A DNA stretch of 64,000 bases from Oscillospiraceae bacterium. Its GTDB lineage: Bacteria; Bacillota; Clostridia; Oscillospirales; Acutalibacteraceae. Under the pieces are notes generated by a model. The model ran no database searches. It saw only the letters and a program-made list of their open reading frames with translations, and had not been told where the DNA came from. The stretch spans positions 25,646 to 89,645 of the forward strand of contig JAISGQ010000009.1 in NCBI GenBank assembly GCA_031262985.1. Direction: 5' to 3'. Positions 1-64,000 of the stretch are shown piece after piece. Both the position numbers and the translations under genes were made by a program. Each line of letters opens with the position of its first letter. The first letter of the stretch is position 1.

Positions 1-172
1 GTTTCGGGATGAGGTATGTATCTCGTATGTAGAAGTGTTTAACGTGATTATCCCTCATCAGCTTGCGAGCGGTGCTGTCGCCAATCCCACCGAGCATTTT
101 CATGAACTCCGGCAGGGTAACGACATCGGGATAGTCGGCATAAAGCGATTCATAGTGTTTGCGTGATTTCAT
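1..172 (-). CDS. Partial (runs off left edge) small HTH DNA-binding protein of the kind found next to tyrosine recombinases in Firmicutes ICEs
   Basis: Reverse complement from ATG at 172 reads MKSRKHYESLYADYPDVVTLPEFMKMLGGIGDSTARKLMRDNHVKHFYIRDTYLIPK with no stop to the window edge; absent from ORF track because truncated. Confidence 0.7.
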   Translation of the reverse strand, partial: MKSRKHYESLYADYPDVVTLPEFMKMLGGIGDSTARKLMRDNHVKHFYIRDTYLIPK

Positions 173-473
173 TATAGCCCTCCATCGAAAAATCTTGTCA
201 ATGGCAGATGGATGTGCTATATTGATGATGTTATTTCGGTTGAGCAAACGCAGTAGATATGGTATCTTTTGCGTCCGCCATTGCGGTGATGTCCCTCCGA
301 TTGACCTCGAACGTCCGAATTTCGCTTCAAAATGGCTGTTTTGAACAAACGCGGATACGGCGGGCTTTTCGGAAGAATTATACGGTCAAAGCCTTGATTT
401 CACGGCGTTTTTCGCGTCAGAGATTTCGGCGTGGGTAGCCTGAATTCTGTTCGATCCGGCACGGGGGGCAAAA

Positions 474-528
474 CTTAAAATCCCTCGAACGCAAGTTCGT
501 ATCGGTTCAAGTCCGATCAGCGGCACCA
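474..528 (+). tRNA. 3' half of tRNA-Leu(UAA), 5' half missing (att site of integrated element)
   Basis: Anticodon loop CTTAAAA (474-480), 3' anticodon stem TCCCT, long variable arm CGAAC-GCAA-GTTCG (486-499), T arm ATCGG-TTCAAGT-CCGAT (501-517), acceptor CAGCGGC + A + CCA (518-528). Upstream bases do not pair as 5' anticodon stem, D arm or acceptor. Confidence 0.75.
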
Positions 529-530
529 TC

Positions 531-575
531 GCCCGCAAATGCTTGATATAACAGCGTTTGCGGGCTTTCTCTTTG
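531..575 (+). terminator. Rho-independent terminator after tRNA-Leu 3' half
   Basis: GCCCGCAAA ... TTTGCGGGC followed by T-rich tract. Confidence 0.6.
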
Positions 576-667
576 CCCGTTTTTATGCGAAAAATCGACC
601 TCGCATTGACCTTATTTTGAGAATGTCCCTCCTGATTTTTGCGTTTTTTGAAGGTCTATTTTTGCCA

Positions 668-760
668 TCACGTTGGGTATACCCCGATGATTGCGTTGGC
701 AGAGGCAATCTTTGAGCTGAAATCCAAGTGCGTGTAGATGTTCGCAGTCGAGGCGGATAA
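668..760 (-). pseudogene. Possible C-terminal remnant of a tyrosine recombinase
   Basis: Minus frame reads LSASTANIYTHLDFSSKIASANAIIGVYPT*; resembles the T-x-x-IYTHLD catalytic-Tyr tail of phage/ICE integrases; no upstream body. Confidence 0.4.
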
Positions 761-765
761 CCGCA

Positions 766-806
766 AATCATATAATTCATACTATATCAATATGAATTAT
801 ATGATT
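766..806. promoter_or_regulatory. Long inverted repeat, candidate operator of cysK
   Basis: AATCATATAATTCATA (766-781) and TATGAATTATATGATT (791-806), perfect 16-bp arms, 9-nt spacer, 16 bp upstream of the -35. Confidence 0.55.
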
Positions 807-822
807 ATTTTTGCAAAACCTA

Positions 823-851
823 TTGACAAAGTGAAATTGAGGATATATACT
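823..851 (+). promoter_or_regulatory. Sigma-A promoter of cysK
   Basis: TTGACA (823-828), 17-nt spacer, TATACT (846-851). Confidence 0.75.
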
Positions 852-918
852 CTAAAACATACTAAACATATAGACAACATATAAATTATCAACTACACAT
901 TAAAAGGAGGCAATTACC

Positions 919-1854
919 ATGTCAAAAATTTATTCCGAATTAACCGAACTCATAGGCAGAACTCCGCTGCTCAGGCTCAGCGGCTACCAGAAGCGCGAGG
1001 GAGTGGCAGGCAGCATTATCGCAAAGCTTGAGTACTTCAACCCCGCCGGAAGCGTGAAGGACAGAATCGCGAAGGCGATGATTGAGGACGCGGAAAGCAA
1101 GGGCTTACTGAAGGCAGGTTCGGTCATAATCGAGCCTACAAGCGGCAACACGGGCATCGGTCTCGCCTCTGTCGCCTCCGCGAAAGGCTACAAGGTCATT
1201 CTCACAATGCCCGAAACCATGAGTGTGGAGAGGAGAAATCTCCTCAAGGCATACGGCGCACAGCTCGTCCTCACCGAGGGCGCAAAGGGCATGAAGGGCG
1301 CGATTGCCAAGGCGGAGGAGCTTGCCGCCGCAACTCCTAATTCATTCATACCCGGGCAGTTTAACAATCCCGCAAACCCTCTCATACACAAGGCTACAAC
1401 AGGTCCTGAAATCTGGGAGGACACAGACGGCAATGTGGACATATTTGTCGCAGGAGTAGGAACAGGCGGCACTGTCAGCGGCGTTGGCGAGTACCTCAAA
1501 TCGAAGAATCCGAACATCAAGGTAGTTGCTGTGGAGCCTGCGGACAGTCCGGTTCTCTCAAAGGGAACATCCGGACCGCACAAGATTCAGGGTATCGGCG
1601 CGGGCTTTGTCCCCGACACGCTCAACACGGGAATATATGACGAAATAATCGCAGTTTCAAGCGACGACGCGTTCAAGACAGGCAGGGCAATCGCCAAGTC
1701 GGAGGGGCTTTTAGTGGGCATCTCCTCGGGAGCTGCCGTTTATGCCGCCTCGGTGCTTGCCAATCGCCCCGAAAACAAGGATAAGACAATCGTGGTGCTT
1801 CTCCCCGATACGGGAGAGCGTTACCTCTCCACTCCGCTCTTTTCGGAGGAGTAG
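919..1854 (+). CDS. cysK: Cysteine synthase A
   Basis: [12 protein letters not shown]-lysine [22 protein letters not shown] motifs; strong RBS AAAAGGAGG. Confidence 0.95.
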
Positions 1855-1864
1855 TAACACAAAC

Positions 1865-1906
1865 GGACTATGGCACAATAAAATTGTGCCATAGTCCTCT
1901 TTTTTA
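1865..1906 (+). terminator. Terminator after cysK
   Basis: GGACTATGGCACAAT-AAA-ATTGTGCCATAGTCC then T-run. Confidence 0.85.
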
Positions 1907-2013
1907 TGCCGTTTATTGATAATCATTTATCGTTTATCAATAATTATTTAGTTGACAATATGCTTTTTGTGTGGTAGAATGTAGTCCGCTACGTTGTTGG
2001 GGATTGTTGGAGT

Positions 2014-2436
2014 TTGTCGTTTTTTGACAAACGCTCGGATTTTTACTGCTGTAGCATTTTTTGCGCACCTAATTTGCTTGGAGGATTGGCTATGTCTGTA
2101 ATTTTCAGCGCGGCACTTTTCGGGCTCGGTTATATCGCGTCGGCTACCGCTCATATAGGGGATTTTCTTTTTACTCCCCATGTGAGCTTTGAGATAAGTC
2201 AGGACGGCGAGGCGTTGTGGCAGGGTTCGGAGATATACGACTTTGTTGGGTTTTCCGACGGACTTGACTTCTCCGTTGCTATAGACGATTCGCTTTGCCC
2301 GTCACTGGGCAGGTTTCTGGGCAATCTGTCCAATGAGGACTGGGGCAGGGTGTTCAAAATCAACACAAACAAGGACAGCTACATCATGCTCTTTCAGGAG
2401 AGCGGCGATGAGGAGATATACAAGCTGCGAGGGTGA
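2014..2436 (+). CDS. Hypothetical protein
   Basis: 140-aa ORF; internal start at MSVIFSAALFG (2092) has an upstream GGAGG. Confidence 0.5.
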   Translation: MSFFDKRSDFYCCSIFCAPNLLGGLAMSVIFSAALFGLGYIASATAHIGDFLFTPHVSFEISQDGEALWQGSEIYDFVGFSDGLDFSVAIDDSLCPSLGRFLGNLSNEDWGRVFKINTNKDSYIMLFQESGDEEIYKLRG

Positions 2437-2470
2437 GGTGCTGCGGTGAGTTACTACTGCGGGGGATTAT

Positions 2471-2547
2471 TGAGATGAGCCGCTACGGGGAATCCCACTG
2501 CGGAGGAGATGCTGAGATGAGCCGCTATGAGGGAATCCCACTGCGGG
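2471..2547 (+). repeat. Imperfect ~33-bp direct repeat pair
   Basis: TGAGATGAGCCGCTACGGGGAATCCCACTGCGG and TGAGATGAGCCGCTATGAGGGAATCCCACTGCGG. Confidence 0.7.
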
Positions 2548-2580
2548 GACAAGTGAATGAGGGTCAACAGACCACAACAA

Positions 2581-2615
2581 AAAGCCGGTGTTTTTATGCC
2601 GGCTTTCTTTTTTCT
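2581..2615 (+). terminator. Rho-independent terminator
   Basis: AAAGCCGG-loop-CCGGCTTT followed by CTTTTTT. Confidence 0.75.
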
Positions 2616-2674
2616 ATTGAATTAAAGGAGAAAAAATAGTATTATTATAGGAAATCTATTACCCTGCACATTCA

Positions 2675-2831
2675 TACTACTCCGCGTTTAAAATCATTGT
2701 ATCTTTGCGGTCTTTTTTTCGTCTGACTGCGTTATCCTCCTTGACTTGCGTCCAGCAAGCCTGCGTCCTCTGCCTTGTCAGACGAAAAAAATCCTCGCAA
2801 ATCTATCAACGCTTTTAAACGTGGAGCAGTA
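2675..2831. repeat. Palindromic repeat family 1, copy A (157 bp)
   Basis: TIR TACTACTCCGCGTTTAAAATCATTG / CAACGCTTTTAAACGTGGAGCAGTA; matches 48682-48838 (inverted) and 55708-55967. Confidence 0.85.
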
Positions 2832-2852
2832 TCAAAACTTCGGAGGTATTTT

Positions 2853-4703
2853 ATGCTCAATGAAAAACTAAGTGATATTCTGCTCAATGTTCAAAAGCCC
2901 GGCAGGTATGTAGGCGGCGAAATCGGCAGTATTACAAAATCACTTGCCGATATAAATATTCGTTTCGCCTTCTGCTTCCCCGATACATACGAGATAGGAA
3001 TGTCGCACCTCGGCATGAAAATCCTCTACGGGCTGTACAACTCCATCCCCGATGTGTGGTGTGAACGCGTGTTTACCCCGTGGACCGATATGGAGGAGTA
3101 TATGAGGCGGCTTCACATCCCCCTCTACGGGCTTGAGAGCGGAGACGCCATTAAGCAGTTCGACTTTGTCGGCTTCACGCTTCAATATGAGCTGAGCTAC
3201 TCGAATATCCTGCTCATGCTCGACCTCGCTGAAATTCCCCTCCTCTCGAAAGAGCGGACGGAGGAGCATCCCATTGTCGTATGCGGCGGACCTTGCGCCT
3301 GCAACGCAGAGCCTATCGCGGATTTTGTCGATATGTTCGTCCTCGGCGAGGGGGAGGAGGTAAGCGAGGAGCTTTTCGACCTCTACAAAAAGCACAAGTC
3401 GGGGGACTACTCCCGCGCCGCCTTCCTCCTTGCCGCGGCTAATGTGGAGGGAGTATATGTCCCCTCGCTCTACGACGTCTCCTACAAGGAGGACGGCACG
3501 ATAGCGGCAGTGACGGCGGCAGACGGTGTGCCCGAAGTCGTCAAAAAGCGCATTGTTCGCGATATGGACAACGCCTACTTCCCGAAAAATTTCGTTGTTC
3601 CGTTTATCGACATAGTACACGACCGCGCCATTGCGGAGATTTTTCGCGGCTGCATAAGGGGCTGCCGGTTCTGTCAGGCGGGCTTCCTCTACCGCCCTGT
3701 GCGAGAGAAAAGCCCCGACGTGATAAACAGGCAGAGCCGCGACCTGTGCGGCTTTACGGGCTATGACGAGGTGTCGCTCTCCTCGCTGTCGTCGAGCGAC
3801 TACACCCGCCTGCCCGAGCTTCTCGGCGAAATGCTCCTCTGGTCGGAGGAGGATAAGGTGAGCATATCGCTCCCGTCCCTTCGCGTAGACGGCTTTAGCG
3901 CGGAGCTTACCGAAAAGCTGAAAGCCGTTCGCAGGGGAGGACTTACCTTTGCTCCTGAGGCGGGAAGTCAGCGTCTGCGCGATGTAATCAACAAAAACGT
4001 GCGTGAGGAGGAACTTCTCAAAACCTGCACAGTCGCCTTCGACGGCGGCTGGACGACTATTAAGCTCTACTTCATGATAGGGCTTCCCACCGAAACCCTC
4101 GACGATGTAGCCGAAATCTGCGGGCTTTCGCAGAAGGTGGTCAACGCCTTCTACCAAAATCCGAATAAGCCAAAGGGCAAGGGAGTGACTGTCACCGCCA
4201 GTGCGTCCACCTTCGTACCTAAGCCCTTCACACCCTTCCAGTGGGAGCCGCAGGACACGATTGAGGTTATCCACGAAAAACAGCGTCACCTCCGCACCTC
4301 TGTGACCTCACGGAAAATCACGGTCAACTGGCACGATGCCGACACCAGCTTCCTCGAGGCGGTGTTCGCGAGAGGAGACAGGCGGCTTGCTCCCGTCCTC
4401 CTCAAGGCGCATGAGCTGGGGTGCAAATTCGACGGCTGGAGCGATTTCTTCTCCCTCGAGAGATGGCAGGAGGCGTTCGACTTCTGTGAAATCGACCCCG
4501 CGTTCTACGCTAACAGGAGAAGGAGCTACGATGAGATTCTGCCTTGGGATCACCTCGATTACGGAGTGTCTAAGGACTTTCTGATTCGTGAGCATAAAAA
4601 ATCCCTTTGCGCCGAAACCACTCCTAACTGCCGCGAGAGCTGCTCCGGCTGCGGCGCGAATAAGCTGAATGGAGGTAAATGTGATGCAGCCGTTGCCGAT
4701 TAG
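2853..4703 (+). CDS. TIGR03960-family B12-binding-type radical SAM protein
   Basis: Radical SAM Cys cluster FRGCIRGCRFCQAG, C-terminal CRESCSGCGAN; N terminus set to MLNEKLSDIL because the upstream in-frame part lies in repeat family 1. Confidence 0.85.
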   Translation: MLNEKLSDILLNVQKPGRYVGGEIGSITKSLADINIRFAFCFPDTYEIGMSHLGMKILYGLYNSIPDVWCERVFTPWTDMEEYMRRLHIPLYGLESGDAIKQFDFVGFTLQYELSYSNILLMLDLAEIPLLSKERTEEHPIVVCGGPCACNAEPIADFVDMFVLGEGEEVSEELFDLYKKHKSGDYSRAAFLLAAANVEGVYVPSLYDVSYKEDGTIAAVTAADGVPEVVKKRIVRDMDNAYFPKNFVVPFIDIVHDRAIAEIFRGCIRGCRFCQAGFLYRPVREKSPDVINRQSRDLCGFTGYDEVSLSSLSSSDYTRLPELLGEMLLWSEEDKVSISLPSLRVDGFSAELTEKLKAVRRGGLTFAPEAGSQRLRDVINKNVREEELLKTCTVAFDGGWTTIKLYFMIGLPTETLDDVAEICGLSQKVVNAFYQNPNKPKGKGVTVTASASTFVPKPFTPFQWEPQDTIEVIHEKQRHLRTSVTSRKITVNWHDADTSFLEAVFARGDRRLAPVLLKAHELGCKFDGWSDFFSLERWQEAFDFCEIDPAFYANRRRSYDEILPWDHLDYGVSKDFLIREHKKSLCAETTPNCRESCSGCGANKLNGGKCDAAVAD

Positions 4704-5361
4704 AATATTTTTCAGAAAAAAGGGTGCGGCGATATTTATCTCCCACCTCGATTTGACGCGCTGTATGTCGCGCATTATGCGGCGTGCGAAAATCCCGTTC
4801 TGGTATACGGAGGGGTTCAATCCCCATGCCTATATGACCTTCGCCCTGCCGCTCTCACTCGGCATTACGGGGCTGTACGAGTGCATGGACATTAAGCTAA
4901 TTGAGCCTATGCCGTTTGAGGAGATAATCGAGCGTTTGAATAACTCCCTGCCTGAGGGGCTGTCGGTGTTTGCCGCCGCACTCCCCGTTCATAAGAACAC
5001 GGCGATTGCGTGGTCGAGGTATGAGGTAGTCCTCCAGCCGAAGGATGGGGACAGCGGAAAGCTTGCCGCCTCTCTCTCGGAGTTCCTTTCGCGGGAGAGC
5101 ATTATCACGGAGAAGAAAAACAAGGCTAAGAAGATGGTGCAGATTGACCTTGCGCCGCACATAAAGGAGTATACGGTGACTGAGAGAGGGGAGGAGGGGA
5201 ACGGCGCGGTCGTCTTCCTGCTCACACTGCCGTCGGGCTGTACGGATAATATAAATCCGCATTTGCTGCTCAATTTGTTTGAGAGCGAGAGCGGCAGCGG
5301 CTTCTCCTCCACGGTGGCGCGGACAGAGGTGCTTACTGCCGATTTGCAGAAATTTGTTTAA
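4669..5361 (+). CDS. TIGR03936 / DUF2344 radical SAM-linked protein
   Basis: IRIFFRKKGAAIFISHLDLTRCMSRIMRRAKIPFWYTEGFNPHAYMTFALPLSLG; directly downstream of TIGR03960 gene. Likely start at MQPLPIRIFF (4684). Confidence 0.85.
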   Translation: MEVNVMQPLPIRIFFRKKGAAIFISHLDLTRCMSRIMRRAKIPFWYTEGFNPHAYMTFALPLSLGITGLYECMDIKLIEPMPFEEIIERLNNSLPEGLSVFAAALPVHKNTAIAWSRYEVVLQPKDGDSGKLAASLSEFLSRESIITEKKNKAKKMVQIDLAPHIKEYTVTERGEEGNGAVVFLLTLPSGCTDNINPHLLLNLFESESGSGFSSTVARTEVLTADLQKFV

Positions 5362-5370
5362 AGATAAATT

Positions 5371-5389
5371 AAAATCTGTTGCCAAGGAG
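5371..5389. repeat. 19-bp sequence identical (inverted) to the right end of repeat family 4
   Basis: AAAATCTGTTGCCAAGGAG; exact reverse complement at 21190-21208. Confidence 0.7.
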
Positions 5390-5503
5390 ACCCCTGTGAC
5401 TACCGTTCGTAGCGCGAAGCCTCGCCGGAAGGGAGTGCGGGAGAATGATTTCTGTTGAAAATCGACGAATGGCGTGATATAATGTAGCGGAAATAGGAAA
5501 TAA

Positions 5504-6493
5504 ATGTTTTCGATTGAAAAAGGACGGTGTAGGGTACATATGTCGGAGAATTTTGGGTTTGAGCCGTATGAGGGAAAAGAACCGTTTGTCTTTATCTGCT
5601 ACAAAACTGAGGACAAGAATGTCGTTTCTGAAATTGCGACGAGATTGAAGGATAGAGGAGTAAGAGTTTGGTACGATTGGGGGATAAATCCGGGTCAACA
5701 TTGGCGAACGGTTATCTCTGAGCATATTCGTGATTGTGTCGCCGTGTTGGCTTTTACCTCTCCGAATTTTTACAAACTCAACAATAATGATTCGGAGACA
5801 CTGTTGGAATTATCAATGGCAAAAGACAATTACAGGAAACCTATTTTACGAATCGAAATTGAGCAAGAAGATATAAATAAACATTCATCGTTTGTTTCTT
5901 ATTTACCTAACAGCATACAGTTTTCAAAATGGGACGGCAAGGATGATTGTTTAACAAAACTTATCGGAACGCTTGATAGAATGAACTGTGTTACAACAAG
6001 CAATGGTTCGTTGACAGTTGAGAAAACGGTTGCAGTACAACCCAGTAAACAAGTGAATCTTGAAGAATTTGATTTTATATGCAAGAAAACAATTGATGGT
6101 AAAGGTTGGATACTGATTGAATATACAGGTAAGGAAAAATATGTTACTGTGCCGGAAGGAATAACCGAGATAGGCAATAAGGCTTTCTATAAGTGCAAAC
6201 TACTCAAAAGTGTTACCATACCTAATAGTGTAACATCAATAGGAGATTATGCTTTCAATGATTGCTTCTCCTTAACACAAATCACCATACCTAATAGTGT
6301 AACATCAATAGGATGTTTTGCTTTCAATGATTGCTTCTCCTTAACGCAAATCACCATACCCAACAGCGTTACATCAATCGGCGCGGATGCTTTCTACAAT
6401 TGCCGCAATCTGACAATACAGACCCCCGCAGGCTCATATGCCGAGGAGTATGCTAAAGAAAAAAACATACGCTACCGCAGCATATATCAATAA
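5504..6493 (+). CDS. TIR domain fused to BspA-type (LRR_5) leucine-rich repeats
   Basis: N-term EPFVFICYKTEDKNVVSEIATRLKDRGVRVWYDWGINPGQHW...DSETLLELSMA (TIR with candidate catalytic Glu); C-term repeats VTIPNSVTSIGDYAFNDCFSLTQITIPNSVTSIG. Probable start MSENFGF at 5540. Confidence 0.85.
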   Translation: MFSIEKGRCRVHMSENFGFEPYEGKEPFVFICYKTEDKNVVSEIATRLKDRGVRVWYDWGINPGQHWRTVISEHIRDCVAVLAFTSPNFYKLNNNDSETLLELSMAKDNYRKPILRIEIEQEDINKHSSFVSYLPNSIQFSKWDGKDDCLTKLIGTLDRMNCVTTSNGSLTVEKTVAVQPSKQVNLEEFDFICKKTIDGKGWILIEYTGKEKYVTVPEGITEIGNKAFYKCKLLKSVTIPNSVTSIGDYAFNDCFSLTQITIPNSVTSIGCFAFNDCFSLTQITIPNSVTSIGADAFYNCRNLTIQTPAGSYAEEYAKEKNIRYRSIYQ

Positions 6494-6510
6494 CCCTCCC
6501 CCCGAAAACC

Positions 6511-6555
6511 AAAGCCGAGCAGAATCTCAGCATGACTGAAATTCCGCTCGGCTTA
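6511..6555. terminator. Hairpin between TIR-LRR gene and phoU (convergent)
   Basis: AAGCCGAGC ... GCTCGGCTT. Confidence 0.6.
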
Positions 6556-6588
6556 ATCATTTTCTCGTAGGAGGAGTTACTCCTCCCC

Positions 6589-7248
6589 CTAAAATATCTT
6601 CGTGCTTTTGTGTTCGCCCGTCTGGGAGAAATGCACCCACTCGCAGATGTTGACCGCGTGGTCGCCTATGCGTTCGAGGTACTTGGCAACCAGCAGGTAG
6701 TCAATCGCCACGTCCATCCTGTGCGGCTGAGTGCTGAACACATCCGCCAGATAGTGCTTGACCTTGTTGAAGTAGTCGTCCACTATGTCGTCCTTCTCCT
6801 CAGTCGCCTTGGCAAGCTCCATGTCGTAATTCACATAGGACATAACAGCGGAGTTGACCATATCTATAGCCGCCGCCGCCATCTCGAAAATCATCTCCGA
6901 CTCGGGGAAGAAGCTCCTGTCGGTAATGCGTATGGCGAGGGAGGCGATGTCGGACGCGTGGTCGCCGATACGCTCCATATCAGTTATTATCTTCAGCGCG
7001 GTGGTAATCTGCCGAAGGTCGGAGGCGACAGGCTGCTGCCTCGCTATAAGCCACAGGCACTGCGACTCGATTTTCCGCTCCATCTCGTCTACCTTCTTGT
7101 CGCTCTCGATAATCTCCTTGCAACGCTCGACGTCGTAGCTTTTCAAGGCGGTCACTGCGGAGGCGATTGCCGTCTCAACGAAACTGCCCATATCGACAAT
7201 CTCTCTGTGGAGCTGTTTTAAGTCCTCGTCAAAATGCGAACGTATCAT
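6589..7248 (-). CDS. phoU: Phosphate transport system regulatory protein PhoU
   Basis: MIRSHFDEDLKQLHREIVDMG; MERIGDHASDIASLA and LERIGDHAVNICEW repeats; in pst operon. Confidence 0.95.
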   Translation of the reverse strand: MIRSHFDEDLKQLHREIVDMGSFVETAIASAVTALKSYDVERCKEIIESDKKVDEMERKIESQCLWLIARQQPVASDLRQITTALKIITDMERIGDHASDIASLAIRITDRSFFPESEMIFEMAAAAIDMVNSAVMSYVNYDMELAKATEEKDDIVDDYFNKVKHYLADVFSTQPHRMDVAIDYLLVAKYLERIGDHAVNICEWVHFSQTGEHKSTKIF

Positions 7249-7295
7249 ATATATTCTCTCCCTTGGTTTTGTAGTAGTTTCTGTTATTTATATTA

Positions 7296-7455
7296 TATTG
7301 CTCCGACAACTAAACCTTGCCATTTCTGGTCGGTCTTTTTACCGCCTTGCATCGTTATCGTCCTTGCCTTGCGTCAGCAAAGCGGCGTCCTCTGCCTCGC
7401 AAGACAGTAAAAATCCTCGACCATAATCTGGCAAGGTTTAGCCGCCGAAGCAATA
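7296..7455. repeat. Palindromic repeat family 3, copy A (160 bp)
   Basis: TIR TATTGCTCCGACAACTAAACCTTGCCA / TGGCAAGGTTTAGCCGCCGAAGCAATA; highly similar to 49836-50002. Confidence 0.85.
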
Positions 7456-7486
7456 GCGTAAAGAAAAGTATTCTGCAAATTATCGC

Positions 7487-8245
7487 CTACCCGAACCGTC
7501 CCGTAATATAGTCGGCAGTTCTTTTGTCGGTGGGATTCGCGAATATCTCCTCCGCCGTGCCCTCCTCTATCAGATTGCCGGAGAGCATGAACACCGCGCG
7601 GTCGGAAATTCGCCCTCCCTGCTGTATGTTGTGGGGAGCAATCACTATAGTAAACTGCTTTTTCAGCTCCTGCAGCGACTCCTCTATCTTCGCTGTGGAG
7701 ATAGGGTCAAGCCCCGAACACGGTCTGTCGAGGAGTATAACCTCAGGCTTGAGGGCAAGCACACGCGCCATGCACAGACGCTGTTGCTGTCCTCCCGAAA
7801 GCGAGGCGGCGGGAGTATCAAGACGGTCGCACACGTCCTCCCAGAGAGCCGCCATTTTCAGCGACTGCTCGACTATGCCCTCCAGCTCACTCCTTCGCTT
7901 GATTCCGCTAAGGCGCGGTCCGTATGCCATGTTGTCGAAAATCGACATAGGCAGAGGAGTAGGTACGTCAAAAACCATGCCAACCCTGCGGCGGAGCTGA
8001 GTTAGGCTGACGCTCGGCGCGTGGATGTCCTCATTGTCGATGAGGATTCTGCCCTCTGCGCGGGTGTCGGGAATCAGCTCGTAGAGGCGGTTGAGTGACC
8101 GAAGTAGTGTGGTAATCCCGCTTTTGGCAGGACCGAAAACCGACATAATGCGGTTCTTCGGAATGTCTAATGAAAAGTCGTTTATCGCCTGCTTTTTGCC
8201 GTAGAAGAAGCTGAGGTTCTCTATCTTAATTTTAGTATCGGTCAA
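7487..8245 (-). CDS. pstB: PstB-family phosphate ABC transporter ATP-binding protein with degenerate Walker A, Q-loop and Walker B
   Basis: GPAKSGITT (Walker A Lys to Ile), VFDVPTP (Q-loop Gln to Asp), VILLDRP (Walker B Glu to Arg), intact LSGGQQQR; C-term TADYITGRFG. Confidence 0.9.
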   Translation of the reverse strand: MTDTKIKIENLSFFYGKKQAINDFSLDIPKNRIMSVFGPAKSGITTLLRSLNRLYELIPDTRAEGRILIDNEDIHAPSVSLTQLRRRVGMVFDVPTPLPMSIFDNMAYGPRLSGIKRRSELEGIVEQSLKMAALWEDVCDRLDTPAASLSGGQQQRLCMARVLALKPEVILLDRPCSGLDPISTAKIEESLQELKKQFTIVIAPHNIQQGGRISDRAVFMLSGNLIEEGTAEEIFANPTDKRTADYITGRFG

Positions 8246-9111
8246 TTTCGTTTGCCTCCCTTCGCTTCCTTCTTTTTCCCCTTATTGGAGATGAATCGGT
8301 TGAGCAGTATATTAGCTCCTACGTTTATGATGAAAATCAGTATAATCAGCAAAGCCGCCGTTCCGAATGCGTTCGCGGGGGAGATGTCCTCCATTGCAAG
8401 AGTGTAGAAATGCACCGCCATGGTTCGCGTCGGGGCAAAGAGTGAGGTAGGCATTCTCAGCGACGAACCCGCCGTGAGGACGAGAGCCGCCGTCTCCGCG
8501 ACACTTCTGCCGACGCTGAGTATGATTCCGTTCGTTATTCCCTGAATCGCGGCGGGGAAGACCACCTTGTAGATAGTCTGCCACTTGGTAGCTCCCAGAG
8601 AGAAGCTGGTTTCGCGGTAGCTGCCGGGAACGCCGCGAATCGCCTCCTCCGAGGTTCTGATTATGGTGGGGAGAATCATTATGGCGAGAGTAAGCCCGCC
8701 GGAGAGAATCGACCAGCCCAAGCCGAGGTACATGACGAAAAAGATGAAGCCGAACAGTCCGTACACTATCGAGGGGATTCCCGCCAGCGACTCCGCGCTG
8801 AATCGGATAATTTTTGTTATCGCGCCGCCTTTTGTGTACTCTGCGAGGTAGACTGCCGTGCCTACTCCCAGAGGAGTGGCAATCAGGACGGCGACGGCGG
8901 TGACAAGCACTGTTCCGACTATGGGGGAGGCTATACCTCCTGCCGCGCCGCCTCCCTCGGGGATTTCGGTGAGGAAGCTCCAGCTCAGAGTGGGCAGTCC
9001 CTTTGCCAGTATATAGATTACTATAGCCGCAAGCACTGCAACGACGAGCATTGCCGCCGCCCAGATGATCGACTTTGCGATTTTTTCACTGCTCTTCGCG
9101 CTTAATTTCAT
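8242..9111 (-). CDS. pstA: Phosphate ABC transporter permease PstA
   Basis: Multi-TM, EGGGAAGGIASPIVGTVLVT...; order in pst operon. Confidence 0.92.
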   Translation of the reverse strand: MKLSAKSSEKIAKSIIWAAAMLVVAVLAAIVIYILAKGLPTLSWSFLTEIPEGGGAAGGIASPIVGTVLVTAVAVLIATPLGVGTAVYLAEYTKGGAITKIIRFSAESLAGIPSIVYGLFGFIFFVMYLGLGWSILSGGLTLAIMILPTIIRTSEEAIRGVPGSYRETSFSLGATKWQTIYKVVFPAAIQGITNGIILSVGRSVAETAALVLTAGSSLRMPTSLFAPTRTMAVHFYTLAMEDISPANAFGTAALLIILIFIINVGANILLNRFISNKGKKKEAKGGKRN

Positions 9112-9129
9112 ATCACCATCTCACTTCCA

Positions 9130-9990
9130 TTACCTGCGTCCCTTATTCTTATCCCGCGTTATATACTGCGCCAGTCCGTTTATAATCATAATCACCACGA
9201 ACAGCACAATTCCCGTAGCAAAGAGAGCCTGCTCATGTGCGCCCTCCGCGTAGCCCATCTCGATGCCTATATTGGTCGTCAGCGTCCGCACAGGATCGAG
9301 TATAGACTCAGGCAGTGCAACGGCGTTTCCCAGCACCATAATTACCGCCATGGTTTCTCCTACTGCGCGTCCGATTCCGAGGACTACAGAGGCGACAATC
9401 CCCGACTTCGCCGATGGGAGTACAACCGAATATATCGCCTGCCAGTGCGTCATGCCGAGAGCTAACGCACCCTCCTTGTACTGCCGAGGGAGTGCGAGTA
9501 TCGACACCTCCGAAATGCTGATGACAGTCGGGAGAATCATGATAGCGAGGATAATCGAACCCGCCAGAATACTTAAGCCCGGTCCTCCCAGATAATCCCT
9601 TATCAGAGGAACGACAAAAATCATCCCCCAAAAGCCGTACACCACCGACGGAATACCCGCGAGGAGCTGTATAACAGGTCGGAATATCTTCGAGAGCCAC
9701 GCCGGCGCAAACTCCGCGAGAAAGATACTGCAGCATATGCCGATAGGTACTCCTATCACCGCCGCGCCGAAAGTTACCGAAACCGAACCCGCAATCATGG
9801 GGAAAATGCCGAACTCCCCTCTGCCGGGTGCCCACGTCATGCCGAAGATGAAGTCTTTCAGCCCTACCTCAGCTATGAGCGGAGTACCCTTTATGAGGAT
9901 GAATACAGTAATCAGAGCAAGCACAGATATAGACGAGAGTGCCAGCACAAAAAATATTCTCCCCGAGAGCTTTTCTTTAAAATCCTTCAT
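9130..9990 (-). CDS. pstC: Phosphate ABC transporter permease PstC
   Basis: FGIFPMIAGSVSVTFGAAVIGVPIGICCSIFLAEFAP; LLAGIPSVVYGFWGM. Confidence 0.92.
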   Translation of the reverse strand: MKDFKEKLSGRIFFVLALSSISVLALITVFILIKGTPLIAEVGLKDFIFGMTWAPGRGEFGIFPMIAGSVSVTFGAAVIGVPIGICCSIFLAEFAPAWLSKIFRPVIQLLAGIPSVVYGFWGMIFVVPLIRDYLGGPGLSILAGSIILAIMILPTVISISEVSILALPRQYKEGALALGMTHWQAIYSVVLPSAKSGIVASVVLGIGRAVGETMAVIMVLGNAVALPESILDPVRTLTTNIGIEMGYAEGAHEQALFATGIVLFVVIMIINGLAQYITRDKNKGRR

Positions 9991-9994
9991 GACA

Positions 9995-10891
9995 CTACCC
10001 CTTCTCTATCCCTTCTGTAGCAGGAATCAGCCCGTTTTCGAGGAGCAGCTTCTGCCCCTCATCTGACAGGATGTAGTCGATAAACAGCTTTGCGTCGCCT
10101 ATAGGCTCGCTGTTTGCCACAAACAGGAACGGGCGGTACATCTGATAGCTCCCGTTGACTATATTCTCGTGAGTAGCCGCCACTCCGTTAAGCTCGAGTG
10201 CGGCGACCTTGCTGTCGCACAGCCCTAAGGAGATGAAGCCGATGGAGTTTTTGTCGTCCGCAACTAACTGCTTTACCGAGCCGTTGGAGTTCTGGACAAT
10301 GGCTTTGGGAGTGATATACTTCTCTCCCATAAACAAATCCTCAAATGCGCTTCTCGTTCCCGAACCTTCCTCGCGTGCAATCAGATGAATTTTTGCGTTG
10401 TTGCCGCCTACCTGCTCCCAGTTGACAATCTCCCCTGCGTATATGCTCCTGACCTGCTCATAGGTAAGCCCCTTGACGGGGTTTTCGGGATGCACTATGA
10501 CGGCGAGACCGTCCTTCGCAATTTCTACACTCCACAGTCCCCTGTCAAGCTCCTTGTCCTTTAGGCTTCGCGACGACATACCGATTTGTGCAGTGCCCGC
10601 CTCCGCCGCCGTGATTCCCGCCGAAGAGCCGCCGCCCTGTATGTCTATCGCAATATCGGGATAGAGGGAAGCAAATTCCTCTGACAGTATCTCCACATAC
10701 GGCTGTACGGAGGTCGAACCGGCTATGACAATGCCGCCCTCCGGTCTTGAACAGCCGTGCAGAAATGAGGTGCAGAGCAGCGCGGCAATCATGAACGCCG
10801 CCTTTAATCCGAGGCTGCACCGCGCAGAAGTCGGCGCAGTATAGCGTTTCGCGGGATTTGAAATATTCATCAAGCTCTCCATCTCCTTCAT
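9995..10891 (-). CDS. pstS: Phosphate-binding lipoprotein PstS
   Basis: Lipobox LLCTSFLHGC; IAGSTSVQPYVEILSEEF; DIQGGGSSAGI; REEGSGTRSAFEDL. Confidence 0.93.
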   Translation of the reverse strand: MKEMESLMNISNPAKRYTAPTSARCSLGLKAAFMIAALLCTSFLHGCSRPEGGIVIAGSTSVQPYVEILSEEFASLYPDIAIDIQGGGSSAGITAAEAGTAQIGMSSRSLKDKELDRGLWSVEIAKDGLAVIVHPENPVKGLTYEQVRSIYAGEIVNWEQVGGNNAKIHLIAREEGSGTRSAFEDLFMGEKYITPKAIVQNSNGSVKQLVADDKNSIGFISLGLCDSKVAALELNGVAATHENIVNGSYQMYRPFLFVANSEPIGDAKLFIDYILSDEGQKLLLENGLIPATEGIEKG

Positions 10892-11679
10892 TATCCGTAC
10901 CGCCCTGTGATGTAGTCCTCTGTACGCTTGTCCTTTGGAGTTGAAAAAATCTGTTCTGTCGTTCCGTACTCCACCAGCCTGCCGATTTTCTCGTCGTCAA
11001 TCATCATGAACGCCGACATATCGGACACTCTCGCCGCCTGCTCCATGCTGTGCGTCACTATCATGATAGTGTACGACTGCGCCAGCTCCGTCATCAGCTC
11101 CTCCACCCTCATTGTGGATTCGGGGTCGAGCGCACTGCACGACTCGTCCATGAGTATTACCTCCGGCTCTATCGCCAGTGTACGCGCTATGCAGAGCTGC
11201 TGCTGTGTGCCTAACGGGAGGTTTAAGGCGGACTGCCGAAGGTTGTCCTTCACGTCCTCCCAGAGAGCCACGCGGCGTAGGCAGTTTTCGGCAATCGACT
11301 CAAGCTCGTCTCTGTGCTTTACTCCGTGGCGGCGCGGACCGATTACTACGTTGTCAAATATGCTCATGGGGAACGGATTGGGTTTTTGGAAAACCATGCC
11401 CACCTTCTTGCGAAGGGCTACGGCGTCTGTCTCCTCGCCGTAGACTGATATTTTGTCGAGATACACATTCCCCTCTACCCGCGCCTCGGGTATAAGGTCG
11501 TTCATTCTGTTGAAAACGCGCAGTAAGGAGGACTTCCCGCAGCCCGACGGTCCTATTATCGCCGTAATGGCGCGGGAGGGAATCTCCATAGTTATGTCCT
11601 TGAGAGCGTGGCGGCTTCCGTAGTATAAATTCAGGTTTTCGGTTCTGAGCCTGCTCTTTTCTGAAATCTCCGACATCAA
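10891..11679 (-). CDS. pstB: PstB-family phosphate ABC transporter ATP-binding protein with intact Walker A/B but degenerate signature motif
   Basis: [30 protein letters not shown] intact; signature LPLGTQQQL in place of LSGGQQQR; C-term [10 protein letters not shown]. Confidence 0.9.
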
Positions 11680-11882
11680 ATTCTCCCTTCCAACTTTGTG
11701 CTGTAGTTATTTTATCTCCAAAACGGAGGAATATTAAAGTTAAGCTCCGAGGTCATTATATAAGTGCTGCCATATTAAGTCAATTCAAAGGAGTATGTTT
11801 TAACCTATATTTTACCTCGTTTTTACATTACCGCCACCTGTACACCACCTGCATATCATCTGTATACCACCTTATAAAGCAC

Positions 11883-11928
11883 AAAAAAACCGACAATCCC
11901 GCACTGCTTTGCGGTATTGTCGGTTTTT
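11883..11928. terminator. Terminator downstream of TM2 gene / upstream of pst operon
   Basis: AAAACCGACAAT ... ATTGTCGGTTTTT. Confidence 0.75.
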
Positions 11929-11984
11929 GGATTATGTCAGTGTTAATCTTTCGCGCAGTATGTCAGTATCTACTGTTCGAAGAA

Positions 11985-12182
11985 TTAGTCGGCATACTCG
12001 CCGTCCTTCGGCTTGAGGTTTCCGACAAGAATACGGATAAAGTCGATAAGAGTAATGAATCCTAATCCGCCGAATGTGAGCAGCTTCAAAATGCCCATGC
12101 CTGTGTAGCCGAGATAGAAGCGGTCAATGCCTAATCCGCCGAGGAAGAATGAGAGGAGAGCGGCAACTGTCTTTGATTTCAT
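11985..12182 (-). CDS. TM2 domain small membrane protein
   Basis: KSKTVAALLSFFLGGLGIDRFYLGYTGMGILKLLTFGGLG. Confidence 0.85.
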   Translation of the reverse strand: MKSKTVAALLSFFLGGLGIDRFYLGYTGMGILKLLTFGGLGFITLIDFIRILVGNLKPKDGEYAD

Positions 12183-12428
12183 AATTTGGACCTTCTTTCT
12201 TTTTTGTTTATTTCACTCAAAAGGTAATCCTTTTGCTGAGTGCATTATTATAACAACACCTTATTCCTTTACATATCGAGAATATGTATCAGAAATTAAC
12301 ACTATCACGATTCTATCATAACAGTTTTAAAATTGCAATATTTTCCATCAAATAATTGTTTATTTTTTAAATAAACAATTAAGAATGTATTCATATATTT
12401 AGTTTAGCATATCCCCCTGCTAAGACAA

Positions 12429-12644
12429 TCAGGTCGTGTCTCCTCCCTTTTCGGCGTATTCACCGTCCTTCGGCTTGAGGCTTCCCACAAGTATGCGGAC
12501 AACGTCAATAAAAGTAATCACGCCGAAGCCGCCGAGTGTGAGCAGCTTCAACACTCCCATACCAGTGTAGCCGAGATAGAAGCGGTCAATGCCGAGACCT
12601 CCCAAAAATATCGCGAGGAGAGCGGCAACTGTCTTTGATTTCAT
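12429..12644 (-). CDS. TM2 domain small membrane protein (paralog)
   Basis: KSKTVAALLAIFLGGLGIDRFYLGYTGMGVLKLLTLGGFG; stop/start overlap with hslO. Confidence 0.85.
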   Translation of the reverse strand: MKSKTVAALLAIFLGGLGIDRFYLGYTGMGVLKLLTLGGFGVITFIDVVRILVGSLKPKDGEYAEKGGDTT

Positions 12645-13546
12645 AATGCGGTTCTTCCTTCTTCTTTGTCGGAGCGTATTTCTGCCGCTATAGCCAACAG
12701 TTCCTCCCTCGAAAAGTATCTTTTAGCATCGCAGAACTGACAGCACACCTCCGCCGGCTTCTCCTCCCGAGACAGCTCGAGGAGGTCGTCCTCACTGAGG
12801 GTTTTGAACGCGGATATGCACTTCTCCCTACTGCAGTAGCACTTGTAGGAGACCTCTGTCTCCTCGAAAAATTCGAGCGTGAAGCCGTCGAGTGCCGCCT
12901 TGCACATATCCTCAAGCGTAAAGCCTGCGGCAAACATAGCCGACACGCTCTTGACTGTGGCAAGGGTGCTTTCTATACGCTCAATCTCCCTCTCATCGGC
13001 AAGGGGGAGGAGCTGAATAATGTAGCCGCCCGCCGAAACGACCTCGCCGTTTTCATCGAGCTTTACTCCGAGGGAGAGGACGGTAGGCACCTGCTCACTT
13101 ACAGCGTGGTAGTTGGTCAGCTCCTGCGCTATGCTGCCTGTAGTGACCTTGACCTGCGCGGTGTAGGGAGTACCCTCCCCGAAATCCTTTATTACAGCCA
13201 TCAGCCCGTCTGTCCCAACTGCGTCGGACACGCTGAACTCCCCGTCATTCACAAACTGAGGATGCCCCGCAAGTCCGCGCACATTGCCCTCACTGTCGGA
13301 CACCGCGAGCAGCATACCCGCGCCTCCTCCGCCCTCGACGCGCAGTGTGAGGCTCGCCCCCTTCTCCTTGAGCTTGTTGCCCATGAGGGAAGCCCCTGTG
13401 AGGAGCTGTCCGAGTGCTATGGTGACGGCGGGAGAAGTGCCGTGAATCTCCTTCATGCGCCGAACTATTGCCGTGCTGTCTATAGCCGCGCCGAGAATCA
13501 GCCCGTCGTCGGTGATACATCTTATTAATTTTCCCGTTTCTTTCAT
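12641..13546 (-). CDS. hslO: Hsp33 redox chaperone
   Basis: MKETGKLIRCITDDGLILGAAIDST; C-terminal CYC...CQFC zinc site. Confidence 0.93.
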   Translation of the reverse strand: MKETGKLIRCITDDGLILGAAIDSTAIVRRMKEIHGTSPAVTIALGQLLTGASLMGNKLKEKGASLTLRVEGGGGAGMLLAVSDSEGNVRGLAGHPQFVNDGEFSVSDAVGTDGLMAVIKDFGEGTPYTAQVKVTTGSIAQELTNYHAVSEQVPTVLSLGVKLDENGEVVSAGGYIIQLLPLADEREIERIESTLATVKSVSAMFAAGFTLEDMCKAALDGFTLEFFEETEVSYKCYCSREKCISAFKTLSEDDLLELSREEKPAEVCCQFCDAKRYFSREELLAIAAEIRSDKEEGRTAL

Positions 13547-14286
13547 GCCTTCCTCTTTCTCCTGACCGCAACGAACACCGCCCGCTGGGAGGTATCGTTT
13601 ATTTCGTTATCTGTGTAGCCGTCAAATATACCCTCCACGTCAAATTCGGCGTCTTTGAGCATATTTGACAGCGTGACTATGTCATACGCACGCTCCGAGA
13701 AGCTCTCCGTACTCCTATGATAAACTCCTTCGCTTTCCGTGAAAAAATCCATACTTATTTCTACAATGCCGTTTTCATCGCAGGGGAAGTTCCTCCACAC
13801 GCAGTAAACCTCGTCGTTCTCCATGACGAATATGTTGTCGGAGAGAATGTTTCGGTGCTTGTACGGCGTGTTCACATCGAATATAAGCACTCCGCCGTCC
13901 TCCAAAAAGAGGGAGGCACGGCGAAATATCTCCTTCACCAAAGCCGTTTGCGTGACATGGCTTATGCTGTCGAGAGTGCATACTACCGCGTCCGCAGTGC
14001 CGTAGAGGTCGAGCCTCTGCATCTTCTGGCAGAGGAGCAGGGTGTTTCCTCCTAACTTCTCGCGCGCCTTAGAGAGCATATCATACGAGCCGTCAACGCA
14101 AATCATGTCGTAGCCGAGTTCCTTCAAGCGTAAGGAGAGAGTGCCTGTTCCGCAGGCGAGGTCAACTACTGTATTTGTAACCTTAGTGTGTCCCGCAAGC
14201 TTCCTGTCTATCCATCGGGCAATCAGCTCATAGTCCACATCGGTCATCAAGCAGTCGTAATAATTTGAAAAATCACTGTACGGCAT
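13543..14286 (-). CDS. Class I SAM-dependent methyltransferase
   Basis: NTVVDLACGTGTLSLRLKELGYDMICVDGSYDML. Confidence 0.85.
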   Translation of the reverse strand: MPYSDFSNYYDCLMTDVDYELIARWIDRKLAGHTKVTNTVVDLACGTGTLSLRLKELGYDMICVDGSYDMLSKAREKLGGNTLLLCQKMQRLDLYGTADAVVCTLDSISHVTQTALVKEIFRRASLFLEDGGVLIFDVNTPYKHRNILSDNIFVMENDEVYCVWRNFPCDENGIVEISMDFFTESEGVYHRSTESFSERAYDIVTLSNMLKDAEFDVEGIFDGYTDNEINDTSQRAVFVAVRRKRKA

Positions 14287-14621
14287 TACTCTTCACTCGC
14301 CGCTTTTGTCTCCCCGCCGATTGCCGACTTCTCCTCCTCGGTCATCCTGCCGAAAACCAAATCGTACCCGTCACAGCCGTAGTGCAGGGAGCGGTTGACC
14401 CTGCTGATTGTGGCGGTACTCGCGCCTGTGCTGTCCACTATGTTGCTGTAGACGCGCTTGTCGCACAGCATTTGAGCCACTACAATCCTCTGCGACATCG
14501 CCTTTAGCTCAGGGATTGTGCATAAGTCCTCGAAAAAGCTGTAGCACTCATCTATATTTTGCAGTTTGAGTATGGCGTTAAACAGAAATTCCACGTTGAA
14601 ATCCTTTAGCTTGCTGTTCAT
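14286..14621 (-). CDS. YerC/YecD family TrpR-related protein
   Basis: LCTIPELKAMSQRIVVAQMLCDKRVYSNIVDSTGASTATISRVNRSLHYGCDGY. Confidence 0.85.
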   Translation of the reverse strand: MNSKLKDFNVEFLFNAILKLQNIDECYSFFEDLCTIPELKAMSQRIVVAQMLCDKRVYSNIVDSTGASTATISRVNRSLHYGCDGYDLVFGRMTEEEKSAIGGETKAASEE

Positions 14622-14722
14622 TTTATTTACCCTCCGTATTTCGGTAAATTTGCGGGAATCGGGATATCGGATAATTACATATCACAATTTACCGCAATAA
14701 AATTTTACAGCATAAAACTCAA

Positions 14723-14761
14723 AAAGTAAATGAGTATTTTTGAAAAAACACTCATTTACTT
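14723..14761 (-). terminator. Terminator after M15 peptidase gene
   Basis: AAGTAAATGAGT-loop-ACTCATTTACTT. Confidence 0.7.
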
Positions 14762-14811
14762 CCGATTTTGCTCATTTTTCACAGCCGAGTTGCACATCTC
14801 TATAACATTCG

Positions 14812-15516
14812 CTATTTCGACGCTTTCAGGATAGCGGCGCGTGTGGCAGGACCGACACTGCCGTCCACCTCGAGTTTTTTCGCCTTCTGAAATGCCTTGA
14901 CCGCCGAGAGCGTCTTAGGTCCGAACTTGCCGTCCACCGCCAAATTTTTATCGGTAATCCGCTTTAAGTTCCACTGAACCCACCGCACGTTGTTCCCGCT
15001 CATGCCCTTCTTCACCGCCTTTGTCGGCGTTGCGTAGGGGCATTTCTGCACGGAGGCACTGCCGCTTCCTGCTTTCCCGCCGAATGTGGAGACGGTTTTG
15101 TACTCCCCGCTGGTCTTGTCGTAGAAGTGCTTGGGGCTTCGCAAATCGACATGAGTGAAGGTGTCGTAGAGGATAATGCCCGTAAAGCCGCACGTCTCCG
15201 CGAGTTTTGCCGCCTGTAGGGGAGTGCAACCCTTGATATTGATGTCCGCCGCCGCGCCCTTGAGGTGATTTGAGTTGGTCGATGCTCCTGCCACCTCCGC
15301 GTTGTGCTTCTTGCAGCGGTAGCCGCTCCCCGTTATGTTGATTGATACATTTCCCGCAAGCTTTCGAAGCTGCTCGAGTTTGTCAATCAGCTTGCTCTCT
15401 ATTTTGGTGGTAGTACAGCAGCCCTTGCCCTTGCAGTCGAACTCCGTTGACTTGAAATTCGCGCTCAGCTTAGTCGCCGTGCCTCGTTTGTATGATTTTA
15501 CAGACATGATTAACAC
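14812..15516 (-). CDS. Peptidase M15-like protein with C-terminal peptidoglycan-binding domain
   Basis: NITGSGYRCKKHNAEVAGASTNSNHLKGAAADI...GIILYDTFTHVDLR; VDGKFGPKTLSAVKAFQKAKKLEVDGSVGPAT. Confidence 0.85.
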   Translation of the reverse strand: MLIMSVKSYKRGTATKLSANFKSTEFDCKGKGCCTTTKIESKLIDKLEQLRKLAGNVSINITGSGYRCKKHNAEVAGASTNSNHLKGAAADINIKGCTPLQAAKLAETCGFTGIILYDTFTHVDLRSPKHFYDKTSGEYKTVSTFGGKAGSGSASVQKCPYATPTKAVKKGMSGNNVRWVQWNLKRITDKNLAVDGKFGPKTLSAVKAFQKAKKLEVDGSVGPATRAAILKASK

Positions 15517-15723
15517 CTCGTTTCAATGTATATGCGATGGGGCGGGTGTTAATGCGCGGAGTGAGGTGAGGGAAGTGTGAGGATGTATATTTCCACAGCA
15601 AAAGGATACCATCCTTATAACAAGGAGGTATCCTTTTGCGTTTGTGAGAGTAAGGTTAATTTTGTTTTGTGTTAAGTTTTAAATGCTGAGTGTCATTCTC
15701 TTTCCTGTGCTATCCTGTTAGTT

Positions 15724-17898
15724 CTATATCAGTCTGTTTTTCACCTCCGGCAATTCTATAGTAACCTTGAACATATCACCCTCTATGTCAATACTCATAT
15801 TGCCGTTTTGCAGTTCCACAAAGCTTCTGGCAATGCTGAGTCCAAGGCCGCTGCCTTCGGTGGAGCGGGAGCTGTCGCCCCTGACGAACCGCTCCATAAG
15901 CTCGTCGCCCGTTATATTGAGCGCGTCTCTCGAGATATTCTTAAACACCACGCGAACCGAATCTCCTATGCTGCGAACGTCGATGTAGACGCGCGTGTTC
16001 TCCATCGAGTAGTTGGAGATATTGGCGAAGAGATTGTCTATCACTCTCCACAGAAGCTTGCCGTCAGAGAGGACATACACATTCTCCTGCGCGCAGTTAA
16101 TCACTGCCTCCAAGCCCTTTTTCGCCATGCGGTCGGCGTACTCAGCTACTGCCTGAGAGAGAAGCTCGTTGAGGTCGGTCTTGTCGAGGTTGACGGTAAT
16201 GTTTCCCGTAGACGCCTTCGACGCCTCCACCAAATCAACTGTAAGCTTTTTGAGCCTGAGGGTCTGTCGCTCGAGTACCTCAAGGTACTGCCGCACATTT
16301 TGGTTGTCGGTGTACTGCTCCTCCTTGGACAAAAGGTCAACGTAGTTGATAATCGAGGTCAGAGGAGTTTTTATATCGTGGGATACATTAGTTATAAGCT
16401 CAGTCTTCATGCGTTCGCTCTTGAGCTTCTCCGAAAGAGCCTTCGATATTCCGTTTCCGATGTTGTTGACGTCGTTGCCCATTGTCTTGTACGGCTCGAG
16501 CATTTTATTCGTGTCAAGTTGGAAGTCGTAGTCGCCGTTCGACATATTGTTTATCGCCTTCTTCAGCTTATCCTGATGGAGGGCGGCTAACAGCGCGATA
16601 ACCGCGACGACGGTGTTAATCAGCGTCATTGACACAAATGTGACTTCATCTCCGCCGCCTGCCGCAATAAACAGGGTAGTAAGAAATGCGTAAACCGCTA
16701 TTCCTATGACAACCTGCCAGAGGACGCGAAGGTTTCTGATAACATCAAATATGAACTTGCACACGATGTATATCAGTGTGTTTTTGTAGATTACCGCACC
16801 CAGCTTCAGCCTTGTCGTTGTGGTCATGATAAACGCCATGGCGGGGAAGTAGCAGAAAGACAGTATAACAACAAATTCCCAAAACTCTCCGAATGAATAG
16901 AAGCTCTCCATTATAATCAGCAGTCCTATAAACGCAGCAAGGATTACTATATCATAAGGGATTTTGTCGAAGAAATTCGCACGCACCTCGTTGTCATTCT
17001 TCCTGTGACCCGCAGAGCAGAGGAGGAAGATAAAGAGTGCTATTGAGAGGAGCGAGCAAACGACCGCCGCTATGGGAATAACGTACTTGTACTCGGTGAG
17101 GATGCTGTAGAATAAGCTCTCCCAGAAGAAGTCGTCCCGCACTGTCATAGGCTCCGCAAGCTCATAGTCAATGGTGCAATCGTCTACCGTTTTGTAGCTT
17201 ACGGGATTCTTGAGCGAATCGGTGTTGGATAAAAGCACATTGCCGTCCTTATCCTTCATTATATAGCGGTAGTTTGTATGTTCCGCAAGCAGGTCGTACT
17301 TTTGCACACTTATCCAGCCCGTCTCCACAAACTCAACTGCTTTGCCGTCTTTTGTTTCTTTTGGGATGGTGTATGTGTAGCTGCTGTAATATTCGCCATA
17401 ATTAGTAAAATACACACTGTAGGTATCCTCTTTTGTGTCGTAGTAATGGTATGAGATTTCGAAGGGTCTATCTGATATATCGGTGAAGGAAAGGTCCGAT
17501 TCTGAGGCGACCATCTCAGTATAGAAGTGACCTTCTCCGTAATCAACCTCTACCTCAACTAAGCCTTCAAAATGTATCGATACCTTGCTTTCATCAATAT
17601 TTTCCTCTATGAATTTTCTGAGATTTTCTTCATATGCGAAAGTGTCGGTATAAACAACAACAGTGTTTTCATCCGCGATCATTTTGTTGTAGTTGTAAAT
17701 CTGCTCAACGCGCGTGGTTTTGTTGACAAGTAAATTGTCGTATGTTGTTTCTTTCCACTCCGCGCCGTTATCGGTGTATATCTCTCTGTCAAAGCATATA
17801 GCCGTGCCTACAATGCCGGCGAACGCGGTCACTCCTAAAATCAGGAGCAAAATCATCGCAGTTATTTTAATGCCTATGCTGCCTGTAAATCTTCTCAT
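15724..17898 (-). CDS. Multi-TM sensor histidine kinase (VanS-like)
   Basis: TELITNVSHDIKTPLTSIINYVDLL (H box), DNLFANISNY (N box), GSGLGLSIA (G box). Confidence 0.88.
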   Translation of the reverse strand: MRRFTGSIGIKITAMILLLILGVTAFAGIVGTAICFDREIYTDNGAEWKETTYDNLLVNKTTRVEQIYNYNKMIADENTVVVYTDTFAYEENLRKFIEENIDESKVSIHFEGLVEVEVDYGEGHFYTEMVASESDLSFTDISDRPFEISYHYYDTKEDTYSVYFTNYGEYYSSYTYTIPKETKDGKAVEFVETGWISVQKYDLLAEHTNYRYIMKDKDGNVLLSNTDSLKNPVSYKTVDDCTIDYELAEPMTVRDDFFWESLFYSILTEYKYVIPIAAVVCSLLSIALFIFLLCSAGHRKNDNEVRANFFDKIPYDIVILAAFIGLLIIMESFYSFGEFWEFVVILSFCYFPAMAFIMTTTTRLKLGAVIYKNTLIYIVCKFIFDVIRNLRVLWQVVIGIAVYAFLTTLFIAAGGGDEVTFVSMTLINTVVAVIALLAALHQDKLKKAINNMSNGDYDFQLDTNKMLEPYKTMGNDVNNIGNGISKALSEKLKSERMKTELITNVSHDIKTPLTSIINYVDLLSKEEQYTDNQNVRQYLEVLERQTLRLKKLTVDLVEASKASTGNITVNLDKTDLNELLSQAVAEYADRMAKKGLEAVINCAQENVYVLSDGKLLWRVIDNLFANISNYSMENTRVYIDVRSIGDSVRVVFKNISRDALNITGDELMERFVRGDSSRSTEGSGLGLSIARSFVELQNGNMSIDIEGDMFKVTIELPEVKNRLI

Positions 17899-18593
17899 TG
17901 TCTTTCTCCTCCATCAATTTTGTAGCCCTGTCCCCACACTACCTTGATGTAGCGCGGTTCGGCGGGATTTATTTCTATTTTCTCCCTCAGATGCCTTATG
18001 TGGACGGCGACTATGTTCTCCGTTCCGAAGGCGTCCTCATTTCGTATTGCCGTGTAGATTTCGTTCCCCGAGAACACCTTGCCCGGCTTCTCCATAAGAA
18101 GCTTGAGTATTCGGTATTCTGTGGGAGTGAGGTTTACAGCCGCGCCGTCGGCGGTCACGGTACGCGAATCCGTGTCAAGCTCTATCGCTCCTACGGACAG
18201 TATCGTGTCGCTCCTTACAATGCCTCCGAGCTGGGTGTATCTCCGAAGCTGAGAGCGGACGCGGGCTATTACCTCCATCGGATTGAAGGGCTTTGTGATG
18301 TAGTCGTCCGCACCTATGTTGAGTCCGAGGATTTTGTCCACATCTTCGCTCTTTGCGGTCAGAAGAATCACAGGTATATTGCTGCTTTCGCGGAGCTTGG
18401 AAACTGCGCTGATTCCGTCAAGCTTCGGCATCATGATATCCATGAGTACTAAATGGATGTCATTCGCGGCAATCACCTCTAACGCCTCAGCTCCGTCATA
18501 CGCCTCGAGTATCGCAATATCTGGAGCTGTCAGATAAATTCTGAGCGCGGAGACAATATCCTTTTCGTCGTCACAGATTAAAACATTGTACAT
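17895..18593 (-). CDS. OmpR-family response regulator (VanR-like)
   Basis: LICDDEKDIVSALRIYL, LMDIMMPKLDGI, winged-helix C-term VHIRHLREKIEINPAEPRYIKVVWGQGYKI. Confidence 0.92.
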   Translation of the reverse strand: MYNVLICDDEKDIVSALRIYLTAPDIAILEAYDGAEALEVIAANDIHLVLMDIMMPKLDGISAVSKLRESSNIPVILLTAKSEDVDKILGLNIGADDYITKPFNPMEVIARVRSQLRRYTQLGGIVRSDTILSVGAIELDTDSRTVTADGAAVNLTPTEYRILKLLMEKPGKVFSGNEIYTAIRNEDAFGTENIVAVHIRHLREKIEINPAEPRYIKVVWGQGYKIDGGERQ

Positions 18594-18881
18594 TTCAAAC
18601 CCTATCCTTTCATTCAGGCGGCGAGGAGATTAGTCTTGTGAATTTCCGCGCCGTCCTTACACTTGATATTCTATCCGATTTTATATTAAAATCAAAGTAT
18701 TTAATTCATTAAGAATTGTTTAATAATGTGAGAGTGTATCTCAAAATGATAGGAGGAGCAGTCCTCCCGCCGCTCTGTTGCCGCGCCTTCCTCCACAATA
18801 TGCTGTGGTAGGCTTGACTTTTCGCTACAAACTATATATTATTGTATATTGGTAATAATATACAGCAAAGGAACGAAGCCT

Positions 18882-20873
18882 ATGAGTGATAAGCCAAAAA
18901 CCGCAAGAAATGATTACGGCAACGACAGTCTGTCCTCCTTAAAGGGAGCTGACAGAGTAAGAAAGCGTCCGGGAGTTATATTCGGTTCGGACGGCATCGA
19001 GGGCTGTCAGCACTCGATGTTTGAGATACTCTCGAACTCCATAGACGAGGCGCGGGAGGGCTTTGGAAACAGAATAATCATCACCCGCTTCCCCGACAAA
19101 TCCATTCAGATTGAGGATTTCGGACGCGGTATTCCCGTGGAGTACAATGAGCGGGAGGGGCGTTACAACTGGGAGCTTGCCTTCTGCGAGCTGTATGCGG
19201 GAGGGAAGTACAACAACGACAAGAACGAGAGCTACGAGTTTTCCCTCGGGCTTAACGGGCTGGGGCTATGCTCCACCCAGTACGCCTCAGAATATATGGA
19301 TGTGGAGGTGCGGCGCGACGGCTTTAAGTACACCCTTCATTTCGAGGAGGGGGAGAACGTCGGAGGACTGCACAAAGAGCCCTACACCAAGCGGGATACC
19401 GGCTCGTCAATCCGATGGAAGCCCGATTTGAAGGTGTTCACCGACATAGACATACCCATTGAGTACTTCATAGATTCCGTCAAGCGGCAGGCGATTGTCA
19501 ACGCCGGCATACGTTTTATTATAGACGATAAGGCGGCGGGAGAGAAGTACGAATTTTGCTACGAACGCGGCATTGCCGACCACGTGAAGGAAGTGGCGGG
19601 AGAGGACGTTATTGCTCCTCCTCAGTACTGGCAGTGCGAGAGGCGCGGCAGAGACAGGGAAGATAAGCCGGAGTACAATGTGAAAATCAACGCCGCCGTC
19701 ACCTTCTCGAACAAGGTGAATTTGGTGGAGTATTATCATAACTCGAGCTGGCTTGAGCATGGAGGCGCACCGCAGAAGGCGGTTCGCAGTGCGTTTGTGT
19801 CGATGATAGACCAGCGGCTCAAGCAGACGGGCAAGTACGTCAAAAACGAGAGCGGGATAAAGTATCAGGATGTGGAGGACTGCCTCGTGATAATCGTCTC
19901 CTCCTTCTCGAACCAGACGAGCTACGAAAATCAGACCAAGAAGTCGATTACCAACAAGTTCATTCAGGAGGCGATGACCGACTTCTTCAAGCACCAGCTT
20001 GAGGTGTGGTTTATCGAAAATCCCATAGAGGCGGACAAAATCTGCGCTCAGGTGCTTATCAACAAGCAGAGCCGCGAGCAGGCGGACAAGCAGCGTCTGC
20101 AAATCAAGAAGAACCTCACGAGCAACATGGATATCACCTCCCGCGTCAACAAATTCATTGACTGCCGCAGTAAGGACGTGAGCGAGCGGGAGCTTTATAT
20201 CGTGGAGGGCGACTCGGCGGCGGGTTCGTGCAAGAACTCGAGAGACCCGCTTTTTCAGGGCATTATGCCTGTCAGAGGAAAAATCCTCAACTGCCTGAAA
20301 GCCGACTACAACAGAATCTTCAAGAGCGAGATAATCACAGATTTAATCAAGGTTCTCGGGTGCGGAATCGACGTTCCGGGGAAGGGAGCAAAGAACATTT
20401 CGAGCTTCGACATAAATCAGCTTCGTTGGAGCAAGGTAATTATCTGCACCGATGCGGATGTGGACGGCTACCAAATCAGAGCACTCATTCTCACTATGTT
20501 CTACAGGCTCATGCCAAAGCTGATTGAGGAGGGGAAAATCTACATCGCAGAATCTCCCCTCTATGAGATTACCTCGGGGAGTAAGACCTATTTCGCCTAC
20601 TCTGAGGCGGAGAAGGCGGAAATACTCGCGGAGATAGGCGGCGGGAGGTACACTCTCCAGCGTTCGAAGGGGCTTGGAGAAAACGACGCGAGCATGATGA
20701 GCCTTACTACTATGGCGCCTGAAACGCGGCGGCTGATACGGGTAATTCCCAATAGGGAGCAGACGGAGACGGAGCAGATGTTTGACATTCTCCTCGGCGA
20801 CAATTTAAGCGGGCGAAAGGATTTTATCGCGGCGCGTGGGAGCGAGTTTATCGAACTCGCGGATGTCCAGTGA
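18882..20873 (+). CDS. Type IIA topoisomerase B subunit (divergent ParE/GyrB-like)
   Basis: GADRVRKRPGVIFGSDG, EILSNSIDEAREG, ED-FGRGIPVE, IVEGDSAAGS, DADVDGYQIR. Confidence 0.88.
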   Translation: MSDKPKTARNDYGNDSLSSLKGADRVRKRPGVIFGSDGIEGCQHSMFEILSNSIDEAREGFGNRIIITRFPDKSIQIEDFGRGIPVEYNEREGRYNWELAFCELYAGGKYNNDKNESYEFSLGLNGLGLCSTQYASEYMDVEVRRDGFKYTLHFEEGENVGGLHKEPYTKRDTGSSIRWKPDLKVFTDIDIPIEYFIDSVKRQAIVNAGIRFIIDDKAAGEKYEFCYERGIADHVKEVAGEDVIAPPQYWQCERRGRDREDKPEYNVKINAAVTFSNKVNLVEYYHNSSWLEHGGAPQKAVRSAFVSMIDQRLKQTGKYVKNESGIKYQDVEDCLVIIVSSFSNQTSYENQTKKSITNKFIQEAMTDFFKHQLEVWFIENPIEADKICAQVLINKQSREQADKQRLQIKKNLTSNMDITSRVNKFIDCRSKDVSERELYIVEGDSAAGSCKNSRDPLFQGIMPVRGKILNCLKADYNRIFKSEIITDLIKVLGCGIDVPGKGAKNISSFDINQLRWSKVIICTDADVDGYQIRALILTMFYRLMPKLIEEGKIYIAESPLYEITSGSKTYFAYSEAEKAEILAEIGGGRYTLQRSKGLGENDASMMSLTTMAPETRRLIRVIPNREQTETEQMFDILLGDNLSGRKDFIAARGSEFIELADVQ

Positions 20874-20894
20874 TAACGGGCTACGGGCTACAAG

Positions 20895-21203
20895 CTGTTG
20901 CTAAGGAGGCTACTGACGGAGGTTGCAGTCTGAGGCTACTGACGGAGGTTGCAATCTGAGGCAACGGGCTTAAATTATGCAAAATTTTGGCAAGAAGTAG
21001 GTCGCAGGGCGACCTACACAGGGGAACCCCCGACGAGGGTTCCCCTACAAAAAAATGTCCTTAGGGACATTTTTCCTACCCTTCCTGCGTTTTTCTGACG
21101 ATAAGGGTATTTCGACCTCTGCGGAGGTCGACTTAGGACGCCGTCCTAAGAACCTGCAAGCCTTTGCAAAGGCTTGACCCAAACTCTAACTCCTTGGCAA
21201 CAG
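20895..21203. repeat. Repeat family 4, copy 1: string of six hairpins bounded by 14-bp inverted ends, inserted between parE and parC
   Basis: Ends CTGTTGCTAAGGAG / CTCCTTGGCAACAG; hairpins 20997-21017, 21021-21045, 21051-21074, 21112-21131, 21132-21150, 21157-21176; partial copy at 63775-63900. Confidence 0.8.
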
Positions 21204-21253
21204 ATTTTAGTTTGAGTATTAGTTTGAGATAAAACCGAAAGGCATGAGGCTAT

Positions 21254-23506
21254 ATGGCAAGAGCAAAAAAAGAAGCACAGAAAAAGCCCCGGCAGCCTGC
21301 CGCCGAGGGCTACATAAAAGGCGGCGGCGAGACCGTTGATCAGTTGATAGTCGATACACTGCAATATAACTATATGCCCTACGCGATGAGCGTAATTATG
21401 AGCCGCGCACTCCCCGAAATCGACGGCTTTAAGCCGTCCCACAGAAAGCTCCTCTACACCATGTATAAGATGGGACTGCTGACAGGTTCGCGCCAGAAGT
21501 CCTCGAAAATCGCAGGCTCTACCATGGCTCTAAACCCCCACGGAGACGCCGCGATATACGACACCATGGTGCGAATGACTATAGACAACGAGGCGTTACT
21601 CCACCCGTATGTCGACTCCAAAGGCTCGTTCGGAAAGGCGTATTCGCGTGACACCGCCCCCGCCGCCTCCCGATATACGGAGGCGAAGCTCGCACCTATA
21701 GCACACGAGCTTTTCCGCGACATAGAGCAGGACGCAGTGGACATGGCGGACAATTTCGACAACACCATGAAAGAGCCTACACTCCTGCCTGTGACATATC
21801 CCGCCATACTTACAAACAATATCGCGGGTATAGCTGTAGGCATGGCAAGCTCCATCTGCTCCTTCAACCTTCGGGAACTGACCGAAACCACAATTGAGCT
21901 TATAAGAGATTCCGGTCATGACATAATAAGCACTCTCCCCGCTCCCGACTTTCCGGGAGGAGGGTATATCGTCTACAACAGGGATGACATTGAAACAATC
22001 TACAAGACCGGTCGCGGCGGAATAAAGGTACGCTCAAGGTACTCCTTCGACAAGGCGGCGGGATGCATAGAAATTACCGAGATACCGCCTACCGCCACCT
22101 GCGAGGCGATAATAGAGCGGATAATCGACCTTGTGAAAATAGGCAAGGTCAAGGAGATTGCCGACATCCGCGATGAGACAGGCATAAACGGACTGAAAAT
22201 CGCCATAGACATAAAGCGCGGAATCGACCCCGACAAGCTCATGACCAAGTTGTTCAAAATAACTCCGTTGGAGGACTCATTCTCCTGCAACTTTAATGTG
22301 CTGATAGCGGGTAATCCCAGAGTTATGGGCGTGGGCGAGCTGCTGGAGGAGTGGATTGCATTTCGCACGGAATGTGTGCGGAGAAAGACCTACTTCGAGC
22401 TGCAGAAGAAGAAAAAACGGCTTCATCTGCTTGAGGGACTTTCTAAAATCCTCATGGATATTGATAAGGCGATAAAGATAATCCGTGAAACCGACGAGGA
22501 GTCGGAGGTCGTGCCGAACTTGATGATAGGCTTCGGCATAGATGAGGTGCAGGCGGAGTATGTCGCGGAGATTAAACTCCGTCACATAAACAGGGAGTAT
22601 ATTTTAAAGCGCACCGCCGATTTGGAGGACATAAAGAAATCAATTGCGGAGCTTACCGATATTGTCTCCTGCGTTGCTAAAATCAAGAAGATAATCATAG
22701 GCGAGCTGAAAGAGGTGGGAGAAAAGTACGGGCAGGACAGAAAGACTGAGATTATGTACGACACTCCCGCTCAGTACGAGGACGAGGGGGAGGAGATTCC
22801 CTCCTACCCTGTCAATATTTTCCTCACGAAAGAGGGGTATTTCAAGAAAATTACTCCCCAGTCGCTCAGAATGAGCGGGGAGCATAAATTGAAGGAGGGC
22901 GACAGGATAGTCCTCTCGCTTGAGGCGAAAAACAACGCCGAGCTTCTCTTCTTTACCGATAAGTGTCAGGTGTACAAGTCCCGCGCTTCGGATTTTTCCG
23001 ATACTAAAGCCAGCGTCATGGGCGACTACATCCCCGCCAAGCTCTCCATGGAGAACGAGGAGAAAGTAGTGTATATGGCAGTTACCGAAAAGTACGACGG
23101 GTATATGCTCTTTGCGTTTGAGAACGGAAAAGTCGCCAAGGTGGATATGTCCTCCTACGAGACGAAAACCAACAGGAAGAAGCTTATCGGCGCGTACTCC
23201 GACAAGTCTTTGCTGGTAGGCGCGTTCTACATAAGGGAGGACACGGAGGTTCTGCTGGTTGCGTCTACTATGCACAAGCTGCTGCTCCACACGGGGATGG
23301 TGTCTCCTAAGACCTCGAAGAACACGCAGGGAGTGCAGGTTATCTCTTTGAGGAAGAACGCGCGGTTGTCGAGTGTCATGCTGTTTGAGGAGAATATGCT
23401 CAAGAACCCTAACAGGAACAGACCTAAGGCTATCCCCGCCGCGGGAGTGAAAACTACGGACGACGACAGCGGCGAGCAGATGTCGCTGATACTTACTACA
23501 GATTAG
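21254..23506 (+). CDS. Type IIA topoisomerase A subunit (divergent ParC/GyrA-like)
   Basis: YAMSVIMSRALPEIDGFKPSHRKLLYTMYKMG, NPHGDAAIYDTMVRM, catalytic-Tyr region AASRYTEAKLAP. Confidence 0.88.
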   Translation: MARAKKEAQKKPRQPAAEGYIKGGGETVDQLIVDTLQYNYMPYAMSVIMSRALPEIDGFKPSHRKLLYTMYKMGLLTGSRQKSSKIAGSTMALNPHGDAAIYDTMVRMTIDNEALLHPYVDSKGSFGKAYSRDTAPAASRYTEAKLAPIAHELFRDIEQDAVDMADNFDNTMKEPTLLPVTYPAILTNNIAGIAVGMASSICSFNLRELTETTIELIRDSGHDIISTLPAPDFPGGGYIVYNRDDIETIYKTGRGGIKVRSRYSFDKAAGCIEITEIPPTATCEAIIERIIDLVKIGKVKEIADIRDETGINGLKIAIDIKRGIDPDKLMTKLFKITPLEDSFSCNFNVLIAGNPRVMGVGELLEEWIAFRTECVRRKTYFELQKKKKRLHLLEGLSKILMDIDKAIKIIRETDEESEVVPNLMIGFGIDEVQAEYVAEIKLRHINREYILKRTADLEDIKKSIAELTDIVSCVAKIKKIIIGELKEVGEKYGQDRKTEIMYDTPAQYEDEGEEIPSYPVNIFLTKEGYFKKITPQSLRMSGEHKLKEGDRIVLSLEAKNNAELLFFTDKCQVYKSRASDFSDTKASVMGDYIPAKLSMENEEKVVYMAVTEKYDGYMLFAFENGKVAKVDMSSYETKTNRKKLIGAYSDKSLLVGAFYIREDTEVLLVASTMHKLLLHTGMVSPKTSKNTQGVQVISLRKNARLSSVMLFEENMLKNPNRNRPKAIPAAGVKTTDDDSGEQMSLILTTD

Positions 23507-23631
23507 AAATTTACAGGAGGAAATCAGCATACGCTAATCTCCTCCTGCCGTCCTAAAGATGCAAACGCAGTTTTATCGTCAAGCCGCTCAAAACGCCGTT
23601 TTCTTTGCGGTTAAACACTGCCTACTTGTCA

Positions 23632-23678
23632 TACTTACGTCAAAGACCTTACGCCTTTGACGTAAGTACTCTTTTTTT
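23632..23678 (+). terminator. Terminator after parC-like gene
   Basis: TACTTACGTCAAAG ... CTTTGACGTAAGTA then CTTTTTTT. Confidence 0.85.
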
Positions 23679-23921
23679 AGCCTCATTTATTCTCACAAAG
23701 ATCGTGTCCGTCTCAGAGCGGTTTTACTCTATATCTCTTGGACAATGATATTATCAGCAGATATGCCTCAATTATGCGTATGGTTTTCTTTTGTCAATAT
23801 TTTTAATTTTAGGGCAAAATACTCTTGATATGGTGCGGGAAAGTGGTATAATATTGTGCGAACGATTTAGGGCGTGTTGCTATACTAAATTATATTAATT
23901 TATTTTAGGGAGGAAATTATT

Positions 23922-24302
23922 TTGGCTCATCACATAGAAGACATTATACAAATTGACCGCGAGGGCATTATGTACCTCAACGAAAACAAGGAGAGAAGGA
24001 AGATTCTCTTCTCAAACTGCGTTATCAATTTCAGGGCGAAGGCGGCGGAGAACCCCGACACCTTCCTCACATGGGACGGCTATCCCGTAGACCCTAACGA
24101 CCCCGCCAATCAGTATGTTGTAGGTCGCTGCAACGAGATTGCCGACATTCCCTTCTACGAGTTTTTCTGTGAGCAGTTCGTCAAATTCGAGATGGATCAG
24201 AAGAAGGGCTTATTCGGCTCTAAGGACAAGCCTATTGCCGATTTCAAGGCGGTAGACGAGGCTATTAAGTCCTACGGCTACTCGACCTACAAGCTCGATT
24301 AA
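23922..24302 (+). CDS. Hypothetical protein
   Basis: 126 aa, TTG start with GGGAGGA RBS; no family recognised. Confidence 0.6.
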   Translation: MAHHIEDIIQIDREGIMYLNENKERRKILFSNCVINFRAKAAENPDTFLTWDGYPVDPNDPANQYVVGRCNEIADIPFYEFFCEQFVKFEMDQKKGLFGSKDKPIADFKAVDEAIKSYGYSTYKLD

Positions 24303-24403
24303 TACTACTCCTCAGGATAATTTCGGCGGCGGGAGTGGGTATTCCTGCTCCGAGGCGGAAGCCGGAGGAGAGTGTATAACATAAGAATGCGGAGGGCTGA
24401 AAA

Positions 24404-24934
24404 ATGATTCTGTCAGGCAAAGAGATAGCAAAGCAGGTAGAAAACGGCAGTATATCTATCGAACCCTTCGATTCAAAATACCTCAACCCGAACAGCTATA
24501 ATCTGCGGCTTCACAACGAGCTGCTTGTCTACACCGACGAGGTTCTTGACATGAAGAAGCTGCCGCACACCGAGACGCTCATTATCCCCGAGGAGGGGAT
24601 TGTACTACAGCCCGGCAAGCTCTATTTGGGCAGAACCTATGAGAAAACCTCCGCCGACTGCTACGTTCCCATGCTGGAGGGTCGCTCCTCCATAGGACGG
24701 CTTGGGCTGTATGTCCATGTGACGGCAGGGTTCGGCGACGTGGGGTTTTCCGGCTACTGGACACTTGAAATTCAGTGCATACAGCCTATCAGAATTTATC
24801 CCATGACGGAGATATGCCAGATCTACTACCACACGATAGAGGGAGATTTTGAGCCGTATAGCAGCGGGAAATATCAGAACAACAAGGGAATCCAGCCGAG
24901 CCTGCTCTATCGGGATTTTGAGAAGGACGACTGA
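24404..24934 (+). CDS. dcd: dCTP deaminase
   Basis: LNPNSYNLRLHNEL, EGRSSIGRLGLYVHVTAGFGDVGFSGYWTLEI. Confidence 0.93.
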   Translation: MILSGKEIAKQVENGSISIEPFDSKYLNPNSYNLRLHNELLVYTDEVLDMKKLPHTETLIIPEEGIVLQPGKLYLGRTYEKTSADCYVPMLEGRSSIGRLGLYVHVTAGFGDVGFSGYWTLEIQCIQPIRIYPMTEICQIYYHTIEGDFEPYSSGKYQNNKGIQPSLLYRDFEKDD

Positions 24935-24957
24935 TACTGCCGGCGCATTTAAAACCG

Positions 24958-24996
24958 AACACAGGAATTGAGATTGGCTCAATTCCTGTGTTTTTT
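24958..24996 (+). terminator. Terminator after dcd
   Basis: AACACAGGAATTGA ... TCAATTCCTGTGTTTTTT. Confidence 0.8.
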
Positions 24997-25171
24997 GTGT
25001 AGCAATAATACTACTCTGTGTTATTTTATACTCCAAACATAACAGCCCCATATCGGCAAAACTGAACAAGATCAGTAAAAACGGACATAGAAAAAAATCC
25101 CTTCCTATGGTTGTTTTTTCTATTTTCTGCCTAGGGGGCTTCTATCCTTATTTTGTCCGCAGAGTACTACT

Positions 25172-25591
25172 CTACTCCTGCTCCGGTATTTCCTTAAACT
25201 CGCGATCAAGGCGTTTCCTTTTGCCGGAGAAGCTGTAGTAGGCGGGCTTGTGGTCATAGAACAGCTCCAGCTCAAAGCTGGCGTCCTTAATAATGTCGTC
25301 GAACAGCTCTGCGTTCATGCAGTAGTGGTCGTCCGCCGGATTGTGCCAAAATATATCACATCCGCAGATACTGCAAAACCCGCGTTCTATAGGCTCGTCT
25401 ATCCAGATTGTTATGTTAGACTTGCCCTTGATAAAATCAACATTGGAGGAATTTCCGGGGTCAACAGCCATATGAGCTCCGCCGCCGCGCCGTCTGCAAT
25501 CATCGCAGTGGCAGGCGTAGACGAAATTCCCGTACTCCCTTATATTTACCTCCACCGCGCCGCACGCGCAATGACCCAAAATATTCTTCAT
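25172..25591 (-). CDS. GFA/CENP-V domain protein (DUF636)
   Basis: GHCACGAVEVNI, CHCDDCRRRGGG, GFCSICGCDIFW. Confidence 0.85.
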   Translation of the reverse strand: MKNILGHCACGAVEVNIREYGNFVYACHCDDCRRRGGGAHMAVDPGNSSNVDFIKGKSNITIWIDEPIERGFCSICGCDIFWHNPADDHYCMNAELFDDIIKDASFELELFYDHKPAYYSFSGKRKRLDREFKEIPEQE

Positions 25592-25677
25592 ACTGCTCTC
25601 CTCCTGTTAATTTATCTGCGGAGTACCGCACCGACCTCCGATTACGGAGTACCGCACCAGCCTCTTACCGCCGACTG

Positions 25678-27015
25678 CTATCTGCGCCTAACTCCGCCGC
25701 CGCTTCCGAAGAAATCGTCATCGTCGTCGTAGTAGCCGTAGTTGCTGTCCTTCGGCGCGTAACGGCTTCCGGGAGACTGAGGCGAACGTCCTCTCTGCAC
25801 GGAGGGCGGATTGCGGCGGGTGTTTTGGCGCGACGGAGTATCGTCGTAGTAGCCGTCGTCCTCGTATTCGCCGCCGAAGTTGTAGCCGTTGTCGTAATTG
25901 TCGTCCTCATAGTATTCGCCGCCGGAGTAATTATTGTCGCTGTAATCGTCATAGTCGTCCACATAGCCGCGCAAATCGCGGTTAGAGCGACCGCCGCCCC
26001 TTCTGGGAGGATTGCCCGAAGGAGGTCTGCGGTTTGAGCCTGAGCTTACGATAAGGAAAATACAAGCTCCCAATATGACCGCGATAACCACGCCGATAAG
26101 CACCCATATCAAGGGAGAAGTTCCGTCCTCCTCCTCAACGGGGGCAGGAGTGTTATCGATAGAAACAAAGTCGGTGTTGCTCACTGTCTCCTCGGAGGAC
26201 GCCTCCTCCATAGACGACACCTCCTCTATGGAGGAAACCTCAGACGACACGGTATCTGTATTTATGATTTTTATAGTGACTGTAACGGTTTGCGTTCCCG
26301 CCTTCGAGGTCACTGTAAACACATCCTCGCCGCCTGTCAGCTCGAGAGTGGCTTCATATCTTCCGTTTTTCAGCTCCAGCACCGTGGGGTCATCGTTATT
26401 TCTCTGGAGCGATATCTCCTGCTCATGGCGCGGAGTTACCCTCAGCTTGAGCGAGGTGACGTCGCCGTCTACTTCATACTCAAGTCCGTCTGCTATAGAA
26501 CCCTCGCCGTCGAGAGTGTCAGAGCCGTTAAGCACCGCGACTTTTTCAAAGTATGTCTTTATTGCTGTGCGAGTGACGCCTATTGTCAGCGTACGCTCGC
26601 CGCCGTCGCCGTTCTTCACAAGAACCTTAAAGCTCTGTGTTTTAGCCTTAAATGTAAAATCTCCGGTGTAGTAGCCCGTAGCCTTGGTGTAGGAGAACTC
26701 CGTGTCATCGGAGGTTATGGTCAGTCCTGCCGCGCCTTTAATGACCAGAGACGCTTCCTCCATCCAGTCGGGGAGGGTGAAGGTGTACTTGTTCGTACCC
26801 GCCGCGTAGGAGGGGCTGGCGAGATAATTCTTGCCGTTGCTCCCTATCATATGGATGCCCTTGAGCGTCACATTGGCAGGTGCTTTCGTAGTTGTCGGAG
26901 CGGTGGATTCTACCGCTGACGACACCGCCTCCGTCGCGAATACCGAGGGAGAGAAAATCATCAGCACAAGGAGTAAAATCACAGCGACCGAAAATCCTCT
27001 TTTTAAAATACTCAT
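25678..27015 (-). CDS. Secreted/membrane protein with cadherin-like beta-sandwich domains, C-terminal TM and long acidic Tyr/Asp/Gly-rich tail
   Basis: Signal peptide; KYTFTLPDWMEEASLVIKG...; TM SPLIWVLIGVVIAVILGACIFLIV; tail DYDDYSDNNYSGGEYYEDDNYDNGYNFGGEYEDDGYYDD. Confidence 0.65.
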   Translation of the reverse strand: MSILKRGFSVAVILLLVLMIFSPSVFATEAVSSAVESTAPTTTKAPANVTLKGIHMIGSNGKNYLASPSYAAGTNKYTFTLPDWMEEASLVIKGAAGLTITSDDTEFSYTKATGYYTGDFTFKAKTQSFKVLVKNGDGGERTLTIGVTRTAIKTYFEKVAVLNGSDTLDGEGSIADGLEYEVDGDVTSLKLRVTPRHEQEISLQRNNDDPTVLELKNGRYEATLELTGGEDVFTVTSKAGTQTVTVTIKIINTDTVSSEVSSIEEVSSMEEASSEETVSNTDFVSIDNTPAPVEEEDGTSPLIWVLIGVVIAVILGACIFLIVSSGSNRRPPSGNPPRRGGGRSNRDLRGYVDDYDDYSDNNYSGGEYYEDDNYDNGYNFGGEYEDDGYYDDTPSRQNTRRNPPSVQRGRSPQSPGSRYAPKDSNYGYYDDDDDFFGSGGGVRRR

Positions 27016-27160
27016 ATTACAATTCCTGTCCTTTCAATGAGGATGATAGCTAACACTGCATATTTTACCATAACAGGCGAATTACTTCAATAATAAAAAG
27101 CGAGTTGCAAAAAATAAATGGTAAATATTGTGTAAACTGTGTAGGATGAACCAACCGAAA

Positions 27161-28060
27161 TTATTGAAAATGGGAGGAGATATACTCCTGCGCCACGGAG
27201 AACGCCTCCTTGCTCTCAGGCAGGAAGGGGGCTGTTATCGGGAAAACGTGGAACATATCGCGCCACAGGTGCAGTTCAAAGGGGCTGCCCGCCTCGCTCA
27301 GCTTTTGGGAGAACCGCACGCTGTCGGTGAGGAGCAGCTCCCGCTCTCCCGCTATTATGAGTGTAGGCGGGAGGTTTGCGGCACTGCCGAAGAGGGGTGA
27401 TATGTACCTGTCGCTCCGTTCGGCTGCTCTGGAGTAGTAGACAGCCGATTCGCGGAGAGAGGATGCTACGAGCAGGGGATCTCTTGTAAAGCTTTTGTAT
27501 TCGCCCTCGTCACAGCGCAAATCGAGCCACGGAGAGAGCATAGTCAGCGAGGAGGGGAGAGGCATCTGCTTGTCGCGCAGAAGCTCCGTAAGCGCGAGGG
27601 CAAGCCCTCCGCCGGCGGAGTCGCCTATTACCGCGATTCGCTCACTCTGATACCCCTCCGAAAACAGACTGCTGTAGGCGGCGAGTGCGTCGGTAAGCGC
27701 GGCGGGATATGGGTGCTCCGGCGCGAGCCTGTAGTCAACCGCGAGTACGCGAAGGCGAAGCCGCGCGGCGATAACCGAGGACTCGAAGGGGAGGGTGGAG
27801 CGTCCTCCCACATAAGCCCCGCCGTGGAGGTAGAGAACCGCCCTGTTGTCGGGAGCGTCCTCGGGGATATACCATGTGCAGGGAACTCCCGACACAAGCA
27901 CATGGCGGCTCCTCACATTTATAAACTTGCTCACAAATTGCGGGATGCCGTATACATCCTCGCGAAACCGCGACGCGCGGTCGTTTGAGAGGTAGGAGTA
28001 TATGCTCAGCGCGGATGTTGCCGTCCTGCCGAACGGCGATGAATTATGTCTGTAAAGCAT
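27161..28060 (-). CDS. Alpha/beta hydrolase (HSL-type esterase)
   Basis: LYLHGGAYVGG oxyanion motif, GDSAGGGLALAL nucleophile elbow. Confidence 0.88.
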   Translation of the reverse strand: MLYRHNSSPFGRTATSALSIYSYLSNDRASRFREDVYGIPQFVSKFINVRSRHVLVSGVPCTWYIPEDAPDNRAVLYLHGGAYVGGRSTLPFESSVIAARLRLRVLAVDYRLAPEHPYPAALTDALAAYSSLFSEGYQSERIAVIGDSAGGGLALALTELLRDKQMPLPSSLTMLSPWLDLRCDEGEYKSFTRDPLLVASSLRESAVYYSRAAERSDRYISPLFGSAANLPPTLIIAGERELLLTDSVRFSQKLSEAGSPFELHLWRDMFHVFPITAPFLPESKEAFSVAQEYISSHFQ

Positions 28061-28085
28061 TTTTGATTCCTTTCGGGGGCATACA

Positions 28086-28185
28086 CTAAATCAACAGAAA
28101 AACAATCAAGCCTCTATGGGCGAAAACCGCACAAATCAAAGCTTTTCGCTCGTGTTTTCTAGTTGTTTTCAAAGTTAATTAATCA
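28086..28185. repeat. Palindromic repeat family 2, copy a
   Basis: AACAATCAAGCCTCTATGGGCGAAAACCGCACAAATCAAAGCTTTTCGCTCGTGTTTTCTAGTTGTTTTCAA; inverse orientation to 50645-50746. Confidence 0.8.
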
Positions 28186-28443
28186 TAATGTTGAAAAATA
28201 TGCCTATATACTACTTTATTGTACCAAAATAACGAACCGCAATCAATGATGGAAATGTGTTTTTTGATTTTGGACAATTAAACTCGCAATAGCTCATCGT
28301 CCTCCAAAGATTTACATTTAAACTATTGACAATAATATAGTATAAACATACAATAGACGAATGAAACTTCAAGCAGGAGACGCGGACAGCTTTCACAATA
28401 TGTCACGGTTTGATTCTTCAAAAATTAATTTCGGAGGGTAAGT

Positions 28444-30258
28444 ATGCTTAAATCGTTCAAACATTTAAAGCCGAGAGAGTGGCTGTACATTGTTATAAGC
28501 GTAGTTTTCATATGTATTCAGGTGTGGCTCGACCTCAAATCACCCGACTACATGGCGCAGATAACCACTCTTGTGCAGACGCCGGGCAGCGCGATGGGAG
28601 ATATATGGGCGGAAGGTCTGAAAATGCTGCTCTGCGCTTTGGGCAGTATGCTCACGTCAGTGGCAGTGGGCTTCCTTGCCGCTAATGTTGCTACCTCCTT
28701 CGCCGCCACTCTCAGAGGCAAGGTTTTCGACAAGGTAATGTCATTTTCCATGGAGGAGATAAACAAATTCTCCACCTCAAGCCTTATTACGAGAACCACA
28801 AACGACATTACTCAGATGCAGATGCTCATAGCGATAGGCTTGCAGATTATCGTAAAATCCCCTATTGTCGCCGTGTGGGCGATGCTCAAAATAGCGGACA
28901 AGTTTGTGTCGGCGGACACCTCCGACGGACTGCGCCTCAGTGCCGATTCGAGCGGAATCGAGTGGCTGTGGGTAGTGGGAATTGCGGTGCTGTTCATGGT
29001 TACTATCATATCGGTGCTTCTGATTTTCGCAATGCCGCGATTCAAAAAAGTGCAGAAGCTGACCGACAACCTCAACCGCGTGACAAGAGAAAACCTCATG
29101 GGGCTGAGGATAGTCCGCTCCTTCAACGCAGAGGATTATCAGGAGGAGAAATTTGAGCGCGCCAACTCTGATTTGACCTACACCCACCTCTATATCGGCA
29201 GACTTATGTCGATACTGCCCGCAGGCATGGGGTTTGTCATGTCGGGCATAAATTTGGCGATATACTGGTTAGGCGCGGCACTGATAAACGGCGCGGGCAT
29301 GGCTGAAAAGCTCCCGCTTTTCAGCACTATGGTGGTCTTTTCCTCCTACGCGGTGCAAATTATCATGGCGTTTATGATGATGTCGATGATATTCATCATG
29401 CTGCCCAGAGCCTCCGTCTCCGCCTCGCGTATCAATGAGGTGCTCGAGACTAAGGAGATGATAATCGACGGACCTGTCAGCGGCGGCAAAACGGAAAAGA
29501 CAGGCGAGGTTGTGTTTAACAACGTCAGCTTTAAGTACCCCGACGCGGACGAATATGTCCTCCACAATGTCAGCTTTAGGGCGGAGAAGGGCGAGACAGT
29601 GGCGTTTATCGGTTCTACGGGAAGCGGCAAGAGTACGCTTATCAACCTCATTCCCCGCTTCTACGACGTGACCGAGGGAGAGCTGCTCATAGACGGAATC
29701 AACGTCAAGGAGTACACACAGGCGGCACTCCACAACAAGCTCGGCTATGTGTCGCAGAAGGCTGTGCTGTTCAGTGGCACGGTCAAGGAGAACGTGGCAT
29801 ACGGCGACAACGGCGACGCCACTCCCTCGGAGGAGGAGATAAAGCGTGCCCTTGACATAGCGCAGGGCAGAGATTTTGTGGACGCAATGGAGGACGGCTT
29901 CGACTCAAATATAGCGCAGGGCGGCGCAAACATATCGGGAGGACAGAAACAGCGTCTATCTATTGCCAGAGCGATATGCAGGAAGCCCGAAATATATATT
30001 TTCGACGACTCCTTCTCCGCGCTTGACTACAAAACCGACCGACTTCTCAGAAACGCCCTTAAAAAGGAGACGGGAGACGCCACTACGATGATAGTGGCTC
30101 AGCGTATCGGAACAATTAAGGACGCGGATAAGATTGTAGTTTTAGACGAGGGCAATGTCGTGGGAATCGGCACGCACAAGGAGCTGCTCTCCGATTGTGA
30201 GGTCTACAGGCAGATTGCCTACTCTCAGCTGTCAAAGGAGGAATTGTCCGATGTCTGA
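28444..30258 (+). CDS. ABC exporter half-transporter (degenerate-site subunit)
   Basis: TM domain + GSTGSGKST, ISGGQKQR, Walker B FDDSFSALD (Glu to Asp), VAQRIGTI (H-loop His to Gln). Confidence 0.92.
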   Translation: MLKSFKHLKPREWLYIVISVVFICIQVWLDLKSPDYMAQITTLVQTPGSAMGDIWAEGLKMLLCALGSMLTSVAVGFLAANVATSFAATLRGKVFDKVMSFSMEEINKFSTSSLITRTTNDITQMQMLIAIGLQIIVKSPIVAVWAMLKIADKFVSADTSDGLRLSADSSGIEWLWVVGIAVLFMVTIISVLLIFAMPRFKKVQKLTDNLNRVTRENLMGLRIVRSFNAEDYQEEKFERANSDLTYTHLYIGRLMSILPAGMGFVMSGINLAIYWLGAALINGAGMAEKLPLFSTMVVFSSYAVQIIMAFMMMSMIFIMLPRASVSASRINEVLETKEMIIDGPVSGGKTEKTGEVVFNNVSFKYPDADEYVLHNVSFRAEKGETVAFIGSTGSGKSTLINLIPRFYDVTEGELLIDGINVKEYTQAALHNKLGYVSQKAVLFSGTVKENVAYGDNGDATPSEEEIKRALDIAQGRDFVDAMEDGFDSNIAQGGANISGGQKQRLSIARAICRKPEIYIFDDSFSALDYKTDRLLRNALKKETGDATTMIVAQRIGTIKDADKIVVLDEGNVVGIGTHKELLSDCEVYRQIAYSQLSKEELSDV

Positions 30259-32104
30259 AAACCAAAGAGCGGCAGATAAAATGCCGCGTAAAAGAGAACA
30301 CGGCTTCGGTGGTCCGGGCGGCAGAATGGCTATGCCGGGGGAAAAGCCCAAGCACTTCAAGGCGACAATGGGCAAGCTGATAGCCTATATAAAGCCGTAT
30401 CTCCCCATGATAATAGTTTCTACACTCATGGCGGTGGCAAGCACTATTTTCAGTGCAATAGGACCTGACCGCCTCCGCGCAATAACCGCGCTGATTCAAG
30501 AGGGGCTAATGTCTCAAATCGACATGAAGGCGGTAGGCAGAATCGGGCTTACGCTCGCTGTTTTGTACGGTCTCGGATTTGTCTTCAACTACGTTCAGGG
30601 ATTTATAATGAACATAATCACACAGCGTGTGTCGAAAAAGATGAGGACTGAAATTTCAAAGAAGATAAACCGACTGCCGCTCAAATACTTCGACTCCACC
30701 AGCTTCGGAGACGTAATGAGCCGCGTCACAAACGACGTTGACACCATAGCGCAGACGCTGAATAATAGCATAGGCTCGTTTGTCACGGCTGTGACCATGT
30801 TTTTTGGTTCGATAGTGATGATGTTCTACACAAATGTCTTCCTCGCACTCGCGGCGATACTCTCCACAATCGTAGGCTTCGTATTTATGCAGGTTATCAT
30901 AAAGCACTCGCAGAAGTACTTCAAGGCACAGCAGTACGAGTTAGGGCGTATCAACGGACACATAGAGGAGATATACACCGGTCACAACGTGGTAAAGGCA
31001 TATAACGGGGAGGAAAAAGCCCGCGAGGAGTTTCACGAAATTAACGGAAAACTGCAATCGAGCGCGTGGAAATCGCAGTTTATTTCGGGGCTTATGATGC
31101 CTCTCATGCACTTTATCGGCAATTTCGGGTATGTAGTTGTGTGCGTTCTGGGAGCGGTGCTTCTTGTGAACGGCTATATAACCGATTTCGGAGTAATAGT
31201 TGCGTTTATGATATACATCAGGCTCTTTACTCAGCCCCTCGCGCAGATTGCACAGACGGCTACAGCCCTCCAGTCCACTGCGGCGGCGGGGGAGAGAGTA
31301 TTCACCTTCCTCGAGGAGAGCGAGCTTCCCGACGAGAGCGGCAAGACTGCTGTACTCCCCGTAGGAGAAGTGAGGGGAGATATTGAGTTCGAACACGTCA
31401 AATTCGGCTACAACGAGGATAAGGTAATCATCAAGGATTTTTCGGCTACGGTCAAGGCAGGTCAGAAAATCGCCATTGTAGGCTCTACGGGAGCGGGAAA
31501 AACCACTATCGTCAACCTCCTCATGAGGTTCTACGACCTCGGCGGCGGCTCGATTAAGATTGACGGGATTAATATTGCCGATTTGAAGCGGGAGAATGTC
31601 CACGATTTATTCTGCATGGTGCTTCAGGACACATGGCTGTTTGAAGGCACGGTGAAGGAGAATATAATTTACAACAAGCCCGACATAGACGATGAGGAGC
31701 TGAAAAAAATCTGCAAGGTTGTGGGCGTTCACCACTTTATTAAAACCCTCCCGAACGGCTACAGCACTGTGCTGAGCGACAAGGCGAATCTCTCGGTAGG
31801 GCAAAAGCAGCTCATGACCATAGCCCGCGCCATGGTGGAGAACGCCCCCATGCTCATTCTCGACGAGGCGACAAGCTCGGTTGACACAAGGACTGAGGTA
31901 CTCATTCAAGCGGCTATGGATAAGCTCATGCAGGGGCGAACCTCCTTTGTTATCGCTCACAGGCTGTCCACTATCAAAAACTCCGACCTGATTCTCGTGA
32001 TGAAGGACGGAAATATAGTTGAAAGCGGCAATCATACCGACCTCCTCTCACAGGGCGGCGTCTACGCGGAGCTTTACAACAGCCAGTTTGAGCAGGCGGG
32101 GTAA
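30251..32104 (+). CDS. ABC exporter half-transporter (consensus-site subunit)
   Basis: GSTGAGKTT, LSVGQKQL signature, LDEATSSVD, IAHRLSTI; start MSENQRAADK overlaps preceding gene. Confidence 0.92.
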   Translation: MSENQRAADKMPRKREHGFGGPGGRMAMPGEKPKHFKATMGKLIAYIKPYLPMIIVSTLMAVASTIFSAIGPDRLRAITALIQEGLMSQIDMKAVGRIGLTLAVLYGLGFVFNYVQGFIMNIITQRVSKKMRTEISKKINRLPLKYFDSTSFGDVMSRVTNDVDTIAQTLNNSIGSFVTAVTMFFGSIVMMFYTNVFLALAAILSTIVGFVFMQVIIKHSQKYFKAQQYELGRINGHIEEIYTGHNVVKAYNGEEKAREEFHEINGKLQSSAWKSQFISGLMMPLMHFIGNFGYVVVCVLGAVLLVNGYITDFGVIVAFMIYIRLFTQPLAQIAQTATALQSTAAAGERVFTFLEESELPDESGKTAVLPVGEVRGDIEFEHVKFGYNEDKVIIKDFSATVKAGQKIAIVGSTGAGKTTIVNLLMRFYDLGGGSIKIDGINIADLKRENVHDLFCMVLQDTWLFEGTVKENIIYNKPDIDDEELKKICKVVGVHHFIKTLPNGYSTVLSDKANLSVGQKQLMTIARAMVENAPMLILDEATSSVDTRTEVLIQAAMDKLMQGRTSFVIAHRLSTIKNSDLILVMKDGNIVESGNHTDLLSQGGVYAELYNSQFEQAG

Positions 32105-32143
32105 TATTTTGTAATACTATTCCGCGTTTGAAGGGAGAAAATA

Positions 32144-32665
32144 ATGAACGGAATTATACTGTACAAATCAAAATACGGGGCAACAAAAAAATACGCCGAA
32201 TGGCTGCGTGATACTACGGGTTTTGATATTATTGAAACAAATAAAGCCACTGTAGCGCAGGTGAAAAATTACGATGTTATTGTCCTCGGAGGAGGCATAT
32301 ACGCATCCGGGATTTCGGGGCTGTCTTTTCTCAGGAAAAACATGGACGAACTGGCAGGCAAACGGCTTGCCGTGTTCTGTGTTGGCGGTTCTCCTTTTGA
32401 ACAAGCCGCGTTTGAGGAGATGTACGCACACAATTTCAAGGGGAATCTGAGTGGAGTAAAATGCTTTTACTGCCGCGGCGCGTTTGACATGGAGGTTATG
32501 AACTTCGCCGACAAAACGCTGTGTAAGATGCTCAAAAAGACTCTGGAGAAAAAAGACCCCGCAACCTATGAGCCGTCGCAGGCGGCACTCATTGCTGTTA
32601 TCGGTCAAAACGGCGACTGGACGGATAAGGAGTACCTGCAGCCGCTGATTGAATATTTGAAGTGA
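32144..32665 (+). CDS. Flavodoxin domain protein
   Basis: GIILYKSKYGATKKYAEWL, VIVLGGGIYASGISGLSFLRKN. Confidence 0.85.
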   Translation: MNGIILYKSKYGATKKYAEWLRDTTGFDIIETNKATVAQVKNYDVIVLGGGIYASGISGLSFLRKNMDELAGKRLAVFCVGGSPFEQAAFEEMYAHNFKGNLSGVKCFYCRGAFDMEVMNFADKTLCKMLKKTLEKKDPATYEPSQAALIAVIGQNGDWTDKEYLQPLIEYLK

Positions 32666-32790
32666 GCAAAAAGCTGCAATCATACTTGCTTTCTCTCGCA
32701 GGGCGGCGTCTACGCGGAGCTGTAACAACAGCCGGTTTGATTAGGCGGGGTAGGAAGGCGGAGTGGCAATACTCCTTCTTTGAAGTAATA

Positions 32791-32837
32791 AAAAGCAGTG
32801 CATGAGTATATTCTACCTCCTCATGCGCTGCTTTTTT
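32791..32837 (+). terminator. Terminator
   Basis: AAAAGCAGTGCATGAG ... CTCATGCGCTGCTTTTTT. Confidence 0.75.
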
Positions 32838-33012
32838 ACGCGTCTTTTTTTGTCATTATACAGCATACGGCATAATTTTTCTTTGATAAAGTTTTTGTTA
32901 TGTTATTGCAAAAAAAAACGCTCTATGGTATCATTAATCAAATATTGAAAAAATAGTAGTATGTTGTAGAAAACGTGCAGAAGATGATTTGTGTTAGGGA
33001 GGACGGAGCAGA

Positions 33013-34866
33013 ATGTCTTTAATATCAGCGAAGCTCAAACTATTTGCCGATTACGCAGTTCGGAAATTATCCGAACATCCTTTGTTGTGGTCATTTTTAA
33101 TCACTCTTGCGGTATTTGCCGTGTATATTCCGGCAAATAGTTTCGGGTATTACATAAATGACGACAGATACATTTCCATGCTGCTCTCAGGAGGAGATAT
33201 CAACGGCGTTTTTGTTCACTCCGCATTCTGTTTTTTGGTCAGTTGGTTATACCCTCTGTTTCCGTCGGTTAACTGGATAATGTTTGCTTTCCTGTTATTG
33301 TTGTATTTTGCAGTTGTATCCATATTCCACCTCTTTTTGTTAAAGCTCAATCCGTATCGTCTGTTAATAGGCTTGTCCGCGCTTTTCCTTACCTCCTCAA
33401 TAGCACTTTATATGTTTACATTCACGTTAGTATCATATGTTAGTATGTTTGCGGGAATACTGCTCATTTACTATACCTTTTTCCATGAAGAAAAGCCGCG
33501 CAGGTTAAAGCTGATTTTCGGTTCGCTGTTAATTGTTTTCGCAATTATGATAAGGCAGGATATATCTTTCCCTCTGATTATTTCCGCCTTAATGCTGCTG
33601 TCTTTGGAAATTGCAACGAGGAGCAAACTCCGCGCTATATTCAGCCTCAGACGCAGAGGGAAAATAAGCCGGCAGGAAGGGAGTGTGTCTCCTCTTCGTG
33701 AGCCGCTGAAAAGCAGGATAAAAAACGCGGGCGGAGACATCAAAAAACTCCTTTGCTTCGCGCTTATCTGCCTGCTCCTCTTTGCTATGAGGTATCCTCT
33801 CAGTGCGATTGACAGCCTTGCCTACCGCTCGGACGAATGGCAGGCATACAAGACCTACAACTTAGCAAGAAATAAGCTTTATGATTATCCGAAAACCGAT
33901 GAGACCATGGATATTTTACAGGAAATAGGGCTTACGGACAATGATATTGAAATGCTTTATGGATACTATTTTTACGACAAGCAATTGCTTTTTGATGAGG
34001 ACAATCTCGAACTGTTATCTCAAATTAGCACTTCAAGCGATTTTTCTCTTGGCAGTATTTTCGGTAGATTCAAAAATTCGTTCTATTCATTTTCTTTTGC
34101 GCTTGAACATAGAGGTTTCAGACCGATGTTGTTTTTCATGTTCATTATCGGAATAGGATTATTATTACTGGTATCGGATAAGCGAAGCACGCTTCTCTAT
34201 TTACTGCTTTCGATTGAGGTGGGGCTAAATATTTGTGTTTTTCTCGTGTTGGGAAGATACCCCACGAGGGTGACTGTGCCTACCGCTCTGTTTGCTTTGC
34301 TTGCATTTATGCTGTATATGGCAGAAAACACTGATAAGATAAAGAGGAGAAAACGCACCTTAGCCTTCTGGGGAGGACTATGTGCGGTGTGTGCATCAAT
34401 TTTCATCTTGCTGCCTAATTTTATAGCAGTTTCTCACGCGCCTGTAAAACCTGACTATATGGACGACGTAATCAATTCCCCCAAAACAGTTTACATATTA
34501 AGCGATGATCGTTCCTTTGATTACTCAATCAGCTGGATGGAAAATCCCTTATCTCCCGAAAATCTTGTCTACACCGAAAGCTGGAGTATGTATTCGCCCA
34601 TATCTGAGGCGCGGATGAAAGAATCCGGAGTTGACGGCAATCCGCTGATTTATATGTTGGATAATGAAAATGTCGTCTATATGACGTCGTGGATGCCGAG
34701 AATTCAAGCAATCTCAATTTATCTGTATGAACATCACGGTATTATTGCAATTGCCGAACCTATTGCCGAATATGAGAGCGGCATGGTGTTCTACAAATTT
34801 AAAACAGTGCCGGAGGACGGGGAGATGCCCTCATATCTCAAGGAATATCTTGAGCGAGTTAATTAA
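33013..34866 (+). CDS. Multi-pass membrane protein, possibly GT-C-type glycosyltransferase-like
   Basis: Many TM segments; acidic YINDDRYIS motif in first extracytoplasmic loop. Confidence 0.55.
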   Translation: MSLISAKLKLFADYAVRKLSEHPLLWSFLITLAVFAVYIPANSFGYYINDDRYISMLLSGGDINGVFVHSAFCFLVSWLYPLFPSVNWIMFAFLLLLYFAVVSIFHLFLLKLNPYRLLIGLSALFLTSSIALYMFTFTLVSYVSMFAGILLIYYTFFHEEKPRRLKLIFGSLLIVFAIMIRQDISFPLIISALMLLSLEIATRSKLRAIFSLRRRGKISRQEGSVSPLREPLKSRIKNAGGDIKKLLCFALICLLLFAMRYPLSAIDSLAYRSDEWQAYKTYNLARNKLYDYPKTDETMDILQEIGLTDNDIEMLYGYYFYDKQLLFDEDNLELLSQISTSSDFSLGSIFGRFKNSFYSFSFALEHRGFRPMLFFMFIIGIGLLLLVSDKRSTLLYLLLSIEVGLNICVFLVLGRYPTRVTVPTALFALLAFMLYMAENTDKIKRRKRTLAFWGGLCAVCASIFILLPNFIAVSHAPVKPDYMDDVINSPKTVYILSDDRSFDYSISWMENPLSPENLVYTESWSMYSPISEARMKESGVDGNPLIYMLDNENVVYMTSWMPRIQAISIYLYEHHGIIAIAEPIAEYESGMVFYKFKTVPEDGEMPSYLKEYLERVN

Positions 34867-34968
34867 ACGACCGAGGCGGAGTAGCCGCCTATCTCAATCA
34901 AACGACGCAGTAGCAGTAGCCGCTGTTTCTCGACCTACAGTATCCCCATAAGGAGGAGTATTTGCTTT

Positions 34969-35940
34969 ATGCAGGTTTTGTCAATCGATTCGGTAATTAA
35001 GATAATCGACAAGGGAATAATCATCGACGACCTTAGCCTCGGCGTGGAGGAGGGTGAGATTCTCGGTCTAATCGGACCTAACGGAGCGGGCAAGTCCACC
35101 GTAATACACATGGTGGGCGGACTTGTCATGCCCAATACGGGCGACATACGAATTGCCGGAGTGAGTATGTACGACGATTTCGAGCGGTGCATGAGCTACA
35201 CTGGCGTAGTACTCGACAAGCCCGAATTTTACAAAAACATGACAGGCTATCAGAACCTTCAGGCTATAGCGGCAGTTCGCCCCAAAATCGGGCGGAAGGA
35301 GATTGACCGCGCGGTAGGTATGCTTGAGCTGGACGACTACATAGACAAGCGCGTTTCGGCGTATCCTACGGGGGAGATAAAGCGGCTTGCCATAGCGGCG
35401 GCGGTTATGCACTCCCCGCGCCTTCTGCTTTTGGATGAGGCGATAGACGGCATGGACCCCATAGCCTTTCTGCACCTTCGCAAGGTAATCAAGAAGATGA
35501 CCAAGTCGCAGGGTACGGCGGTTGTCATGACCTCCCACCATATGTCCGATTTAGAGCGTATTTGCGACAGGGTTGCGGTGTTGGAGGACGGAGTACTCAT
35601 AGGCACGAGCAGTGTCGCTCACCTGAAAAAATTCGGAACGGGGAAAACCGCTCAGAGAATGCTCATCGACCAGCCGGAGGCGGCGGCGCGGCACATATTT
35701 GAGGCGCTTCATATTCCCGCCGAGATTCGTTCGGGATATGTTATATTTGAGTGCGAAAAGAGCTTAGTGCCTAAAATCACCTCCATTCTGTTTACTTCCG
35801 GCTACAGAGTGTACGAGGCGAAGGACTACGAAATTTCCCTTGAGGAAGCGTATTACAGACTGCTCCGCGAGCGTCCTATGGATAACGACGACGAAATTGA
35901 CGACCGTTTCGGCGCATACGAGGGGGATTTTGATGATTAA
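34969..35940 (+). CDS. ABC-2 type transporter ATP-binding protein
   Basis: GPNGAGKSTVIHMVGG, LLLLDEAIDGMDP, MTSHHMSDLE; non-canonical signature YPTGEIKR. Confidence 0.9.
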   Translation: MQVLSIDSVIKIIDKGIIIDDLSLGVEEGEILGLIGPNGAGKSTVIHMVGGLVMPNTGDIRIAGVSMYDDFERCMSYTGVVLDKPEFYKNMTGYQNLQAIAAVRPKIGRKEIDRAVGMLELDDYIDKRVSAYPTGEIKRLAIAAAVMHSPRLLLLDEAIDGMDPIAFLHLRKVIKKMTKSQGTAVVMTSHHMSDLERICDRVAVLEDGVLIGTSSVAHLKKFGTGKTAQRMLIDQPEAAARHIFEALHIPAEIRSGYVIFECEKSLVPKITSILFTSGYRVYEAKDYEISLEEAYYRLLRERPMDNDDEIDDRFGAYEGDFDD

Positions 35941-37156
35941 GCTTTTAAGAGTGATAAAGTGCGAGTGGATAAAGCTCTTTTCAAAAAGGAGTATGTCGGC
36001 GGCGTTTCTTTTGGTGTTCCTGCTCGCTATGCTGACGGCTTACGGTTCGTCCGCTATAGTGGAGAGCGAGAACATTACCCTCCCTTCCTTCCTCAAAGAC
36101 GGAATCGCGGGAAAGGTTTTCAGCAACACGGAGTTCGGAAGAAACGGGGAGATTGACCTCTCCTTCTATGAAAAATCGCGCAGGACGGCAGACGGACAAA
36201 ACGGAGATGCACTCTCCGGCTCAGACTTAGCGGGGGAGTACGCGGGCAGCGTTCCCGTAAGCGGCTCCGACGCGGGAGTGTCTGTTTCCGACAGCTCCGA
36301 GGAGTTCGGCAAGGACACGTGGCAGTCGGCGTACTACCAGAGAATAAATGAGCTGACAGAGGCGATTAACGCTCAGAAGTACATAGCGGGCATGACCGCA
36401 GGGGCGGAGAAATACCGCGCCGCCTCACTCGTCTCGGAGTACGAGCGGGAGAAGGTAATCCTCACCTTCTGCCTCACCGAAAACACCCCGAGGGAGGCAA
36501 ACACCCCGTGGAATACGGTAGTTTTCGCCGTGTGGCTTCTTATGATTCCATGCGCCGTAATTCTGTTTACTGCGGCGTCAAACAGCTTTGCGGGGGAGCT
36601 GAAATCGGGTACGATAAAGACCATGCTATCACTGCCCGCAACAAGGCTTAAATTCTTCTTCGGAAAGCTTATTGTGCTTAATATTTACACCTTCATGCTC
36701 GTCTTTTCGGCGTGGCTGGGAGCAGTGACAGGTTCGCTCCTCGGCTTCGGCTCGCTTTCGCAGAATTACGGGTATATCCTCACCTATGGGGAGGACGCGT
36801 ATCTCTACACGTGGTTTTCCTACTCCCTTATGGCGGCTTTGGGTGTAGCTCTCTCGGTTGTAGTCATAACGCATTTTTGCGTAATGGTTTCCACTGTCAC
36901 ACGCTCATACGCGGCGGCAATAGCCGTGCCGTCGCTGGTACTGCTCATATCGCTCTCTTTCGGGGGACTGCTCGCCTCCTTCGGTAATCCTGTGGTAGGA
37001 GCGACATTGTTCTGCAACCTTGATTTGTCGCTTCTCGTAACGTCGCTGCCGAATTTTTCCTCCGTCGGCGTTTTGGGAGTACTGCTGAGTATTGCGGCTC
37101 ATATGTTTGTGTTTGCGGCATACGGATATTTCGCCTTTAGGCGGGATGTGGTTTGA
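35933..37156 (+). CDS. ABC-2 type transporter permease
   Basis: MIKLLRVIKCEWIKLFSKRSM; multi-TM; overlaps ATPase gene by 8 bp. Confidence 0.82.
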   Translation: MIKLLRVIKCEWIKLFSKRSMSAAFLLVFLLAMLTAYGSSAIVESENITLPSFLKDGIAGKVFSNTEFGRNGEIDLSFYEKSRRTADGQNGDALSGSDLAGEYAGSVPVSGSDAGVSVSDSSEEFGKDTWQSAYYQRINELTEAINAQKYIAGMTAGAEKYRAASLVSEYEREKVILTFCLTENTPREANTPWNTVVFAVWLLMIPCAVILFTAASNSFAGELKSGTIKTMLSLPATRLKFFFGKLIVLNIYTFMLVFSAWLGAVTGSLLGFGSLSQNYGYILTYGEDAYLYTWFSYSLMAALGVALSVVVITHFCVMVSTVTRSYAAAIAVPSLVLLISLSFGGLLASFGNPVVGATLFCNLDLSLLVTSLPNFSSVGVLGVLLSIAAHMFVFAAYGYFAFRRDVV

Positions 37157-37203
37157 CGATATTATTGTTCCGGTAATTAATTTAATTGGAGGGAAACTTT
37201 ATT

Positions 37204-37797
37204 ATGAAAAAAGCAGTTGTTGCAATTCTCGGCGTTATTCTCATCCTGCTTGCTTCTTGCGGCAAAGCACCGAGCGAACCTGTTGAATCGATTACAAGCG
37301 AGGAATTGGTGGAGGCTTCTGACGGCAAAGCACCGAGCGAATCTATTGAACTGATTACAGGCGAGGAGTTTATTGAGATTGCCAAAAGTTTGGGTCTAAA
37401 ACTTTACGCGTCTTTGAAAGATTCTACGGATGAGACTGCCCACAGCTCGAAAGATCCTATTATCTATGCATATGTAGCTGATAATAATAGAGATGATGCC
37501 TCAAAAACGCCAATACATATTGAGTACTGGTCTTTTACAAGTGAAGATTACACAATGCGTACATATGATGATACTTTGCAATCGGAAGATTTTTCTTTTG
37601 ATAAAGCGGACATTCAGGAAGAGATACATCTCGACGGATATGACTACGTGAGAGTTAAGGCGGCAGGGAAGGATTACATAGAAATTGCAAGAGTAAAAAA
37701 CACTCTGGTTATAGCAAAAGGTTCTTTTGAAAAAAGTGACATGATACACGAGCTTTTCAAAGAAATCGGATATTCTCCCGAAGGTTTTAGTGAGTAG
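37204..37797 (+). CDS. Lipoprotein of unknown function
   Basis: MKKAVVAILGVILILLASCGK lipobox; internal 63-bp tandem duplication. Confidence 0.7.
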   Translation: MKKAVVAILGVILILLASCGKAPSEPVESITSEELVEASDGKAPSESIELITGEEFIEIAKSLGLKLYASLKDSTDETAHSSKDPIIYAYVADNNRDDASKTPIHIEYWSFTSEDYTMRTYDDTLQSEDFSFDKADIQEEIHLDGYDYVRVKAAGKDYIEIARVKNTLVIAKGSFEKSDMIHELFKEIGYSPEGFSE

Positions 37798-37805
37798 TTA
37801 TTAAC

Positions 37806-37843
37806 GAGAGTGCGGCAAATTTTGTTTTGCCGCACTCTTTTTC
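37806..37843 (+). terminator. Terminator
   Basis: GAGTGCGGCAAA ... TTTGCCGCACTC then TTTTT. Confidence 0.85.
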
Positions 37844-38030
37844 CTGTTTTAAGTACGCCGGCAGTATTATTGCTTAGGCAATTTGAAAATTCTTTATAAA
37901 ATTACAAATAAGGACTTCCTTTTGCCGCCGATTTAATATACAATATATAGGTATTGAATATAGGCACTCATATCACTTTAATCAAGTATCATGATAACAG
38001 TGCCAAAAAACAAAAAACGGAGGTTCCTTT

Positions 38031-38390
38031 ATGAAAAGCAAGGTGCGTCTAAATGTATGCGGAACGGACTACTTCATTACGAGTGAGGACGACGAGAGCT
38101 ACATACGCGCGGTCGGCAACGAGGTCGACGAGAAGATGAACGAGCTGATTTCTTCCAATCAGCGTGTATCCACCACAATGGCGGCAGTTCTGTGCGCCCT
38201 CTCCTACGCGGATGAGTGTAAAAAAGCCACAACTGCGGCTGACGGACTGCGGGTGCAGATAAAGGATTATGTGGAGGAGACCTCCCGCGCTCGCCTTGAG
38301 GCAGATGAAGCGCGCAGGGAAATCGAGCGTCTGAGGAGAGAGCTTCAGGGACTTCGCGCCCGCATGGCTGACCTCAACAACAGGACGTAG
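38031..38390 (+). CDS. zapA: Cell division protein ZapA
   Basis: KVRLNVCGTDYFITSEDDESYIRAVGNEVDEKMNEL; downstream U32 peptidase as in other Firmicutes. Confidence 0.85.
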   Translation: MKSKVRLNVCGTDYFITSEDDESYIRAVGNEVDEKMNELISSNQRVSTTMAAVLCALSYADECKKATTAADGLRVQIKDYVEETSRARLEADEARREIERLRRELQGLRARMADLNNRT

Positions 38391-38392
38391 TA

Positions 38393-40579
38393 TTGGTGAG
38401 TACGGCTCACGGTTGTCCGCCCGAAAGAGGAGGAAAAGCCGAAATACTCGCGCCTGCCGGAGGGATGCCGCAGTTAGTAGCGGCAGTTCGTTCGGGTGCA
38501 GGCGCGGTATATCTCGGCAATCACTCGCTCAACGCGCGGCGGGGAGCGGAAAATTTCAGCGAACAGGAGCTTTCTGAGGCGTCCTGTATATGCAAAGAGG
38601 CGGGAGTAAAAATCTACCTTGCCCTCAACACCCTCGTTCTTCCGAATGAGTACGGCGCGGCGTTGTCCTCCGCGGAGCTTGCCTGCAAGCTATCGCTCGA
38701 CGGAATCATCGTGCAGGACTTAGGGCTTGCCGCCCTAATTCGCAGGTGCGCCCCCGAAATGCCGCTCCACGCTTCTACTCAAATGACGGCTCACTCCCCC
38801 TCTGCCTTGAAGCTTCTCTCGGAGCTGGGCTTTTCCCGTGCGGTTCTCGCGCGGGAGCTGTCGCGGGAGGAGATAGCCGAGATTGTAACAAGCAGTCCCA
38901 TTGAGACGGAGGTTTTCGTACACGGAGCTTTGTGTATGTCCGTTTCGGGGCAGTGCTACTTCTCCTCCGTCTTAGGCGGGAGGAGCGGAAACAGGGGGAT
39001 GTGTGCCCAACCGTGCAGACTGCCCTTCACCTGCGGTGGAGCGCAGAACGTACTCAGCCTTCGGGATATGTCGTACATTTCGCATATCCGCGAGCTTTGT
39101 GAGGTAGGCGTTACCTCCCTTAAAATCGAGGGGAGGCTCAAACGTCCCGAGTATGTAGCGGCGGCGGTCACTGCCTGCCGCCTTGCGAGAGATTCGGGCA
39201 ATGTACCCGACACTCTCCGCGCTGACCTTGAATCTGTGTTTTCACGCTCAGGCTTCACCGACGGATACTACACCGCGCGGCGAGGTGCGAAGATGTTCGG
39301 TGTGAGGACAAAGAGTGATTCGGAAAACTCCTCTGCGGCTGTAAAAAGACTGCATGAGTTATATAAAAACCAGCTGCCCGTCGTACCTGTCAGTATGGTT
39401 TTCCGCGCGTTTTCGGGGGAGGAGATTTCCCTCTCCGCGTCCGATTGCGAGGAGAACACCGCCTCTGTCATAGGGCAGCAGGCGGAGAAGGCGATAAACA
39501 AGCCGCTTTCACACGACTACGCATTGTCCTGCCTGTCAAAGACGGGCGGCACGGTCTACAGATTGTCCGAGCTAAAGCTTAATTCGGACGGCATATGCGC
39601 CGTTTCCGGCAAGGAGCTTAACAGTCTTCGGCGGGAGGCGTTAGACGCACTCTCGTTAAAGCGGAAAGAGCGAACTCCCATACCCTTTTGCTCCACTGCC
39701 GAATACTCCGGCAATGCGGCACACAGCGCATCTCCGCCCTTGGAGGAGGAGAAACGCCGGCAGCTCGTGTTTGCCGATTCGCGCCAGCTACCCGACTGCT
39801 TGGAGGATTACAGTGGCGCGATATACTCAGTCAGTCTGCCTGTTGAAACCGACAGCGAGGTACTCGCGGCAGTTGGTAGGAGGCTTTCGGCGGCTGACAT
39901 AAAGCTTTTTACCGAAGCTCCGAGGGCGTTCTTCGGGCAGGAGGAGCGGTTACTCCTCCTCATGAAGAAGGCGGCGGACGCAGGCATAACCGATATAACG
40001 GTGCATAATATTGGGCAGATTGCACTCGCGCAGAAGGCGGGGCTTTCTCCCCACGGCGGCTTCGGGCTGAACGTCATATCACGGCACGCGCTTGCCGCCG
40101 CCGAGGATATGGGGCTGCACTCCTGCGAGATGAGCTTTGAAATGACGCTCGCTCAAATGAGGGAGATAAACTCCCCCTCCTCAGAAATGACAATCCCGTC
40201 GGCAGTCATAGTGTACGGACACCTCCCCCTCATGCTCACGCGGAACTGCCCCGCCGCACAGAACGGTCACTGCGGGAGGAGCAATCCTTCGCGTGGAGGA
40301 GAAAATCCCGCTTTCGATAGAGGTCTGTGCGAAATCACCGACCGACTGGGAAACAAGCTTCCTGTCAGGTGCGCATTCGGTTGCAGTGAGGTTTTCAACC
40401 CTATTCCCGTGAGTATTGTTGATAAAACAGACAAAATCCGCAATATAAACAGGTTTGTCGCGCGGTTTTATGTGGAAAACTATGTGGAAACGGGGAAAAT
40501 CCTTAGCGATATGATATGCGGTAAAACAGACAGTTTTAAAGGAGCGACACGCGGACTTTATTTTAAGGGTGTGCAGTGA
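38393..40579 (+). CDS. U32 family peptidase
   Basis: EILAPAGGMPQLVAAVRSGAGAVYLG; EVFVHGALCMSVSGQCYFSSVLGGRSGNRGMCAQPCR. Confidence 0.92.
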   Translation: MVSTAHGCPPERGGKAEILAPAGGMPQLVAAVRSGAGAVYLGNHSLNARRGAENFSEQELSEASCICKEAGVKIYLALNTLVLPNEYGAALSSAELACKLSLDGIIVQDLGLAALIRRCAPEMPLHASTQMTAHSPSALKLLSELGFSRAVLARELSREEIAEIVTSSPIETEVFVHGALCMSVSGQCYFSSVLGGRSGNRGMCAQPCRLPFTCGGAQNVLSLRDMSYISHIRELCEVGVTSLKIEGRLKRPEYVAAAVTACRLARDSGNVPDTLRADLESVFSRSGFTDGYYTARRGAKMFGVRTKSDSENSSAAVKRLHELYKNQLPVVPVSMVFRAFSGEEISLSASDCEENTASVIGQQAEKAINKPLSHDYALSCLSKTGGTVYRLSELKLNSDGICAVSGKELNSLRREALDALSLKRKERTPIPFCSTAEYSGNAAHSASPPLEEEKRRQLVFADSRQLPDCLEDYSGAIYSVSLPVETDSEVLAAVGRRLSAADIKLFTEAPRAFFGQEERLLLLMKKAADAGITDITVHNIGQIALAQKAGLSPHGGFGLNVISRHALAAAEDMGLHSCEMSFEMTLAQMREINSPSSEMTIPSAVIVYGHLPLMLTRNCPAAQNGHCGRSNPSRGGENPAFDRGLCEITDRLGNKLPVRCAFGCSEVFNPIPVSIVDKTDKIRNINRFVARFYVENYVETGKILSDMICGKTDSFKGATRGLYFKGVQ

Positions 40580-40627
40580 GTTACTGCTACGCGGATTATT
40601 GCTCTTCTGAAAGGATATACAAGAAGA

Positions 40628-41095
40628 ATGAAAATCGTCAATGTTCGAGCTAAGAATCAGCTTAAAATATCTCTCGTCAGAGAGAACGCGGTCATCCCGA
40701 AACGCGCCACAGAAGGCGCGGCGGGCATGGACTTGTGTGCCTGCATACAGGAATCTCTCATTTTGGAGGCAGGTAAGCGTGTGCTGATACCAACGGGTAT
40801 CGCCATAGAGATGCCCTCCTCCGACTACGCCGCTCTTGTATTGGGGAGGAGCGGACTGGGCATAAACTACGGAATAACGCTCTCCAACTCCGTCGGGCTG
40901 ATTGACAGCGACTACAGAGGAGAGATTCAGGTGGGACTGAGCAATTTCTCCGACGAGCCGTATACCATAGCTCCTAATGAGAGGATTGCACAGCTTGTGG
41001 TTATCAAAGTCGAGCAGCTTAAGATAAAGGCAGTCACCTCCCTGTCGGAGACTGTTAGAGGAGTAGGCGGGTTCGGCTCGAGCGGACAGGTGTAG
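40628..41095 (+). CDS. dut: dUTP diphosphatase
   Basis: EGAAGMDLCAC, GRSGLGINYGITLSNSVGLIDSDYRGEI, RGVGGFGSSG. Confidence 0.95.
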   Translation: MKIVNVRAKNQLKISLVRENAVIPKRATEGAAGMDLCACIQESLILEAGKRVLIPTGIAIEMPSSDYAALVLGRSGLGINYGITLSNSVGLIDSDYRGEIQVGLSNFSDEPYTIAPNERIAQLVVIKVEQLKIKAVTSLSETVRGVGGFGSSGQV

Positions 41096-41183
41096 ATAGT
41101 GCGGACACGAGTGCGTACCGCTCGAATTTCAATTAGTATTCATACCATATAGTCAGTATCTCATTTTCACATATTTTTTCGAG

Positions 41184-42596
41184 GTGATATCATTGAACCG
41201 CGGTAAATTGAAAAAACAGATAAAGGCATATTCGGCTCTGGCTCTTACGCTGGTAATGTGCGTTACTATTATAAGCTGCAACGGTTGCGCCTCCTTCGCT
41301 CAGCTTCGCGAGGGAGCGGAGTATTCCGATGTTTTCTCTGCGGTCTACAAGGATATTTTCGGAGAAGGCAGTCAGGTATACTACGAGCTTACGGTATCGT
41401 TGCCTCAGCACGCCAATTTTACTCCTTCGGAATACCGTCAGGGTTATTCCTCCCTCACAACGGAAAACCAGAGGACGGCATATAAATCTATGGAGGAGTC
41501 AATATTTCAGTTTACCAACGAGGGCGGCGGAAAGCTCGGCTACTTCAAGCTCAAGAACGCGAAAATCCCCCGTTTGACTTCCGCCGAGATATTTATGGTT
41601 AAGGAGGCGGTATTTGCCGACCATCCCGAGGCTTTTTGGCTTTACAGCAACTACTCTCTGTCGTATAATTTCAGAGACGGAGATTTTATCACTCTCTACA
41701 CCACCTGCGACTACAACACGGCGGTCAAGCGGGTTAGGGCGTTGGAGAACGCCGTCACGGAGTATCTCTCGCTTATCCCCTCCTCCGCAACGGAGTACGG
41801 ACGCGAGAAAATAATCCACGACAAGCTGGTGTTCGACTGCGACTACGACGAGAGTGCGTACAACGCCGATACAGCGGAGCTTTCAGATATGTCTCCCGAC
41901 CTCTCGAGTGCATACGGCGCACTTGTCAACCATAAGGCGATATGCGGGGGCTACAACTCCGCCATGAAGCTGCTCCTTCGGCAGGTAGGCATTGACTGCG
42001 GCAGTGTCTTGGGCAAGTCCGATGGGATAGGTCATGTGTGGAACACGGTAAAAATAGAGGGGGAATGGTATCATCTTGATGCCACATGGAACGACCCTAT
42101 CGCCGCAAATTCGGAGTTCCCGTTCACCTACAACTATTTCAATCTCACTACTAAGGAGATATCCTTTGACCATGAGATTTCAGGCGGCTTCGACCAATTG
42201 ACCGACGAGATTATCAAGAGCGAAAAGAGCGATGAGAACTACTACAACTTCCCATTGCCCGAGTGTACTGCCGATACCTTCAATTTCTTTAAGAAGGAAG
42301 CGGTGCTTGTCTCCTCGCTCAACAGGAAGGGAGCTTCTCAGATTACAAGCAAAATGACCGAATCGGCGAAGGAGGGCGAGCTGATTTTCTACGTCATGTT
42401 CGACGAAAACATAAACCCTCAGCAGGCATATACATGGCTTATGGGAAACAACTCCGCGTTGGAGACGGCAATGACAGACACAAACAAGAGCATTAAGAAT
42501 ATCGGAAGGATAGAGAAATGTTCCGTCTCCTACAGGGCGGACTCTTCCGAGACCATTTGGGCTAACGTTTTCGGAATAAAGATTACAATAAAGTAG
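41184..42596 (+). CDS. Transglutaminase-like (protease fold) secreted protein
   Basis: KAICGGYNSAMKLLLRQVGIDC ... GHVWNTVKIEGEWYHLDATWND (Cys-His-Asp). Confidence 0.85.
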   Translation: MISLNRGKLKKQIKAYSALALTLVMCVTIISCNGCASFAQLREGAEYSDVFSAVYKDIFGEGSQVYYELTVSLPQHANFTPSEYRQGYSSLTTENQRTAYKSMEESIFQFTNEGGGKLGYFKLKNAKIPRLTSAEIFMVKEAVFADHPEAFWLYSNYSLSYNFRDGDFITLYTTCDYNTAVKRVRALENAVTEYLSLIPSSATEYGREKIIHDKLVFDCDYDESAYNADTAELSDMSPDLSSAYGALVNHKAICGGYNSAMKLLLRQVGIDCGSVLGKSDGIGHVWNTVKIEGEWYHLDATWNDPIAANSEFPFTYNYFNLTTKEISFDHEISGGFDQLTDEIIKSEKSDENYYNFPLPECTADTFNFFKKEAVLVSSLNRKGASQITSKMTESAKEGELIFYVMFDENINPQQAYTWLMGNNSALETAMTDTNKSIKNIGRIEKCSVSYRADSSETIWANVFGIKITIK

Positions 42597-42653
42597 AGAA
42601 ACGACACATTCCGACTGCCCGAAAGAAAGTTAATTTGAAAGGTACGTTTTTAT

Positions 42654-43229
42654 ATGAAGATTATTTTAGCATCAGCCTCAAAGGAGAGAGCGGCACTACT
42701 CAGGAGTGCGGGCTTTCGGTTTGAAGTATACAAGTCGCATATAGACGAAACCTTAGTGACAGGCAAGAGCTTGCCTCCCGCTGAGGTCGCACGGGCACTC
42801 GCCGCCCAGAAGGCGGTAGCCGCCTTCGCGCAGCATCCCCACGACGTTGTCATGGGGGCGGACACCCTTGTGTGCATAGACGGAGTAATCTTCGGACAGC
42901 CCAAAAACAGAGAGGACGCAAAGCGGATGCTCCGCACGCTTTCGGGTACTTTCCACGAGGTTTATACGGGCGTGCACTTCTGCGGCGACTACATAGAGCT
43001 GAGCTTCTCCGAACGCACGGTGGTGGAGTTCTACGAGCTGAGCGAGAGGGAGATTGACCGCTACCTCGACATTGAGGGAGACGAGTACCTGCGCCACCCC
43101 GGAGCGTACAGCGTAAACGGACCGAGTTCGATTTTCATTGAGCGTATTAACGGAGATATAAATAACTGCAAGGGGCTACCCATAGGGCTTACCGTGCGCA
43201 AGCTCCGCGACTGCGGATTCAGGATATAG
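42654..43229 (+). CDS. maf: Maf-family nucleotide pyrophosphatase
   Basis: IILASASKERAALLRSAGFRFEV; GADTLVCIDG. Confidence 0.93.
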   Translation: MKIILASASKERAALLRSAGFRFEVYKSHIDETLVTGKSLPPAEVARALAAQKAVAAFAQHPHDVVMGADTLVCIDGVIFGQPKNREDAKRMLRTLSGTFHEVYTGVHFCGDYIELSFSERTVVEFYELSEREIDRYLDIEGDEYLRHPGAYSVNGPSSIFIERINGDINNCKGLPIGLTVRKLRDCGFRI

Positions 43230-43622
43230 CGGGGAGTGCAGGCGCACAATTACACATACAGGCATATTGCCGCATATGAACATAACTCTGCCTCGTGTGT
43301 GTTTTGGTTTTGCTGTTTTAGGCAAACAATCCAATATCTTGCGTAATTTCTTTCAAAACAATTTACATCTTGTAGTTGAGTATTATGCAAACTTGTGATA
43401 TAATCATCAAGATGGGTAGTATGTCGTAATATGAGATTTTTCAGACATCCATGTTGTTTTTTTGCATACATATGCAATCTTAAATTTGTCGCAACGCGCC
43501 TTTTCGCTCCGTGAGGAGGAGCAACCCTCCCTTTTCGCGAAAACGCTTTGATTATAAAAATCCCTAGTAGGGGAGCAGAAAAAATAAAAAACAGTTGAAC
43601 TTTAAAAGGAGAGCATAATAAT

Positions 43623-44633
43623 ATGAATATTTGGGCAAGGGATATAGGAATAGATTTAGGCACGGCAAACACGCTTGTATATATTAAGGGTAAGGGAATC
43701 GTCATGAGAGAGCCGTCGGTTGTCGCCGTTGACATTCTCACCGACGAGGTTCTCGCAGTGGGAACACAGGCGAAGGAGATGATAGGTCGTACTCCCGGCT
43801 CTATAGTTGCCGTTCGACCTCTCAAGGACGGAGTTATCGCCGACTTTGATATTACCGCCACAATGCTCCAATACTTCATAAAGAAGGCTGTCAAAACTAA
43901 TCTTTTCTCCCGCCCGAGAGTTGTAATATGTATCCCCTCCGGCGTTACGGAGGTTGAGAAGCGTGCTGTTGAGAACGCCACGAGGAAGGCGGGCGGCGGC
44001 AGTGTCGATCTCATAGAAGAGCCTATGGCGGCGGCAATCGGTTCGGGACTTCCTGTGTCTGAGGCTACAGGCAGCATGGTAGTTGACATCGGCGGCGGCA
44101 CATCGGAGGTTGCCGTAATCTCCCTCGGCGACATTGTCACCTCCCAATCGGTTAGAGTGGCGGGCGACCGCTTCGACGAGGCTATCATCTCTTATGTAAA
44201 GAAGAAGTACAACCTCCTCATAGGCGAGAGAACCGCCGAGGAGATAAAGGTGAAAATCGGCTCGGCTTTCCCCTACGAGGGGGAGGAGGGCATGGCGATA
44301 AAGGGCAGAAACCTCGTTGACGGACTGCCGAAAAACGTGGTTATCTCCGCCGCCGAGGTTCGCGAGGCACTTGCCGACCCAATCTCCAGCATTATAGACG
44401 CAATTAAGGGTACTCTCGAAAAAACTCCGCCTGAGCTTTCGGCAGATATTATCGACCACGGAATTATGCTCACAGGCGGCGGCGCGTTACTGCGCGGCTT
44501 CGACAAGCTTGTCGCTCAGGAGACAGGTATGCCGGTGTATATCGCCGAGCGTCCTCTTGACTGCGTTGTTGACGGAACGGGCAAGCGGCTTGACATAATC
44601 ATGCCGGACTCCTACCTCAGGGCGAGAAGATAA
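43623..44633 (+). CDS. mreB: Rod shape-determining protein MreB
   Basis: [44 protein letters not shown]. Confidence 0.96.
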
Positions 44634-44776
44634 CCGAGGGAGCGGCTATGAGAGTTGCGGGAAAACGCATTCAAGATTGAGATAATGTATAGCCGCAAGG
44701 AAGAAACCCCTTGCGGCATATGTTGATTTAAGGTAAAAACTGTAAATCCTATAACCACAGGAAAGGAACAGGAAAT

Positions 44777-45700
44777 ATGAAGGATATTTTCAAAGGACGC
44801 AGCTTTAAAATAGTAATCGCCTCCACTATAATCATAATCGGCATTATGATGTACTCCGCCAGCGTTTCGGGGGAGCAGAACGCCCTTGCCTCTATCGCCA
44901 CATTTATCACCACTCCCATACAGAAGCTCAGCGCGTTAATTTCGGGAGGAATCGGCAGCTTCACCAATCAGTTTGAGGACGTGGACTCCATAAAGGCGGA
45001 AAACGAACTGCTTGAGAAGAAGGTTCGCGAGCTTATCGCACAGACAGTCGATTACGACGACATAAAGCAGGAGAACGAGCGTCTGCGCGAAATACTCGGG
45101 CTCAAAGAGGCGAATCCCGACTACGCCTTCCTCGATGCCACGGTAATCTCACGTGACACCACAGATGTATTCCATACCTTTATTATAGATAAAGGCTCGT
45201 TGCAGGACGTCAGCCTGTACGACCCTGTGATTACGCAGGACGGGCTTGTGGGTTACGTCTCGCAGGTAGGACCGGTGTCGTGCAAGGTCACGACTATCCT
45301 CTCTACCGCCAGCAGTATAGGAGCTGTTGACCGCCGCACCCGCGACGGAGGAGTGTTAAGCGGAAACCTTGAAATGTCGAGCTTGGGCAACGCCAAGCTG
45401 AGCTACCTCGCCAGAGACTGCGATGTGGCGGTAGGCGACATCATCGTTACATCGGGACTGGGCGGGATATTCCCGAAGAATCTCGTCATAGGAGAGGTTC
45501 TCGAGATTAAGCCGGAGGCGCAGGATATCTCCCTCTACGCCATCATAAAGCCGAGAGCGGATATTGTCGGCTGCACCGAGGTCTACATAATAACGAATTT
45601 CGAGGGACAAGGAGCAGTCGTAGACGGAGAACTCGCCGACATTATGCCTCCTCAGACGCAGGGGGATACCTCCTCCGATACGGAAAGCACAGCGGAGTAG
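44777..45700 (+). CDS. mreC: Rod shape-determining protein MreC
   Basis: Position after mreB; coiled coil ENELLEKKVRELIAQ...ENERLREILGLKEANPDYAFLDATVISRD. Confidence 0.92.
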   Translation: MKDIFKGRSFKIVIASTIIIIGIMMYSASVSGEQNALASIATFITTPIQKLSALISGGIGSFTNQFEDVDSIKAENELLEKKVRELIAQTVDYDDIKQENERLREILGLKEANPDYAFLDATVISRDTTDVFHTFIIDKGSLQDVSLYDPVITQDGLVGYVSQVGPVSCKVTTILSTASSIGAVDRRTRDGGVLSGNLEMSSLGNAKLSYLARDCDVAVGDIIVTSGLGGIFPKNLVIGEVLEIKPEAQDISLYAIIKPRADIVGCTEVYIITNFEGQGAVVDGELADIMPPQTQGDTSSDTESTAE

Positions 45701-45778
45701 CGGCAATACGAACCTGCGAACCTGCACTGCAAAACTGCAAACCTACCATTCTACAAGCCTTTTAGGGAGTGAATTTAT

Positions 45779-46300
45779 TTGAGGGCAATTCTGAAAAATA
45801 TCAAAATCAAATGGGTCGCGTATGCCCTTGAAATGGTTATCATATTTATTTTGCAGAACACTCCGGGGCTGATTCCTTCATTTTTGGGGCAAAAACCCAT
45901 GCTCCTCGTGATTTTTGCGGTGTCAATCGCAATATTCGAGGGAGACGTGGCGGGAGTGAGCTTCGGCATCGCGGCAGGCGCGTTAATGGACTTGACCGCA
46001 AGCTCGGTTTTTGGGTTCTACACCCTCATTATGATGTTAGTCGGCTACGCGGCGGGCATCTGCGTAATTTATCTAATGCGTAACAATCTCGTCTCCTGCA
46101 TCGTTCTGTCCACAGCGGGAGTGTTCTTTCTAAGCTTTGTTCAGTGGCTCTTTGAGTTTGCCATATGGGGCGATGCCGGCACGTGGTACTTTTTGTACGG
46201 AGTGATTCTCCCGAGGATGATTTACTCCGCCGCGCTTACCCCCGTTGCGTACTACTTCAACCGCTCGCTTGCGGCTCACCTCTCCTCCGACACAGAGTAG
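45779..46300 (+). CDS. mreD: Rod shape-determining protein MreD
   Basis: Small multi-TM protein between mreC and PBP2. Confidence 0.85.
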   Translation: MRAILKNIKIKWVAYALEMVIIFILQNTPGLIPSFLGQKPMLLVIFAVSIAIFEGDVAGVSFGIAAGALMDLTASSVFGFYTLIMMLVGYAAGICVIYLMRNNLVSCIVLSTAGVFFLSFVQWLFEFAIWGDAGTWYFLYGVILPRMIYSAALTPVAYYFNRSLAAHLSSDTE

Positions 46301-46442
46301 GAGTAGAAGCAGGGGCGGCAAACCGCTTTAGCGTGGTGTACATAATTTCTAAATAATTTGTTAATTAATACATTATACGTTTTTCACATTGTTGTGTTAG
46401 TATATCAGTGTCGGTCAAGTTTTTCGGAAAGGAGCGTTTATT

Positions 46443-48488
46443 TTGGAAGATACCAGACTTTTAAACAAGCGGTTGTTTACAGCGGTAGGCATTACTATAG
46501 CCGTTTTGTGCTTTTATTTTATAATGCTCATGCGTATACAGATTGCGGGAGAGACACAGTACAGAACCGAGGCTATCAAGAGAACCGCACCTGAAATAAG
46601 CGTCACATCCGCGCGCGGAGAGATAGTAGACCGCTATGGACGCGCCATAGCGAAAAACCGACTGGGCTACTCTGTGGTATTCACACGTGCGCAGCTCCCC
46701 AAGGGCAAGGAAAACGAAACGATATGGCGGCTTACCAACCTCCTCTCAGAGATGGGGGAGGAGTGGATAGACACCTGCCCTATCGTTATAGACAAGAACG
46801 GTTACGCCTCCTTCACCGATGAGACGCTCAAAACGGTTGACAAGATGAAGACCAAGCTCCAGCTCCAGAAGTACGCAACGGCGCAGAACTGCCTCGACAC
46901 CATGTGTGCCGACTACGAGCTGGACGGAATACCTATAGACGTTGCGCGTACAATAATGGGCGTTCGTTTGGAGATGGACTTAGCCGCCTTCTCCAGCTCA
47001 AACCCCTACACCTTCGCAACCGACATTTCCCTCGAGGCTATGCAGAAAATCAAGGAAAACAGTGCCACGCTCAAGGGTGTGGACATTGTCGTCGTCCCCA
47101 TAAGGGAGTACGCCGACGGCACTATAGCTCCCCATATCATAGGAAACACAGGTCCTATTTTCGCTGAGGAGTACGAACAGCTGAGCAAGATGGGCTACAA
47201 GATGACCGATATCGTGGGACGATTCGGCATTGAGTCTAAGTACGAAAGCGAACTTAAAGGCACTGACGGCAGAAAAAAGGTAAAGCGTGACGACGACGGA
47301 AACATAGTTTATGAGGAGTACACAAGAGATGCACAGCCGGGCAACACCATAGTCCTCACCATAGACTCCGAGCTTCAGAAGCTGGCGCAGAAGTCGCTCG
47401 GAAATACCATAACCTCCATCGCCAAAAAGGGAGGCTTCACAACGGGACGGGATGCCGACTCCGGCGCGGTTGTGGTCATGAACTGCCGCACCTTCGAGGT
47501 GCTTGCGCTTGTCACATACCCGTCATTCAATTTAAGCAGCTACAATGAGGACTACGACAGCCTTGTCAAGGTTCCCGCAAAGCCGCTTTTCAACCGCGCA
47601 CTAAACGGAATATACGCACCCGGTTCTACCTTCAAGCCCTCAGTGGCACTCGCCGGCTTGCAGGAGGGAGTTATCACCCGAAGCTCGATGATTACCTGCA
47701 ACAAGAAGTATGTGCTCACAGAGTACAACAACTTCACACTTCGCTGTCTGGGTACTCACGGCTCGATTAACGTAACCACCGCACTCTCGAAGTCGTGCAA
47801 CGTATTTTTCTACCACACCGGCTATGAGCTTGGTATAACGCGGCTCAACGACTACTGCCGCCAGTTAGGGTTGGGAGTTGTCACAGGCGTTGGTTTGGGC
47901 GAATCGAAAGGCGTTCTCGCCGGACGTGAGGAACGCGAATCGAGAGAGGAAAACTGGTTCGCCGCTGATACACTCACCGCCGCTATCGGGCAGAACGACA
48001 ACCGTTTTACTCCCATGCAGCTTTGCGCCTACATCGCAACAATAGCCAACGGAGGAACGCGCTACGAGTCGAGGATAATCAAGACGATAAAGAGCTTTGA
48101 CTACTCAAAGACAATACTGGAGGACACCTCCGATCGCCCGAAAATACTCAACAACCTAAACGTGCAGCCCATCAACCTAAAGTACGTTAAGGAAGGACTG
48201 CTCTCCGTTACTCAGGAAGGTACTGCTTCGGCTGTTTTCTCCAACTACGGCGTTCGCGTCGGAGGTAAGACAGGTACTGCCGAAACGACCAAAACTGCTA
48301 CTGCAAACGCGATATTCCTCGCCTTCGCCCCCTACGACAACCCCGAGATTGCGATAGCTATCATAGGTGAGAAGTGCGGACACGGAAGCGAGATGACGCA
48401 GACTGCGAGAGATATTTTCGATGAGTACTTCTTCTCCGAAAAGACCAGCGGATATGAAATGCTTCCCGACGGACAGATTGTCAAATAG
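46443..48488 (+). CDS. mrdA: Penicillin-binding protein 2 transpeptidase
   Basis: GSTFKPSVALAGL (SxxK), SKSCNVFF (SxN), KTGTAE (KTG). Confidence 0.93.
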   Translation: MEDTRLLNKRLFTAVGITIAVLCFYFIMLMRIQIAGETQYRTEAIKRTAPEISVTSARGEIVDRYGRAIAKNRLGYSVVFTRAQLPKGKENETIWRLTNLLSEMGEEWIDTCPIVIDKNGYASFTDETLKTVDKMKTKLQLQKYATAQNCLDTMCADYELDGIPIDVARTIMGVRLEMDLAAFSSSNPYTFATDISLEAMQKIKENSATLKGVDIVVVPIREYADGTIAPHIIGNTGPIFAEEYEQLSKMGYKMTDIVGRFGIESKYESELKGTDGRKKVKRDDDGNIVYEEYTRDAQPGNTIVLTIDSELQKLAQKSLGNTITSIAKKGGFTTGRDADSGAVVVMNCRTFEVLALVTYPSFNLSSYNEDYDSLVKVPAKPLFNRALNGIYAPGSTFKPSVALAGLQEGVITRSSMITCNKKYVLTEYNNFTLRCLGTHGSINVTTALSKSCNVFFYHTGYELGITRLNDYCRQLGLGVVTGVGLGESKGVLAGREERESREENWFAADTLTAAIGQNDNRFTPMQLCAYIATIANGGTRYESRIIKTIKSFDYSKTILEDTSDRPKILNNLNVQPINLKYVKEGLLSVTQEGTASAVFSNYGVRVGGKTGTAETTKTATANAIFLAFAPYDNPEIAIAIIGEKCGHGSEMTQTARDIFDEYFFSEKTSGYEMLPDGQIVK

Positions 48489-48500
48489 AAAATAGTGATT

Positions 48501-48539
48501 GGAGGTGAAGCAGATTTGAGTTTGCTTCACCTCCTTTTT
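48501..48539 (+). terminator. Terminator after mrdA
   Basis: GGAGGTGAAGCA ... TGCTTCACCTCC then TTTTT. Confidence 0.85.
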
Positions 48540-48681
48540 CATTAACATATTTTTCCACACAAAAAATCGCACAGGAATCGGAGTTGTCCACTTTTTCCAC
48601 ATAACTTTCCACATTAGAGAGAAAAATTTTCGGAAATTTTTGTAAAAGTCTTGCTCAAACGTCAAATTTATGTGATACTTA

Positions 48682-48838
48682 TACTGCTCCGCATTTAAAA
48701 GCATTGTTAGATTTGCGAGGATTTTTTTCGTCTGACAAGGCAGACGACGCCGGCTTGCTGGACGCAAGTCAAGGAGGATAACGAAGTCAGAGGAAAAAAA
48801 GACCGCAAAGATACAATGGTTTTAAACGCGGAGCAGTA
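48682..48838. repeat. Palindromic repeat family 1, copy B (157 bp, inverted)
   Basis: TACTGCTCCGCATTTAAAAGCATTG ... CAATGGTTTTAAACGCGGAGCAGTA. Confidence 0.87.
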
Positions 48839-48919
48839 TTATAAGTGCGGAGTAGTACTAATAGTCTTGTATGCAAGTGCTATCTGCAAGTGCTATATGT
48901 AAAGAGGGTGGAATAATTT

Positions 48920-49816
48920 ATGTCAAGGATTTGCTCCTCGTGCGGACAATACTTTGACGGCGTGATATGCGAACACTGCGACAGTAAGAATAAACGCGCC
49001 GTTCCAACGATAATTACAGTCAAGCGTCCTGTCAAAAATTCGGAGACTAAGCCGCCTCCCAAGCCCGAGTCGTTCTGGGAGCGATGGAGGAGGAAGCTCT
49101 CCCTCCTGCTTGTAAAGAGAAGGGAGGAGAGTGAGGCAAAGGAGGCAAAGGAAGCAAGTGCGGCAGACCAATCGGAGGGAGAAACTCCGCTCACCCCTCT
49201 GCTCGACTCCCTCAGTGAGTGCGGGAGGGCAATCGGCTACTACCTCTCCGGCGCGGCGCGGCAGACGGTGCAGTTTGTGGTCAGCGCGAAGGGCAGATAC
49301 GCGTGGATATTTCTGGGCTTTCTGTGCTTCCTCGTCCCGCTGTTTATGGGCGTGTCTCTCACACTGCTGACAGCGGCGGGCGCGGAGGAAGGCTTGCTTG
49401 CCTCTATCGCAGAGGCGTTTTCGGTGCGGTTTGTGTCATTTCTGATAAACAGCTTGATTCTCTGGGCGGAGCTTTCCGCGCTGCTTTTTCTCCTCCTGCG
49501 CTTTCAGGCGTTCGTCATGAAGGGGAGGTTCAAGTCGCGCGAGGTCATAAGCCTGATAACCGTAGCACAGCTCCCGCTTATAGTGTGGGGAGTGCCGTGT
49601 ATGCTCTCCCTGCTCATCTCTCCGTTTGTAACGCTGATTTTCTTCGCGCTTTCCGTTTTTCAGCTGATAACCGTCCTCTATATGGGCGTGGAGTACGCGT
49701 TCTTCGACCGCCGCAAGGGAGTGTTCAATCAGTTTTTCATTTTGGTTTTAATTTTTCTCATATTTGCGCTGTTGCTTATCTTCTCCTTACTTGGAGGATA
49801 CGGCGGGGCAGTTTAA
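48920..49816 (+). CDS. Zinc-ribbon multi-TM (Yip1-like) membrane protein
   Basis: MSRICSSCGQYFDGVICEHCDSK then several TM segments. Confidence 0.65.
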   Translation: MSRICSSCGQYFDGVICEHCDSKNKRAVPTIITVKRPVKNSETKPPPKPESFWERWRRKLSLLLVKRREESEAKEAKEASAADQSEGETPLTPLLDSLSECGRAIGYYLSGAARQTVQFVVSAKGRYAWIFLGFLCFLVPLFMGVSLTLLTAAGAEEGLLASIAEAFSVRFVSFLINSLILWAELSALLFLLLRFQAFVMKGRFKSREVISLITVAQLPLIVWGVPCMLSLLISPFVTLIFFALSVFQLITVLYMGVEYAFFDRRKGVFNQFFILVLIFLIFALLLIFSLLGGYGGAV

Positions 49817-49835
49817 CAGTAATTTTATAGTTAAT

Positions 49836-50002
49836 TATTGCTCCGACAACCCTTTAAAAATCTTGCCAGATTATGGTCGGTCTTTTTACCGCCTTACATC
49901 GTTATCGTCCTTGCCTTGCGCCAGCAAAGCGGCGTCCTCTGCCTCGCAAGACAGTAAAAAGCCTCGACCATAATCTGGCAAGGTTTAGCCGCCGAATCAA
50001 TA
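49836..50002. repeat. Palindromic repeat family 3, copy B (167 bp)
   Basis: TATTGCTCCGACAACCC...CTTGCCAGATTATGGTCGG ... CCGACCATAATCTGGCAAGG-like end TTTAGCCGCCGAATCAATA; central region near-identical to 7296-7455. Confidence 0.87.
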
Positions 50003-50095
50003 ACTTAGAAAACAACAAGAAAACACGGGCAAAAAGCCCTGATTTGTGTGGTTTTTGCCCATGGAGGCTGGATTGTTTTGAATTTAATTTAATAT
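50001..50095. repeat. Palindromic repeat family 2, copy b
   Basis: TTAGAAAACAACAAGAAAACACGGGCAAAAAGCCCTGATTTGTGTGGTTTTTGCCCATGGAGGCTGGATTGTTTTGAATTTAA; abuts family 3 copy B. Confidence 0.82.
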
Positions 50096-50182
50096 ACTTT
50101 ACTTTTTAAAAAATATCCGTTACAATTTGTATAGTTAATTTAGTATGTTGACCAAACGAAAAATGAAAGAGGGTATTTGTCC

Positions 50183-50638
50183 ATGAAATTTTGCTCACAG
50201 TGCGGAATTCAGAACGAGGATACAAACGAGTTTTGCTCTAATTGCGGGGCGGCTTTCCAAAATCAGTTTCAGTCGCAGGGACAGTTTCAGCCGCAGTATA
50301 CTATGCCGACTCCCGTGATAAATGCTGAAGATCCGCTGAAAACCAAGGCTATGCTGGCACTCATCTTTGGAGCTGTAGGCGCGGTTATGCTGTTTTTCGG
50401 CTACACGTCGATAATCTCTCTGGGGCTTGCGATTGCGGGTCTTGTGCTGGGAGGTCAGGCACGCAAGCAAATGCCCGCTGAACATCCTAACAGGGGTATG
50501 GCTACCGCAGGGTACATCCTCTCGCTGATAGTGGTTGTTTTAGCCGCGATTGTTGTTGTCGGCGCGATAGCCTGTATAGGATTTATGGGATGTGCGGGAG
50601 CAGGACTGTTCTCCGAGATTATTCAGTCATCGATGTAG
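50183..50638 (+). CDS. Zinc-ribbon DUF4190-type small membrane protein
   Basis: MKFCSQCGIQNEDTNEFCSNCGAAF + two TM segments. Confidence 0.8.
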   Translation: MKFCSQCGIQNEDTNEFCSNCGAAFQNQFQSQGQFQPQYTMPTPVINAEDPLKTKAMLALIFGAVGAVMLFFGYTSIISLGLAIAGLVLGGQARKQMPAEHPNRGMATAGYILSLIVVVLAAIVVVGAIACIGFMGCAGAGLFSEIIQSSM

Positions 50639-50644
50639 GTGGTA

Positions 50645-50746
50645 TAGTTAATTAATTTAGAAAACACCAAGAAAACACGGGCGAAAAGCTTTGATTTGTG
50701 CGGTTTTCGCCCGTGGAGGCTTGATTGTTTTCAAATTAATTTAGTA
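50645..50746. repeat. Palindromic repeat family 2, copy c
   Basis: TTAGAAAACACCAAGAAAACACGGGCGAAAAGCTTTGATTTGTGCGGTTTTCGCCCGTGGAGGCTTGATTGTTTTCAAATTAATTTAG. Confidence 0.85.
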
Positions 50747-50756
50747 TATAAGCACA

Positions 50757-50800
50757 AAAAAACGGCTACAGCACAATAAAAAGTGCTGTAGCCGTTTTTT
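50757..50800. terminator. Bidirectional terminator
   Basis: AAAAAACGGCTACAGCAC ... GTGCTGTAGCCGTTTTTT. Confidence 0.85.
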
Positions 50801-50832
50801 GCGTTCGTTATACTGCGACAGTAATATTATAG

Positions 50833-51036
50833 CTATATGTCGCTGTCGCTCATAAGCGGGTCGTCAACGACGGCAGTGCCTTCGTCAACAAATCCGGTTG
50901 TTCCCTCGTCGTTCGGCAGATCTGCGTTTTCAGCGGCACCAAAGGCAATTATCGCGAAAATAACGGTAAGAATTACCGCCGCCGCCGCAATGACGGAAAG
51001 TATGATTTTTGATGTATTGGTGTTATTATCTCTCAT
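50833..51036 (-). CDS. Small single-TM protein
   Basis: 67 aa, one hydrophobic segment IILSVIAAAAVILTVIFAIIAFG. Confidence 0.5.
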   Translation of the reverse strand: MRDNNTNTSKIILSVIAAAAVILTVIFAIIAFGAAENADLPNDEGTTGFVDEGTAVVDDPLMSDSDI

Positions 51037-51147
51037 TTGCTGTAAACATCCCTTCTCGGTATAAATTGGTTATCGGAGCAATATATGTCTTCCCACAGTC
51101 TCTGATTATATGCCGAAAATATGAATAAATCAAGAGCTTTTGAGTTT

Positions 51148-51921
51148 TTATCGTTGATTGGCATCAAATCTGTGAGAGGTATTCTTGTGTCCCCTCGTGC
51201 TTTTTCTCGGCGGATTTGCTTTCTGCCCGCTCTTTCCTGCGTAGGCGGGAGCGGAGGACTTCTTCGGAGCTGTAATCAGAGCGATAATGGAGGCTATCAG
51301 CAACGCGCCGAGAACTCCGAAGTTGATGTAAAACACCATCGGGTCGGTGTCGCCCAAAAAGGCGAGAGGAGACAGGCTGCCGATTTCCTCCTCATCGACA
51401 AATTCGTACTCCCCCGAATGGAGAGTAACCATGTCGCCGTATTTCCCTCGCAGAAACTCTGTGGCTATGTCAATATCTCCGCCGTGTACGTTGACCTGCA
51501 CGCTGTTTGTCTTCTCCTGTATTCCCGCCATGGCAACGGAGAAATTGTAAGTGTCAATGGAGTTCTGTATTTCTGTCAGCACCTCCGAAAGCTGTGTGTA
51601 GCTGTATTTAACGCTCTCGAATTTAACTATGTCCGCGTCCTTTGACAGCTCCCTGATTTGGTTTTTGAACACCTCGCTGTCAGTCGCGAGAGTTACCACC
51701 AGATAAAAATCACTCTCGTCTATATACATCCCCCCGCACTCGTCGGGATACACATATCCGCCTGTGACGGGGTCTGTGTCGAATGATGACCAGATGTTGC
51801 TCTGAGCTGTCATAGCGCGGGTTTCGTCCTCCGGCTGTGCCGCCGAGACGCCGAAAACGGACAGCAGAAACAAAAATGAAAAAGATACAGACAATATAAA
51901 TTTTTTCATCAAAGCGACCAT
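51148..51921 (-). CDS. Secreted/membrane protein of unknown function
   Basis: Signal peptide, C-terminal TM (VFYINFGVLGALLIASIIALI), basic tail. Confidence 0.6.
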   Translation of the reverse strand: MVALMKKFILSVSFSFLFLLSVFGVSAAQPEDETRAMTAQSNIWSSFDTDPVTGGYVYPDECGGMYIDESDFYLVVTLATDSEVFKNQIRELSKDADIVKFESVKYSYTQLSEVLTEIQNSIDTYNFSVAMAGIQEKTNSVQVNVHGGDIDIATEFLRGKYGDMVTLHSGEYEFVDEEEIGSLSPLAFLGDTDPMVFYINFGVLGALLIASIIALITAPKKSSAPAYAGKSGQKANPPRKSTRGHKNTSHRFDANQR

Positions 51922-52186
51922 ACCTTTCTCAAATAGCTATATACTTCCTCGTATTCTTTAATTTTAGCACAGTCGCTTAAATAATACAATATTTTATGCT
52001 CAATTCACATATATTTCAAATATCACAGCTATTGCGGGAGGAATATATACTCCTCTCTGCTTCCTCTGCTCCGCGAAGTTGTCGAAATTCAGCGAAAATC
52101 TAAAGATTTTGCTTGACAATCATATGAACCTGTGATACAATCTCATTAAATCAACATAGGTTTACAGTACGGTTTAAAAAGGAGGG

Positions 52187-52726
52187 ATGATTATGAGTAT
52201 GGATACTCCGCCGAAAATTGATTTACACTCCCTCAAACCTGCGTTTGAGGCAACGGGAGGGATGATGCTCAACCAAATATGCGAAATTACGGGTGTGGAG
52301 GCGCACACCGTGCAAAATTGGATAAAGCGCGGCTGGGTGGCTTCTCCTGCGGAGAAGAAATACAGTGAGCGTCATGCGGCGCGGGTGCTGATATTCGATA
52401 TGCTCAAAGGCGCGCTTCAACTCGAAAAGATTGCACAGCTGATGGCGTTTATCAACGGAGATGCCAACGACCGCTCTGACGACATTATCGACGACAGCGA
52501 GCTGTATATGATGATTCGCAAGGGAGCAATGGAGATTGACGAGAAAATATTCGAGCAGCCTCTCGACATAAGGCGCATTGCCTCCGACTGCATGGAGGCG
52601 TACTCCAATATGCCGAACGAGGCGGGGAGCAAGCTCTTTTCCGCTCTGTGCATTATGCTCACCGCTTACCTCGCCTCCGCGATGAAGGCAAAGGCGGAGA
52701 GCGATATGGAGAAGCTGTTTGAGTAG
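52187..52726 (+). CDS. DUF1836 domain protein (MerR-like HTH)
   Basis: MMLNQICEITGVEAHTVQNWIKRGWVASPAEKKYSERHAARVLIFDML. Confidence 0.85.
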   Translation: MIMSMDTPPKIDLHSLKPAFEATGGMMLNQICEITGVEAHTVQNWIKRGWVASPAEKKYSERHAARVLIFDMLKGALQLEKIAQLMAFINGDANDRSDDIIDDSELYMMIRKGAMEIDEKIFEQPLDIRRIASDCMEAYSNMPNEAGSKLFSALCIMLTAYLASAMKAKAESDMEKLFE

Positions 52727-52730
52727 CGGC

Positions 52731-52828
52731 AGGGTGGTATCTCCGAGCGAAACTACTGCAACGGCGACGTCAGGGTGGCATCTCCAAGCGGAACTACTGC
52801 AACAGTAACCGTAGGGTGGCACTGCCCG
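52731..52828. repeat. 41-bp tandem repeat, about 2.4 units, intergenic
   Basis: AGGGTGG[T/C]ATCTCC[G/A]AGCG[A/G]AACTACTGCAAC... starting at 52731, 52772 and 52813. Confidence 0.75.
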
Positions 52829-52862
52829 AAAAATTATCAAAACTAAGGAGGAATGATTTTCA

Positions 52863-53570
52863 GTGTTCAGCGAATGGTTTTCAGCTAATCCCATGAGTGC
52901 GGTTTTCTGGATTATGGCATTGCCGGCGACGGTGATTTTACTGATTCAGACAATTATGCTGCTCTTCGGATTGGGTACAGAGGGCGATTTCGGTGCGGAT
53001 TCGCCTGACCTCGACACAGATGCTGACGGAGTGGGCGACCTGTCCGGCGGCGGAAATGACGCACACGACATTAACGACTTCGATGCGGGACTGCGCCTCT
53101 TCACAGTCAGAGGAATGGTGGCGTTCTTCGCGGTTGGCGGCTGGTCGGGACTGTCCGCCTTAAGCTTGGGAGCAAGCGCGGCGGTGTCCGCAGTGGCGGC
53201 ATTTGTGATGGGCGTACTGGCTCTCGTGTTTGTCGCTCTTTTATTCAAATGGGCGATGAAGCTCCAGCAAAACGGCACTATGGACCACGGCAACGCAGTA
53301 GGTAAGCAGGGGGAGGTGTACATAACAATAGGCGCGAACCGCTCCTCGGCGGGTAAGATAAGCATAATTGTTCAGTCACAGCTCAGCGAGCTTTCCGCAG
53401 TGACCGACAGCCCCGTGCCGCTCAAATACGGCGAACGCGTGACGGTTACGGAGGTGCTGCCCGACAACACGCTGGTCGTAATGCCCTCCTCCTTCTCCGA
53501 AAACAATCCTAAATGGAGCAGGGAAGAGAGTGCGGAGACAGAAGAAGACAAAACGCCTGCAAAACAATAA
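52863..53570 (+). CDS. NfeD-like membrane protein
   Basis: TM segments, C-terminal OB-like GKQGEVYITIGANRSSAGKISI...; upstream of flotillin genes. Confidence 0.7.
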   Translation: MFSEWFSANPMSAVFWIMALPATVILLIQTIMLLFGLGTEGDFGADSPDLDTDADGVGDLSGGGNDAHDINDFDAGLRLFTVRGMVAFFAVGGWSGLSALSLGASAAVSAVAAFVMGVLALVFVALLFKWAMKLQQNGTMDHGNAVGKQGEVYITIGANRSSAGKISIIVQSQLSELSAVTDSPVPLKYGERVTVTEVLPDNTLVVMPSSFSENNPKWSREESAETEEDKTPAKQ

Positions 53571-53586
53571 GATAGGGTGATTTTAA

Positions 53587-54147
53587 GTGCCAACAGAAAT
53601 TATAATTGCCGTTATCGTTACAGTGATTGTTGTTTTAGGTGTACTTTCATGCTACAAGAAGTGTCCCGAAGGTAAAATCATGGTAATCTACGGCATGGTG
53701 AAGGGCAACGACGGAAACACCGCCTCTTGGAAGTCTATTCGCGGCGGCGCGCAGTTTGTTTTGCCTTTAGTTCAGGATGTTAAGTATCTCGACCTTACTC
53801 ACATGCCAATCAATGTTGACCTCACAAATACGCTTTCAAGAGATAGCGTCAGAATAGGCGGTCAATCAAGATTTAAGGTGGGTATTTCCACCGAGCCGGA
53901 GACGATGAATAACGCCGTCGAACGTCTCCTCGGCATTAGTATGACTGAGGTGCAGGAGATTGCGTCGGACATTATCCGCGGTCAGCTCCGTTCGGTTATC
54001 TCCAAAATGGAAATCGAGGAAATCAACTCCGACAGAGATAAGCTCCTCGAGGCGATTATTCAGAGTGCCGAGAGCGAACTCAAGAAAATCGGACTGTACA
54101 TCATCCGCGCGGATTTAATGAACATTACAATCGAAAAACAATCCTAA
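53587..54147 (+). CDS. Truncated SPFH/flotillin paralog (N-terminal domain only)
   Basis: Same N-terminal SPFH domain as next gene (CYKKCPEGKIMVIYG vs RYKKCPSDKIMVIYG) but stops after ~186 aa. Confidence 0.8.
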   Translation: MPTEIIIAVIVTVIVVLGVLSCYKKCPEGKIMVIYGMVKGNDGNTASWKSIRGGAQFVLPLVQDVKYLDLTHMPINVDLTNTLSRDSVRIGGQSRFKVGISTEPETMNNAVERLLGISMTEVQEIASDIIRGQLRSVISKMEIEEINSDRDKLLEAIIQSAESELKKIGLYIIRADLMNITIEKQS

Positions 54148-54200
54148 GCAGAGCAGGGAATAAATCAAAAAAACAAAAATAATAAGGGGGAAATTTTCAA

Positions 54201-55583
54201 ATGCCAACAGAAATTCTAACTACAGTAGTTGTTATTGCGATACTCATTTTCAGCATGATTTTAGTGGTACTCTCACGCTACAAGAAGTGTCCGTCCGACA
54301 AAATCATGGTTATCTACGGAAAGGTGAAAAACAACAACGACGGAAGCACCGCCTCCTCGAAGTGTATTCACGGCGGCGCGCAGTTTATCTGGCCTGTCAT
54401 TCAGGCGTTTCAGTATCTTGACCTTACTCCCATGTCAATCAATGTTGACCTCACCAATGCGCTTTCGAGGCAGAACATCAGAATAGATGTACCGTCGAGA
54501 TTCACAGTAGGTATCTCCACCGAGCCGGGGATAATGCAGAACGCCGCCGAACGTCTCCTCGGGCTGAGGATGATGGAGGTGCAGGAGCTTGCGAAGGACA
54601 TAATCTTCGGTCAGCTCCGTCTGGTTATCGCTACGATGGAAATCGAGGAAATCAACACCGACAGAGACAAGTTCCTCGAGGCAGTCAGTCACAATGTTGA
54701 GAGCGAACTCAAGAAAATCGGACTGCGCCTCATCAACGTAAACGTAACCGACATTACCGACGAATCGGGATATATCGAGGCTCTGGGCAAGGAGGCGGCA
54801 GCCCGCGCCATCAACGACGCGAAGCAGAGTGTCGCCGAGCGTAACAGAGACGGTGAAATCGGCGCGGCTAACGCGGAGAGAGACAGGAGAATCAGCGTGT
54901 CCTCCGCCAACGCGACTGCCGTAAACGGAGAAAATGAGGCAAAGGCTGAGATTGCTCAGTCGGACGCGACACGCCGTGAGCGTGAAGCGGAGGCGCAGAG
55001 AAGGGCGATCGCCGCCGAGAACGTGGCGAAGGCTAAGGCTCTCGAGGAGTCGTACACGGCGGAGCAGATAGCCGAGCAATCACGTGCGGCGCGAGAGGAA
55101 GCTACACAGCGTGCTGATATCCTTGTCAAGGCTGAAATCGAAAAAATCAAGGTGGAAATTGAAGCCGAGGCGGAGGCGGAGAAAATCCGCCGCAAGGCAA
55201 AGGGCGAGGCTGACGCTATATTCGCCACCATGGAGGCGCAGGCACGTGGCGCACAGGAAATTCTCATACGTCAGGCTGCGGGTCTCTCGAAGATAGTGGA
55301 AGCAGCCGGAGGCACTCCCGACGACGCTGTACAGCTCATTCTTGCAGATAAGATTGAAGCTCTCCTTGCCACACAGGTGGAGGCTATCAAGAACATCAAG
55401 ATTGATAAGATTACCGTTCTCGACAGCGGGTCAGGCTCAAACGGCGATAAGAACGCCACTGCCGGATTCATAAGCGGCATGATGAAGTCGATTCCTCCTC
55501 TCAACGAGACGCTGAAGATGGCGGGACTGAAACTCCCCGAGATTCTCGGCACTCCGATTGAGGAGAATAAGCCTGAGGAGTAG
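54201..55583 (+). CDS. Flotillin family protein (FloA/FloT-like)
   Basis: SPFH domain + Ala/Glu-rich coiled coil (AEAEAEKIRRKAKGEADAIFATMEAQARG). Confidence 0.9.
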   Translation: MPTEILTTVVVIAILIFSMILVVLSRYKKCPSDKIMVIYGKVKNNNDGSTASSKCIHGGAQFIWPVIQAFQYLDLTPMSINVDLTNALSRQNIRIDVPSRFTVGISTEPGIMQNAAERLLGLRMMEVQELAKDIIFGQLRLVIATMEIEEINTDRDKFLEAVSHNVESELKKIGLRLINVNVTDITDESGYIEALGKEAAARAINDAKQSVAERNRDGEIGAANAERDRRISVSSANATAVNGENEAKAEIAQSDATRREREAEAQRRAIAAENVAKAKALEESYTAEQIAEQSRAAREEATQRADILVKAEIEKIKVEIEAEAEAEKIRRKAKGEADAIFATMEAQARGAQEILIRQAAGLSKIVEAAGGTPDDAVQLILADKIEALLATQVEAIKNIKIDKITVLDSGSGSNGDKNATAGFISGMMKSIPPLNETLKMAGLKLPEILGTPIEENKPEE

Positions 55584-55620
55584 GACTACGCGCATAGCAG
55601 ATAGTTTGCAGTAATCAGGA

Positions 55621-55684
55621 AGCCGCCGCAACCGAAATTAAAATCCTCCTTGGAGTTTAATCGGTTGCGGCGGCTGTATTTTTC
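55621..55684 (+). terminator. Terminator after flotillin
   Basis: AGCCGCCGCAACCGA ... TCGGTTGCGGCGGCT then TTTTT. Confidence 0.85.
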
Positions 55685-55707
55685 GGCAGGTACACCTCGC
55701 AGTATAA

Positions 55708-55967
55708 TACTACTCCGCATTTAAAACCATTGTATCTTTGCGGTCTTTTTTCCGCCTGACTGCGTTGTCCTTCTTGACTTGCGCCGGCAAGCCTGCGTCG
55801 TCCGCCATGACATCCTAATCTCTCGTAAAACGGTAAGCAAAAATCTGCGGAAAAACCGCATATATCAAAGCTTTTTCCTTGATTTTTGCACCGTTTTTAG
55901 TCGAGAATTAGTATCAGACGAAAAAAATCCTCGCAAATCTAACAATGCTTTTAAACGCGGAGCAGTA
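55708..55967. repeat. Palindromic repeat family 1, copy C (260 bp, interrupted)
   Basis: TACTACTCCGCATTTAAAACCATTG ... CAATGCTTTTAAACGCGGAGCAGTA with ~103-bp extra sequence. Confidence 0.87.
55812..55914. repeat. Diverged family-2-like palindrome nested inside family 1 copy C
   Basis: CTAATCTCTCGTAAAACGGTAAGCAAAAATCTGCGGAAAAACCGCATATATCAAAGCTTTTTCCTTGATTTTTGCACCGTTTTTAGTCGAGAATTAG; absent from copies A and B. Confidence 0.75.
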
Positions 55968-56108
55968 TAAGTCTCTTCTCCACAAGTTAAGAGACTTACT
56001 GCGAGGTGTTGCGCCTGTTGCGCTTTATTGCAGTGAAACGCTCCGGCGGCAAGGGAGGGGCGTTTCTTCCACTCTTCACTCGGAGCGGCAGGATGACAAG
56101 CGGCTTCC

Positions 56109-56651
56109 CTACTCCTCAATCTGGCGGCTGAGGAAGCCGGCGGCTACCTGCGCCATTTTTATATCGGAGTCCTTAGGCTGACTGCCGGAGTCGTTTTCGA
56201 GAAGAATGACCGCACCGGAAATATCTCCCGACGCAATTACGGGGAATACTACCGACGCCTTTCTCTCCAGCCCCTCCACAGGGACAAAATTTTTCGACTC
56301 CCCGGGCTTGGAGGAGAAATTCTTGCGTTCTTCCATCAGCTCCTCAAGTTCGGGAGAAATTCTCCTGCCCTGATACTCCTTGCGGGAGACGCCCGCCGCC
56401 GCGACGATGTGGTCTCTGTCGCAAATAAGCGCGGGGAAGCCTGAGTTTTTGCACAAAACATCGGCGTACTGCGATGAGTGCGGCGAGAGTTCGCCTATAG
56501 GGGAATATTTTTTGAAAACGACTTCTCCGTCGTTATCCGTGTAAATCTCCAGCGGGTCGCCCTCGCGTATACGCATGGTGCGGCGTATCTCTTTAGGTAT
56601 GACGATTCTTCCGAGGTCGTCAATTCGTCTTACTATTCCTGTAGCTTTCAT
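56109..56651 (-). CDS. spoVT: Stage V sporulation protein T (AbrB + GAF)
   Basis: MKATGIVRRIDDLGRIVIPKEIRRTMRIREGDPLEIYTDNDGEVVFKKYSPIGEL. Confidence 0.93.
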   Translation of the reverse strand: MKATGIVRRIDDLGRIVIPKEIRRTMRIREGDPLEIYTDNDGEVVFKKYSPIGELSPHSSQYADVLCKNSGFPALICDRDHIVAAAGVSRKEYQGRRISPELEELMEERKNFSSKPGESKNFVPVEGLERKASVVFPVIASGDISGAVILLENDSGSQPKDSDIKMAQVAAGFLSRQIEE

Positions 56652-56785
56652 TTTGTATCTACTCCTTACAACATACAATAAAATAATATATAATAAATTA
56701 AAAAAGTGCTTTGTTTGCAGGAATAGTGTCTACAAATATTTTACATATATTCTCAAAGTTCAAATTTATTTTCAGATGATTTAGA

Positions 56786-56929
56786 GTGAAGAACAACGTT
56801 CCGCGCTATGTATTGGTTGACTACAGCTTGTTTCAGCAGAGCGCAATAGCCGATGAGACGGACGTCGAGACGGCGGCTGTAAAGCTTTTAGGAAAGTACC
56901 TGAAGGCATTTGAGGAACTGGCGAAATGA
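56786..56929 (+). pseudogene. Possible remnant of a Phd/YefM-type antitoxin C-terminus
   Basis: VKNNVPRYVLVDYSLFQQSAIADETDVETAAVKLLGKYLKAFEELAK*; in-frame stop just upstream. Confidence 0.35.
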
Positions 56930-56976
56930 TTACTTACCTATGTCCTGAATAGGACAAGCCCGTTCCCTTAACTGAC

Positions 56977-57008
56977 AACTGTCACTTGTCACTTGTCACT
57001 TGTCAACT
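56977..57008. repeat. Short tandem CACTTGT repeats (x3) flanked by CAACTG
   Basis: TGACAACTGTCACTTGTCACTTGTCACTTGTCAACTG. Confidence 0.7.
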
Positions 57009-57025
57009 GCTCCTCGCCCCGCAAG

Positions 57026-57472
57026 CTACGCGGACATGGCAAAGCTTTCAAACAGGCGGCTCCTGTTCTCCCTGTCAATACGCGCCTGCTCTTCCTTTTT
57101 CGCCATTTCCTTCTGTCTTAAAGCTTCCGCCGCCTTCATTTTACTGCGTTCCCTTGCGCGGGCTTCCTTCTCCCTTTCGCTTTTCGCAGTTTTGTAGTAT
57201 ACTATAAGTAATACCCCTGCCAGTGCAATTTCGGCGACAGTCAGCACAGTGAGCAGAAGCGTGTCGAAGGTGTGCATCGAAAACAGCACAATAATGCCCA
57301 TTCCGGCAACTATTGTGAAATTCCTCAAGCCCTCAAGGGTTTTTGTGCTGAACTTGAAATTAATAACTATCGCACCTATAATGAGAGCAAGTCCGAGTAC
57401 AATATTCATAATAACAATCCTCCTGTCAATATAATCATATGTTCTTATTTCATCTACTATTATATACTTCAT
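57026..57472 (-). CDS. Hypothetical membrane protein with basic coiled-coil C-terminus
   Basis: Hydrophobic N-terminal half, C-term SEREKEARARERSKMKAAEALRQKEMAKKEEQARIDRENR. Confidence 0.55.
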   Translation of the reverse strand: MKYIIVDEIRTYDYIDRRIVIMNIVLGLALIIGAIVINFKFSTKTLEGLRNFTIVAGMGIIVLFSMHTFDTLLLTVLTVAEIALAGVLLIVYYKTAKSEREKEARARERSKMKAAEALRQKEMAKKEEQARIDRENRSRLFESFAMSA

Positions 57473-57801
57473 TTTTTAAAAATCAAGTCTTTTTTCAAAA
57501 AGATATTGATAAATTTTGATTATTTTCGACTAAAATCGGGTAGAATAGTACGATTGTTGGTGCTTGTGATAATTATCCCTAAAAAATAAATAGGAGTATT
57601 CAATATAAAGTGCAAATTACAGTAGGATTATGTTCATTCGGGGAGCTAAAAATCGTCACATATTTTGTCGAGAATAGCAGAAAATAAAGTACGTTTATTG
57701 GGACACGAAATATTTTTTCTTAAAACCCAACCGATTTTACTCCTCTTGCGTATATATAAGTGCAAGGGTAAATCCCAAATCCACAGGCGGGAGGTGCAAA
57801 G

Positions 57802-58287
57802 TTGTTTGATGAATACATACACGCTCACGGCAAGCTGCTGTTCAGTCTTTGTCTGAAGCTCTGCGCCCACCGCGAGGACGCGGAGGACTTGTATCAGGAG
57901 ACGTGGATAAAGGCGTATCGGTTCTTTGACCGATACGATTCAAATCAGGAGTTCGAGAGGTGGCTCACCTCCATCTGCGCGAACACCTTCCGCGATTCAC
58001 TCCGCAGGCAGAAGCTTAAGCACCTTCTCATCCCCTTTTATTCGGGGGAGGAGAAGGAGGCGTTCCTCCAAAGCATACCTGCAGGCGAGGCGGACGACTT
58101 CTCCGAGGTAAAAGAGGCGGTTGACAGCTTGCCTGACAAATATCGGCTGGTCACGGTAATCTATTACTTTGACGGCTGTGACGTCAAAAGAACCGCCGAG
58201 TTGTTATCTCTCCCCGAGGGAACGGTCAAGTACCGCCTGCACAGGGCGAGAGAAATCTTAAAAAGGAGGCTGGGGCAGGATGGATGA
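57802..58287 (+). CDS. ECF RNA polymerase sigma factor
   Basis: AHREDAEDLYQETWIKAYRFFDRY; LPDKYRLVTVIYYFDGCDVKRTAELLSLPEGTVKYRLHRAREILKRRL. Confidence 0.92.
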   Translation: MFDEYIHAHGKLLFSLCLKLCAHREDAEDLYQETWIKAYRFFDRYDSNQEFERWLTSICANTFRDSLRRQKLKHLLIPFYSGEEKEAFLQSIPAGEADDFSEVKEAVDSLPDKYRLVTVIYYFDGCDVKRTAELLSLPEGTVKYRLHRAREILKRRLGQDG

Positions 58288-58570
58288 TAAATTGAAGGCG
58301 TATATCCAAAATGAGGCGGAGTATCCGCCGCGTATCAACGAAAACCGAATAATCGAACTGACCGAAAAACGCAGAAAACGCTTTTCTCTTATCATGTTTT
58401 CTGTAGCCGCCGCCCTGTGGACGCTTCTTTTCTACGCCGCCACGCTTTGGGTAGGCAGAGAGATTGACGCCGAATGTGCCGCTTACATGATGCTGTGCTT
58501 GTCGCTCTCCTACATCTGCGCGGGGTGTTTTGCCGGAATTGTAGTTAAATTGAGAAAGGTAGGTTATTAG
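58280..58570 (+). CDS. Small membrane protein, candidate anti-sigma factor
   Basis: Overlaps sigma gene by 8 bp; N-term cytoplasmic, two TM segments. Confidence 0.55.
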   Translation: MDDKLKAYIQNEAEYPPRINENRIIELTEKRRKRFSLIMFSVAAALWTLLFYAATLWVGREIDAECAAYMMLCLSLSYICAGCFAGIVVKLRKVGY

Positions 58571-58571
58571 T

Positions 58572-59546
58572 ATGAATTCTATTTTCGCTTTAATCATAGT
58601 CGCATTGCTTGCGGCAATTGTTATTCTCATCCCTATTCTAATCGGAGTGTACGTCTATCACGATGCGAAAAAACGCGGCATGGACGCGGTTTTGTGGGCG
58701 TTGGTGGCGGTGCTTGTGCCGAGCTTTGTGGGACTGATTATCTATCTGATTATCAGGAGCAACAACCCGAACCGCGACTGCCCGAACTGCAAAAAGCCCG
58801 TGTCGGATGAGTACGCGCTGTGTCCCTATTGCGGAGTTCCGCTAAAGGAGACCTGTCCGTCGTGCCAAGCTTCCGTAGACAGAAGCTGGAAGCTCTGCCC
58901 TAAGTGCGGTGAGGAGCTGCCCGAGCTTTCCGAGTCGGAGGACTCTCCCGCCAAGCCGAAAAAGGACAGAAAACTGCTGGGCATTATACTTGCCGCAGTT
59001 TTCATGCCGATTGTAATATTCGTTTTAGGCGTCCTCGGCATAGGTTACTTGAGGTTCGATAACAAGGCTGTCGTCGGTTCGATGAGTTTAAGGACTAACC
59101 TCGTAACAAGAGTAGATTTGGCAGACCTCGACATTATTAACAATGTAGCTGATTGGACAGCTGCTTGTGATGCCAAAGGGAAAGGCGTTTATGTACTAAA
59201 GCTTGACGATTATGCGGCAAGAAATCAATTATCTCTTGATCCGTACTATTCGGGAGAAATTAATGTTTTCTACGTATATATCAATACCTACGCGGACGAA
59301 TACAATAAGGATATTGACTATAAAAGACACTATAAGGCTTCGGCTCCTCTGCTTTCCCCTTTTGGGAATACGATAGAAATCAGCTACGAAACTACAACCG
59401 ACAGTGCCTCCGAGCTTTTCCCCACCTACGAATTGTCCGAAATCACAACGCAGGATTACAACATAGGCGGATTGACCATCTATGTAGACGGAAAGAAAGC
59501 CGACTATGAATTAACTCTCTTATCCGATATGCTGGCTCATAATTAA
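58572..59546 (+). CDS. Membrane protein with double zinc ribbon
   Basis: CPNCKKPVSDEYALCPYCGVPLKETCPSCQASVDRSWKLCPKCGEEL plus N-terminal TM (PLDc_N-like) and extracytoplasmic domain. Confidence 0.75.
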   Translation: MNSIFALIIVALLAAIVILIPILIGVYVYHDAKKRGMDAVLWALVAVLVPSFVGLIIYLIIRSNNPNRDCPNCKKPVSDEYALCPYCGVPLKETCPSCQASVDRSWKLCPKCGEELPELSESEDSPAKPKKDRKLLGIILAAVFMPIVIFVLGVLGIGYLRFDNKAVVGSMSLRTNLVTRVDLADLDIINNVADWTAACDAKGKGVYVLKLDDYAARNQLSLDPYYSGEINVFYVYINTYADEYNKDIDYKRHYKASAPLLSPFGNTIEISYETTTDSASELFPTYELSEITTQDYNIGGLTIYVDGKKADYELTLLSDMLAHN

Positions 59547-59590
59547 CTTGCGGTATTAGCACTCCGCACTCAGCGCGAGCACACAAAAAT

Positions 59591-59622
59591 AACGCCCCCT
59601 GACTTTAAGCCAAGGGGCGTTA
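59591..59622. terminator. Terminator-like hairpin
   Basis: AACGCCCCCTGAC...CAAGGGGCGTT. Confidence 0.55.
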
Positions 59623-59638
59623 GATGCACTTATGCTAA

Positions 59639-60331
59639 TTAGCAATTCTCAGGGCGGCGAAGCTGAACAGCTATGCCGATAATTTTAACAGGAGTTTCGG
59701 CAATCTCCTGCGTGGAGTAAAATTCGCTGCTGTAGGCGGGGTCAAGAGGAATGAAGTACTTGCCCTCGCGCTTCTTGTCGATAAGGCACAGGAACGCCGG
59801 CGCGCCTCCTACGCTGACAAGAGCAACCTGATCCTTAGACGCCTTTATCTTCTTCTCAAAAATCACTATATCGTTTGCGAAGTATCTGGGAGCAAACCTG
59901 CCGCTTGAAATTTTGTAGGCGAAAAATGTGCGTCCGCCCTTGAGCCATGATGTGGGAATAATTTCGGTGGAGTCCAAATCCTTCTCGCCCTGATTGTAGT
60001 CGGTGAGCGAGGTGTACACATTGAGTATGTATCCTGTACCCTCAGTGCCTTGAGTTATAGAGCCGTTGTTATCGACATCGGACTTGCCGAGCAGGTAGTC
60101 CGCCGGAACGCCCAGTATGATGCTCAGGCAGTAAATCATACTGGCTGAGGGGGCGTGTACTCCGTTCTCATACTTTGAGAGCATACCCTTGTTGGTGCTT
60201 GCGCCGAAATCGCGGTTGAGGCGGTCGGCTATGTCACTCAGTGACATTCCCGCGTTGCGCCTTACTTTTTTCATCCGTGCGCCGATTTCAATTGCTTCTG
60301 TCCTTTTTTCTTCAGTTCTGATTTTTCTCAT
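59639..60331 (-). CDS. XRE-family HTH regulator with S24/LexA-like C-terminal fold lacking catalytic residues
   Basis: RMKKVRRNAGMSLSDIADRLNRDFGASTNKGMLSKYENGVHAPSASMIYCLSIILGVPADYLLG; ISSGRFAPRYFANDIVIFEKK. Confidence 0.8.
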   Translation of the reverse strand: MRKIRTEEKRTEAIEIGARMKKVRRNAGMSLSDIADRLNRDFGASTNKGMLSKYENGVHAPSASMIYCLSIILGVPADYLLGKSDVDNNGSITQGTEGTGYILNVYTSLTDYNQGEKDLDSTEIIPTSWLKGGRTFFAYKISSGRFAPRYFANDIVIFEKKIKASKDQVALVSVGGAPAFLCLIDKKREGKYFIPLDPAYSSEFYSTQEIAETPVKIIGIAVQLRRPENC

Positions 60332-60848
60332 AAATTTTACCTCCTTAAAGTAGTATTGTATGCCGCTTGCCGCCGCCTCGCGGTGTCGGGACAGCAATCA
60401 AAGCGGTAAACAATACTTTTTCGCCTTCACTCATTTTTTTGCAGCTGTTTTCGCGCAGTCTTCAGCGCGGGAGAGGAAATAATACTGTACTTGCTGTCAA
60501 TCAAAATCAACTTACGAATCCACAATCAATTTTATCCCGAGAAAACAGAGTGCGCCAAAGCTCCGTTTTACGTAAGATACAGTGTCGGAAACAAATTTTA
60601 TATTATCACCTGAAACACCTAATCCATATTATATAACATTTTTGCTCAAAAAGAAAGGTTTTAGAAAAAATTTCCGGAGAATTTTTTAAAAAAACTCGTC
60701 AGAATATTTATCGTTTTTACTATTTCAATCAAGCAATTATATAATATCATAAAGCGATACAGAAGTCAAGCGTTTGAGGTGAAAATAATCGAAATAAAAG
60801 CGAATATATCAGAGCGTGTTTTTATATGGGTAATTATTCTCATAAATA

Positions 60849-62747
60849 TTGAGTTTGAGTTTTTTTTGTGTTACAATCATTTTATGTAATAACTACAATC
60901 AGAGCGGAGATGCAGAAGTATTGGAAAATAACAAGACACACAAACGCAAAAACACAAACACAAAAACGCAAACAAAAGCATCCGCGCGGGAGAAAAACAA
61001 CTCCGTCACACTCCCCGAGCCTGATGCCGGTGACAAAATTTCAAGCTATATTAAGAGCAGAATTGCAACCGACCGCGGCAGGAAAAATATAATAGCAACG
61101 GCGTTCCTTCTCGCCATGACCGTGCTTTTCCCACTACTGATAGGCAGTCAGAAGTACGGAGCGATAACTAAATTCAAAAACGACACTTTCTACACATTTG
61201 CTTTGATTGCGGGATTTTTAACTCTCGCGGCGATACTCTTTCATTTGATTGAAATGACAGACCAACCGAGGCGGAGAAGTGAGGAGTTGTCCTCCTTCCG
61301 GAAATTTTCGAATTCCTTCACGTTAGCGGACGCCGCCGTACTGCTCTACTGGGCGGGGATGATGATTTCTACCTTGCTCTCCGATTCTCCCCTTCTCTAC
61401 TTTATCGGCAGAACGTCGCGCAACGACGGCGCAGTCATACAGACGCTCTATGTAATGACATACTTCATCATATCGAGAGGGCTGAAATACAGCGAAAACA
61501 AAGCCGCTCTGTTCACCGTAGGAGGAACTGCCGCCTCGTTCGTCGCAATTGTCCACTACTTCGGCTGGGATATTCAGAAAACAGGCTTCGGGATACCGCG
61601 CTGGGAGTTAGCTCTCGTCGCCGATAAGAGCTACAGGGTAAATAACGGCATAAATTTCCTCGGCTCGGTGGGCAATATCAACCTCCTTAGCTATATTTTG
61701 GTAGTCGCAATATGCGTCACCGCAGGGCTTTATATAACCGGAGCGTATAGGAAAAACAAGTGGGCGGCGGGGCTTCTCCTCGTCTGCCTTGCGGTAATGA
61801 GCTACGCGGAACGCTGTGCCAACACCGACGCGGGAGTAGTGGCACTCATATGCGCCGTGATAATTGCCCTGCCCGTATTATGTACATCTGTAGGCAACGT
61901 CATTCGCTATCTTGTCTCCTCGGCAGTTGTGCTGGGAGGGTGGTTTGTCAACATCCTCACGGTGGACATAGCTTTGCAGGAAAAAAGCGTGGAGCAGAAG
62001 CATTATGCCATTGGCTGTGCCGTACTACTCCTCCTCGCCGCCGCAATGCTCCTCTATCTGTTTGAGAAGAAAATTACGGTAAAACCCAAGCTTATCAGAA
62101 TATATTCGGTGGGTTTCATGGTGCTGTGCATAGCGGTGATAGTAGCCGCCGCCCTTCGCGCCGCCGAAACGGAGACTAAGGGCAACCTCTACGAAATGGG
62201 GCAGATACTAAAGGGCAATCTCTCCGACAAATTCGGGACAAGCCGCCTCTACACATGGAAGAGGATTTTCACCGACTTAGACCTTACCTCGCTGTTCGGT
62301 CACGGACCTGACAGCTTTGTCGATGTGTTTAAACAAGCTGCAGGAGACGCCTCGCAGTATTTCCAAAACAGAACGGTAGATAAGGCTCACAACGAGATTT
62401 TGCAGATACTTGTATGTCAGGGGCTGGTTGGCGTTATATCGTTTGTCTCCTTCCTCTTCGGGCTGTGGAGGGACGCAATACGCAGCGAACGCACAAGCGT
62501 CACCGCGCCGCTCTTTGCGGTAGCTGTAACGGCTTATGCCGCTCACTCCATGTTCGGCTACGCGCTTCCCATAAACTCTCCTGTTATGTGGACTATGTTC
62601 GGGCTGTGCGGCGCAGCTATCGCCTCGGCTAAACGGGAGGATAACGACATGAGTGTAATTCTCGGAGCAAAGCGAACCTACGGGAAAGCGGCTTCCGCAG
62701 TAAAGACAGCCCACGGGAAAATTACCTCTACAGGCAATAAAAAATAA
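60849..62747 (+). CDS. O-antigen ligase/polymerase-like multi-TM protein
   Basis: ~12 TM segments; GTSRLYTWKRIFTDLDLTSLFGHGPDSF ... DKAHNEILQILVCQGLVG (Wzy/WaaL-type); likely TTG start near 60920. Confidence 0.75.
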   Translation: MSLSFFCVTIILCNNYNQSGDAEVLENNKTHKRKNTNTKTQTKASAREKNNSVTLPEPDAGDKISSYIKSRIATDRGRKNIIATAFLLAMTVLFPLLIGSQKYGAITKFKNDTFYTFALIAGFLTLAAILFHLIEMTDQPRRRSEELSSFRKFSNSFTLADAAVLLYWAGMMISTLLSDSPLLYFIGRTSRNDGAVIQTLYVMTYFIISRGLKYSENKAALFTVGGTAASFVAIVHYFGWDIQKTGFGIPRWELALVADKSYRVNNGINFLGSVGNINLLSYILVVAICVTAGLYITGAYRKNKWAAGLLLVCLAVMSYAERCANTDAGVVALICAVIIALPVLCTSVGNVIRYLVSSAVVLGGWFVNILTVDIALQEKSVEQKHYAIGCAVLLLLAAAMLLYLFEKKITVKPKLIRIYSVGFMVLCIAVIVAAALRAAETETKGNLYEMGQILKGNLSDKFGTSRLYTWKRIFTDLDLTSLFGHGPDSFVDVFKQAAGDASQYFQNRTVDKAHNEILQILVCQGLVGVISFVSFLFGLWRDAIRSERTSVTAPLFAVAVTAYAAHSMFGYALPINSPVMWTMFGLCGAAIASAKREDNDMSVILGAKRTYGKAASAVKTAHGKITSTGNKK

Positions 62748-62765
62748 GGAGGAGAGTATCGGTCT

Positions 62766-63533
62766 ATGTGTGAAAATTTTGCGGGTGTAAGGACGCTCCT
62801 CCTGACAATTTGCTACGACGGGAGCGGCTACCACGGCTGGCAGATACAGAGCAACGCACACACCGTGCAGGCGGAGTTCCAGAGCGGACTTGCGGCGGTG
62901 CTGGGGCATCTCCCCGACATAAAGGCGTGTTCGCGAACCGACACGGGAGTACACGCGCGGGAGTTTTGCATAAGCTTTGAAACCTCCTCGCCTATACCTC
63001 CCGAGAGGCTGGTTTACGCTCTCAATGTCAATCTGCCGAAGGACATTGCCGCAATTTCGTGCAGGGAGGTCGCTTCCGGTTTTCACGCGCGTTACCACTC
63101 CACAGGCAAGCGGTACGAGTATGTTATACTCAACTCCCCTCTGCGCAGTCCGTTTTTCGAGGGACGCGCCCACCACTTTAAGTACAGGCTCGACGAGCAG
63201 CTACTCGGCAGGGCGGCGGCGCAGTTTGTCGGCACATACGACTTTTCCGCCTTCTGCTCGGCTAAAACCGATGTAGCCGACACCGTGCGTACAGTCAGAG
63301 CGGCAAGAGTAGTCAGAAACGGCGATATAGTTAGCTTCTTCGCGGAGGCGGACGGATTCCTCTACAATATGGTACGTATTATGGCGGGTACTCTGCTGGC
63401 GGTTGCGGCAGGGAGAATCGGCGAAAATGACATAAGGGATATAATCTTGAGCAAGGACAGAAGCCGCGCGGGGACTACTGCTCCTGCCTGCGGGCTTTAT
63501 TTGGATAAGGTGTTTTATGAGCAGGAGATGTAA
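62766..63533 (+). CDS. truA: tRNA pseudouridine(38-40) synthase TruA
   Basis: YDGSGYHGWQIQ, CSRTDTGVHAREFCISF, FLYNMVRIMAGTLL. Confidence 0.94.
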   Translation: MCENFAGVRTLLLTICYDGSGYHGWQIQSNAHTVQAEFQSGLAAVLGHLPDIKACSRTDTGVHAREFCISFETSSPIPPERLVYALNVNLPKDIAAISCREVASGFHARYHSTGKRYEYVILNSPLRSPFFEGRAHHFKYRLDEQLLGRAAAQFVGTYDFSAFCSAKTDVADTVRTVRAARVVRNGDIVSFFAEADGFLYNMVRIMAGTLLAVAAGRIGENDIRDIILSKDRSRAGTTAPACGLYLDKVFYEQEM

Positions 63534-63583
63534 TGGGTGGAATAGTTTGCTCAAGGCTTATGAAGGGCAGGTTTTTATTAGCT

Positions 63584-63732
63584 TTATTGGCTCGGCAATC
63601 AATTGAAAACCTTGCGTAATTATAGTCGAGGATTTTTACTGCCTTGCGAGGCAGTGGACGACGCTTTGCCGTCGCAAAGCGATGGCGATAACGCCGAAAA
63701 GGGAAGGTTTTTATTGGCTATCAGAGCAACAA
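63584..63732. repeat. Repeat family 3, copy C (diverged, inverted)
   Basis: GTCGAGGATTTTTACTGCCTTGCGAGGCAGTGGACGACGCTTTGC... = reverse complement of core of 7296-7455. Confidence 0.7.
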
Positions 63733-63774
63733 TATTTGCTGTAAACGACATAAAGATACGGTGATTTCAGCAAT

Positions 63775-63900
63775 AAGTAGGTCGCACGGCGACCTACACA
63801 GGAAACCCCCGACGAGGGTTTCATTCCCTTCCATGCGTTTTTTGACGATAAAAGAATTTCGCCCTCTGCGGAGGGCGAGTTAGGGCTCTGCCCGATTCTA
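63775..63900. repeat. Repeat family 4, copy 2 (partial)
   Basis: AAGTAGGTCGCACGGCGACCTACACAGGAAACCCCCGACGAGGGTTTC...TCGCCCTCTGCGGAGGGCGA. Confidence 0.8.
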
Positions 63901-63993
63901 AATTAACTTAGAAAACAACAAAGAAAAGCGCGAAAAAGCTTTCGCATATGGGTTTTTTGGGCTTTTCTTGCATTGTTTTGTTAGTTAATTTTG
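63900..63993. repeat. Repeat family 2, copy e (diverged)
   Basis: AATTAACTTAGAAAACAACAAAGAAAAGCGCGAAAAAGC ... GGGCTTTTCTTGCATTGTTTTGTTAGTTAATTTT. Confidence 0.7.
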
Positions 63994-64000
63994 AATGTGA

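Follow-up and report, generated by a model that had tools for sequence, protein, structure and literature searches.

What is the string of hairpins that separates parE from parC in this Oscillospiraceae bacterium, how did it come to lie there, and what keeps its stems paired? The window analyzed here is a stretch of 64,000 nt (contig C45, 25646–89645) from a genome assembly (G000) of 1.96 Mb that is 79% complete. A preliminary description of this DNA had reported six consecutive near-perfect stem-loops within 14-bp inverted ends. Both are where it had placed them in the parE–parC gap, with the hairpins spanning 20997–21176 and the ends measuring 14–15 bp (Table 1). Folding of the 346-nt region gives −144.9 kcal/mol, compared with −99.9 ± 5.5 kcal/mol for shuffled sequences (z −8.2).

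Table 1. Parts of the parE–parC element, its second copy and a nested repeat family (window coordinates)
Feature	Position	Strand	Remarks
Left terminal inverted repeat GCTGTTGCTAAGGAG	20893..20907	+	13/15 positions match the right end in reverse complement (2 mismatches)
Left arm, with short tandem GGCTACTGACGGAGGTTGCA	20908..20996	+	Private to the window copy; BLAST puts the start of the others near 20995
Hairpin 1, GTAGGTCGC-AGG-GCGACCTAC	20997..21017	+	Pattern at 57 places in own genome; reversed control pattern, 0
Hairpin 2, GGGGAACCC..GGGTTCCCC	21021..21045	+	In 38 copies, G:C to A:T double changes and a paired length change
Hairpin 3, AAAAATGTCC-TTAG-GGACATTTTT	21051..21074	+	Inner stem invariant; outer stem hypervariable, mostly complementary (own-genome copies)
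Hairpin 4, TCGACCTC-TGCG-GAGGTCGA	21112..21131	+	Three double-changed pairs; TGCG loop kept across genera
Hairpin 5, CTTAGGAC-GCC-GTCCTAAG (21132–21150), then linker AACCTG	21132..21156	+	Linker is a mirror image of the 3′-arm start
Hairpin 6, CAAGCCTTTGCAAAGGCTTG (21157–21176), then conserved tail ACCCAAACTCTAA (AAACTTTT-type)	21157..21189	+	Best conserved portion across genera
Right terminal repeat CTCCTTGGCAACAGA	21190..21204	+	Kept in nearly all own-genome copies
Copy 2: hairpins 1 and 2, linker, hairpin 4, first part of hairpin 5, then nested palindromic repeat from ~63894	63777..64000	+	
Palindromic repeat family TAACTTAGAAAACAACAAGAAAACACGGGC...	28081–28187, 50001–50096, 50653–50748, 63904–64000		

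The second copy in the window differs from the first as had been described: hairpin 1 is altered in its loop only, stem 2 carries a G:C to A:T change and stem 4 an A:T to C:G change, and hairpin 3 is absent. Copy 2 is not merely shorter, as a different palindromic repeat sits within its hairpin 5, and this split-hairpin composite is multicopy too. It runs into the contig end at 64000 and hence is incomplete. The insert nested in its hairpin 5 belongs to a second palindromic repeat family (TAACTTAGAAAACAACAAGAAAACACGGGC...). Other repeats also populate the window. One dispersed family of inverted repeats (up to 159 nt, 94% identity) lies at 2661–2832, 48681–48839 and 55694–55968; a 142-nt repeat, likewise at 94% identity, lies at 7324–7465, 49871–50012 and 63607–63693, including a partial inverted copy beside copy 2. 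Three tandem 69-nt units (6215–6421) fall within an ORF at 5504–6493, which perhaps encodes a leucine-rich-repeat surface protein.

The parE–parC hairpin string is an insertion, because the gap, 380 bp here, spans just 11–50 bp in 16 of the 26 relatives measured, and because comparisons within the sister genus (G106 with G214) reveal empty sites with short AT-rich duplications. The duplications in G106 are inexact, at about 7, 5 and 13 bp, and no target duplication was found at the window copy. In another genus, an 891-nt insert in the parE–parC gap (L259 in G023) contains a fragment of the element and a NUDIX-like ORF. The window's genome carries about 60 copies of the element, at least 42 of them long copies detected by BLAST with the window copy region. 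These copies, the empty sites and the target duplications found in relatives (see below) bear out the proposal of a mobile repeat family.

To survey the family and the order we used a covariance model (R1) of the 3′ half of the element. Within the family, R1 had matches in 75 of 300 genomes, or 44 of the 135 genera sampled; an order-wide sample gave matches in 38 of 297 genomes from several families. The sister-genus genome G106 alone contains at least 150, and many gut Clostridia carry loads of tens to more than 100 copies per genome. The order of the hairpins is identical in distant genera, while the stem letters differ. In GTDB r220 the exact pattern of hairpins 1 and 2 had no match, and the pattern of hairpin 6 and its tail was found in more than 119 stretches, nearly all from Clostridia records. 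The element, about 245–315 bp long, is multicopy, intergenic and devoid of a coding gene, as is characteristic of MITEs. At one intergenic spot in two sister genomes (L281 in G106, L299 in G214) the copies are oppositely oriented, which suggests repeated insertion or flipping. One contig of G106 (C12; for example, 388733–389002, 410958–411230 and 470172–470446) also contains head-to-head symmetric elements of 269–379 bp, which consist of two hairpin 5–hairpin 6 ends with longer outer repeats.

Changes that preserve pairing are abundant among the copies. In an alignment of 38 own-genome copies (A3; 2,082 stem cells scored), 98.9% of stem cells pair, compared with 94.1% in shuffles, and both sides of a pair are changed in 103 cells, compared with 26.6; slid structures fail. 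Double changes affect 13 pairs in the own copies and 16 of 25 pairs across genera. Thus, the compensatory changes noticed earlier hold in the 38 copies, although the two window copies alone were too few to show them. Uncompensated stem mutations, the contrary observation that had been anticipated, are present yet rare (26/2,082 cells: 4 G.T, 18 A.C, of which 8 come from one allele, and 4 others). Hairpin alleles assort nearly freely, with 14 of 15 combinations of hairpins 4 and 5 observed, and columns are associated at close to the permuted level save within pairs and in a few linker and tail columns. Together with the absence of hairpin 3 from copy 2, this agrees with the suspected modularity of the units.

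The further step that had been taken, from paired changes to selection for the folded form, is not established: template switching during replication can yield the same paired arm changes (PMC8794818). The data fit folding selection and arm-to-arm template switching alike. In the latter case one arm would be copied onto the other, so that stems stay complementary without selection on folding. We regard this as a real possibility, to be held tentatively; it competes with the selection argument and leaves mobility untouched. The mechanism is on record (PMC8794818), near-identical copies display multibase paired changes, above all in the outer stem of hairpin 3, and one-sided intermediates are few. 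Against it, no inverted loop was seen among the aligned copies, and the core positions, besides being paired, do not vary in sequence, which suggests an added sequence-specific constraint.

In other genera, young copies carry terminal repeats CAGnnTGTnGAnAAA and 19–32-bp target duplications, mostly whole terminator hairpins. Terminal inverted repeats are clear in G102, G236 and G222; in the window's own genome just 4 of the 33 copies show the left repeat. The reverse complement of the window copy's right repeat, TCTGTTGCCAAGGAG, resembles the CAGTCTGTTGATAAAG end of one copy in G156. Among the nearly identical copies of G102 the right end is constant, and direct repeats that are themselves hairpins or palindromes flank five of eight young copies (28, 26, 26, 23 and 19 bp). 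Duplications of the same type measure 27 bp in G156 (L399) and, as a perfect repeat, 32 bp in G236 (L408). The one clean case in the own genome, at L020, is a perfect 24-bp duplication that is not a hairpin. The target duplications far exceed mismatched-flank controls: matched flanks in G102 score at least 12 in 5 of 29 cases, compared with 1.1% of mismatched pairs, while nested repeats confound the sets from G385 and G236. Six of nine duplications contain a perfect inverted repeat with arms of at least 7, as do only 17 of 4,000 random windows. Similarly, a hairpin lies within 45 nt upstream of 27 of 55 end-sequence matches, mostly abutting them, compared with 164 of 3,000 random positions. 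In the own genome a terminator adjoins the right end in 0 of 33 copies.

A candidate mobilizer emerged from an end-sequence search of viral contigs. This 1.6-kb element, L470, lies on an uncultivated viral contig from an unrelated sample, with its ends 1,593 bp apart (198–1791) and a hairpin at each. It encodes a 496-aa IS1182-family transposase (NF033551, E 7e-122), and its end, CAGACTGTCGAAAAAGTC, is shared with the hairpin-element end, CAGTCTGTCGAAAAAGT, as would be the case for an IS1182-derived MITE. L470 supports an IS1182 mobilizer by strong analogy, which is not proof for the window genus. The preliminary description had asked about identity to a known element class, and to this extent there is a match: in related genera the ends correspond to those of a known IS class. 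An earlier candidate, IS1202-type elements with their long duplications, gave way to IS1182 after L470. IS1272, a member of the IS1182 family, has terminator hairpins as its targets (PMC4923244), and attack at the 5′ feet has been proposed as a variant of its mechanism that duplicates the stem-loop (PMC5678879). In the own genome, no recurrent transposase or other gene lies within 1.5 kb of the copies, and this speaks against the group II intron or retron ends that had been considered. Distant inverted copy pairs enclose no autonomous element; a 3.5-kb pair in G106 encloses a citrate-synthase-like ORF and other ordinary ORFs.

Collectively, we think it probable that the parE–parC element is a copy of an old, order-wide, nonautonomous MITE-like family, most likely moved in trans by an IS1182-type DDE transposase. 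We infer the family and activity of the transposase as well as the joining chemistry and, because the hairpin core is shared, the same route for the window copy. The body is the conserved string (hairpin 1)–hairpin 2–hairpin 3–linker–hairpin 4–hairpin 5–hairpin 6–AAACTTTT within terminal inverted repeats, a gene-less substrate on which the transposase would act in trans. In related genera, insertion takes place at a palindrome's base, and the palindrome is usually a transcription terminator. Joining would probably involve the 5′ feet of the targeted stem-loop, such that the whole 19–32-bp hairpin comes to stand on either side of the element. Copies have spread between genes in both orientations, other repeats have nested into them, and they are reshuffled one hairpin at a time. 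Weighing against this reading are, in the own genome, the scarce left repeats, the right ends free of adjoining terminators, the nonhairpin duplication at L020 and the lack of a recurrent transposase within 1.5 kb of the copies; so are the short, inexact duplications of G106 and the fact that L470 was picked by its end motif and comes from a viral contig rather than a host genome of the family.

A MITE-like element that a different enzyme moves, be it a single-strand transposase or a DDE transposase of another family, and in which only some subfamilies have acquired IS1182-type ends, is unlikely but merits serious attention. The right end and left arm vary between genera, two-sided repeats are missing from most own copies, the G106 duplications are short and the symmetric elements of that genome carry other outer repeats. 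However, the subfamilies with clear CAGnnTGTnGAnAAA ends have the same hairpin core. Moreover, the Y1 transposase (PF01797) is absent from seven element-rich genomes, namely G000 (79% complete), G106, G156, G102, G157, G149 and G241, and a search for lagging-strand bias by GC skew found none (25 and 20 copies in the two orientations). On the absence of Y1 we reject REP/RAYT and IS200/605 elements, and the Y1-type single-strand mobility suggested earlier is not supported. Phage or plasmid carriage was searched for and gave no match.

Some columns covary in a register that antiparallel pairing and DNA copying do not produce. Stem 5 with the linker, and the hairpin 6 loop with the tail, covary in parallel (GGAC>CCTG, AGAC>TCTG, GGGC>CCCG, AGGC>TCCG), and in the own copies columns 144–161, 174–193 and 176–196 are perfectly associated. 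In many genera the hairpin 5 linker is a mirror image of the first letters of the 3′ arm: of 157 sequences, a set that includes some wrong-strand noise, 24% show a mirror of 4 nt, compared with 8.6% in shuffles (maximum 14.6%), and part of this excess may reflect relatedness. Intrastrand triplexes combine a purine arm, a pyrimidine arm and a parallel third pyrimidine strand, with a stem of at least 6 (PMC4666352). The candidates here comprise only three to five triads, below that 6-nt minimum, although the parallel covariation is present. It is improbable, though conceivable, that the element, when single-stranded, folds into hairpins to which short third strands attach in parallel (pyrimidine-motif triplexes), structures that a transposase or host factor would read, the hairpins being the unit of exchange between copies. 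Inherited linkage over ~20 nt is one alternative reading of the same covariation.

It is very unlikely that selection on transcripts keeps the element as a structured RNA or as a control element at the mRNA level (terminator, attenuator or 3′ stabilizer). The strong fold, the double-changed pairs within and across genera and the conserved TGCG loop would favor such a role. Yet by heuristic ORF calls the own copies are evenly oriented to their genes (16 ++, 16 −−, 6 divergent, 1 convergent), with a median of 37 nt from the right end to the next gene. A strand-specific RNA role is disfavored because orientation is neutral to both genes and GC skew, and with only one convergent site we reject a terminator-like 3′-end role. 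In addition, the unpaired cells lack the G.U character that a single RNA strand would tolerate, and the element is missing from the parE–parC gap of most relatives. Rfam covariance-model searches, in which the window had no match at the gathering cutoff and five element loci had no relevant match (E up to 5), lead us to reject a known RNA family.

Among described systems, MITEs, including QMITE2 of Coxiella (PMC10969869), are alike in being gene-less, intergenic and high in copy number, with terminal inverted repeats, target direct repeats and strong stem-loops. Here, in contrast, the body consists of separate hairpins whose sequential arrangement is kept throughout a taxonomic order, and the target duplications are 19–32 bp, mostly whole terminators. 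IS1272 and other IS1182 elements (PMC4923244, PMC5678879) share the DDE transposase family with the same ends, as seen in L470, and target hairpins by structure rather than sequence; IS1272 deletes or replaces the hairpin without duplication, whereas the gene-less element described here duplicates it. The pneumococcal BOX, RUP and SPRITE repeats (PMC10969869) are likewise intergenic, clustered and nested into one another; they belong to other hosts and are likened by description, not sequence. REP sequences and REPINs with RAYT are high-copy intergenic palindromes as well, but are 20–100 bp long compared with ~300 bp, and they differ from an element that has target duplications and occurs in several element-rich genomes without a Y1 transposase.

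The mobile repeat is widely spread and apparently undescribed. It would account for broken assemblies and changed operon spacing in many gut Clostridia. With young copies that duplicate whole terminators, structure-directed DDE transposition would become open to testing beyond the staphylococci, and the copy load combined with paired stem changes would offer a natural test bed for folding selection versus template-switch repair of palindromes.
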